A stretch of DNA of 34,267 nucleotides from IMG/VR virus record IMGVR_UViG_3300044646_000883, positions 1-34,267 of that record; one strand, given 5' to 3'. Shown here in pieces: positions 1 through 34,267 of the stretch (the stretch's first letter is position 1; every line of letters starts with the position of its first letter). The stretch comes from a virus. The notes beneath the pieces are model-generated. The model had not been told where the DNA came from. It saw only the letters and a list, made by a program, of their open reading frames with translations, and did no database searches. Position numbers and translations under genes: made by a program.

Positions 1-63
1 ACCACCAGCGGCAACTACACTATCCACACCTTCACAAGCACAAGTTCACTGGTAATCTCGTAA
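1..63 (+). CDS. Tail fibre protein, C-terminal end (partial)
   Basis: The first 20 codons are open in frame 1 and stop at TAA (61-63). The readable end, with the motif GNYTIHTFTSTSSLVIS, resembles the C-terminus of glycine-rich domains that finish many phage tail-fibre and receptor-binding proteins, where a GGYTIHTFTSSGTF-like strand is typical. The start lies upstream of the window, so nothing can be said about the rest. The stop codon sits inside the AAGGAG ribosome-binding site of the next gene, suggesting one tail-tip transcript. The assignment rests on this short motif only. Confidence 0.5.
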   Translation, partial: TTSGNYTIHTFTSTSSLVIS

Positions 64-73
64 GGAGACCCTT

Positions 74-433
74 ATGGCGCACATGGCACAACTCGACAAC
101 AACAACACGGTCCTTCGTGTTCTCGTGGTATCCGACAACGATTGCCCAGACCCAGCACCAGCGAACGAAGCGCAAGGCGCAGCGTTCCTTGAATCGCTCG
201 GCCTCGGCACAAACTGGAAACAAACCAGTTACAACGCCACGTTCCGCAAAAACTATGCAGGCATCGGCTACACCTACGACGCAGTACGTGACGCGTTCAT
301 CGCACCGAAGCCGTTCGCATCGTGGGTGTTGAACGAAGACACCTGCCAGTGGGAAGCCCCAGTCCCATATCCGACAGACGACAAACCGTACCGTTGGGAT
401 GAGGACACAACCTCGTGGGTTGAAATCGTTTAG
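74..433 (+). CDS. Small conserved phage tail-associated protein
   Basis: A 119-residue protein with ATG start behind a good AAGGAG site at 62-67. It has the signature WKQTSYNATFRKNYAGIGYTY near residues 48-68 and a Trp-rich C-terminus (SWVLNEDTCQWEAP, PYRWDEDTTSWVEI). From memory, proteins with this exact layout are common in marine and freshwater phages, usually beside tail-fibre genes, but their function is not established. There is no signal peptide, membrane segment or catalytic motif. Its position directly after a tail-fibre end fits a small virion or fibre-associated protein. Family membership is confident; the role is inferred from context. Confidence 0.8.
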   Translation: MAHMAQLDNNNTVLRVLVVSDNDCPDPAPANEAQGAAFLESLGLGTNWKQTSYNATFRKNYAGIGYTYDAVRDAFIAPKPFASWVLNEDTCQWEAPVPYPTDDKPYRWDEDTTSWVEIV

Positions 434-552
434 TCGAACGGCCCTTGCTCAGGCCAGTCCCTAAACATCCACCACAAGCCGACAATCGGCACCAATAGCA
501 CCACGCCCAGGACGGTCAACCCGACAACGAAGAAGTGGCGCACGTCTAGCAT
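430..552 (-). CDS. Possible minus-strand single-span membrane micropeptide
   Basis: Read on the minus strand, an ATG at 552 opens a 40-codon frame ending TAA at 430-432, overlapping the stop of the plus-strand gene tail-to-tail. The product starts MLDVRHFFVVGL, continues as one long hydrophobic stretch (about residues 7-30, ending GLWWMF), and finishes with the polar tail RDWPEQGPFD. An AGGAGGG sequence lies 13 nt upstream of the start on that strand, slightly far. The composition is what a real single-pass protein looks like, and the plus strand is otherwise empty here. Against it, every other gene in the window is on the plus strand and no separate promoter or terminator is evident. Confidence 0.42.
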   Translation of the reverse strand: MLDVRHFFVVGLTVLGVVLLVPIVGLWWMFRDWPEQGPFD

Positions 553-558
553 CGTAGC

Positions 559-798
559 GTGTTTGCCCTCCTAGCCCTGCTATTACCACTCACCCCAGTC
601 CACTGCTGGACCACGGGCGAACGATGGGAAGACACCCGCACCACCGAAGAACTCCTGGAAATCGGAGCCGTAGAACTCTGCACCGGAGGCGGCATACGAG
701 AAGGCTCCAAAATCACTGATGAACAGCGCCAGGTGGTCAACACCATCATCGTCGTCACTGTCGTGGCAGCCGCAGCCACTAGTATTCGACGCAAATGA
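559..798 (+). CDS. Small protein with N-terminal signal-like and C-terminal membrane segments
   Basis: A 79-residue product from a GTG start, with no strong ribosome-binding site. Residues 1-15 (MFALLALLLPLTPVH) look like a signal peptide or short membrane anchor, followed by a polar middle with Cys16 and Cys41, then a second hydrophobic segment at about 57-76 ending in TSIRRK. The last Cys of the signal region does not sit in a proper lipobox. The stop overlaps the next start as ATGA (795-798), which supports both genes. It is the first plus-strand member of the lysis block; a lysis accessory or holin-related role is possible but unproven. Confidence 0.6.
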   Translation: MFALLALLLPLTPVHCWTTGERWEDTRTTEELLEIGAVELCTGGGIREGSKITDEQRQVVNTIIVVTVVAAAATSIRRK

Positions 799-962
799 AA
801 CGCTTGCTCGACTACATCAAAGAAAACTCGTGGACCGTCGCAGGCATCGGCCTCGTGCTCATCACCCTCTCAGGCCCAACACTTCGGCAAGCGCTTTGGA
901 TTAGTGGCGTTGCCCTAGTGCTACACTCGGTCCTAACCTTTACAGGGGGGAAAGATGACTGA
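795..962 (+). CDS. Small two-span membrane protein (lysis block)
   Basis: A 55-residue frame starting at ATG 795, which overlaps the preceding stop as ATGA, and ending TGA at 960-962, inside the start of the holin-like gene. The sequence begins MKRLLDYIKENSW and has two hydrophobic segments (about residues 13-26, TVAGIGLVLITLS, and 31-49, including ALWISGVALVLHSV) separated by a GPTLRQ turn, then a charged GGKDD tail. Two spans and small size fit a holin or antiholin partner. I do not recognise a named family. It is shorter than usual annotation cut-offs, but the junctions on both sides support it. Confidence 0.65.
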   Translation: MKRLLDYIKENSWTVAGIGLVLITLSGPTLRQALWISGVALVLHSVLTFTGGKDD

Positions 963-1209
963 AATCATGCTCAAAGCCAACGCCACGGTAGCCAAGTTCC
1001 TCGACTTGGGCCAGCGCTTATTCTCTTTGTTCCTTGCTAATGCCCTCCCTGCCGTCACCGGTGGAGCAGTCATCGGAGTTTCGGTTACCAAGTCTGCCCT
1101 TCTGGCAGGATTTATGGCATGCGTACAGGTAGTCCAAAAACTCGCCGTCGCGTCAACAGACGGGGAACTAACCAAAGAGGAAATCCAAGAGGCGTTCGGC
1201 AAAAAGTAA
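955..1209 (+). CDS. Putative holin
   Basis: An 84-residue protein starting ATG 955 behind a GGGGGGAAAG site and overlapping the previous gene by 8 bases. It has a hydrophobic central region (about residues 22-65: LFSLFLANALPAVTGGAVIG and SALLAGFMACVQVVQKLAV) and a charged tail, DGELTKEEIQEAFGKK. Size, two candidate membrane spans, a charged C-terminus and position immediately before the endolysin match actinophage holins, which make the timed membrane lesions that let endolysin reach the wall. The stop and the endolysin start overlap as TAATG. The identity as holin is inferred from layout and topology rather than a unique motif. Confidence 0.7.
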   Translation: MTEIMLKANATVAKFLDLGQRLFSLFLANALPAVTGGAVIGVSVTKSALLAGFMACVQVVQKLAVASTDGELTKEEIQEAFGKK

Positions 1210-1760
1210 TGGCTGCCCGTTTTCCCATTGTCAAAGTCACCCTTCCATCTGACCTCAAAGGAGTAACACCTGGTCGTGTACCTGAAGAACTTATGCGCCC
1301 GATTGAAGGCAAAGGCAAACTACATCGTCTTGCGGCTGACGCATACGAAGCAATGGACGCAGCAGCCAACGCCGAAGGAATCGACCTCGCGCCCACGAGC
1401 CAAGCGGACACGTACCGCTCCCTCGAAACCCAGGAGTACGGGTTCTTCCAAAGGTACACGGATAAGCCGGGCAAAAAACTCCTCAAGCAGACACCGCGCA
1501 TCTACAAAGGGAAACTCTGGTACCTGAAAAAAGGTATGGCTCCGATGGCTGTGCCCGGTACCTCGAACCACAATCTTGCGATTGCCATAGACATTGCTCA
1601 CGCATCAGGCAAACGCTTGGAGTGGTTGCTCAAGCACGCACAGTCGTTCGGCTTCTCATGGGAACTCCAGTCCGAGCCGTGGCATCTGCGCTACGTGGCC
1701 GGTGATGCCGTACCTACACGCGTGAAAGAGTGGCTCGCAAACAAGCCGACGGACGCATAA
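1209..1760 (+). CDS. Endolysin, M15/VanY-type D-Ala peptidase
   Basis: A 183-residue protein predicted to cut peptide bonds in the stem or cross-bridge peptides of peptidoglycan at lysis. The M15 zinc signature SxHxxGxAxD is seen as SNHNLAIAID: Ser119, His121, Asp128, with Ala replacing the usual Gly. The third ligand is His159 in EPWHLRY. A TSQADTYRSLETQ segment about 25-35 residues before the signature fits the family fold. No separate wall-binding domain is visible. I chose ATG 1209, which overlaps the holin stop as TAATG; an upstream in-frame start at 1119 would extend back through the holin gene and is unlikely. It lacks a signal peptide, so it should depend on the holin for export. Confidence 0.88.
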   Translation: MAARFPIVKVTLPSDLKGVTPGRVPEELMRPIEGKGKLHRLAADAYEAMDAAANAEGIDLAPTSQADTYRSLETQEYGFFQRYTDKPGKKLLKQTPRIYKGKLWYLKKGMAPMAVPGTSNHNLAIAIDIAHASGKRLEWLLKHAQSFGFSWELQSEPWHLRYVAGDAVPTRVKEWLANKPTDA

Positions 1761-2044
1761 TGGATGCGGGCTGGGCGCTTGTCCTCGCTGCCATCGTAAC
1801 GGCAGTCGGCGGAATCATCGTCGCGGCCCTCCAGAAGTTCAAGGAAGAGAACTCCAAGGACCACGCCTACGTGCGTGGCATGTTGACAATGCTGTACAGT
1901 TCTCAGCGCCGTATTGAAACCAAGGTGGACAAGGTTGACGAACGGCTCACCGACCACCTAGAGTCTCACGCCTCAGAGGGGATACTTGACAATGAACGAA
2001 CAGTTGAGCAGAATGGAGTTGAAGGCAATCGCAGGGTTTCTTAG
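1760..2044 (+). CDS. Membrane-anchored coiled-coil protein, DUF2746-like
   Basis: A 94-residue product starting at ATG 1760 (TAATG overlap with the endolysin). An N-terminal span (about residues 3-23, GWALVLAAIVTAVGGIIVAA) is followed by a charged, probably coiled-coil stretch, DHAYVRGMLTMLYSSQRRIE and VDKVDERLTDHLESH. This order resembles DUF2746 proteins found in lysis cassettes of actinophages, whose exact role is not settled (holin-like or lysis-regulating). The last 17 codons overlap the next small gene. The family assignment is from memory of the pattern. Confidence 0.65.
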   Translation: MDAGWALVLAAIVTAVGGIIVAALQKFKEENSKDHAYVRGMLTMLYSSQRRIETKVDKVDERLTDHLESHASEGILDNERTVEQNGVEGNRRVS

Positions 2045-2171
2045 GAAGGTCTACCCAGGGGTGACCGAACAAGACACGTTGTGGAATCTGATAGCGAAAG
2101 TCGAACAACTAGCAAAGGGGAACAATGGAAAACCAGGCCGCAGGCGCGGAGATTCTTCTCAAGGCGCATGA
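1992..2171 (+). CDS. Small helical protein of unknown function
   Basis: A 59-residue frame from ATG 1992, with a GAGGGG site about 8 nt upstream; an in-frame TTG at 1986 is an alternative start. The product is amphipathic and helical, with LKAIAGFLRKVYPGVTEQDT and LWNLIAKVEQLAKGN, then a basic tail rich in Gly, Arg and Ser. It overlaps the preceding gene by 53 bases and the next by 47, more than is usual in this genome, so either its tail is tolerated coding overlap or the frame is fortuitous. No family recognised. Confidence 0.5.
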   Translation: MNEQLSRMELKAIAGFLRKVYPGVTEQDTLWNLIAKVEQLAKGNNGKPGRRRGDSSQGA

Positions 2172-2427
2172 ACTAATCACGAGAGACAGACAGAACACCT
2201 ACTCTCATCCACTTGACGATTACTCAAGGACAGTCGCAATCTTCAATGCAATGAAGGGCGAGGAAGTCATGACAGCAGAGGACGGAATCCTCTTCATGAT
2301 TTGCGTGAAACTCTCACGACTGATGAACGAAATGCAGAATGGCCTTGACGTGCCAGACAACATCGTCGACCTTGCCGGTTATGTCGGCTGTCTTCAGATG
2401 GTGCGCCAAGCGCGCATACCACTGTGA
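2125..2427 (+). CDS. DUF6378-like phage protein
   Basis: A 100-residue all-helical protein behind an AAAGGGG site. The segment LLKAHELITRDRQNTYSHPL and the later MTAEDGILFMICVKLSRLMN match a family I recall as DUF6378, common in phages of Gram-positive hosts. It looks distantly like MazG-type all-alpha pyrophosphohydrolases, with acidic and Lys/Arg residues on adjacent helices, but no complete metal-binding EExxE set is visible, so no activity is claimed. It is the first gene of the DNA-metabolism block and is coupled to the next by a GTGA overlap. Confidence 0.7.
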   Translation: MENQAAGAEILLKAHELITRDRQNTYSHPLDDYSRTVAIFNAMKGEEVMTAEDGILFMICVKLSRLMNEMQNGLDVPDNIVDLAGYVGCLQMVRQARIPL

Positions 2428-2855
2428 AGAACAGCGACTGGGACATCAAGTCCAACACATTCAACTTTGATGAAGACCTCAAGTATGGACAGATGGGCGA
2501 GAAGCGCATACGCAAGATGCTCGAGTCTCTGGTGGAGGGTTCGTTCGAAGTCAAGTCAGACCGCTACCGAAACGGCAACATGGCGGTCGAGATGCGCCAG
2601 AATCCTCGGCGCTGCGGCAAGTGGATTCCGTCAGGGCTGCAGGTAACCAAAGCCCAGTGGTGGGTGTACATCTTCTCGATGGACGGTGGCTTCGTCATTG
2701 TTGCTGTAGACCGCCTGAAGCGATTTATTGAGGCGAACATGGAGACTTTGGAAACACGCGATTTCGCGAGGCGTTCCGACAATCCGGCATGGGGCTACCT
2801 TCTCAAGCCATCAGACGTAGGCTCATTGCTCTACGACAAGAGGTATGACGCATGA
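2424..2855 (+). CDS. PD-(D/E)XK-like nuclease-fold protein
   Basis: A 143-residue protein from GTG 2424 (GTGA overlap). Glu26 in GEKRIRKMLE, then FEVKSDR with Glu42 and Lys44, GNMAVEM with Glu56, and a SGLQVTKAQWWVYIF strand-helix reproduce the spacing of small phage PD-(D/E)XK proteins in which a tGN-x-x-x-E segment follows the ExK strand. That fold cuts or binds DNA in recombination and repair. The canonical Asp before ExK is not obvious, so catalysis is uncertain. Its neighbours are a YqaJ exonuclease and an annealing protein, which supports a role in DNA processing. It could also be a non-catalytic member. Confidence 0.65.
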   Translation: MKNSDWDIKSNTFNFDEDLKYGQMGEKRIRKMLESLVEGSFEVKSDRYRNGNMAVEMRQNPRRCGKWIPSGLQVTKAQWWVYIFSMDGGFVIVAVDRLKRFIEANMETLETRDFARRSDNPAWGYLLKPSDVGSLLYDKRYDA

Positions 2856-3136
2856 GTAAATGTCCTTGGTCCTTGGTTGCAGTGCACTGGATTGACGCAT
2901 TCGATTCAACCAATGGCTGGATAAGCACGAAGGACTACAAACCAAAGACGCAGCACGTGGTCAGCGTTGGCTGGCTGTGGCCCGACTTGCTGGAGGGTTA
3001 CGTATCAGTCACGTGTTCGTGGTGCCCGATGGAAGAGCCCGAGATGGAAACCGTCGGCATGGTTACGCACATCCCGGCAGGAATGGTGCAGAGAATCGTC
3101 ATCATCGACGAACCCGTATGGGTTGCAAGTCAATAA
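2852..3136 (+). CDS. Small conserved phage protein of unknown function
   Basis: A 94-residue protein starting at ATG 2852 (ATGA overlap with the preceding gene). It carries VAVHWIDAFDSTNGWIS, HVVSVGWLWPDLLEGYVSVT and VGMVTHIPAGMVQRIVII, a pattern I recall from many phages, usually in early gene clusters. It is Trp-rich, probably a small beta-barrel, with no catalytic motif and no signal or membrane segment. Context places it just upstream of the recombination genes, perhaps as an accessory, but the function is unknown. Confidence 0.75.
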   Translation: MSKCPWSLVAVHWIDAFDSTNGWISTKDYKPKTQHVVSVGWLWPDLLEGYVSVTCSWCPMEEPEMETVGMVTHIPAGMVQRIVIIDEPVWVASQ

Positions 3137-3176
3137 CTTCAGCGCTACGCTGACAACAACAAGCCAAGGAGGCAAA

Positions 3177-4124
3177 ATGAAAACCAGGAAAATCAGCAAA
3201 CCAACGCACGGTTCAACCGAGTGGCTGGCAGTGCGCTGGAAAGATGAGAACGGCGACGCCCGAATCTCGGCCAGCGTCGCGGCTGCCGTTCACGGCGCGC
3301 ATCCTTATACAACGACCGCCGACTTGGTCGCCGAACTCATCGCCGCCGAACCGCCGCAGCCGAAAGCCCCGAATGCAGCAATGCTGCGTGGCACCACACT
3401 TGAAGGCCCAGTGCGTGAGTGGTCTTCCAAACTTCTCGGCTACCCGCTAGAGGAGCCGCAGGAGATGTACGTGTACGAAGAGGATGGCGTGCGTCTCATT
3501 GCCACCATCGATGCAGTCTCGCCCAACGGCAGAGTGCACGAAATCAAGACGAGCAAGAAGCGCTTCGATGGCAAACTGCCATTGATGTGGTACTGGCAGG
3601 GCGTGCAACAGGCAATCTGCACAGAGCAGGATGAAATCGTTTGGTGCGTGTTTGACTCAGACATGGACCTCAAGTTCCACATCCAGCCCGTGTCCAGCGA
3701 CGAGAAGCGCCAACACATCGAAGCATGCAGGCGCTTGCTGTCTTACGTGGACATGGGCATGTTCCCAGAGGACGTGCGCCCTTCGTACCAGAACGTCAAC
3801 TCCTTGCACCCAAATGCACAGGACAAGGTGGTGGAACTGGACACAGATGCCATGGCTGTACTGGAGCAACTGCGCAAGTCGCAGGAGATTGTCAAGTCAA
3901 TGGAAGAACACATCAGTCAGTTGCAGGCAGAAATCTGCCGACGGATGGGAGATGCCGCAATCGCAACTCACGGCGGTATCGTTCAGTGCACGTGGAAGAA
4001 CGTCAGTAGAAAGTCGTTCGACCAGAAGAAGTTCGAAGAGGACCACCCGGCCCTCCGAGACAAATACAGGAAACAAACCACATACCGGCAATTCAAATCA
4101 ACCAGCAAAGGAGAACAGTCATGA
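3177..4124 (+). CDS. YqaJ-family phage exonuclease (lambda Exo-like)
   Basis: A 315-residue protein starting at ATG 3177 behind an AAGGAGG site; an upstream in-frame start at 2967 would overlap the previous gene and lacks a good site. It begins with the YqaJ hallmark GSTEWLAVRW followed by ARISASVAAAVHG, then RGTTLEGPVREW (Glu76), and the catalytic PD-(D/E)XK core: Asp112 in ATIDAV, then HEIKTSK with Glu122 and Lys124. WYWQGVQQAI supplies the conserved Gln helix. The C-terminal third has a long helix (about 195-235). Such enzymes resect one DNA strand 5' to 3' to feed a single-strand annealing protein, here encoded next door with an ATGA overlap. Confidence 0.88.
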   Translation: MKTRKISKPTHGSTEWLAVRWKDENGDARISASVAAAVHGAHPYTTTADLVAELIAAEPPQPKAPNAAMLRGTTLEGPVREWSSKLLGYPLEEPQEMYVYEEDGVRLIATIDAVSPNGRVHEIKTSKKRFDGKLPLMWYWQGVQQAICTEQDEIVWCVFDSDMDLKFHIQPVSSDEKRQHIEACRRLLSYVDMGMFPEDVRPSYQNVNSLHPNAQDKVVELDTDAMAVLEQLRKSQEIVKSMEEHISQLQAEICRRMGDAAIATHGGIVQCTWKNVSRKSFDQKKFEEDHPALRDKYRKQTTYRQFKSTSKGEQS

Positions 4125-4927
4125 GATTCAATCTCGACAATTACGAAACAGTGGAGGCACGTCTCGCCAAGTTTTGGGAGATGTATCCGAACGGTCAGGT
4201 GTTTACCGCCATCCACCACTACGACGACAACAAGGTCGTGTTCCGTGCGGAAATCTACAAGGAAATCACTGACCCAAGACCAGTCGCCACTGGCTACGCC
4301 GAAGAGATTCGTGACGCCAGCCCAGTGAACCGCACGTCTCACGTGGAAAACGCAGAGACCTCCGCAATCGGCAGGGCTCTAGCCAACTTCGTCTTCCAGT
4401 CCAAGACTGCGCCACGCCCCAGCCGTGAAGAGATGAGCAAGGTTGCTCGCTCGCAGGAGTTCAAGGCTGACGCAGAATTGCTCAGCAAGTTCCGTGCAGC
4501 GTGCACCAAGGCGGGGCTTGACCCGCAGGACGTGGCCTTGTCGGCAGGTGTTGACCTGTACGACTTGACCGATGCGGCGATGCCCAAGTTGCGTGATGCG
4601 TTCAGGAAGATGCAACAGTCCAAGACACCATCAGCGGCAGCACCAGCGCCAGTGGGTGACAACCTGCTGGACAAGGTCAAGGAAGTATTCCCTTCGGCTG
4701 AGGTTACTGAAGAGCCAAAGATAAAGGACCCGACTGCACCAGCAACCAACTCGCAGATTGGAAAGTTGCGAGCGATGCTGATGGCAAATGGAATCGGCGA
4801 GCGACCCAAGCAAGTTGAGGCCGTGGCTGACATCATCAATCGACCCATTGCCAAGTTGGACATGCTGAACAAGGGCGAAGCCAACCAAGCCATCAAGGTG
4901 CTTGAAGCACGGGCGACACGTGGATGA
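4121..4927 (+). CDS. ERF/Rad52-like single-strand annealing protein
   Basis: A 268-residue protein whose N-terminal half carries the ERF-type signature SHVENAETSAIGRALANF (residues 73-90), preceded by a beta-rich region with RDASPVNRT. The middle (about 165-200) is a disordered Ala/Pro linker, and residues 209-265 (TNSQIGKLRAML and LNKGEANQAIKVLEA) form a small helical domain seen at the end of many phage RecT/ERF proteins. It should bind resected single strands and anneal homologous DNA, working with the adjacent YqaJ exonuclease as a recombination pair. ERF family membership is judged from the ENAETSAIGRALA motif. Confidence 0.78.
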   Translation: MRFNLDNYETVEARLAKFWEMYPNGQVFTAIHHYDDNKVVFRAEIYKEITDPRPVATGYAEEIRDASPVNRTSHVENAETSAIGRALANFVFQSKTAPRPSREEMSKVARSQEFKADAELLSKFRAACTKAGLDPQDVALSAGVDLYDLTDAAMPKLRDAFRKMQQSKTPSAAAPAPVGDNLLDKVKEVFPSAEVTEEPKIKDPTAPATNSQIGKLRAMLMANGIGERPKQVEAVADIINRPIAKLDMLNKGEANQAIKVLEARATRG

Positions 4928-5366
4928 GCGAAAAGGACATTGCCAAGGCGACAACGCCAAGTGCACCCATGATGCATGTCCTCTATTTGGAACTCTTGGA
5001 CGCGAAGACCGTAAAGGTAAAAGACGTGTCAAGGGATGTGGTGACCCTGCTGCTAGAGGCAGACGCAATCGCCGCAAGGGGGACAGCAAAGCGCGCCGTG
5101 CGCGCAAGAAACTGGGTCTTGGTGGTCATCTCACGCGCCATGAGGAGAATTGGGGTGGGGCGTTTCGGACCGAGATAAAAGCCGGTGCGCAAGTAGGCCC
5201 CATAGCCACACGATTCCAGGCAGCAAAGGCTCAGTCCGATGCAGCCAAGGCAATCGGTGACATCAGGCCATTCGTCATGGTCGCAATGCCCGACGGAACC
5301 AGCAAGGGCATCGTGCTCATGGACCTAGAAGAGTTCAGTGAGATAGTGTTGTTGATTGAAAGGTAA
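4920..5366 (+). CDS. Putative PD-(D/E)XK nuclease with N-terminal Cys cluster
   Basis: A 148-residue protein from GTG 4920, overlapping the annealing-protein stop; a TTG at 4902 is the alternative. The N-terminus has Cys8, Cys15, Cys20 and Cys40 (GHC, AKCTHDACPLFG, KGCGDP), likely zinc ligands, followed by a strongly basic stretch (about 45-65). The second half shows HEENWGG (Glu75, Glu76), then TEIKAGAQ with Glu85 and Lys87, an ExK core, and a helix AAKAQSDAAKAIG with Gln, as in Holliday-junction-resolvase-like folds. It completes the recombination cluster. Nuclease activity is an inference from the motif order. Confidence 0.68.
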   Translation: MDERKGHCQGDNAKCTHDACPLFGTLGREDRKGKRRVKGCGDPAARGRRNRRKGDSKARRARKKLGLGGHLTRHEENWGGAFRTEIKAGAQVGPIATRFQAAKAQSDAAKAIGDIRPFVMVAMPDGTSKGIVLMDLEEFSEIVLLIER

Positions 5367-5450
5367 TCGGTGAGACAAAGGGTCCCTGTCCTCCTTCAGG
5401 GCTCACCGACCCCGGCTGACGCGGTTGCTGGTATTCCCGCTCAGCCGGGG
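5367..5450 (+). ncRNA. Two contiguous stable RNA hairpins in a leader region
   Basis: Immediately after the TAA at 5364-5366, an outer stem TCGGTGAG/CTCACCGA (5367-5374 with 5402-5409) encloses an inner stem CCCTG/CAGGG (5384-5388 with 5397-5401). With no gap a second hairpin follows: CCCCGGCTGA/TCAGCCGGGG (5410-5419 with 5441-5450), extended after a one-base bulge by GCGG/CCGC (5421-5424 with 5437-5440) around a 12-nt loop. No U-tract follows, so it is not a classical intrinsic terminator. The next start is 34 nt downstream. It could be an actinobacterial-style terminator, a processing site, or a structured leader controlling the secreted transglycosylase. Confidence 0.55.
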
Positions 5451-5484
5451 CAAAACCCCTCATAACTAAAAGATTGGAGCAGCC

Positions 5485-6033
5485 ATGGAAGTAATACCAA
5501 GAGTTCTCGGGATGGCATCAGCCGTCCTTCTGTTCTTCGGTGCGGTACTCGGCAACACCGGGTCCGAATCGAGGGAAACAACGGTGGTGGTAGCAGAGGT
5601 GTCGAGGGGACTTACCTCTGTTGCTGCTACCAGGGTTGACACCCCCACCACTACCACCAGCGTTTACATAATTCCGCCTACAGCGCGGTGTGGTCAGTGG
5701 TGGGGGCTGGCAATCGAGGCTGGTTGGCAGCCAGAAGAACTCGAGACGCTTGACTACGTGATGTGGAAAGAATCGCGATGCGACCCGACGCAGCACAACA
5801 CGACGCTGAATAGAGACGGCTCTACCGATGTGGGCCTAACCCAAATCAACGACCGCTCGTGGTGTCTGCCGACGCGCTGGTATCCAGACGGCTACTTGCA
5901 AACAATCGGCATCTTGGCTAGGGTTGGCTGCCAGGAGTTATTCGACCCGCTCACAAACTTGCGGGCCGCAAAGCAAATACATGACTACGCAAAAGAAACC
6001 AGCAACGACGGCTTCTCGCCGTGGGGAGTATGA
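5485..6033 (+). CDS. Secreted lysozyme-like transglycosylase (SLT fold)
   Basis: A 182-residue protein with a hydrophobic N-terminal segment (about residues 8-24, GMASAVLLFFGAVLGNTG) consistent with export or membrane anchoring, a Thr/Val-rich linker (about 30-63), then a lysozyme-like domain. Glu96 in VMWKESRCDP is the candidate catalytic acid, followed by the family pattern GSTDVGLTQIN and, later, LFDPLTNLRAAKQI and GFSPWGV. Paired Cys residues suggest extracellular disulfides. It would cleave the glycan strand and so differs from the M15 endolysin; roles could be lysis support or a wall-digesting virion enzyme. It is preceded by a double-hairpin RNA element, and an AGGAG-like site is weak (TTGGAGCAGCC). 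Confidence 0.8.
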   Translation: MEVIPRVLGMASAVLLFFGAVLGNTGSESRETTVVVAEVSRGLTSVAATRVDTPTTTTSVYIIPPTARCGQWWGLAIEAGWQPEELETLDYVMWKESRCDPTQHNTTLNRDGSTDVGLTQINDRSWCLPTRWYPDGYLQTIGILARVGCQELFDPLTNLRAAKQIHDYAKETSNDGFSPWGV

Positions 6034-6037
6034 CTAC

Positions 6038-6310
6038 ATGCAACTATTCAGCGAATGGATGCTTGATGACACCGACGACAGGTTCATGAAGCACGCAGCA
6101 TGCAAAGGCCTTGACCGTGAGATGTTCTTCCCAGAGCGTGGGGCGAACACATCCATTGCTCAAGCCAAGAAGGTGTGCGCAGTATGTCCGGTTCGTGAGG
6201 ACTGTCTGCGCTACGCAATGAACAACCGAATCGAGTTCGGCGTTTGGGGTGGGCTGTCTGCACACCAACGCATCAAGCGCTGGCGCCGCGAACGAAAGGA
6301 ACTGGCATGA
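6038..6310 (+). CDS. WhiB-family iron-sulfur transcription regulator
   Basis: A 90-residue protein with the four WhiB cysteines: Cys22 (HAACKGLD), Cys47 and Cys50 (VCAVCPV) and Cys56 (EDC), which hold a 4Fe-4S cluster, followed by the GVWGG turn (residues 68-72) and a basic C-terminus (RIKRWRRERKE). WhiB proteins occur only in Actinobacteria and their phages, so this is the best host indicator. Phage versions can modulate host WhiB-controlled genes by binding the primary sigma factor. I chose ATG 6038, with GGGGAG nearby; an ATG at 5981 would overlap the previous gene deeply. Confidence 0.9.
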   Translation: MQLFSEWMLDDTDDRFMKHAACKGLDREMFFPERGANTSIAQAKKVCAVCPVREDCLRYAMNNRIEFGVWGGLSAHQRIKRWRRERKELA

Positions 6311-6495
6311 GCGGTGACGAACACATGTTGAACTCCTGGCTTGCTGAATTGCAAGTTGCGGTGGATACACTGCGGGAGGACAAGAAAGAACTTCAAACTC
6401 GGGTGACCGAGTTGGAGGAAACAATAGCCATGTACAAATCCATGGTGGAACGACTAAGACTGGCCATGGGCCAGGGGAGTGACTATTACCTATGA
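6307..6495 (+). CDS. Small coiled-coil protein
   Basis: A 62-residue product starting at ATG 6307 (ATGA overlap with the WhiB-like gene) and ending in an ATGA overlap with the next. Residues 12-56 form a likely coiled coil with heptad-spaced Leu/Val/Met: LAELQVAVDTLREDKKELQ and VTELEETIAMYKSMVERLRL. It has no Cys and no membrane segment. No family recognised. The coupling suggests it is made with the WhiB-like protein and could act as a small oligomeric partner or adaptor. Confidence 0.68.
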   Translation: MSGDEHMLNSWLAELQVAVDTLREDKKELQTRVTELEETIAMYKSMVERLRLAMGQGSDYYL

Positions 6496-6722
6496 GCAAT
6501 GAAACAAACACTTGGTACAAGTTGAAGGACGGCACGTGGGGTGCGAAACTCCGTCATGCCGCTACCGAAGGCGACAAAGTGGTGCTGACGACCAAGGACG
6601 GCAAGCAAAGCGAGGTCTGGCTGACCCGCAAGATTGCGCAGTTCCCAGACGCATCGCTCTGGAGCGTCTCGTCAGAAGAGCCAGAGGCACTGGTAGCACC
6701 AGCAGATGAAGAGCCCTTCTGA
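6492..6722 (+). CDS. Small protein, possible beta-barrel
   Basis: A 76-residue product from ATG 6492 (ATGA overlap). The pattern WYKLKDGTWGAKLRH, GDKVVLTTKDGKQSEVWL and an acidic, disordered tail (EEPEALVAPADEEPF) suggests a small SH3- or OB-like barrel with an acidic C-terminus, as in some phage DNA mimic or ssDNA-binding proteins, but no specific family is recognised. The TTKDGK-x-SEVWLT strand pair resembles the SPDT-containing paralogue proteins at 11835 and 12309 only in general character. Function unknown. Confidence 0.7.
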   Translation: MSNETNTWYKLKDGTWGAKLRHAATEGDKVVLTTKDGKQSEVWLTRKIAQFPDASLWSVSSEEPEALVAPADEEPF

Positions 6723-6876
6723 GCAACACAACTGTGACCATTGCGGCACGGTAGAAAGAGCGCTTACAAAATGGCCCGACAGCATACTCGATGAGTGTGC
6801 CTGTCGGTGCCACTTGTATGCCAAGGGCTTACTAACAGCAGAAGCAAAGAACTGGAAAAGGAGAAAGACAAAATGA
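6706..6876 (+). CDS. Cys/His-rich mini protein 1 (putative zinc binding)
   Basis: A 56-residue frame starting at ATG 6706, inside the end of the previous gene, and ending TGA 6874-6876 with an ATGA overlap into the next. It begins MKSPSEQHNCDHCGTVER, giving a CxxC knuckle (Cys10, Cys13), and continues LDECACRCHLYAKG with Cys31, Cys33, Cys35 and His36, then a basic tail (KNWKRRKTK). The two clusters could bind one zinc ion. It is one of three consecutive mini proteins of this kind. No family recognised. Confidence 0.65.
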   Translation: MKSPSEQHNCDHCGTVERALTKWPDSILDECACRCHLYAKGLLTAEAKNWKRRKTK

Positions 6877-7040
6877 CCAGCGCAGCAAGATGCAAGAGGT
6901 GCGACACAATCGTGGTGCACGACAAGCGGAACGTAGCCGGGTGCAACTGTGACCCGGATGCTCCGACTTGGGTTTACATTGAACCGGATGGCAAGGTGCG
7001 AGGGTTCTCGCAGGCCGAGTGGGAGATGGTGGACCTGTGA
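6873..7040 (+). CDS. Cys-rich mini protein 2 (putative zinc ribbon)
   Basis: A 55-residue product starting at ATG 6873 (ATGA overlap). It has RCKRCDTIVV (Cys7, Cys10) and GCNCDPD (Cys24, Cys26), followed by TWVYIEPDGKVRGFSQAE. This layout resembles small phage zinc-ribbon proteins such as the DUF7695 type, in which a CxxC and a later CxC frame a short beta hairpin. It ends in a GTGA overlap with the next gene. Function unknown; nucleic-acid or protein binding is plausible. Confidence 0.68.
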   Translation: MTSAARCKRCDTIVVHDKRNVAGCNCDPDAPTWVYIEPDGKVRGFSQAEWEMVDL

Positions 7041-7186
7041 AGGAGAGATGGAATTGTCCCAAGTGCGACAATACAATCGTGCTGCATGTTCGGGTCGAGA
7101 CACCGCCGACATGTCATAGCAAGAAATCCCACACGTCGAAGCCGCAGGAGATGGAGAGGGCCGATGATGCCAACGGGAACGTTTGA
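7037..7186 (+). CDS. Cys-rich mini protein 3 (putative zinc knuckle)
   Basis: A 49-residue frame from GTG 7037 (GTGA overlap with the previous stop). The start MKERWNCPKCDNTIVLHVRV gives Cys7, Cys10 and His17, then PPTCHSKK gives Cys26 and His27, a complete CxxC...CH set. The C-terminal 20 residues are polar and overlap the next gene by 23 bases. It follows two similar mini proteins in a continuous coupled series. No family recognised. Confidence 0.6.
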   Translation: MKERWNCPKCDNTIVLHVRVETPPTCHSKKSHTSKPQEMERADDANGNV

Positions 7187-7391
7187 ACTACCAGACTTCT
7201 CGGATGAAGAGAAGCACATCGCAGAAGAAGTACTGACCGAACTGGTGGTGCTTGCGCTTACGGTGCGACCTGCCCTCAAGAACTACATCATCGACCTGTG
7301 TGACGGCATAACAATCACGCTTCCCGAAGATGCAGTCGAGCGCAGCAAACAGTACGCGTTGCATCGAGTGCAATCAATGAAGGGTCAGTAG
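7164..7391 (+). CDS. Small helical protein of unknown function
   Basis: A 75-residue product from ATG 7164 (a second ATG follows at 7167) behind a GGAGAGGG-like site. It is mostly helical: FSDEEKHIAEEVLTELVVLA, ALKNYIIDLCDG and EDAVERSKQYALHRVQSM. There is no Cys cluster, unlike its upstream neighbours. It is the last gene before the non-coding gap that carries the first SOS-type promoter. No family recognised. Confidence 0.65.
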   Translation: MMPTGTFELPDFSDEEKHIAEEVLTELVVLALTVRPALKNYIIDLCDGITITLPEDAVERSKQYALHRVQSMKGQ

Positions 7392-7460
7392 CACTACCGG
7401 TTTTGTTCCTGTGCGTAGCGCTACCGCTACCGCTGCCACCGCCTGAATGAATAGGGCGGG

Positions 7461-7505
7461 GCGAACACTCGTTCGCTTGACTTTCGGCTCGCGGTCGGGC
7501 AGACT
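7461..7505 (+). promoter_or_regulatory. SOS-box (LexA-type) operator and promoter 1
   Basis: The palindrome GCGAAC-ACTC-GTTCGC (7461-7476) contains a perfect Gram-positive/actinobacterial LexA box, CGAAC-N4-GTTCG. It abuts a -35 box TTGACT (7477-7482), and 17 bp later comes CAGACT (7500-7505) as a weak -10. The next start is 47 nt beyond. A repressor on the palindrome would block RNA polymerase at the -35. Two more sites in the window share the palindrome arms, the TTGACT and the 17-bp spacing, which makes chance unlikely. The 69 bp before the palindrome hold CTACCG repeats and the perfect palindrome GTAGCGCTAC (7415-7424). Confidence 0.8.
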
Positions 7506-7552
7506 CGCAGTCGGCTCGGCGACCGCCCAGCCACAAGCACAAAGGAACAACC

Positions 7553-7864
7553 ATGAAACAAACCAGAACACGCAAGGCAACATCATTCACAGAGGCTCTC
7601 GCCGAAGTGAACACCAACAGTGCTCACAAGGGGCCTGGCTTCTACCGTCTACAGCAGGTCATTGACCGTCTGGATGACGCAGAGTCAGAGGCGTTCTTTG
7701 AGTTACTGTACGACAAGAACTATCCAGTTCGTCGTCTGTGGCTTGCGCTCAATGCCGTAGGCATCAAGGTTCACTACAACACGGTGTACCAGTGGGCGCA
7801 ACTCCACCGCAAGAAGCAACTCATCTTCCCGAACGGCAAGGTCATGAAGGGCAACCGCTCATGA
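7553..7864 (+). CDS. Putative helix-turn-helix protein
   Basis: A 103-residue, basic protein from ATG 7553 behind AAAGGA, the first gene after SOS-type promoter 1. Residues 57-83 (YPVRRLWLALNAVGIKVHYN then TVYQWAQ) look like a helix-turn-helix in which TVYQW is the recognition helix; the flanks are Arg/Lys-rich (MKQTRTRKA, HRKKQLIFPNGKVMKGNRS). It resembles the N-terminal HTH of small terminases or of phage regulators but no exact family is recognised. As leader of the operon it could be an autoregulator of the MoxR-VWA genes. Its stop overlaps the next start as ATGA. Confidence 0.72.
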   Translation: MKQTRTRKATSFTEALAEVNTNSAHKGPGFYRLQQVIDRLDDAESEAFFELLYDKNYPVRRLWLALNAVGIKVHYNTVYQWAQLHRKKQLIFPNGKVMKGNRS

Positions 7865-8550
7865 CCCAAGACGACAAGGACATCTTGGCAGAAGCAGCCA
7901 AGATAGTTGACGGTGTGTCCGAGCGCCTTCTGTCCGAAAGGGCAGAGGGCATTGGCACAGAGTTCCTCAAGTTGGAACAAGCCATGTGGAACCAGATGGG
8001 CAAGCCCGAAGGTACTCATTCCCTGTTCAGTGTCTGCCTTGTTGACGACAAGGACATTGAGGCAGTGTTTGAGGAGGTCAAGGCAACTCCAGAGCGCCTC
8101 GTGAAGGGCGAAGGAACCATTGACGGACAGAAGCCTGACTCAATGTTGGGCTTGTCCAAGGTGGCAGACGGTGGAGACATCTACGAGATGCTTGAGCACA
8201 AGATGCTCTCGCTACATCTGGCAGTGGATGACTCTGTTGTCGGTGTCCTTGCTCGCATGGACGCAACTGGCAGGCACCCAGATGAGGACGAGAAGCACGA
8301 GGTATGCGTCACCATGATGTTGCTGGCAGAAGCCATCTACGTCGGAGTGCGTAGGTACAACGAGCCAGACTCAGATGTGCTGTTCACAACCATTCACGCA
8401 AACGACTACGAGGCAGGACAGGACAGGCTTGTTGACGCAATGCTCTTGTTCTTCGCCATGCCTAAGGCAATGTACGCAGAGAAGCCAACAGTGATGAAGG
8501 CTCTCTACCAAGACCTCTTGGCTCAACAGGCCAAGAAGGACAAGCAATAA
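7861..8550 (+). CDS. Unknown 229-residue protein upstream of the MoxR ATPase
   Basis: Starts at ATG 7861 (ATGA overlap). It is acidic and helical, with no membrane segment or known catalytic motif. The first 20 residues (MTQDDKDILAEAAKIVDGVS) share 10 identities with the start of the protein at 10763, which is the same length and closes the operon; the rest shows no similarity I can see. The middle contains LGLSKVADGGDIYEMLEHKM and the end is a charged helix (DLLAQQAKKDKQ). Placement before the ATPase and VWA genes suggests a substrate adaptor or partner of that machine. Function unknown. Confidence 0.72.
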   Translation: MTQDDKDILAEAAKIVDGVSERLLSERAEGIGTEFLKLEQAMWNQMGKPEGTHSLFSVCLVDDKDIEAVFEEVKATPERLVKGEGTIDGQKPDSMLGLSKVADGGDIYEMLEHKMLSLHLAVDDSVVGVLARMDATGRHPDEDEKHEVCVTMMLLAEAIYVGVRRYNEPDSDVLFTTIHANDYEAGQDRLVDAMLLFFAMPKAMYAEKPTVMKALYQDLLAQQAKKDKQ

Positions 8551-8580
8551 ACAACAACAACAGTCCAAGGAGGACAAGCA

Positions 8581-9315
8581 ATGAACCAGCAAGAAACAAC
8601 ACCCATTGACCAACAGGAAGACCTGAGCGCTTGGCAGCGAGCAGAGTTCGCCATAGAACACTCCAACAGAGTGCTTCTGTACGGACTCCCCGGAACTGGC
8701 AAGACCTACTTCGGTCTGACCCATGGACTCACCGGCAAGCAGTCGTACAGACTGGCTTGTACCGAGGAGATGACCGAAGCAGACTTGATTGGCTTCTGGA
8801 GGCGTGAAGCCTCTGGCAACCTCAAGTGGCAAGAGGGCGTTGGAGTCAAGGCTTGGCGCGAAGGCGCAAGGCTCGTGGTGGACGAGGTCAATCGCATCAA
8901 CGGTGATGTTGAGAGCAAGTTGATGATGCTCTTGGACACCGAAGCAAGTGCCTCGTGGCAGAACCCAGACACCAACGAGGTGGTCAGACCAGCGTCTGGC
9001 TTCTCCGTTGTCGCAACCATGAACGGCATGCCCGAGGACTTGGCACCAGCCATCCTTGACCGCATGATTGTCCGTTGCGAGGTCAATGACCCGAACCCCA
9101 AGGCGCTTTCGGCTCTGCCCGAGTACCTCAGGGGTCTAGCCACAACCTTCACCAGCCAAGAGTCATCGTACAGATACTCCTTGCGCTCATTCGTGGAGTT
9201 CCACAGCATGTACGAGTCAAGCAAGAACCTTCGTGCTTGCGCTCAGGTGGTGTTCCCCGAGGTCGCAGAGTCCATCGTTGATGCTCTGGCAATCGCACAG
9301 GCTGAGGGGCGATAA
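8581..9315 (+). CDS. MoxR-type AAA+ ATPase
   Basis: A 244-residue ATPase with Walker A GLPGTGKT (residues 35-42), Walker B LVVDEVN (about 98-104), a sensor-1 region VVATMNG (about 143-149) and the conserved PEDLAPAILDRMIVR segment, which is the MoxR/AAA_5 pattern. Start ATG 8581 follows AAGGAGG. MoxR enzymes form hexameric rings that remodel proteins and usually act with a VWA-domain partner that docks substrates through its MIDAS. Such a partner is the next gene, joined by a TAATG overlap. The protein is short for the family, about the length of the AAA+ core with little C-terminal extension. Confidence 0.9.
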   Translation: MNQQETTPIDQQEDLSAWQRAEFAIEHSNRVLLYGLPGTGKTYFGLTHGLTGKQSYRLACTEEMTEADLIGFWRREASGNLKWQEGVGVKAWREGARLVVDEVNRINGDVESKLMMLLDTEASASWQNPDTNEVVRPASGFSVVATMNGMPEDLAPAILDRMIVRCEVNDPNPKALSALPEYLRGLATTFTSQESSYRYSLRSFVEFHSMYESSKNLRACAQVVFPEVAESIVDALAIAQAEGR

Positions 9316-10760
9316 TGCCAGAACCACGCAACAAGTTTGCGCCAGACGCCTTGCCACAACGCAAGGGTGCTAAGCACTCTCGCTTCGTGTCCACGGGCGC
9401 TCTGCCAACGACCCTAGACGGTGTACAAGTACACATGTCTCCAACGGAGAGAGAGCACATGTTCTCTGCCCCCGACGAGGAAGGACCAGAGTTCAGGCGG
9501 CTTCGTCGCTTCGGGCTTCTGCTCTCTCGCTACGGGCTAGTGGACAAGAACCGTTTCGTCAAGCGCAAAGGTCATGGTCACGACATTGTGACTCTGGCAG
9601 AGCGTGTTGTCGCAACATTTGCGTACAAGGAGGTGTTCGGAGGCGACCCCACCATCGGGGTAGCCAATGTACAACCGCTTGTGAACATGCTCAACAGTCC
9701 TAAGCCAAGTCATGGCGTGGTCTGTGCCTCTCTGGCATACTCTGGCACCAAGGCAGGTGAGGACATCGTCAATGGCATAACTGACGAGAATCTCAAGGCT
9801 GAGGTCAAGACTGCCATGGACAATGTTGCGGCTTGTGCTTCTCACTACGGTGACTCAATCATGCGTCACATCAACGGAAGCGACAGGTACAACACCATCA
9901 GAGCCAACAGGAACTATGACTACTTGTGCTCTCGCATCTCCTCTTGGGCTGACCGTGTGGAGGTCTCTTACGAGAGAGAGCATGAGCGCAAGCGCATGGA
10001 GCGACAGGCTGCCAAGCAGTCTCAGAGACGCAATGGCAAGGTCTCTACTGACCGTCGCACCGAGCAAGACATGTACGGACACAGGACAACGAGGCGTGGT
10101 AAGCCAACGCTTCGTGAGATTGTGCCAAGCATTGACGGCTGGGCGCATGCGCTGTTGGAGAAGATGCCACTGACCCTGCCACACACAGGGCGCAAGGGGC
10201 GCAAGTTGATACCCATGCCATACGGCAAGAGCATCAGGTTCATAGTCCGTGAGGACACAGACCCTGAGCAGAGGGTGTTCGCTCGCAAGACCCGAGCAAC
10301 AGGCGGCATCGTCGTTGTCGATTGTTCAGGCTCAATGTCCTTCAGTACAGAGGACCTTGACCGCATCATGGCAGCAACGGCAGGCGCAACCGTCTTGTGC
10401 TACTCGTCAGGTAACGAACCAGATGGCGCAAACATCTGGCTCGTAGCCAAAGGCGGCAGACGCACAAGCACCATGCCCCACTTCCCAGGCAACAACGGGG
10501 TAGATGGGCCAGCACTGGAGTACGGAGTCTCATTGCGCAGGCACAACGAGCCTGTCGTATGGATATCCGACACCAGAGTCACAGGCAAGATGGACTCAGC
10601 ATCCGAGTTCTTGCGTGACTGGTGCTTGGACTTCTGCGCCAAGAACAATGTCCACATCGTTGGCGACTCGCAGCGAGCAGCAACGCTCTTGCGCAAACTC
10701 CAACTAGGGCATACACCAGAAAGAACCAACTACAAAGCAATCAAGGGAAGGGGTTATTAG
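9315..10760 (+). CDS. VWA-domain (CobT/CoxE-like) partner of the MoxR ATPase
   Basis: A 481-residue protein starting at ATG 9315 (TAATG overlap with the ATPase). The C-terminal third is a von Willebrand A fold: VVVDCSGSM with the MIDAS triad start Asp336, Ser338 and Ser340, and later EPVVWISDTRVTG as the third-loop Asp strand. The middle (about 215-250) is a highly basic, probably coiled stretch (EREHERKRMERQAAKQSQRR). The N-terminal half is unassigned. VWA proteins of this type recruit substrates to MoxR ATPases through a metal-dependent adhesion site. The pairing is well known in bacteria and archaea but much less discussed in phages. Confidence 0.85.
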   Translation: MPEPRNKFAPDALPQRKGAKHSRFVSTGALPTTLDGVQVHMSPTEREHMFSAPDEEGPEFRRLRRFGLLLSRYGLVDKNRFVKRKGHGHDIVTLAERVVATFAYKEVFGGDPTIGVANVQPLVNMLNSPKPSHGVVCASLAYSGTKAGEDIVNGITDENLKAEVKTAMDNVAACASHYGDSIMRHINGSDRYNTIRANRNYDYLCSRISSWADRVEVSYEREHERKRMERQAAKQSQRRNGKVSTDRRTEQDMYGHRTTRRGKPTLREIVPSIDGWAHALLEKMPLTLPHTGRKGRKLIPMPYGKSIRFIVREDTDPEQRVFARKTRATGGIVVVDCSGSMSFSTEDLDRIMAATAGATVLCYSSGNEPDGANIWLVAKGGRRTSTMPHFPGNNGVDGPALEYGVSLRRHNEPVVWISDTRVTGKMDSASEFLRDWCLDFCAKNNVHIVGDSQRAATLLRKLQLGHTPERTNYKAIKGRGY

Positions 10761-10762
10761 CC

Positions 10763-11452
10763 ATGGAACAACCAGACAAAGACCTGATGGCAGAGGTGGA
10801 GAGCATCATCAACGGTGCCTCCAGCAGCATCATGGAGGACAGACGCATAGAGATGCTTGGCGCATTGGAGACAATCGCCAAGCGCTCTGAGTCAGAGTTC
10901 TCCTTTGACAAGGAACCATACGCCCTCATGCTGATAAAGCAAGTGGGCTTGGACCAAGTCGCAGATGACGCAGAAACCCACAGGGCGCCAGGCGCAGAGC
11001 ACTTGGACAAAGCACAACTAGAGGAGGCAGGATTTGGAGGGGCGCAAGTAACAGCACCCTTCACTGCTGACAGCCTTGCTGGTATGCGTGATGTCCTTGA
11101 CTCTCCTGCCAATCAGTTGCTCACAGACATCATGATGGGCAAACAGGATTGGGCTTCGGTCACAAGGCACAAGCAGAACGGAGCAGTTGTGTACATCATG
11201 ATTGCCGGTGGCTGCGTGTCCACATGGACCAAGACACCTTCAGGCGAAGTGATAACAAGCCACACGGACACAAGGGCAGAGTCCATTGACCAAGTCCTCA
11301 AGTCCGTATGTGGCGAGTGCCACGACATCCTGAAGAGCCAATGGGGCTTCACCTCAAGCATCCAAGTGCTCAGGAACAACTACCCCAACTCCTATGCCGA
11401 ACTGGCTAAGGAGATGGAGCGCAAGTTGGAGGAGCAGGGTGATGAGGAGTGA
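10763..11452 (+). CDS. Unknown 229-residue protein downstream of the VWA gene
   Basis: Starts at ATG 10763, two bases after the VWA stop; a farther upstream in-frame start would lie inside the VWA gene. The N-terminus MEQPDKDLMAEVESIINGAS matches the start of the protein at 7861 at 10 of 20 positions. The centre has a beta-rich run with VVYIMIAGGCVSTWTKTPSG and an EVITSHTDTRAESIDQVL helix, and a charged helical end. Two Cys (VCGECHD) form CxxC near residue 190. Same length and neighbourhood as the other 229-residue protein, so possibly paired partners of the MoxR-VWA machine. No family recognised. Confidence 0.72.
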   Translation: MEQPDKDLMAEVESIINGASSSIMEDRRIEMLGALETIAKRSESEFSFDKEPYALMLIKQVGLDQVADDAETHRAPGAEHLDKAQLEEAGFGGAQVTAPFTADSLAGMRDVLDSPANQLLTDIMMGKQDWASVTRHKQNGAVVYIMIAGGCVSTWTKTPSGEVITSHTDTRAESIDQVLKSVCGECHDILKSQWGFTSSIQVLRNNYPNSYAELAKEMERKLEEQGDEE

Positions 11453-11594
11453 ACCAAGTGCCTTCGTTATTGGCACTCTTATTGTCCTTGGCGACAGGGC
11501 AGCGAGCACCTCAGGTGCTGGACTGTACTGGCGTGTCGCTGTCGTTTCAGCGTTGATACTCGGGTATCTGTACGCAAGGAACAGCGCCAAGTGA
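11442..11594 (+). CDS. Small membrane protein closing the MoxR-VWA operon
   Basis: A 50-residue frame from ATG 11442, preceded by GGAGGAGCAGGG and overlapping the previous gene by 11 bases. It starts MRSEPSAFVIGTLIVLGD and has two short hydrophobic segments (about 7-16 and 28-43, WRVAVVSALILGYLYA) with a polar turn between, then a basic end (RNSAK). A competing frame from GTG 11449 is only 35 codons and less protein-like. If real, it could anchor the operon's products at the membrane. Confidence 0.52.
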   Translation: MRSEPSAFVIGTLIVLGDRAASTSGAGLYWRVAVVSALILGYLYARNSAK

Positions 11595-11598
11595 CTAG

Positions 11599-11662
11599 GT
11601 GGGGGCTACGGGTAGGCAGCAAACTGTTGCTCAACCTCCTGAAACCTGCTCGTAGCCCTCAC
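11599..11662 (+). terminator. Long stem-loop after the MoxR-VWA operon
   Basis: Arms GTGGGGGCTACG (11599-11610) and CGTAGCCCTCAC (11651-11662) pair over 12 bp with one G-T wobble. Within the 40-nt loop, GCAG/CTGC (11616-11619 with 11646-11649) or the smaller AGCAA/TTGCT hairpin (11618-11622 with 11627-11631) can also form. There is no U-tract, so it may be a non-canonical terminator or an RNA-processing structure at the end of the operon. It lies just before the second SOS-type promoter. Confidence 0.45.
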
Positions 11663-11696
11663 GACTTGCCACAAACGCCACGCAACCAGCCACAAT

Positions 11697-11764
11697 CGCT
11701 ACCGATGTCGCTCGGCAATACGCACATGCGCGAGGCAGCGGGGCGAACAGCCGTTCGCTTGACT
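11697..11764 (+). repeat. Promoter-region repeat, copy A
   Basis: The 32-bp block 11697-11728 (CGCTACCGATGTCGC... ending AATACGCACATG) is nearly identical to 12158-12189, and both are followed by a GCGAAC-N4-GTTCGC palindrome and TTGACT. The block and operator were evidently duplicated together with the downstream gene. Only a CGCTACCG remnant is shared by the first promoter (7419-7426). Confidence 0.75.
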
Positions 11765-11787
11765 CGTCGGCGAGGCTGCCCTACGCT
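11743..11787 (+). promoter_or_regulatory. SOS-box (LexA-type) operator and promoter 2
   Basis: Palindrome GCGAAC-AGCC-GTTCGC (11743-11758), directly followed by -35 TTGACT (11759-11764), a 17-bp spacer and -10 TACGCT (11782-11787), which fits the actinobacterial TAnnnT rule. The predicted transcript starts near 11794, and the gene's ATG lies 47 nt after the -10, the same distance as at promoter 1. The operator core is the LexA box CGAAC-N4-GTTCG. Confidence 0.85.
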
Positions 11788-11834
11788 GGGCTTCGTTGGC
11801 AACCGCCAGCACAACAGTTCCAAGGAGGAACATC

Positions 11835-12116
11835 ATGAACAAGCAAGACCAGCAGGCACTTCAGGACTTGGAGACCGCCAAGAAGCGGATGCTTCGTGGC
11901 ACTTGGACTAGTCCAGATACCACACCCAAGAAGACCAACTGGTTCATCCAGTGCCACAACAGCCAAGTGGCAGGGCAGCCTGAGGCAGGGCGCATCGTCT
12001 TCGTGACGAAGTCACGGGGAGCGTTCCAAGTGGTGGAACTGGTGGAGAAGCAGGCAGACAGCACCGACAAGAACGGGCTGGCTGTCTCTCTCTGGAGTGC
12101 CAAGGTTCTTGCCTAG
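11835..12116 (+). CDS. SPDT-motif small protein, cassette A paralogue
   Basis: A 93-residue protein from ATG 11835, with AAGGAGG at 11822-11828. After an N-terminal helix (MNKQDQQALQDLETAKKRML) comes a compact beta-rich domain, RGTWTSPDTTPKK, GRIVFVTKSRGAFQVVEL and TDKNGLAVSLWSAKV. A gapless hand alignment of 73 residues with the protein at 12309 gives 33 identities, so the two are paralogues. There are no catalytic or membrane motifs. It has its own SOS-type promoter and its own terminator, so it forms a self-contained expression cassette. Function unknown; a nucleic-acid or protein-binding beta-barrel is a guess. Confidence 0.8.
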   Translation: MNKQDQQALQDLETAKKRMLRGTWTSPDTTPKKTNWFIQCHNSQVAGQPEAGRIVFVTKSRGAFQVVELVEKQADSTDKNGLAVSLWSAKVLA

Positions 12117-12126
12117 CAGGAACAAC

Positions 12127-12156
12127 GGGGGAGGGCGCAAGCCCTCCCCCCTTCTT
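12127..12156 (+). terminator. Rho-independent terminator of cassette A
   Basis: A perfect 10-bp stem GGGGGAGGGC/GCCCTCCCCC (12127-12136 with 12141-12150) closed by a GCAA (GNRA) tetraloop, followed by CTTCTT. It begins 10 nt after the stop of the cassette A gene and precedes the promoter of cassette B. Confidence 0.85.
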
Positions 12157-12157
12157 G

Positions 12158-12231
12158 CGCTACCGATGCCGCGCGCGAATACGCACATGAGCATGCGCCA
12201 TGAGGCAGGGCGAACATCTGTTCGCTTGACT
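12158..12231 (+). repeat. Promoter-region repeat, copy B
   Basis: The 32-bp block 12158-12189 (CGCTACCGATGCCGC... ending AATACGCACATG) matches 11697-11728 with only a few differences. It is followed, after a slightly longer gap (20 rather than 14 bp), by the same palindrome arms and TTGACT. This extends the paralogy of the two cassettes into their control regions. Confidence 0.75.
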
Positions 12232-12254
12232 CTCGGCTCGGGGTGCCGTAAGGT
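12210..12254 (+). promoter_or_regulatory. SOS-box (LexA-type) operator and promoter 3
   Basis: Palindrome GCGAAC-ATCT-GTTCGC (12210-12225), then -35 TTGACT (12226-12231), 17 bp, and -10 TAAGGT (12249-12254), the best -10 of the three. The start codon of the downstream gene is 54 nt past the -10. Arms, -35 and spacing are identical to promoters 1 and 2, while the four central bases of the palindrome vary, as expected for a LexA-type site. Confidence 0.87.
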
Positions 12255-12308
12255 GGTTCTCGTCGAGGGCACGGTGCCCGAGACAAGGGGTCAAGGAGGC
12301 CCTTACCA

Positions 12309-12587
12309 ATGAGCAAAGACAACATGAACCAACTAAAGCAGGCCATTGCCAAGTTTCCACGTGGCAAGTGGTTCTCACCTGATACCTCGGTGAAGAAAGA
12401 GACGTGGTACGTCTCGGTCGCCAAAGGTCAAGCGGTGGGCATGCCCGAGGTTGGCGGACTCGTCTGGGTCGCAAAGAGCCGAGGTGCCTACCAATTGGTC
12501 GAGGTCACCGAGGTCAAGGGCGAGCACACTGACAAGGACGGACTCGCTCGAGTCACCTACGCAGGTCGAGTAATCACCGACCTCTAA
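12309..12587 (+). CDS. SPDT-motif small protein, cassette B paralogue
   Basis: A 92-residue protein from ATG 12309 behind AAGGAGG (12293-12299). It shares with the cassette A product the pattern RGKWFSPDTSVKK, a central MPEVGGLVWVAKSRGAYQLV and TDKDGLARV. The N-terminal helix differs (MSKDNMNQLKQAIAKFP) and the first segment has no Cys. Conservation is strongest at SPDT, KSRGA and DKxGLA, which probably mark a shared binding surface. It is under its own SOS-type promoter and a strong terminator. Function unknown. Confidence 0.8.
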   Translation: MSKDNMNQLKQAIAKFPRGKWFSPDTSVKKETWYVSVAKGQAVGMPEVGGLVWVAKSRGAYQLVEVTEVKGEHTDKDGLARVTYAGRVITDL

Positions 12588-12597
12588 ACCCCTCCGA

Positions 12598-12640
12598 GAA
12601 CCCTCTCGAGCCGCAAGGCTCGGGAGGGTTCTTTTTTTTT
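12598..12640 (+). terminator. Strong Rho-independent terminator after cassette B
   Basis: A 15-bp stem, GAACCCTCTCGAGCC (12598-12612) with GGCTCGGGAGGGTTC (12617-12631), one G-T wobble, a GCAA tetraloop and a run of nine T (12632-12640). It ends the early/regulatory block ahead of the virion genes. Confidence 0.93.
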
Positions 12641-13043
12641 GCCCTCTCTCATGCTCGAGGTGACCGGGGGTGTGCCGCTACCGTTGGGGGGTGGGGGGTC
12701 AATATACCCGTTCTCTCTATAGAGCCATTTCTCAGCCCAAGCCAAAGGTTCAGATTGACATTTTGGCTACTGCTTCGCATTGAAGGGTGGGCTGGTAGCA
12801 AACGGTCTTAGCCCCCCCAAGTTCTGTTTTACGCCTGAACCCGTCTGTCTCAATACCGAAAGAAGGCGACCACCATCGGTCCCCTTTTCAGGCCACTCAT
12901 CGCGTGCGGTCTAGCCATGCTGCCCCAGCAGATGATTCTTGCTGGGAGGAATGTAACCGTTTAGCGTCCGTATTTTTTCTGGTTGTGGCGAACACCTTAG
13001 CAGCCGTGTCAAGTATCCACAACCTCTGTGCTACTGTTTCTGC
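12641..13043 (+). other. Non-coding switch region before the virion block
   Basis: About 400 bp with no convincing gene. It holds G-runs (12666-12670, 12686-12691 and 12693-12698), a CTCTATAGAG palindrome (12715-12724), a TTGACA (12755-12760) with only CATTGA at the 17-bp position, a CCCAGCA/TGCTGGG hairpin (12924-12930 with 12940-12946), and the -10-like TGTGCTACTGT at its end. It separates early from late genes and lies two genes before the terminase, so it is a candidate for late promoters or a packaging/end site. None of that is proven by sequence alone. Confidence 0.5.
13027..13037 (+). promoter_or_regulatory. Late-type promoter -10 (TGTGnTAnnGT), leaderless start
   Basis: TGTGCTACTGT contains the -10 TACTGT (13032-13037) with an extended upstream TGTG. 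The GTG start at 13044 follows only 6 nt later, so transcription would begin at or next to the start codon, giving a leaderless mRNA as is common in Actinobacteria. No convincing -35 box is seen. The same 11-bp pattern recurs at 15900-15910 and 29141-29151. Confidence 0.55.
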
Positions 13044-13949
13044 GTGGCACCGCGCAAGAAGAATCCTATCGACGACATCGGCAGCACAGTCGGTGGTTGG
13101 TTGGGCGGTGCGGCTAAGTCACTAAACGTCTTCCTTACGGGCGACCAGAACCCGACGATGAACCCGCAAACCCGTGCTGGCATCCGTGCTCTTCAAGAGA
13201 TTGGCGAACAGACAACTGGTGGTGCCGTGTCTGCCATGCAGCAGGGCCCAGAGGCTGTCCAGCGCTACGTGATGACCCAGGCTGCGATTGCGGCTGCTGC
13301 TGGTGGCGTTGGAGCGGTAGCACCAAAAGTCGTATCCAAGGCAGCGCAGACGAAGGCCGGTCAGGCCGTTGCGCGCAAGGCTGGCGAAGTTGCCTTTGAA
13401 GCACGAATGCTTACGCCCATGACCAGGCGTCAGGCAATCAATACCTATCGACGCCCGGTAATGGATAAGTTCCTGGAAACACGCAGGCAAGCGATGAACT
13501 TGCAAGACGAACTTGATTTCATCCGTGGCAAATCCACACTGCCCGACTACGACTACCTCGACTTGTACGAGGCATACAACCCGGTTGCTCGCGAGACGCA
13601 AGAAACCATCAGGATGATTGAAGAGACTGGGCGCCGTTCGGTGTCTCCTGGTCGCCAGAACAGGATGCTGATGGAAGGTGCCAAGACGGCTTATGCCGGA
13701 ATCGAAGAGTTCGCCGAAGACGAACTTCGATTCGCCAAGCGCGCCATGCGCGAGCGTGGTAAATCGGTTAGACGCATGCTCGAAGTCAGGCGCGCCAGAT
13801 TGAACGCCATGCCTCCGGCAGAACGCGCTATTTACATTGAGCGCGAAGCCGCCCAACGTGCCGCCAAACTCCGCCGTCAACTTGACCTTTCCAACGCCCG
13901 GCGCAACATGCCGGAGAACTACATCGACCCGGAAGATTTCTTCAAGTAA
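13044..13949 (+). CDS. First protein of the virion block, basic and helical
   Basis: A 301-residue protein from GTG 13044, with no ribosome-binding site and apparently leaderless. The first third is Gly/Ala-rich (GSTVGGWLGGAAKSLNVFL; AAIAAAAGGVGAVAPKVV) and could contact membranes; the rest is strongly basic and helical with many Arg pairs (MRERGKSVRRMLEVRRARL). The end is DPEDFFK. It lies directly before the terminase; its composition resembles internal virion or DNA-associated proteins encoded beside terminase and portal in some phages. No family recognised. Its stop TAA is followed at once by the terminase GTG. Confidence 0.72.
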   Translation: MAPRKKNPIDDIGSTVGGWLGGAAKSLNVFLTGDQNPTMNPQTRAGIRALQEIGEQTTGGAVSAMQQGPEAVQRYVMTQAAIAAAAGGVGAVAPKVVSKAAQTKAGQAVARKAGEVAFEARMLTPMTRRQAINTYRRPVMDKFLETRRQAMNLQDELDFIRGKSTLPDYDYLDLYEAYNPVARETQETIRMIEETGRRSVSPGRQNRMLMEGAKTAYAGIEEFAEDELRFAKRAMRERGKSVRRMLEVRRARLNAMPPAERAIYIEREAAQRAAKLRRQLDLSNARRNMPENYIDPEDFFK

Positions 13950-15899
13950 GTGCCAAAGGGGAAAAGGGTAGTAAGCCCGGAAGACCGGGCAATCTTCTTT
14001 CAGTCCGTGCAATCCGGCATGAACATGAAAGAGGCCGCCCGCCTTGCTGGCATCTCATACACCACCGCCCGCAACTGGGTAGCCACAGCCAAGAAGACGA
14101 AACTGGAGTTGGACGAAGCCAAGTTGCAGTCTGGTCGTGGCACTGGCGGCAACAGCGTCTCGCGCGACTTGAACGCCATGCGCGACTTGCCGCCTGTGAT
14201 TCCACACGGAAGACTGAACAAGCGCGCAGAACGCGGACTTGTCGACTTCGACTACTTCCGGCGCGTGTACTTGGGTCGCGTTCCGTCTCCATGGCAAGTT
14301 GACGCCGCTTACAAAATCGTTGAGCGCCTGGAGAATCCCGAGAAAAGGTTCCTGGTTCTCAACTGTCCTCCTGGTGCCGGTAAATCAACCCTGTTCCATG
14401 ACGTGGCGGTTTGGGCCATCGTGCGCAACCGCGCAGTGCGCGTGATGATTGGCTCTATTTCTCAAACGCTGGCAAAGATGTACAGCCGCCGAATCCGCGA
14501 CACGCTCGAACGCACCGCTCCTTTGCGTCCTGACCCGGAACTGGTCAAGCGCGGACTGGCCCTGGATGCCGAGTCTTGTTTGGCTTTGGATTACGGTCGG
14601 TTCAAGCCGAACAACTCTGGTGCACTGTGGCGCGCAGAAGAGTTCATCGTCGAACAGTATGCCGGTGGCGGACTGGACAACAAAGAGCCGACCGTGTCGG
14701 CCTACGGTATTGAATCCGAGTTCATCGGTCACCGCGCCGACTTGTGCTTGTTCGACGACGTGGCCTCACCGGAGAACGCCAAAGAATCCGTAGCCAGAGA
14801 CAAGTTGATTGAACGCTGGGACTCGATGGCTGAAGCCCGCGTCGACCCGGGTGGTTTGCTGGCGGTCATTGGGCAGCGATTGGGCTCCCTTGACCTATAC
14901 GCACACTGTCTTTCAAAAGTGACGTACGAGGAAGAAGAAGAGTACGACGGCGAGGAAGTCACCGACATTTCCGAGATACCCGAGCCAGTCAAGACCCAGA
15001 AGTACGAACACCTGGTCTACAAGGCCTACTACGAGGAACTCGATACCGGCCCCAAATCCCGCCGCACCGACGCCCCGTCGTGGCCCGACGGCCCCCTTCT
15101 TGAGCCATACCGACTGTCCTGGCGAGACCTGTCCTACATCCGACACTCTTCACCGCAGAAGTTCGCCACGGTTTACCAGCAAGAGGACATGGCCGAAGGC
15201 AACTACCTGATTGAAAGAGTTTGGGCTACTGGCGGTATCGGCCCGGACGGCGTTATGTACCCGGGCTGTATTGACCGAGACCGCAGACCCGGCTACATCC
15301 CGGCAGGGCTAAAGCCGCCAATTATCTCGGTTGCAACGGTCGACCCGTCACCCACTCAGTTCTGGGCTTTGCAGTGGTGGCTGTATCAGCCGGAAACGAA
15401 CCTGAGATATCTAGTCGACTTGGAGAGAATCAAGTTGACCGCCGAAGACCTGCTCGGTTACGACACGCAGTTTGCTACATACGGCGGCATTATGGACATT
15501 TGGCAGGAACGGTCGTTCGAGTACGGGTACCCAATCAGCCACTGGGTTGTGGAAATCAACGCCGCCCAGCGCTTCTTGCTGGCCCACGACTTCGTCAGGA
15601 AGTGGCAGGCCCTTCATGGTGTACTCATCGTACCCCACACGACATCACGAAACAAGTTGGATGAGAACCTTGGTGTCGAGGCGTTACTTCCTCCGCTGTG
15701 GCGCTCGGGCGCAATCCGCCTGCCGTCGATGGTCGAAAACTGGAAGACCCTGGCATTCGTGGACGAGATGACATCGTGGACGCGAGACAAGAAAAACGGC
15801 ACGGACTTGGTCATGGCGCACTGGTTTGCCGAACTCCACATGCCACAACTCGGCCCGGTCAAGAGACCTCCGAGACTTTGGCGTCCCTCGTGGATTTAG
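13950..15899 (+). CDS. terL: Terminase large subunit with N-terminal HTH
   Basis: A 649-residue packaging motor starting at GTG 13950, immediately after the previous stop. Residues 24-45 (MNMKEAARLAGISYTTARNW) form a helix-turn-helix of the kind normally found in the separate small subunit. The ATPase follows with Walker A NCPPGAGKST (138-147) and Walker B LCLFDDVAS (Asp269, Asp270). The C-terminal nuclease domain begins near Asp465 in ATVDPSP and includes further acidic residues (VVEIN, GTDLVMA). It should cut concatemeric DNA and pump it into the prohead through the portal. No separate small terminase is visible nearby, so DNA recognition may be built into this protein. Confidence 0.92.
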   Translation: MPKGKRVVSPEDRAIFFQSVQSGMNMKEAARLAGISYTTARNWVATAKKTKLELDEAKLQSGRGTGGNSVSRDLNAMRDLPPVIPHGRLNKRAERGLVDFDYFRRVYLGRVPSPWQVDAAYKIVERLENPEKRFLVLNCPPGAGKSTLFHDVAVWAIVRNRAVRVMIGSISQTLAKMYSRRIRDTLERTAPLRPDPELVKRGLALDAESCLALDYGRFKPNNSGALWRAEEFIVEQYAGGGLDNKEPTVSAYGIESEFIGHRADLCLFDDVASPENAKESVARDKLIERWDSMAEARVDPGGLLAVIGQRLGSLDLYAHCLSKVTYEEEEEYDGEEVTDISEIPEPVKTQKYEHLVYKAYYEELDTGPKSRRTDAPSWPDGPLLEPYRLSWRDLSYIRHSSPQKFATVYQQEDMAEGNYLIERVWATGGIGPDGVMYPGCIDRDRRPGYIPAGLKPPIISVATVDPSPTQFWALQWWLYQPETNLRYLVDLERIKLTAEDLLGYDTQFATYGGIMDIWQERSFEYGYPISHWVVEINAAQRFLLAHDFVRKWQALHGVLIVPHTTSRNKLDENLGVEALLPPLWRSGAIRLPSMVENWKTLAFVDEMTSWTRDKKNGTDLVMAHWFAELHMPQLGPVKRPPRLWRPSWI

Positions 15900-15910
15900 T
15901 GTGTTACTGT
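15900..15910 (+). promoter_or_regulatory. Late-type promoter -10 (TGTGnTAnnGT)
   Basis: TGTGTTACTGT, overlapping the end of the terminase gene, is the same 11-bp pattern as at 13027 with one base changed. The ATG of the next gene is 10 nt downstream and follows an AGGAA. No -35 box at the right distance is seen, so an extended -10 type would be needed. Confidence 0.45.
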
Positions 15911-15920
15911 AGGAACGTCC

Positions 15921-17216
15921 ATGGCCAAGAAAAAGTTGACACCCTACCAGCAAGCACGCCGGCAGTACGTACAAACGCGTCTTGCCCAAAGAGGGCTTGA
16001 AGGCACACCAGAAGAACGCGCCAACATTCGTCAGCGCTTTGACGTTTTGGCACAGACCAAAGAAGGCCGCACCAAGATTGCGCAACGCGCACTTGCCAAT
16101 GCGCCACAAGAAGAGCGCGCATCTTTCAAGCGCATGCTCTCAACAGAACTTCCAGTTCGTAAACCAACGACGACCACGACGACCAAGACAACTACGACGA
16201 CAACTGGCACTTCATACACTGCCGACCAAATTGCGCGCATGCGTTCTGGCGCGGCTGTTATGGGACCGCAGTTGTCGCAGGTTAGCAAGCCTCCGGCGGG
16301 TTCGTTTGGCGCAACGCAGAAGTTGCAGTCGTACACCGGGCCGTCAACCAAGAAGAGCGGCAAGACGTGGAAGGACAACTCCGTTGTGCAGACAGTGCGC
16401 AAGGGACTCATTGCCACCGTGCCGGGCCTCGGCGATGTTTCGCAATCGCGCACTGAGTTCGGCAAGGGCAATGTCGTTGGTGGTGTCGGTCGCCTCGCAA
16501 TGGGCACCGTTCAGACCGCCGCTTTCGTTGGCTCGCTGTTCGGCCTTGGTGCTCGTAGCGCACCATCCGGAACGCCAGTTTCAAAGGGCCCGTCGGTCCG
16601 TCCCACCCCGCCCAAGGTGGGCAAGGGCGCACCGAAGCGCCCGACTGCTCCACAAAGCGCTGCCAAAAACAAAGTTTACGACGACCTTGGCAAACAAGTT
16701 GACGATTATCAGAAGACAGTCGGCAACCTGAAGACCACCGCTACACCCTCGGCGAAAAAGGCAACCACGCCAAAGCCAGCCAAGACACCAAAGCCGACAA
16801 AGGCGCCAACTGCAAAAGCAAAGCCAGCGGTGAAGAAGGCAAGCACGCCCACGCCAGCGCCAAAGCGCATGCCAAAAGAAACTCTGAAGGTTGGTGGCGA
16901 AGAAGTCAAAGTTGCAGACACGGTTGCACAGCGCACCGCAGCAGCAAAGCCGAAGCCAGCAGCAAAGCCGAAGCCAGCGGCAAAGCCAAAGCCAGCGGCA
17001 AAGTCAGAGCCAACGGTGAAGCCGCCAAAGGACATGCCTCTCAACACGCAGGGCAACTACCCTGGCGCAAGGACCGAGGCAGACTTCAACTACATCAAAA
17101 AACTCAACGAAGCACAAGCGGAAATCAATCGCCAAGGACCGAAGATGATGCAATACAAGAAGTGGCTTGACAGCCCGTACACCCAGGAAACGATAAAGCG
17201 ACTTAGGGGTAAATAA
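15921..17216 (+). CDS. Lys/Pro/Ala-rich probable virion protein
   Basis: A 431-residue, very basic protein. The N-terminal 80 residues are helical and Arg/Gln-rich; residues 82-97 are nearly all Thr and Lys; 165-215 form a Gly-rich, mildly hydrophobic region with VVGGVGRLAMGTVQTAAFVG; 270-375 are dominated by Lys, Pro and Ala, including four AAKPKP-type units, like the tail of histone H1. The last 55 residues return to an ordered, charged helix. Set between terminase and portal, it may be an internal or DNA-binding virion protein. No family recognised. Confidence 0.75.
   Translation: MAKKKLTPYQQARRQYVQTRLAQRGLEGTPEERANIRQRFDVLAQTKEGRTKIAQRALANAPQEERASFKRMLSTELPVRKPTTTTTTKTTTTTTGTSYTADQIARMRSGAAVMGPQLSQVSKPPAGSFGATQKLQSYTGPSTKKSGKTWKDNSVVQTVRKGLIATVPGLGDVSQSRTEFGKGNVVGGVGRLAMGTVQTAAFVGSLFGLGARSAPSGTPVSKGPSVRPTPPKVGKGAPKRPTAPQSAAKNKVYDDLGKQVDDYQKTVGNLKTTATPSAKKATTPKPAKTPKPTKAPTAKAKPAVKKASTPTPAPKRMPKETLKVGGEEVKVADTVAQRTAAAKPKPAAKPKPAAKPKPAAKSEPTVKPPKDMPLNTQGNYPGARTEADFNYIKKLNEAQAEINRQGPKMMQYKKWLDSPYTQETIKRLRGK
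16941..17012 (+). repeat. Four 18-bp tandem repeats coding for AAKPKP
   Basis: Units 16941-16958, 16959-16976, 16977-16994 and 16995-17012 encode AAKPKP three times and then AAKSEP. The first two are identical at the DNA level; the third differs at synonymous positions; the fourth carries two amino-acid changes. Such in-frame units expand or shrink by slippage, so length may vary among relatives. Confidence 0.85.
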
Positions 17217-17219
17217 AGC

Positions 17220-18977
17220 ATGCTCTCTGCAGAGCAGATTGTCGAACTGTACCGCAATCGACAGATGAAACTCGGTCCGCTGTACGAGCAGATGCGCAAC
17301 GTACGCGACCTTGCCAATGGCGAAATTGTCGTTCCGCTCAACGAGTTGGACCGTTCTGCCAAATCGAATGTCGCCAATCTGTTGGTAACCGGCCTCGACC
17401 AGATGTCAATGCGCATTTCGTCGACAATGCCTTCGCCGTATTTCCCGCCAGTCAAAGACGGTTCTGACCGCTCAAAGAGTTATGCGCGCATGCGTCGCAA
17501 GGCAATGCTGTCTTTCTGGGACCACAACAAGATGAACATGAAGATGCGCCGACGTGCGCGTCACTTGTTGGCATACTCGCAATCCGCAGTCTTCTTGAAG
17601 CCAGACTTCCGCACCCTGATGCCCAAGTGGGTGGTGCGCAATCCGCTTGATACGTTCCCTGCTCCTGTTGAGGACCAGGACGACATGCTCCCAGCAGACT
17701 GCATCTTCACCCACAAGGTGACGGCAGCCTGGTTGCTACAGAACTACGGAGACTTGGTGTCTGGTCAGTTGCGTATGGGCGACGTCGACAGCGACTCGCG
17801 CTACACACTGCTTGAATACGTTTCGGCTGATGCTCTGCAACTCGTCGTAATGGGCGCAGAAGACAACCCAGAACTGTCACCGGCGCAGCGCGCTGGAATG
17901 CAGGAGATGCTGCTTGAGGGAATCCCGAACCGCACTGGCATGCCGCTTGCCGTGGTTGCAAACCGCATCACGCTTGACAAGCCACGTGGTCAGTTCGACG
18001 GAATCCTTGGGATGTACTACACGCGCGCCCGCTTGCAGGCTCTTACCGAAATCGCAATCGAACGCGGTATCTTCCCAGAGGAATACTTGGTTGCACGCAC
18101 TGGCGAGAACCCGGAAATCGTGCAGTTGGCCGACAGCAAGAACGGCATCCTGGGCATCGTCCGTGGCGGAGATATACGAAGTCAAGACCTGAACCCTGGA
18201 TACAAGACCTACGAAGCACTGGACAGACTCGAGCGTCAGGAACGACTCGAGGGAGCAATCCCGGCAGAGTTCGGTGGCGAATCAGCAACTAACATCCGCA
18301 CTGGCCGCCGTGGCGAAAACGTATTGTCGGCAACCGTCGACTTCCGCGTGCAAGAAGCACAGGCAGTGTTCGAAGCCTCGCTGCTCGAAGAGGACAAAAT
18401 CGCCATCGCAATCGAAAAGGCGTACTGGGGCGAAATGCCCAAGATGTTCTTCCTGCCATCGCGCGTGTCGACTGGTCAAGAGACATACGTACCCAGCAAG
18501 ATTTGGGAAACCGATTTCCACTACGTTTCGTATTCGGCTGCTGGTTCGGATGTCAACTCGCTCATCATTGGACTTGGTCAGCGACTCGGCACCGGCATGA
18601 TGAGCAAGGAATCCGCACGCGAAGCAGACCCACTCATTTCCGACCCAGAGTTGGAACACGACAGAATCATTGCAGAAGGCGTAGAGGCAGCGCTGCTGTC
18701 GAGCATTCAGCAGCAGGCCGTCAATCCAGCCGGTCCTTACCAGCCAGAAGACCTCGCGCATCTCGTCAAACTCGTAATGGAGCAGGACGTGTCGCTATAC
18801 GAAGCAGTAGAACGCACCAACAGGCGCGCGCAAGAACGGCAGGCCACAGCCATGCCGACGGGCGCGCCAGAAACCATGCCCGGGCTGGCGCTTCCTGGCA
18901 TGGGCGCAGAAGCGCCGGTGGCAGGACCGGGGGGCGAACCTAGCCTGGAGCAACTCTTAGCGCAAATCGGAGGCTGA
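17220..18977 (+). CDS. Portal protein
   Basis: A 585-residue protein beginning MLSAEQIVELYRNRQMKLGP and continuing with SAKSNVANLLVTGLDQMSMR, VVRNPLDTFPAPVEDQDDML and a central beta/alpha region, ending in a Met/Pro/Gly-rich tail (MPGLALPGMGAEAP). Length, fold order and position after the terminase match phage portals, the dodecameric ring at the special capsid vertex through which DNA is pumped. Recognition is from overall pattern and synteny, there being no single catalytic motif. One base separates its stop from the next start. Confidence 0.82.
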   Translation: MLSAEQIVELYRNRQMKLGPLYEQMRNVRDLANGEIVVPLNELDRSAKSNVANLLVTGLDQMSMRISSTMPSPYFPPVKDGSDRSKSYARMRRKAMLSFWDHNKMNMKMRRRARHLLAYSQSAVFLKPDFRTLMPKWVVRNPLDTFPAPVEDQDDMLPADCIFTHKVTAAWLLQNYGDLVSGQLRMGDVDSDSRYTLLEYVSADALQLVVMGAEDNPELSPAQRAGMQEMLLEGIPNRTGMPLAVVANRITLDKPRGQFDGILGMYYTRARLQALTEIAIERGIFPEEYLVARTGENPEIVQLADSKNGILGIVRGGDIRSQDLNPGYKTYEALDRLERQERLEGAIPAEFGGESATNIRTGRRGENVLSATVDFRVQEAQAVFEASLLEEDKIAIAIEKAYWGEMPKMFFLPSRVSTGQETYVPSKIWETDFHYVSYSAAGSDVNSLIIGLGQRLGTGMMSKESAREADPLISDPELEHDRIIAEGVEAALLSSIQQQAVNPAGPYQPEDLAHLVKLVMEQDVSLYEAVERTNRRAQERQATAMPTGAPETMPGLALPGMGAEAPVAGPGGEPSLEQLLAQIGG

Positions 18978-18978
18978 T

Positions 18979-19353
18979 ATGGCAAATCGTTTTGACCTGC
19001 AGAACCCGGCGGCAAAGATTGCAAAGTCAGCCGCAAAGGGACAAACCTACGGCAAGGCCACAGAGCAGATGGCAAGCCAGTCGGCAGTGCCAATGGGTCC
19101 TTCACCTTCGGATGTTTCGGCTGGCCGCACAGCACGTCAGTCAGCAAAACTCACCTCAATTGGCGCACCTACGCAGCGCCCAGACGAACCAATTACTGCT
19201 GGCGCCAATTTTGGACCAGGTCCAAACATGTTCCAGGCTGGAATCCCGATGGTTTCGCAGACCAACATGGCGTTGGAAGAACTGCGGGCCATCGCAATGG
19301 CATTCCCAAACGACGACCTGGATGATTTGCTGTCCCGCTACGGGATTGGCTGA
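18979..19353 (+). CDS. Small probable virion protein after the portal
   Basis: A 124-residue protein. The first 85 residues are low in hydrophobics and rich in Ala, Ser, Gln and Pro (NPAAKIAKSAAKGQTYGKA), probably disordered. The C-terminus, NMALEELRAIAMAFPNDDLD then DLLSRYGIG, is a short helix pair. Its stop overlaps the following giant gene's start (19353). A long disordered arm plus short folded end is typical of small head or internal proteins, but no family is recognised. Confidence 0.7.
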   Translation: MANRFDLQNPAAKIAKSAAKGQTYGKATEQMASQSAVPMGPSPSDVSAGRTARQSAKLTSIGAPTQRPDEPITAGANFGPGPNMFQAGIPMVSQTNMALEELRAIAMAFPNDDLDDLLSRYGIG

Positions 19354-22300
19354 TGCTTTACAACAACCTTTTCCCCGAGGACCGGGAGTACCTGCTGAGT
19401 TTGCAGCAGGACATGAACACTGCCCAGTACCAGTTCAGCCCTCAGTACTCGCAGTCCATGGCAATGAAGTTGAATCAAATCAACTATCGCGCACCATGGC
19501 TGTCGCCAGAGGTACAACTCTCGCTTGCCAAGGCAGGCGCCAGTGCGGCAGCAATCGACGAAGTTGGCAGGATGGCCCAACAGCGCGAACTCGATTCGTT
19601 TGAACAGAGAAGAGATGCAGTTGGCAATCTTCCAACACCTGTCCGCGCCGTATTCGACGGCCTGAGTTTTGCCAAGCGCATTGCTTCAAAGACATTCCAG
19701 TTGGCGATTCCAGCGCCAGCAGAAGCCATTGCTGGTGGCATTACCAATCTTGTCGGCCCAGTAGCAAGTGCGGCGGCGCGTCCAGCCAAGTGGGCATCGC
19801 GTTGGTCGCTTGCTGCTTTGATGAGCGTTCCGGAATACGCCAACACGGTACTCGGACAGATGTGGACCGGGGCTGGTCTTGACATTCCAGGAATGATGTC
19901 AGCAAGCACATTCCAAACCATGCTCGACAATCCCGAAGAGCAGGGAGTTGGCTGGCTGCCCAACGCACAAATCGTGGAAGAACAGGCGGCACGCGCACGC
20001 GCAACTCGCGGCACCATCTACGGTTCTGCATTTACCCTGGGCCGCGGAGTCATGTCGGCTGGCGGAATCTTCCGCGAAGAAGACATGGCCTATCGCTATG
20101 GCTCGGGCGTAATCGACGCAATCTTCAACATTGTGCTGCCCGACCCCTCGAAGTACATTGCCAAGGGACTACGCACCGCCGAGTACGCAGCAGTGGCGAT
20201 GAAGACCGGCGAAGCAATCGAAGTACTCCGAAAGGCCGGTACGCCATCGGCGGGATTGAAGGGCATTGTTCCGCTTCTCAGCGCAGAAGATGCCAAGTCC
20301 TTGCGCAGCGCACTTGGCCCCACGAAGCAAAAGATGCTCCGAGAAGCAGGACTCGGCATTGACTTTTCTGGCGCAACTTACAACGCACTCGAGTTCAACA
20401 ACTTCTTCCGCAGCAACCCATACGCAAAGAAACTTGTTGAAACTCTGCAAAACACAGACGACGCTGGCACCATCTGGGAAGACATCTTCGACGGCAAGAT
20501 AACCACCGACATGGCGCTGCGCCTGAAGAATGCCAAGACAGAGGACCAGGTCATTTCGGCATTGACCAGCGGCTGGACCTACGGCGACCGCACACTGCAG
20601 GCCGGAATCGGAACCTACAAATACGAGCGCAATCTCGTCGGCAACAGCATTCGCAAGATGCGCGCATTCCAGCAGGTCCCAACCGAACAAATCGTGGTGT
20701 CTGGCGGAGACGTTGACAACCAGGAATCAATCCTGAACTTGACCCGCTCCTTGCGTGCAGGCGGCGCATCAGACGCAGAAATCAAGACGTTCCTTTCGGG
20801 CGACGAAAAGACAATCGGCGCACTCGAGGCTTTCTCCAAGTCGCCTCGCGCAACCCCAACAGCCAGAAAGAATGTCCTCAATACCTACAAGCGCTACCTG
20901 AAGACCTATTTGCGCTCTTCTGGCGTACACGACCAGATGATTGAGGAAGTACTTAGCGGCGGAGAAATGACCATCGACGCGATGCGCTCGTACTTCCGCA
21001 GCCGCACGGGCGTTGAAACGGACAACGGTCTGATTCGCGCACTCTATGAACAGGTCAAGGACAGACTCGACCCCGACTTCGTGAACGAAGTGTTGGATGG
21101 GGCTGGCTTCACCAAGCGCGACATTCAGTTGCTGCAGCCAGCGCAACTTGTCGACTTGTTGAACCGAGTCCAAATCCTTCCGGATACACGTGTCATTCGC
21201 CGTCTTACCCGCGGTTCATTGTTCCGCAAATTGCTGTCGGACAGCGAGGGCAAGCAACTTATTCCCAAGTTGCCCATCACGAGCCGCATGCCATGGCGCA
21301 CAGTTGATGTCGTGCCCAAGGCACTGCGTCAGGAGTACGACGAAATCAACGATGAAATCCGCAGACTTGAGCAGTTGAAGGGTCCGGCACGACAGGCAGC
21401 CTCGGAGCGAATCGACGAACTAAAAGACCGTGCGGTCAGCATGACCGAACAGAAGCGCAGGCCAGTGCTAACCGGCGAGCAGCGCCTTTCTTTGGCATTT
21501 GCCGAACTCCTACAGCAGCGAGTTTGGAAGGTCGCGCAGTTGGCGACTGGTGGATATGTAGTTCGCAACATGCTTGACGCACAGGTCCGCATGGCTGCCG
21601 GTGGCATCAATCAGTTCAAGCACCCAATTGACTACATCAATGCGGTGATTGGCAAGCGCTACGGCAAGACGATTACCGGTGTCGATGTCACCGACCTTGG
21701 AGTGTCGGCAGGCAAGCGAGCCCTCGAAGAGGGCGCCGAAGCCGCCGAAGCCGGTGTGCGGTCGAAGTACTGGGAGCGCAGCAGGCAAGAAGATGTCTAC
21801 GAAGACTTGCGCGAGGCCTTCGTTGGTGCTTCTTCACGCTTCGGTTGGAGCGCCAGCGACAGCGTCAGGCACCGTTACAAGTCCGGGTCATTCACCCTGG
21901 TTACTAGGGCAAGCGGGCCAAAACGTTATCTGTCGCGTTACCACACAGACGGAGTCATCCAGTCCGCCCAGAAGACACTCACGGACGAGTTCCAGTCCCG
22001 CGCTGCAGTCGCACTCAGTGCCGGAAAGACAGATGAGCAAGTTGTAGATGAACTCATAAAGTTCATGGACAACGAGAGGACGCATGCGTTTAGAAGTGTA
22101 GACGCTCTCTTCTCTGATGGCATTGAGTTCTACGACAGGACAAAAGACGCACCATTCAAGTTCCCACCCCTGTCCATAAAGCAGTTGAAGAAGGACGACC
22201 CAGAGTTCTATCGCTCGATTCTTGATGCGTACTTCCGCCACATCGTCATCGACAACGTCAGGTACAACACCGGAAACCTTGATGACGTCTTGTTTCTCTT

Positions 22301-24479
22301 TGCCCATAATGCTGTTGGCAATCTTGACGACACCAGGATTCTCAGAGTTGACGACTTCAAGTTGAAGCCCAAAGAAAAGGTCAAAGTGGGCCAAAGGCGC
22401 ACGGTTGAAATTGCCGGTGAGAAAGTCTCTGGCATTGTTCGCAGGATTGAGGGCGACGAGTACACCTTTGTGCCCATCGCCGTGGACAACGCGGCAACTG
22501 CGGGCAAGAACGGTCTGGGTGCTAAGGAGGCACGCCGACTCATTGAGCGCGCCAAACTGTACGACGAAACCACCAAGAAGGGTCTTGCCGTCTCATACCC
22601 GCGCGAGCAAATGATTACCTACCGTCCTGGCGGAAAGTTCGATTCACTCGAGCAGCGAACCATGGACGCAATGGACAAGTTGACCAACTGGTTCTTTGAC
22701 GGCTTTTACGATACGGCTTCACGCACGCTGGAGAAGTCGGTTGTGTTCCGCCAGTTCTACTACGACGAAGTGGTCAAGCACATCGACCAGTTGTCGTACG
22801 AAGAGGGCATGAAGTTGTACGCCGAAATCTACGAAAAGTCCAAGGGCGACATTCGCAAATACTTTGGCGAAAGCAAGTTGCGACAGAAGGTCACAAAGGC
22901 GATTGAGGACCTGCCAAATCGCAAGGGCGCCAAGGGCACTCTTACCGTCGAGGAACTCGACGACTACTCGCGCTTTGTTGGAATCCACAACACCAAAGAA
23001 CTTCTGTACGACGCATCGTCACGCAACAATTTCCAAGACGCATTGCGTGTGGTGGCTCCGTTCGAAGCGGCATGGCGAGACGTACTTGGTCGTTACGCAA
23101 GTTTCGCCGTCACCGACAACATCCACATGTATCGCCAGTTCCACAAGGTGTATCACGGCCTGTCGCAGGCTGACCCGGACATGGATGGTCGTGGCTTCAT
23201 CTATCGCGACCCCAACACAGGCGAACCAATGTTCACGTTCCCCATGTCGGGGACCATTGCCAAACTGTTCACCGGCACCGACTCGCCCTTGAGCGCACCG
23301 CTGGCTCGTTTGTCTCAGGGCATCAGTTTCTATCCAGCGCTGGGACCAATGGCAAGTTTCTCGGTTTCACAACTCCTGCCAGATGTGCCCAAGTACGACA
23401 AGTTGAAAGAACTTCTGCTTCCGTACGGCGAGGTTGGCTTCCTTGACGCAATCAACGTCACGCCATCCTGGCTGCAAAAGACCGCACCCGCAATCGCTGG
23501 CATGTTCACAAACCAGGTCTACATGAACACCGTGTACGGCAACACCTATATGGAGACCTTGCGTGCTTTGTCGGTCAACACCGAGAAGTACAACCTGAGC
23601 ACCGAAGAGGGCGTGACCCAGTTGATGGCAGATGCCAGGACGCGCGCTCAGATTCTTACCCTTATGCGCGCCCTCGGTCAGTTCACGGGACCAGCAGCCC
23701 CAATCGTTGAGTTCAAGGTTCCGACTAAAAAGGGTGACAAGTTCGTTGACGAACTGATGAAGGAACTGCGCACCTTTGAGCAGGAGGACTACGACAGCGC
23801 AGTCGACAAGTTCCTGGGGCTGTACGGAGACGAGTTGGTTCTTTACCTGGGCTCCAAGAGCCGAGCCGTTGCCCAGGGTCTTGAGGCCACCGAAGAGTTC
23901 GGCGTCTGGGAGCGCGAGAACAGGGACCTAATCAACCAGTTCCCTGACACCGCCTACTTCATGGCTCCGCGCGGCGGAGGCGACTTCAGTTTCAGCGTTT
24001 GGGAACGGCAGTTGATTGAGGGCAAGCGTGAGCGCTTGACCGACCGCGAGATGATTGACCTGGCACAGAACCGCTTGGGCGCCGTCAAGTACCGAGCCGC
24101 TCGCCGCATGTTTGGACCGAATCCAAACGAACTGCAGCGCAATGCCCTGCGCAACTACCGCGACTACCTCAACGCCAAACTGCCCGGTTTCCCACGCCGA
24201 GCCCAGTTCGAGGCAAACAAACTGCAGAACGACATCGACCAGTTGTACAGGCTGGCAGATGACCCACGTCTCGACGGCAACGCAATCGCGGCTTCGGTTC
24301 GCGAATACTTGCGCGTGAGAATACAGGTCATGCAGTCCAATGACCTGATTAGTTTCCAGTCCAAAAAGGCCGCTACGGCAAGACAGCAACTTTACCAGTT
24401 GGGTGAGTCGCTCTCGTCCGCGAACCCTGAGTTTGATAGAATCTGGCAGCGTTTCTTGGTGCAGGAAGTGGATTTGTAA
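19353..24479 (+). CDS. Giant virion protein (1708 residues)
   Basis: The largest gene here, starting at ATG 19353 (TGATG overlap). The product is mainly helical with charged repeats of acidic and Arg/Lys residues. A hydrophobic Ala/Gly-rich region lies near residues 110-170 (PAEAIAGGITNLVGPVASAA). Around residue 725-750 is WKVAQLATGGYVVRNMLDAQ, and around 1225 VVAPFEAAWRDVLGRYA, patterns I recall from very large structural proteins of actinophages. No protease, polymerase or lysozyme motif is obvious. Position between portal and scaffold, rather than after the tail tube, suggests an internal or ejected protein rather than a tape measure. Function is not established. Confidence 0.72.
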   Translation: MLYNNLFPEDREYLLSLQQDMNTAQYQFSPQYSQSMAMKLNQINYRAPWLSPEVQLSLAKAGASAAAIDEVGRMAQQRELDSFEQRRDAVGNLPTPVRAVFDGLSFAKRIASKTFQLAIPAPAEAIAGGITNLVGPVASAAARPAKWASRWSLAALMSVPEYANTVLGQMWTGAGLDIPGMMSASTFQTMLDNPEEQGVGWLPNAQIVEEQAARARATRGTIYGSAFTLGRGVMSAGGIFREEDMAYRYGSGVIDAIFNIVLPDPSKYIAKGLRTAEYAAVAMKTGEAIEVLRKAGTPSAGLKGIVPLLSAEDAKSLRSALGPTKQKMLREAGLGIDFSGATYNALEFNNFFRSNPYAKKLVETLQNTDDAGTIWEDIFDGKITTDMALRLKNAKTEDQVISALTSGWTYGDRTLQAGIGTYKYERNLVGNSIRKMRAFQQVPTEQIVVSGGDVDNQESILNLTRSLRAGGASDAEIKTFLSGDEKTIGALEAFSKSPRATPTARKNVLNTYKRYLKTYLRSSGVHDQMIEEVLSGGEMTIDAMRSYFRSRTGVETDNGLIRALYEQVKDRLDPDFVNEVLDGAGFTKRDIQLLQPAQLVDLLNRVQILPDTRVIRRLTRGSLFRKLLSDSEGKQLIPKLPITSRMPWRTVDVVPKALRQEYDEINDEIRRLEQLKGPARQAASERIDELKDRAVSMTEQKRRPVLTGEQRLSLAFAELLQQRVWKVAQLATGGYVVRNMLDAQVRMAAGGINQFKHPIDYINAVIGKRYGKTITGVDVTDLGVSAGKRALEEGAEAAEAGVRSKYWERSRQEDVYEDLREAFVGASSRFGWSASDSVRHRYKSGSFTLVTRASGPKRYLSRYHTDGVIQSAQKTLTDEFQSRAAVALSAGKTDEQVVDELIKFMDNERTHAFRSVDALFSDGIEFYDRTKDAPFKFPPLSIKQLKKDDPEFYRSILDAYFRHIVIDNVRYNTGNLDDVLFLFAHNAVGNLDDTRILRVDDFKLKPKEKVKVGQRRTVEIAGEKVSGIVRRIEGDEYTFVPIAVDNAATAGKNGLGAKEARRLIERAKLYDETTKKGLAVSYPREQMITYRPGGKFDSLEQRTMDAMDKLTNWFFDGFYDTASRTLEKSVVFRQFYYDEVVKHIDQLSYEEGMKLYAEIYEKSKGDIRKYFGESKLRQKVTKAIEDLPNRKGAKGTLTVEELDDYSRFVGIHNTKELLYDASSRNNFQDALRVVAPFEAAWRDVLGRYASFAVTDNIHMYRQFHKVYHGLSQADPDMDGRGFIYRDPNTGEPMFTFPMSGTIAKLFTGTDSPLSAPLARLSQGISFYPALGPMASFSVSQLLPDVPKYDKLKELLLPYGEVGFLDAINVTPSWLQKTAPAIAGMFTNQVYMNTVYGNTYMETLRALSVNTEKYNLSTEEGVTQLMADARTRAQILTLMRALGQFTGPAAPIVEFKVPTKKGDKFVDELMKELRTFEQEDYDSAVDKFLGLYGDELVLYLGSKSRAVAQGLEATEEFGVWERENRDLINQFPDTAYFMAPRGGGDFSFSVWERQLIEGKRERLTDREMIDLAQNRLGAVKYRAARRMFGPNPNELQRNALRNYRDYLNAKLPGFPRRAQFEANKLQNDIDQLYRLADDPRLDGNAIAASVREYLRVRIQVMQSNDLISFQSKKAATARQQLYQLGESLSSANPEFDRIWQRFLVQEVDL

Positions 24480-25310
24480 ATGGTTGAAACAGGCAACAAC
24501 ATGGACCAGAATGCGGGTCAGGGCGTATCCGACTTCAGCATGGCGTTATCCTCGCTGCCAATAACCCCAACCCCTCAACGCAAGTTCACTGGTTTCTCGC
24601 CAAACCTAACCCCGCAAGAAATCCAAGAAATCCAGAACGACGCGAACATTAGGTTCAGTCAAATCACCAAGCCAAGAGTTATTGGCGGAGTCCTCGAGCC
24701 CTCCTACTACGACACCTACGTTCGTGGCGCAGTGCTGTTTGACGAGCAGGGCAGGGTTGCTGGCAAGCAGTACGACATCAGCGACCCCTTCGTGGTTGCT
24801 AGGCAGATGTACAAAATGAGCACGGCTGAGCGAATCAGGGTTGCCAAGGAACTCGAGCGCATTGGCTGGTATGGCAACAGCAAAGTTAGCGAAGCCCTGA
24901 TGAACGGAATTGGCTGGGCTGACGAAGACGAGCGAGTGTGGGGCAAACTGCTCAGCATTGCCAACACCGCACAAAAGCCATGGTCGGATGTCGTCGGCAT
25001 GCTTGGCACATTTGCAACCGTGCAAACTGGTGGCGGCGTAACAGTGCGAGTCACGTCCGATGAGGACGCCATGGCGTATGCGCGCGAAGCATTCTTTTCT
25101 CGTCTGGGCAGGGCTCCAACCAAGAAGGAACTGGCAGACGCAATCGACTTCATCCAGAACAAGGAGCGCTCAGCCGTTAGGGCAGGCCAGCAGATGCCAA
25201 GCAGCCAGGTCAGCGCAGCGGGCTTTGCAGAGGCTGCTGACCCGACAGCAAAGACATCATGGGGTCTTGGTAACGCAATCGCAATCGCAATGAATGCGCT
25301 AGGTCAATGA
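24480..25310 (+). CDS. Probable virion protein of unknown function
   Basis: A 276-residue protein from ATG 24480, immediately after the giant gene's TAA. The N-terminal 60 residues are Thr/Pro-rich and probably disordered. The centre is helical (FVVARQMYKMSTAERIRVAK). The segment AFFSRLGRAPTKKELADAID resembles a short helical motif common in internal proteins of marine and actinobacterial phages. The C-terminus is Ala-rich. It forms a coupled group with the next two genes (ATGA junctions). No catalytic motif seen. Confidence 0.7.
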   Translation: MVETGNNMDQNAGQGVSDFSMALSSLPITPTPQRKFTGFSPNLTPQEIQEIQNDANIRFSQITKPRVIGGVLEPSYYDTYVRGAVLFDEQGRVAGKQYDISDPFVVARQMYKMSTAERIRVAKELERIGWYGNSKVSEALMNGIGWADEDERVWGKLLSIANTAQKPWSDVVGMLGTFATVQTGGGVTVRVTSDEDAMAYAREAFFSRLGRAPTKKELADAIDFIQNKERSAVRAGQQMPSSQVSAAGFAEAADPTAKTSWGLGNAIAIAMNALGQ

Positions 25311-26269
25311 TGGCACCGAAACCCAAAAAACCAAAGAAGCCAAAGGTGCAGGACTGGCGCGAACAGTTCAAGGTTCAGTTCCCTCAGTTCGGTTCGATGT
25401 TCGATGGCGGTGAGGGAGAGGCTAAGGCACGCGCCACCCTCGGGGAAGACCTCATCAATCTTTTCATTGACTTCGCCCAAAATCCAGACCAGTACGACCT
25501 GACAACCGATGCTGGCAGAGCGGCGTGGATAGCCAAGGTTCAGGGCACGAAACTTTATACGGCCACGGATAAAGCCAAGCGCGACTGGGCTCTTCTCGGT
25601 CAGGCAGACAAAGACGACCAAATCAACGACAAGATGGTTGAACTGCGCAGCCAGTTCGGAGAACTAGAACTTGACGACACGCAGTTGCGCGACCTTGCCA
25701 CCTACAGCCTGAGCACCAAGGCAAGCGAACTGCAGACCAACTACTACGCATACTCAATCGTCTCGACTCGCCAGGCAACCGCAGGTGGTCCTCCGGCCCT
25801 TGGAGAAACGGATGTCGCTACGCAGTTGAAGCAGGCCCTGAAGCGCTACAACTACAACCCTCCAGGACTGGACGACCAGATTCGTTCTGCGCTCACCGGA
25901 CAGCCGTATCTTGGCACGACCTACACCCAGGACATGCTCATCAAGAAAGCCAAAGACAACGCGAAAATCATGTACTCGCAGTTCAGCGAGCAGTTTGACC
26001 AGGGCTACACCATGGAGGATGTGTTCGAGCCGTACCGCAACCTCGCGGCACAGACCCTCGAGATGAATCCCATGGACATCAACATGGACGACCCGAAGTT
26101 CTCCATTGTCTTCAATAAGCGCCCAGATGGAACCAGCCTGACGGCTGACGACTTCCAGTTTGCGCTCCGCAGCGACCCCAAGTTCGGCTGGACCAAGACA
26201 CGTGCCGCCAGGAACGAGGCCATGAAGATGATTGACTTCCTTGAGCGCAACTGGGGGTTGATGCAATGA
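25307..26269 (+). CDS. Probable virion protein with basic N-terminus
   Basis: A 320-residue protein starting at ATG 25307 (ATGA overlap; a second ATG at 25310). The N-terminus is a short Lys/Pro run, MMAPKPKKPKKPKVQ, followed by alternating helical segments and an acidic patch (DDTQLRDLATYS). Recognisable phrases include YTQDMLIKKAKDNAKIMYSQ and YTMEDVFEPYRNLAAQTLEM. No known domain. It is sandwiched between two other coupled genes of the same kind, consistent with a virion assembly trio. Confidence 0.7.
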   Translation: MMAPKPKKPKKPKVQDWREQFKVQFPQFGSMFDGGEGEAKARATLGEDLINLFIDFAQNPDQYDLTTDAGRAAWIAKVQGTKLYTATDKAKRDWALLGQADKDDQINDKMVELRSQFGELELDDTQLRDLATYSLSTKASELQTNYYAYSIVSTRQATAGGPPALGETDVATQLKQALKRYNYNPPGLDDQIRSALTGQPYLGTTYTQDMLIKKAKDNAKIMYSQFSEQFDQGYTMEDVFEPYRNLAAQTLEMNPMDINMDDPKFSIVFNKRPDGTSLTADDFQFALRSDPKFGWTKTRAARNEAMKMIDFLERNWGLMQ

Positions 26270-27468
26270 GCAACGTGGAGATGACATACGACCCAACACA
26301 GCAGCGCATGGTGCCTGTTTCTGAGGCCCGCGTTCGCACCAACGTCGCACAGCAGCCCAGAGACGAAGAAGCCGCTGCCCCCACCCCCACACCAGCAGAA
26401 GCACTGGCTACGGCCAATGCGGCCCGTATCGGCGAGGTCGAGACAGAAGCAGGCAGGGTGGCTGGCTTGGCAGGCGGAGCGCTGGCAAGCAGGGCTAGCG
26501 AGATTGTCGCTGGTGTCAGGTCGGGAACATACTCGGTTGCAGACGCACTGGGTGCGCTAGCAAACATCACCACTGCCATCGGAACCACCACCACCAGCGG
26601 CGGGGGCAACGAGGATGACGATAATTTGCCAATGGGCGAGAACCAGGACGCAAGGGCTTTGCTTGGGTCTTACTTGGCAAGGTACGGCCTGGAGTCCCTG
26701 GGCGACACAATCTCTGGGCTTATGGCTCGTGGTGTTACCACCGAGTCCGCAGTCCTCTTTGAACTTCGTGAGACAGAGGCGTTCAAGAAGAGGTTCGCCG
26801 CCAACATCAAGCGGGCAGCAGCCGGGCTGTCACAACTCACGCCTGCCTCTTACATTGCTTTGGAAAATACCTACCGCGAAGTCATGAAGTCAAACGGCAT
26901 GGACCGCTACTTCAACCGCCCAGACATCATCGAGAACCTCTTGTCTGGCGACGTTTCCCCCCAGGAACTGCAGTCCAGAATCGCCCAGGGCTATCGCCAA
27001 GTGCAAGAAGCAGATGCTGCAACCAAGACGCAGATGCGCGAACTGTACGGCGTTGAAGACTCAGACCTCGCTGCGTACTTCCTGAACCCAACCGAAACCA
27101 TGCCGGTTCTGACCAGGCGCGCAGAGGCGGCCAAGTTGGCTGCCCGTGCCAAGGAGCAGGGAAACATGCAACTCACCAGGCTTACAGCAGAAGAACTGGC
27201 ATCTCGTGGGATTACAGAGGCTCAGGCTTTTCAGACATTTGGGACCATGGCTCAGAGACGCGGTCTTTTCGAAACGATGACTGGCGAAGAAGAACTCACA
27301 GCCGAAGAACAACTCGGCGCTTCCTTTGGCTACAACACCGAGGCACAGGAGCGCCTTGCCCGACGAGCCGAGACACGTCGCGCCGCATTCCGTGGCGGCG
27401 GCAGATTTGCGACTACCACTGGCGCAACATCCGGCACGATTGAGACCGGCGCCGGAATGGCGCAGTAG
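26266..27468 (+). CDS. Probable virion protein with Ala-rich helices and Gly-rich end
   Basis: A 400-residue protein from ATG 26266 (ATGA overlap). Residues 30-110 are Ala/Thr/Glu-rich and probably coiled; a Thr/Gly/Asp linker at about 108-122 (TTTTSGGGNEDDDN) is followed by helical domains (SYLARYGLESLGDTISGLM; QPGCH is not in frame and was ignored). The last 35 residues are Arg/Gly/Thr-rich (RRAAFRGGGRFATTTGATSG), likely flexible. It ends the pre-scaffold block; a promoter and leader follow. No family recognised. Confidence 0.7.
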   Translation: MSNVEMTYDPTQQRMVPVSEARVRTNVAQQPRDEEAAAPTPTPAEALATANAARIGEVETEAGRVAGLAGGALASRASEIVAGVRSGTYSVADALGALANITTAIGTTTTSGGGNEDDDNLPMGENQDARALLGSYLARYGLESLGDTISGLMARGVTTESAVLFELRETEAFKKRFAANIKRAAAGLSQLTPASYIALENTYREVMKSNGMDRYFNRPDIIENLLSGDVSPQELQSRIAQGYRQVQEADAATKTQMRELYGVEDSDLAAYFLNPTETMPVLTRRAEAAKLAARAKEQGNMQLTRLTAEELASRGITEAQAFQTFGTMAQRRGLFETMTGEEELTAEEQLGASFGYNTEAQERLARRAETRRAAFRGGGRFATTTGATSGTIETGAGMAQ

Positions 27469-27472
27469 TTCC

Positions 27473-27529
27473 CTGACATTACGCCATCGGTGGTGTATTG
27501 TTTTGTTTGTCGGGTTCCCCCGCCCCGAC
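27473..27529 (+). promoter_or_regulatory. Promoter with 5' terminal hairpin for scaffold and capsid genes
   Basis: CTGACA (27473-27478), 17 bp, then TATTGT (27496-27501) form a plausible promoter, also preceded by TGG at the extended -10 position. The predicted start near 27508 falls exactly where the stem GTCGGG/CCCGAC (27509-27514 with 27524-27529, 9-nt loop) begins, giving a transcript with a hairpin at its 5' end. Such structures often protect abundant mRNAs. The scaffold start is 69 nt downstream with a GGAGTGA site. Confidence 0.65.
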
Positions 27530-27597
27530 CTAAGCAACAAGGGTGTACGCAGCCTTCTGGGTCCTCCACCTAGAAGTGGGCAGAACGGAGTGAGCAC

Positions 27598-28059
27598 ATG
27601 TCAGATGTCAACGACCAGTTCGATGACGAGACGAGCGAAACGGTAAGCAAAGACCCCGTACGCGCGCACCTTAGAAAGGTGGAGCAGGAGAACAAACTTC
27701 TCCGGCAGCAAGCGCAAGAGTTTGAATCCCTGAAGAGGAAGATGGCTTTCGCTGAGGCAGGCATTGATGTGAATGCCCCGCAGGCCAAATACTTCATCAA
27801 GGGTTACGACGGCGAGGTCTCAGCCGAAGCGATTCGGGCGGCAGCACAAGAGGTAAACCTCTTACCGCAGCAGCAAGAGCCGAAAGAAGCAGTGGACGAC
27901 TCAGAGAAAAGGGCTTGGGCCAGGCTTCAAAAAGCAAGCACTGCTGCTGAGCAGACTGACGACCAAGTTGATTGGGTGAAGAAGTTGAACTCGACTCGCA
28001 GTCAAGATGAAGTCATGCATCTACTTGCGCAAATGAGAGAACAAACACAAAACATCTAG
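27598..28059 (+). CDS. Scaffold-like protein
   Basis: A 153-residue, acidic, coiled-coil protein (LRKVEQENKLLRQQAQEFES) just before the major capsid gene. The region AEAGIDVNAPQAKYFIKGYD and the later charged helix (KRAWARLQKAST) match the layout of phage scaffolds, which line the prohead interior and guide capsid assembly before being removed. No protease motif is present. The start is ATG 27598; the gene begins 69 nt after a 5' hairpin. Confidence 0.78.
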   Translation: MSDVNDQFDDETSETVSKDPVRAHLRKVEQENKLLRQQAQEFESLKRKMAFAEAGIDVNAPQAKYFIKGYDGEVSAEAIRAAAQEVNLLPQQQEPKEAVDDSEKRAWARLQKASTAAEQTDDQVDWVKKLNSTRSQDEVMHLLAQMREQTQNI

Positions 28060-28060
28060 C

Positions 28061-28082
28061 CCGGTGGGTTTCTCCCACTCGG
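28061..28082 (+). other. Hairpin between scaffold and capsid genes
   Basis: CCG-GTGGG pairs with CCCAC-T-CGG (28061-28068 with 28074-28082, one bulged T) around a 5-nt loop. No T-run follows, so it is not a full terminator. It could trim transcript or ribosome flow between the low-copy scaffold and high-copy capsid, or stabilise a processed capsid mRNA. It ends 19 nt before the capsid start. Confidence 0.4.
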
Positions 28083-28101
28083 GAGAACGGAATAACCCAC
28101 A

Positions 28102-29067
28102 ATGTCCAAGACAGAACAAAGCAGCCTTCTTACAGACCAGGTTGCATTTGACCGCATTGCGTATTTCGCACTTCGCTCCGAACTTCTGTTCGACGCGGTT
28201 GCAGACGTCATGCCGGTCGCCCAGGCAATGCCTGGCTCGTCGGTGAAGTTCACCATCTTCAACGACCTCTCCGAGGCGACCTCAACCCTGGCAGAAACGA
28301 CAGACGTCACCCCGGTGGCGATGAGCGACAGCCAAGTTGAAGTGACGCTGAACGAGTACGGCAACGCAGTCAACACCACAGCCAAGTTGCGTGGCACGTC
28401 GTTCCTCGACGTCGACGCGGCAGCGGCGAACGTGGTCGGCTACAACGCCGGTATCTCAATCGACTCAGTCATCCGCGAGGTTCTCGCTGGCGGCACCAAC
28501 GTCGTTTACGGCGGCGGCGGCACGTCCGACGAGACGGCTCGCAACCAGATTGAGGCCGAAGACATCATCGAGGCCAACGACGTTCGCAAGATTGTCGCTG
28601 CTCTCCGCAAGGCGAACGCAGTGTCGTTCAACGGCATGTACATGGGCTTCATTCACCCAGACGTGTCGTACGACCTCCGTCGTGAGACTGGTGTTGCTTC
28701 ATGGCGTGACCCGCACGTGTACAGCGACCCGGCGAACATCTACAACGGTGAAGTCGGCGCCTTCGAAGGCGTGCGTTTCATCGAGTCGCCACGCGCCAAA
28801 ATCTTCGAGAACGCCTCGAACGGTTCTGGCTCGACCGGAAACATTGACGTCTACTGCACCCACATCATGGGCCGTCAGGCTCTTGCTAAGGCGCACTCGA
28901 TTGTCGATGGCAACGGACCGTTCCCACGTGTCGTTCGCGGCCCAGTGGTGGACGTGCTCCAGCGCTTCCAGCCAGTCGGCTGGTACTGGCTCGGTGGCTA
29001 CGCACGCTTCCGCGAAGCGTCGCTGCGCCGCATTGAGTCCTCGTCGAGCATCGGCGCGAACTCCTAA
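28102..29067 (+). CDS. Major capsid protein, N4-gp56-like
   Basis: A 321-residue HK97-fold-type capsid protein. The start, MSKTEQSSLLTDQVAFDRIA, an early VMPVAQAMPGSSVKFTIFND, TSFLDVDAAAANVVGYNAG, then GMYMGFIHPDVSYDLR and GEVGAFEGVRFIESPRAKIF, reproduce the N4-gp56 family seen in many podo- and siphoviruses of Actinobacteria and others. The C-terminus WYWLGGYARFREASLRRIES is also typical. Codons look strongly biased toward C/G-ending ones compared with neighbours, as expected for the most abundant virion protein. A terminator follows 20 nt later. Confidence 0.9.
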   Translation: MSKTEQSSLLTDQVAFDRIAYFALRSELLFDAVADVMPVAQAMPGSSVKFTIFNDLSEATSTLAETTDVTPVAMSDSQVEVTLNEYGNAVNTTAKLRGTSFLDVDAAAANVVGYNAGISIDSVIREVLAGGTNVVYGGGGTSDETARNQIEAEDIIEANDVRKIVAALRKANAVSFNGMYMGFIHPDVSYDLRRETGVASWRDPHVYSDPANIYNGEVGAFEGVRFIESPRAKIFENASNGSGSTGNIDVYCTHIMGRQALAKAHSIVDGNGPFPRVVRGPVVDVLQRFQPVGWYWLGGYARFREASLRRIESSSSIGANS

Positions 29068-29087
29068 TCAGGAGCAGTAAGAAAAAA

Positions 29088-29128
29088 GTGGGGGCCGGGT
29101 TTCATCCCCTGGCCCGGTCCCCACGTTT
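29088..29128 (+). terminator. Terminator after the major capsid gene
   Basis: Twelve-bp stem GTGGGGGCCGGG/CCCGGTCCCCAC (29088-29099 with 29113-29124, one G-T wobble) with a 13-nt loop, preceded by six A and followed by a T-rich GTTTCTTATTC. It would stop or reduce readthrough beyond the capsid gene, so the following genes appear to have their own promoters. Confidence 0.85.
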
Positions 29129-29140
29129 CTTATTCATCAT

Positions 29141-29151
29141 TGTGGTAAGGT
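29141..29151 (+). promoter_or_regulatory. Late-type promoter -10 with leaderless ATG
   Basis: TGTGGTAAGGT matches the TGTGnTAnnGT pattern seen at 13027 and 15900. The -10 TAAGGT (29146-29151) is followed by AGCCCC and then ATG at 29158, only 6 nt, which predicts a leaderless transcript. It restarts transcription just after the capsid terminator. Confidence 0.58.
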
Positions 29152-29157
29152 AGCCCC

Positions 29158-29520
29158 ATGTCGATTTCGAATTACGCAGAAAACAAACTGCTCGAGACAC
29201 TCTCGAATACTTCTTTCTCGGTTGCAAACACCTACATCAAGTTGCACACGGGCGACCCGGGCGAAGCGGGTACCGACAACGCAGCCACCAACGCGACGCG
29301 CAAGGTCGTCACGTGGAGCGCCGCAGCAAGCGGCAGCATGGCGACGGCTGCAACTGCAGAGTGGACCAATGTGTCCACCACAGAGACCTACACGCACTGG
29401 TCCCTCTGGGACGCTTCTTCATCGGGCAACTGCCTGTGGACTGGAGCGCTTGCTTCTTCCGCTGCAGTGACCGCCGGAGACACTTTCCAAATTACGTCTC
29501 TGACGCTCACTCTCGATTGA
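29158..29520 (+). CDS. Small beta-rich virion protein (decoration or tail-fibre type)
   Basis: A 120-residue beta-rich protein with no ribosome-binding site, apparently leaderless. It begins MSISNYAENKLLETLSNTSF and has YIKLHTGDPGEAGTDNAA, SAAASGSMATAATAEWTNVS and THWSLWDASSSGNCLWTGAL, ending FQITSLTLTLD. This order is familiar from small phage proteins often annotated as tail-fibre or minor structural proteins, which may decorate heads or tails. It sits directly downstream of the capsid terminator. Confidence 0.72.
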   Translation: MSISNYAENKLLETLSNTSFSVANTYIKLHTGDPGEAGTDNAATNATRKVVTWSAAASGSMATAATAEWTNVSTTETYTHWSLWDASSSGNCLWTGALASSAAVTAGDTFQITSLTLTLD

Positions 29521-29523
29521 GAG

Positions 29524-29529
29524 TAAAGT
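29524..29529 (+). promoter_or_regulatory. Possible leaderless promoter -10
   Basis: TAAAGT is followed by AGCCAC and ATG at 29536. TAAAGTAGCCACATG matches TAAGGTAGCCCCATG of the previous gene at 13 of 15 positions, so the two starts share a control element. The extended TGTG is not present here (GAGAG instead). It could equally be a conserved leader without promoter function. Confidence 0.45.
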
Positions 29530-29535
29530 AGCCAC

Positions 29536-30375
29536 ATGGCTACTGAAGTAACCGATTTTTCCTTCGGGTTCGTCGATACTCCTGGCTTTAGGGAGTTTGA
29601 GGAAATACCGGATTACTCCTACCGGAGAGTCGTCTATTTTGCTTCGCCGTTTAGGGCGACCCAAGCCTTTTTCAAAGGCTCCGTAGTTCGCACTGCAACT
29701 GGTTCTGGTGTTGGTTCTTCCTCAACCTCAGCAGTTCGCATTGTGTTGCGAACCGCCACCGATTCAGGCAGTGGCGCAAGCAGCATTGCATACATTGAAG
29801 TGCTGCCTCGTTCTGCCAGCGGAACCGGAACAGGCACTTCTGGTGGGGGCGCAACATGGCTATACATTGCCCCACGCACCGCAACCGGTTTTGGCCTTGG
29901 CTCATCCACCGCAATTTCGGTTTTTGGCTCAGTCAGGACAGCAAGTGGTTCCGGTCTTGGCACATCATCCGTTACTTACAGGAAGGAACTTTTCAGAACC
30001 GCTACGGGCACAAACACAGCCACGGAAACGGCATCAGGCCGCAAGGTGTATCGAGTCACCGCTACTGGCTCTGGCACCAGCAGTGAAACACCAGCGTCTT
30101 TCGTCAAGTTGCTCATCTTCCGTCCACCAACCGATTCACTGGTGCGCTGGGCGGACTTCGCTGGGCGCGGCATTGCCAACAGGTTCTTTAGCCACGTTGT
30201 TCCTGGCGAACGCGGTCGCAACGTCTACAAGTTGATTGACGGCTCGTTCACAGAAAACGAGCAAAGGGACATTGCCATCATTGTCAAGACCTACTACGGT
30301 GGACATGAAAACATCGTCACCCAAAGCGAAAAGGACGAACTCATCGCCGCTGGGTACGGGGCCTACATAACCTGA
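29536..30375 (+). CDS. Tail or adaptor protein with seven Gly/Ser/Thr repeats
   Basis: A 279-residue protein with a short N-terminal domain (1-50), seven tandem repeats of about 20 residues (52-195) built on RTATGSGVGSSS-like cores, and a C-terminal domain (196-279) with RWADFAGRGIANRFFSHVVP, NVYKLIDGSFTENEQRDIAI and YYGGHENIV...ELIAAGYGAYIT. That C-terminus recurs in phage structural proteins. The repeats alternate flexible Gly/Ser and aromatic strand residues, probably a fibrous beta stalk. No ribosome-binding site precedes the ATG. Confidence 0.72.
   Translation: MATEVTDFSFGFVDTPGFREFEEIPDYSYRRVVYFASPFRATQAFFKGSVVRTATGSGVGSSSTSAVRIVLRTATDSGSGASSIAYIEVLPRSASGTGTGTSGGGATWLYIAPRTATGFGLGSSTAISVFGSVRTASGSGLGTSSVTYRKELFRTATGTNTATETASGRKVYRVTATGSGTSSETPASFVKLLIFRPPTDSLVRWADFAGRGIANRFFSHVVPGERGRNVYKLIDGSFTENEQRDIAIIVKTYYGGHENIVTQSEKDELIAAGYGAYIT
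29689..30120 (+). repeat. Seven tandem coding repeats, about 60 bp each
   Basis: Each unit starts with codons for R-[TS]-A-[TS]-[GD] followed by alternating Gly and Ser/Thr/Phe/Leu, then SS and a beta-strand-like stretch. Unit lengths are about 20, 20, 22, 20, 20, 19 and 23 codons. The last two are most diverged. DNA identity between units is low, so the array is old rather than recently expanded. Confidence 0.7.
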
Positions 30376-30384
30376 CGGGGGACA

Positions 30385-30621
30385 ATGAAGCACAGGGAAA
30401 CTCATCCGAACCTCGATGTTGAGGGCTGCTTTGCCTGCCGGATTTCACACGTTGCTGTTTCTGGCTCCGCGATGCCAACGCGCAGCAGGGCCGTGTCGGA
30501 CATGAACCACAAGGAACGCATCCTCGACAAAGACCTGGATGCCTACAAGAGAATACGCAAGACCGGCGGCCAGCCGACAAAGATTGACGGTGCTGCAAAA
30601 CTAGAGAAGATTGCCGATTGA
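30385..30621 (+). CDS. Small conserved phage protein of unknown function
   Basis: A 78-residue protein from ATG 30385 behind GGGGGAC. It contains HPNLDVEGCFACRISHVAVS, a CxxC with adjacent His that may bind metal, SGSAMPTRS, and KERILDKDLDAYKRIRKTGG then QPTKIDGAA. I recall this pattern as a small protein widespread in phages of Actinobacteria, located in the structural region. Its stop overlaps the glycosyltransferase start (TTGA). Confidence 0.72.
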   Translation: MKHRETHPNLDVEGCFACRISHVAVSGSAMPTRSRAVSDMNHKERILDKDLDAYKRIRKTGGQPTKIDGAAKLEKIAD

Positions 30622-31721
30622 ACTACCAATCTTGGCGAGGTTTTCCTGACCCAAGATACGGGTACGGCACAATGCTCAAGGGCTTTGTCGACCACGTCCC
30701 CGCTGACGTCACGCTGCACGAACATGCCGATGTCATGGTGTTCATGATGCAGCCGTTTCAAATGGGGCACTTCTATTCCGGGCAACACAAGACGTGCTTC
30801 ACGATGTGGGAATCGGACACGCTGCCTAAGCGCTTTGTTGACTGGCTACCCACATACGAACAGATAATCGTCCCCTGCACCCACAATCTGGACCTATTCT
30901 CAAGGCACCATCGAAACGTAAAACTCGTACCTCTGGGCGTGGATTTGAAGCGATGGAAGCCAAAGGACAGAAAGACAAACCCAAGGTTCAGATTCCATGC
31001 CGGTGGCTCTCAATGGATTCGCAAGGGATTGGACATAGTCCTTGAGGCTTTTCGACTTGCGAACCTTGATGCCGAACTGCACCTGAAGCCCAATCCAGAA
31101 GCCTTCGGGATGCCTGACCTTGACCTGCCCGACAATGTGTTTTTGCATCGGGGCTGGTTTACCGACGACCAAACCCTTGACTTCTTTCGTAGCGCAGACT
31201 GCTGGATAGCGGCAACCAGGGGCGAAGGTTTCGGGCTGATGCCATTGCAGGCCATGGCAAGCGGCATCCCGACAATTATGAACGCAGCATCGGGGCAGGG
31301 AGACTTTGCCCATCTAGCCCCCATCGTTATTTCCCACAAGCCCGCCCCGTCGGATTACGGCGGCATGTGGGACGAATCCGACCCGAAGGAACTGGCAGGG
31401 GCGATGTGCGAGATGTATGCCAATCATGACCGCTACCTTCGGCACGCCCAAAGCGTGCTACCCAAAGTGTCAGAATGGTCCTGGGAATCGGCTGCCCGAA
31501 AACTCGCGAACGCTTTGCCCGAAGGCAAAATGCTGGCAAAGCCCAAGTTAGAGATGGCAACTGTTTGGCATCATGTAGTGCTGAACAGAACCGAACAATG
31601 CGACATTGGCGACAAGTCCTATTACTTCGTCAAGGGCGTACCACTGCGAGTGCCCGAAAGGGTGCTTGGCGTTCTGCTCAGGACGGGGTATGTTGAATCC
31701 CACACGAAAGAAACCCTATGA
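30618..31721 (+). CDS. GT-B glycosyltransferase (family 4-like)
   Basis: A 367-residue protein from TTG 30618 (TTGA overlap). The GT-B C-terminal donor domain shows RFHAGGSQWIRKGLDIVLEA and RGEGFGLMPLQAMASGIPTI. The usual EX7E donor motif is E203 through Q211, with Gln in place of the second Glu. The N-terminal acceptor domain includes YYSGQHKTCF-like and PLGVDLKRWKP features. The enzyme should transfer a sugar from a nucleotide donor, perhaps to virion proteins, given its place among structural genes. Substrate unknown. It ends in an ATGA overlap with a basic mini-protein. Confidence 0.8.
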   Translation: MNYQSWRGFPDPRYGYGTMLKGFVDHVPADVTLHEHADVMVFMMQPFQMGHFYSGQHKTCFTMWESDTLPKRFVDWLPTYEQIIVPCTHNLDLFSRHHRNVKLVPLGVDLKRWKPKDRKTNPRFRFHAGGSQWIRKGLDIVLEAFRLANLDAELHLKPNPEAFGMPDLDLPDNVFLHRGWFTDDQTLDFFRSADCWIAATRGEGFGLMPLQAMASGIPTIMNAASGQGDFAHLAPIVISHKPAPSDYGGMWDESDPKELAGAMCEMYANHDRYLRHAQSVLPKVSEWSWESAARKLANALPEGKMLAKPKLEMATVWHHVVLNRTEQCDIGDKSYYFVKGVPLRVPERVLGVLLRTGYVESHTKETL

Positions 31722-31900
31722 AAAAGAAGACCAAATCAAGAGTCAATGAGGCGGGAAATTACACCAAGCCAGAAATGCGGAAGCGTCTATTCAAGAAAAT
31801 AAAAGCCGGTTCCAAGGGTGGAGACCCCGGCGAGTGGTCGGCGCGCAAGGCACAACTCCTTGCATCCGAATACAAGAAAGCCGGTGGAGGCTACAAATAA
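31718..31900 (+). CDS. Basic mini-protein 1
   Basis: A 60-residue protein from ATG 31718 (ATGA overlap) and ending in TAATG with the next. It reads MKKKTKSRVNEAGNYTKPEM and later RLFKKIKAGSKGGDPGEWSA followed by RKAQLLASEYKKAGGGYK. The GNYTKPEMRKRLF...GxPGEWSARKAQLLA pattern is one I recall from small proteins spread across many phages and environmental viruses. It is strongly basic and likely binds nucleic acid. Function unknown. Confidence 0.7.
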   Translation: MKKKTKSRVNEAGNYTKPEMRKRLFKKIKAGSKGGDPGEWSARKAQLLASEYKKAGGGYK

Positions 31901-32136
31901 TGGCGCTTGCGAAATCCCAGAAATCCTTGAAAAAATGGACCTCCCAAAAATGGCGCACGTCCGATGGCAAACCGTCAAAGGGCAAGAAGCGCTACCTGCC
32001 AGACGCGGCATGGAATGCGCTCAGCCCGTCTGAAAAAGCCGCAACAAACAGGGCGAAAGCCAAGGGTAATAAGGCTGGCAAACAGTTTGTCAAGCAACCC
32101 AAAAAGGTTGCGGAGAAAACCAAGAGGTACAGGTAA
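31900..32136 (+). CDS. Basic mini-protein 2, DUF5872-like
   Basis: A 78-residue protein from ATG 31900 (TAATG overlap on both sides). SLKKWTSQKWRTSDGKPSKG and RYLPDAAWNALSPSEKAATN, then GKQFVKQPKKVAEKTKRYR, match the layout of DUF5872, a small basic phage family. Half of the residues are Lys, Arg, Ser or Ala. It could compact DNA or RNA in the virion. An in-frame start at 31834 lies inside the previous gene and is unlikely. Confidence 0.72.
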   Translation: MALAKSQKSLKKWTSQKWRTSDGKPSKGKKRYLPDAAWNALSPSEKAATNRAKAKGNKAGKQFVKQPKKVAEKTKRYR

Positions 32137-32408
32137 TGGCAATCACATACCGGGGCGAACGCTTTGCTGGTTACAACAAGCCCAAACGCACCCCCAACGC
32201 CAAGAAGTCCCATGCAGTTCTTGCCAAGTCCGGCAGCCAGGTGAAGTTGATTCGCTTCGGCCAGCAGGGCGTCCAGGGTTCGCCAAAGAAGGCAGGCGAG
32301 TCAGCGGCATACCGCAAGCGTCGCGAATCCTTCAAGGCTCGTCACGCCAAGAACATTGCCAAGGGTAAGATGTCTGCGGCCTACTGGGCTGATAGAGTCA
32401 AGTGGTAA
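32136..32408 (+). CDS. Basic mini-protein 3
   Basis: A 90-residue protein from ATG 32136 (TAATG overlap). It contains GYNKPKRTPNAKKSHAVLAK, KLIRFGQQGVQGSP and the highly characteristic YRKRRESFKARHAKNIAKGK, ending AAYWADRVKW. I recall the RRESFKARHAKNIAKGKMSAAYWADKVKW-type ending as strongly conserved in phages of diverse hosts. Its function is unknown, but the charge suggests nucleic-acid binding. Confidence 0.75.
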   Translation: MAITYRGERFAGYNKPKRTPNAKKSHAVLAKSGSQVKLIRFGQQGVQGSPKKAGESAAYRKRRESFKARHAKNIAKGKMSAAYWADRVKW

Positions 32409-32423
32409 CCGAAAGGAACAGAC

Positions 32424-32543
32424 ATGCCCAAAGTTGGTAAGAAGGAATTTTCCTACAGCAAGAAGGGAATGGCAATGGCTAAGGCCGAGGCCAAGAAGAC
32501 TGGTAAGCCCATGAAGATGGGTAAGGGAAAAAAGAAGAAGTGA
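32424..32543 (+). CDS. Basic mini-protein 4 (39 residues)
   Basis: A 39-codon frame from ATG 32424 behind GAAAGGA. It begins MPKVGKKEFSYSKKGMAMAK and ends KMGKGKKKK. The MPKVGKKxFxY-xKxG pattern recurs in phage genomes as a very small Lys-rich protein. It lies just before another basic frame and overlaps it by 4 bases (GTGA). It is shorter than usual cut-offs, but position, start signal and coupling support it. Confidence 0.65.
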   Translation: MPKVGKKEFSYSKKGMAMAKAEAKKTGKPMKMGKGKKKK

Positions 32544-32680
32544 AAGGTTCTAAGTCAAAGAAGCCTGCCAAGGAAATGGCAAAGCCGCCCAAGGGTAAAA
32601 AGGGCAAGCGCACTCGTAAGAGTTCTGCGAAGGCTCAGGCTGGTTCGTTTCCAGGGTACGGTACCTACGGAGTGAGATGA
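32540..32680 (+). CDS. Basic mini-protein 5 (46 residues)
   Basis: A 46-codon frame from GTG 32540 (GTGA overlap), ending in an ATGA overlap with the next gene. It starts MKGSKSKKPAKEMAKPPKGK and ends in QAGSFPGYGTYGVR, a Gly/Tyr/aromatic tail unlike the basic first half. No family recognised. Both junctions are of the coupled type used throughout this genome. Confidence 0.6.
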   Translation: MKGSKSKKPAKEMAKPPKGKKGKRTRKSSAKAQAGSFPGYGTYGVR

Positions 32681-33561
32681 CGACAGTTGCGACGGTCCTG
32701 AATAGGGCGTCGCGGCAGATGTTGGCAGGGGTCGTTGAAGAACGCAACAAACTGGCTGCGAGCCTCACGAGTGGTGACACGTCTGTCGCTGTCACTTACG
32801 ATTTGGGCGGCCTTCGCGCTGGTTCTGTATTCGAAATCGACGCTGAACTTTTCTACGTTTGGGAAGCGAACTCGGGCGCCAAGACGCTCACCGTCGAGAG
32901 AGGTTACGCAGGCACTACTGCAGCCTCGCACTCCTCCGGAGCGATAGTAACTCTCAACCCAAGATTCCCTCGAGCGCAATTGCTCGACGCACTGAATGCC
33001 GACATTGATGACTTGTCGTCCACGGCAAACGGTTTGTTCCGAGTGGTAAGCGTCGACCTTGCATACAACGGGTCGGACAGGCAAATCAACATTGCTTCTT
33101 CTGGGACGATTCTTCAATTGCTTGATGTCAGGCTTCGCTATCTGGCTGACGAGCACCCGGTCATTCACGGGGTGCGCTTGCAGACTGGCTTGCCCACCGG
33201 CGACTTCGCCTCCGGCAACACTCTCGTGCTTGATGAGTCAGTTATGGCAGGAACACTTAGGGTTCGATACAAGGCTCCGTTTGCGCGCGCCACATCAGAG
33301 TCCGACGACCTGACGACAAACTGCTTTGTGCCAACCACGTGCGAAGACATAGTTGAAATGGGTGTCATTCTGCGCATGATGGCCGGTCGCGAAATCAAGC
33401 GCAACTTCATAGAAGCACAGGGCGATACTCGCCGTCCAGACGAAGTGCAGGCTGGCGCAGTGACCAACTCAATCGCCAACATTCTGCGCCTGCGTCGAGA
33501 GCGAATCATTGCCGAAGCCGGTCGACTCAAGGCGCTGTACCCAATCAAGTTCAGGAAGTAG
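32677..33561 (+). CDS. Probable head-tail adaptor or tail protein
   Basis: A 294-residue protein from ATG 32677 (ATGA overlap). It opens with TVLNRASRQMLAGVVEERNK, then a beta-rich domain (DLGGLRAGSVFEIDAELFYV, TVERGYAGTTAASHSSGAIV), which resembles virion proteins carrying a small all-beta module that I associate with tail or adaptor proteins. The last 90 residues are helical and Arg-rich (RMMAGREIKRNFIEAQGDTR). No catalytic motif. Context: after the basic mini-proteins and before a tail protein, so probably a tail-completion or adaptor part. Confidence 0.65.
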   Translation: MTTVATVLNRASRQMLAGVVEERNKLAASLTSGDTSVAVTYDLGGLRAGSVFEIDAELFYVWEANSGAKTLTVERGYAGTTAASHSSGAIVTLNPRFPRAQLLDALNADIDDLSSTANGLFRVVSVDLAYNGSDRQINIASSGTILQLLDVRLRYLADEHPVIHGVRLQTGLPTGDFASGNTLVLDESVMAGTLRVRYKAPFARATSESDDLTTNCFVPTTCEDIVEMGVILRMMAGREIKRNFIEAQGDTRRPDEVQAGAVTNSIANILRLRRERIIAEAGRLKALYPIKFRK

Positions 33562-33564
33562 CCG

Positions 33565-34267
33565 ATGGCTACTATCACGCGTTTTACTGACGCGTTCCGA
33601 CCAGCCACTGGTTTCTATACGGGAACCGGAGCAACACAACTAGTTCCAAACGTATTCCCCGTGGCAATCAACGGCAGGCCGTACATGATTGACACCAAGA
33701 GCAGGGAGTTCACACGCCAGTTTGATGCCCGTGTCCGTGACTCGGTTGACCAGTCGACAGAGCCTGGCGAGTCAGCGCTGAACCCGCAAGGGTTGTGGCG
33801 TCGCTCGCAGTCGTCGTGGCATTACGGTGCGGGGCAGCAGTATTCGGATACGGCTGACGCTGAGTCGTTCAGGTTCTATGAGAGCAAGGGCGTGGACCCG
33901 TGGACGAAAGGTCGCTTATCGCTGCTGCGCGACACATCCAATGTTTACCCGACCTCAGGCACAAACCTGTATGCGGTGACAGCCGATGGGCGTTTGTACG
34001 GCACTGATGGACAGACCGTGAAGTACACCACCGATTTTGTAACGGTCACAACGGTGACAGGTACCAAGGCGTCAAACTTGTATTCGATTACGTCGGACGG
34101 CTACAACGTGTTCTACTCGTACGACAACGGCGACATCGACCAGACGAACGCTGGCATCTCCACGTCGTCGGCGTACATCACGGGTATCGAGGCTGGCGTT
34201 TTGGCGTATGTGCGTGGGCGTTTGATGGTCGCTGGTCAGGGTGTGGATAAGCGCAAGATTTGGAACA
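33565..34267 (+). CDS. Tail beta-propeller-like protein (partial, runs off the end)
   Basis: From ATG 33565 the frame stays open for 234 codons to the end of the window. The first part contains PYMIDTKSREFTRQFDARVR, DQSTEPGESALNPQGLWRRS and SKGVDPWTKGRLSLLRDTS, then repeated short strands of the LYAVTADGRLYGTDG and LYSITSDGYNVFYS kind, as in bladed beta-propellers. I recall this exact opening from large tail proteins of marine and actinobacterial phages. Codon endings shift toward G and T relative to the preceding genes. The C-terminus and true length are outside the window. Confidence 0.75.
   Translation, partial: MATITRFTDAFRPATGFYTGTGATQLVPNVFPVAINGRPYMIDTKSREFTRQFDARVRDSVDQSTEPGESALNPQGLWRRSQSSWHYGAGQQYSDTADAESFRFYESKGVDPWTKGRLSLLRDTSNVYPTSGTNLYAVTADGRLYGTDGQTVKYTTDFVTVTTVTGTKASNLYSITSDGYNVFYSYDNGDIDQTNAGISTSSAYITGIEAGVLAYVRGRLMVAGQGVDKRKIWN

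Follow-up and report, generated by a model that had tools for sequence, protein, structure and literature searches.

Binding sites for host regulators are known at the promoters of several phages. In the Bacillus phage GIL01, gp6, a truncated LexA homologue, activates promoter P3, its binding site having its centre at −43.5 (PMC6182141). Several unrelated phages already use host LexA, and host CtrA sites in phages of Alphaproteobacteria and Spo0A sites in phi29 are instances of lytic deferment (PMC9437464). Here, we examine an uncultured phage with predicted LexA-type operators directly before the −35 elements of three promoters. ‘The window’ denotes the whole stretch of its DNA that was analysed (an IMG/VR virus record of 34,267 nucleotides), to which coordinates refer unless a relative is named; the three boxes, their promoter cores, the genes from A1 to P2, and the iterons at 7419–7432 lie on the plus strand.

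Three boxes and their promoters

The pattern GCGAACNNNNGTTCGC occurs in the window only at 7461–7476 (box 1, GCGAAC-ACTC-GTTCGC), 11743–11758 (box 2, GCGAAC-AGCC-GTTCGC), and 12210–12225 (box 3, GCGAAC-ATCT-GTTCGC), as located by pattern search and by the matrix described below. The preliminary description had placed these palindromes immediately before TTGACT, with different four-base centres between invariant arms; an exact pattern search agrees on both points, and the inner palindrome CGAAC-N4-GTTCG is perfect at all three sites. About 0.03 occurrences of GCGAAC-N4-GTTCGC are expected per 34 kb, and shuffled sequences yield 0.02 of CGAAC-R-NN-Y-GTTCG (three in the window), so that a chance origin of the three boxes is ruled out. 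When three mismatches are tolerated, the 19 matches found show no excess over the 23 expected by chance, and the signal therefore resides in the perfect sites. The earlier claim that no further copies exist also holds: the search returned only near-matches at 23221 and 28178, both within genes, the latter having a centre that violates the R position.

Each box adjoins a promoter core predicted from sequence, namely TTGACT-17-CAGACT (7477–7505), TTGACT-17-TACGCT (11759–11787), and TTGACT-17-TAAGGT (12226–12254), and the 17-bp distance to the −10 element that had been reported is seen at all three. Two of the −10 hexamers (TACGCT at 11782 and TAAGGT at 12249) match TANNNT, and the first (CAGACT at 7500) matches only xANNNT. 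If the start sites are as assumed, every box has its centre near −43.5 and so precedes the −35 element.

Box 1 lies upstream of the operon A1-A2-MoxR-VWA-A5 (7553–11452). Its first gene, A1 (7553–7864), encodes a helical, helix-turn-helix-like protein of 103 aa, which in a fold search bears a weak likeness to DNA-binding folds (Z up to 3.6) that is no evidence of function. A2 (7861–8550) and the last gene, A5 (10763–11452), each encode 229 aa with no assigned function. Between them are genes for a MoxR-type AAA+ ATPase (8581–9315; AAA_5, 1.8e-19; phrog_16448), which has only distant CobS-like matches among phage records, and a VWA-type protein with a DCSGSM motif (9315–10760; phrog_33218, 1.5e-93), for which a search among phage records gave no match. 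Boxes 2 and 3 lie upstream of P1 (11835–12116; 93 aa, small and beta-barrel-like) and P2 (12309–12587; 92 aa, model pLDDT 91), respectively, paralogues that are 40% identical; P2 is weakly HerA barrel-like in a fold search (E 0.12), again no evidence of function. The window also has terminase, portal-like, and major head genes, and its relatives measure 36–40 kb. A 1708-aa protein without a PHROG match is encoded at 19353–24479, between the portal and head genes.

Other non-coding elements accompany these promoters. GCTACC iterons (CGCTACCG; seven copies, 0.6 expected) lie upstream of promoter 1 (7419–7432), and promoters 2 and 3 are each preceded by a single CGCTACCG, at 11697 and 12158, respectively; the recorded window positions are 7419, 7425, 11697, 12158, and 12676, and the iterons are also present in the relatives L031, L042, and L079. 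Across the family, they lie 40–80 bp upstream of promoters, with the LexA-type box present or absent. By eye, a small hairpin, GGGCAC...GTGCCC, opens the leaders (12255–12285 in the window, and in several relatives too). A conserved non-coding stretch, CCGCTACCGT ... CAATATACCCG ... CTCTATAGAG, follows the P2 terminator (12660–12740) and likewise occurs in G001–G004, including relatives without LexA-type boxes.

Correspondence with actinobacterial LexA sites

Relatives of the major head protein (about 45% identity) are Streptomyces phages, from which an actinobacterial host is likely. We compared the boxes with those of Actinomycetota, collecting lexA genes and taking the best box upstream of each. 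A box was present in 61 of 63 loci, perfect in 33, with the consensus CGAAC-R-N-N-Y-GTTYG. The scoring matrix represents 60 boxes upstream of actinobacterial lexA; scoring of this kind had been proposed in the preliminary description. The window sites score 22.1, 21.3, and 19.1, against a median of 20.0 for the real boxes, and rank as the top three 14-mers of the whole window.

Because the arms in the matrix were picked by likeness to the consensus, only the centre is fully independent evidence. The R-N-N-Y rule, derived from the 61 lexA boxes and not part of the search pattern, is obeyed by all 23 distinct sites of the phage family (14 of 14 distinct centres; 24% by chance). The sole degenerate arm seen, GTTTG in L006 and L017, is a variant present in 18 of the 61 lexA boxes. 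The phage boxes also agree with the LexA motif of Streptomyces venezuelae, tCGAAC-N4-GNNCGa (PMC9380542). Matrix and centre rule thus concur with the original assignment of CGAAC-N4-GTTCG to the LexA type, and the palindromes are very likely LexA-type operators.

Conservation, loss, and replacement among relatives

Relatives were retrieved by protein similarity, not by box pattern, and the three orthologous promoters have boxes there too; G000, G001, G002, and G014 have three boxes each, all at promoters (about 0.03 expected). The longer pattern GCGAACN4GTTCGCTTGAC has 18 matches in IMG/VR, all but about two from the phage family of the window, and 21 matches in 257 Gb of cellular genomes, scattered over unrelated phyla at about chance level. 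The core in relatives is CGAAC-N4-GTTCG, and since the outer G/C pair varies (C...C, G...T), the invariant unit is the 14-mer. In G014 and L078, the same kind of TTGAC core is found both with and without a box, as for an operator that would be an add-on to the core.

The distribution of the box within the family is patchy. Recurrence in related phages, to which the preliminary description had looked, stands for the same three promoters of several relatives and fails for G003 and G004, which have no box at any of the three; box control must therefore be dispensable or replaceable. In a MoxR tree, these box-less phages (L120 and L097) are nested among box-bearing ones, and boxes are also found in L036/L101/L048, L053, L074/L075, and L137/L078. 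In the promoters of G003 and G004, TTGAC is 7 nt, not 17, from TANNNT, and that all three promoters change jointly suggests a changed controlling factor or host. The N7 form spans several lineages, some of them with a perfect GC-rich hairpin adjoining TTGAC, and is seen at orthologous promoters of box-less relatives in L031 (6576, 10703, 11153), L042 (9000–13700), and L036 (8465, 13010).

LexA-type boxes were also encountered in two other virus contigs. In L089 (69.5 kb; positions 1–1200), arrays of them alternate with GTGAC-N5-GTCAC (CRP-like) palindromes and contain TTATCCACA repeats (DnaA-box-like) as well, all upstream of small genes. L014, an AT-rich and unrelated contig, has two on the minus strand near 9450, one adjoining TTGAC and the other near a −10 element.

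Candidate binding proteins and alternative readings

The preliminary description had named host LexA, or a phage mimic of it, as co-repressor of the three units. The mimic was not found: searches for LexA_DNA_bind and S24 domains gave no match in 20 family records, several of them fragmentary, with controls matching as they should, and an HMM of actinobacterial LexA domains had no match in the phage family. No phage-encoded LexA or S24 repressor thus emerged from the domain searches or the LexA-domain HMM, although these could overlook a small phage protein related to LexA if it has diverged. Nor was any gene common to G000, G001, G002, and G014 yet absent from the box-less complete genomes. 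This leaves host LexA as the leading candidate, and it is likely that it would bind the predicted operators. The co-repression claim is thus supported in part, by the LexA-type box, by the failure of these searches to find a LexA or S24 homologue in the phage family, and by the boxes at the corresponding promoters of relatives.

We think it probable that the boxes are LexA-type operators placed before the −35 elements, through which host LexA would repress the three units until damage or infection. Three elements of this reading are inferred: that the binding protein is LexA of the host, that control is negative, and that it is lifted by infection or damage; repression until DNA damage is likely. 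The three palindromes would act as SOS operators of host-type promoters, placed directly before the −35. As long as the cell is undamaged, LexA of the host would most likely sit on the boxes, hinder RNA polymerase at the −35, and keep expression of the A1-A2-MoxR-VWA-A5 operon and of both P-cassettes low; damage, or infection itself, would activate RecA and so lead to LexA self-cleavage and the joint release of all three units.

Three other readings were weighed. A phage-encoded regulator with no recognisable likeness to LexA might occupy the palindromes and set when the three units act in the course of infection, but this seems unlikely. The joint gain or loss of the box at all three promoters (G003 and G004 versus their neighbours) looks as if one trans-acting factor changes, and A1, helix-turn-helix-like and first in the operon, would be a candidate; however, A1 was rejected as the cognate factor, being the first operon gene also where the operon promoter has no box and missing from the operon start in the box-bearing L006, L008, and L017. 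No other gene tracks the box, and the centres obey the rule seen in LexA boxes.

Promoter geometry bears on the next reading, in which the box would serve class II activation by a LexA-family protein, be it the LexA of the host or a diverged homologue encoded by the phage. The phage box precedes the −35 and so does not follow the host SOS layout, in which the box lies at or after it: among 171 box occurrences in 63 host-lineage lexA loci, none shows a box followed by TTGAC and 27 show a −35 followed by a box, and in two SOS-type promoters that the pattern search located in Acidimicrobiaceae-like MAGs, the box fills the 17-nt spacer from TTGTCA to TACATT or TATATT. With the usual start assumed, the −43.5 centre at all three promoters is also the position of gp6 at GIL01 P3 (PMC6182141). 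A box at or after the −35 belongs to the customary promoter arrangement and is no property of LexA binding as such. Against strict activation, the box elsewhere in the family lies about 39 nt before the −10 in G005, L038, and L048 and 14 nt before it in L053, with centres, counted on the sequences, near −58.5 (G005) and −33.5 (L053), and it occurs in tandem in G014 and L074; such placements are repressor-like. The −35 hexamers, moreover, are near consensus and would need little help, and LexA-domain searches, which may miss a diverged protein, found nothing like gp6. We consider class II activation distinctly improbable, and find it improbable too that a LexA-type activator or two-way timer at that position lets an apparently integrase-less tailed phage read host DNA damage and so delay or advance its MoxR-VWA programme.

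Finally, it is very improbable that the palindrome is an intrinsic promoter part or DNA hairpin without a LexA-type binder: unrelated GC-rich hairpins do adjoin TTGAC in G005, L038, L041, L085, and L092, but the sequence and centre rule of the palindrome match LexA boxes, G014 and L078 retain the same kind of core without it, and G005, L038, and L048 have the box next to the hairpin and not instead of it.

Lifestyle and significance

Searches of 20 family records, possibly incomplete, found no tyrosine integrase, serine recombinase, or ParA; the family may be virulent. A TerL search of 84,980 GTDB genomes found no prophage or binned relatives. A PF00940 search for a phage RNA polymerase gave no match, but it matched no control genome either and so carries no weight.

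It would seem that the phage couples operons of its own to the SOS alarm of its host. Uncultured, apparently integrase-less phages would thereby tie a MoxR-VWA operon of unknown function to host SOS state, as the boxes suggest, and these offer a handle on the timing of MoxR-VWA gene action. That close relatives have gained or lost all their sites together makes for a natural experiment, in which the same genes stand behind promoters with and without boxes.

Comparison with known systems

The actinobacterial LexA regulon (Streptomyces, mycobacteria) shares the CGAAC-N4-GTTCG box and the R-N-N-Y centre with the phage; in the regulon promoters examined, the box comes after the −35, inside the spacer, whereas the phage box comes before it. 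As in lytic deferment phages, sites for a host regulator stand at the promoters of a few uncharacterised genes and have been gained repeatedly. Those phages respond to other regulators and signals, and CtrA binding and regulation are experimental findings, whereas LexA binding and regulation are predicted here from sequence. If the family is virulent, its LexA control would be nearer to lytic deferment of the CtrA kind (PMC9437464) than to a lysogenic switch.

Bacillus phage GIL01 (Betatectivirus; P1, P3, gp7, gp6) likewise has host LexA boxes in its promoters, in places in tandem as here; it has no dedicated phage repressor, and none was found in the 20 family records searched. GIL01, however, is temperate, a linear plasmid-phage of 15 kb with a Firmicute host, whereas the present phages form a tailed family probably infecting Actinobacteria, in which gp6 and gp7 were not found and a MoxR-VWA operon is present; the LexA boxes of P3 are downstream of the −35, and those described here are upstream. 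Co-option of host LexA by phages is thus already known, and what is new is the phage family and the unusual position of the box.
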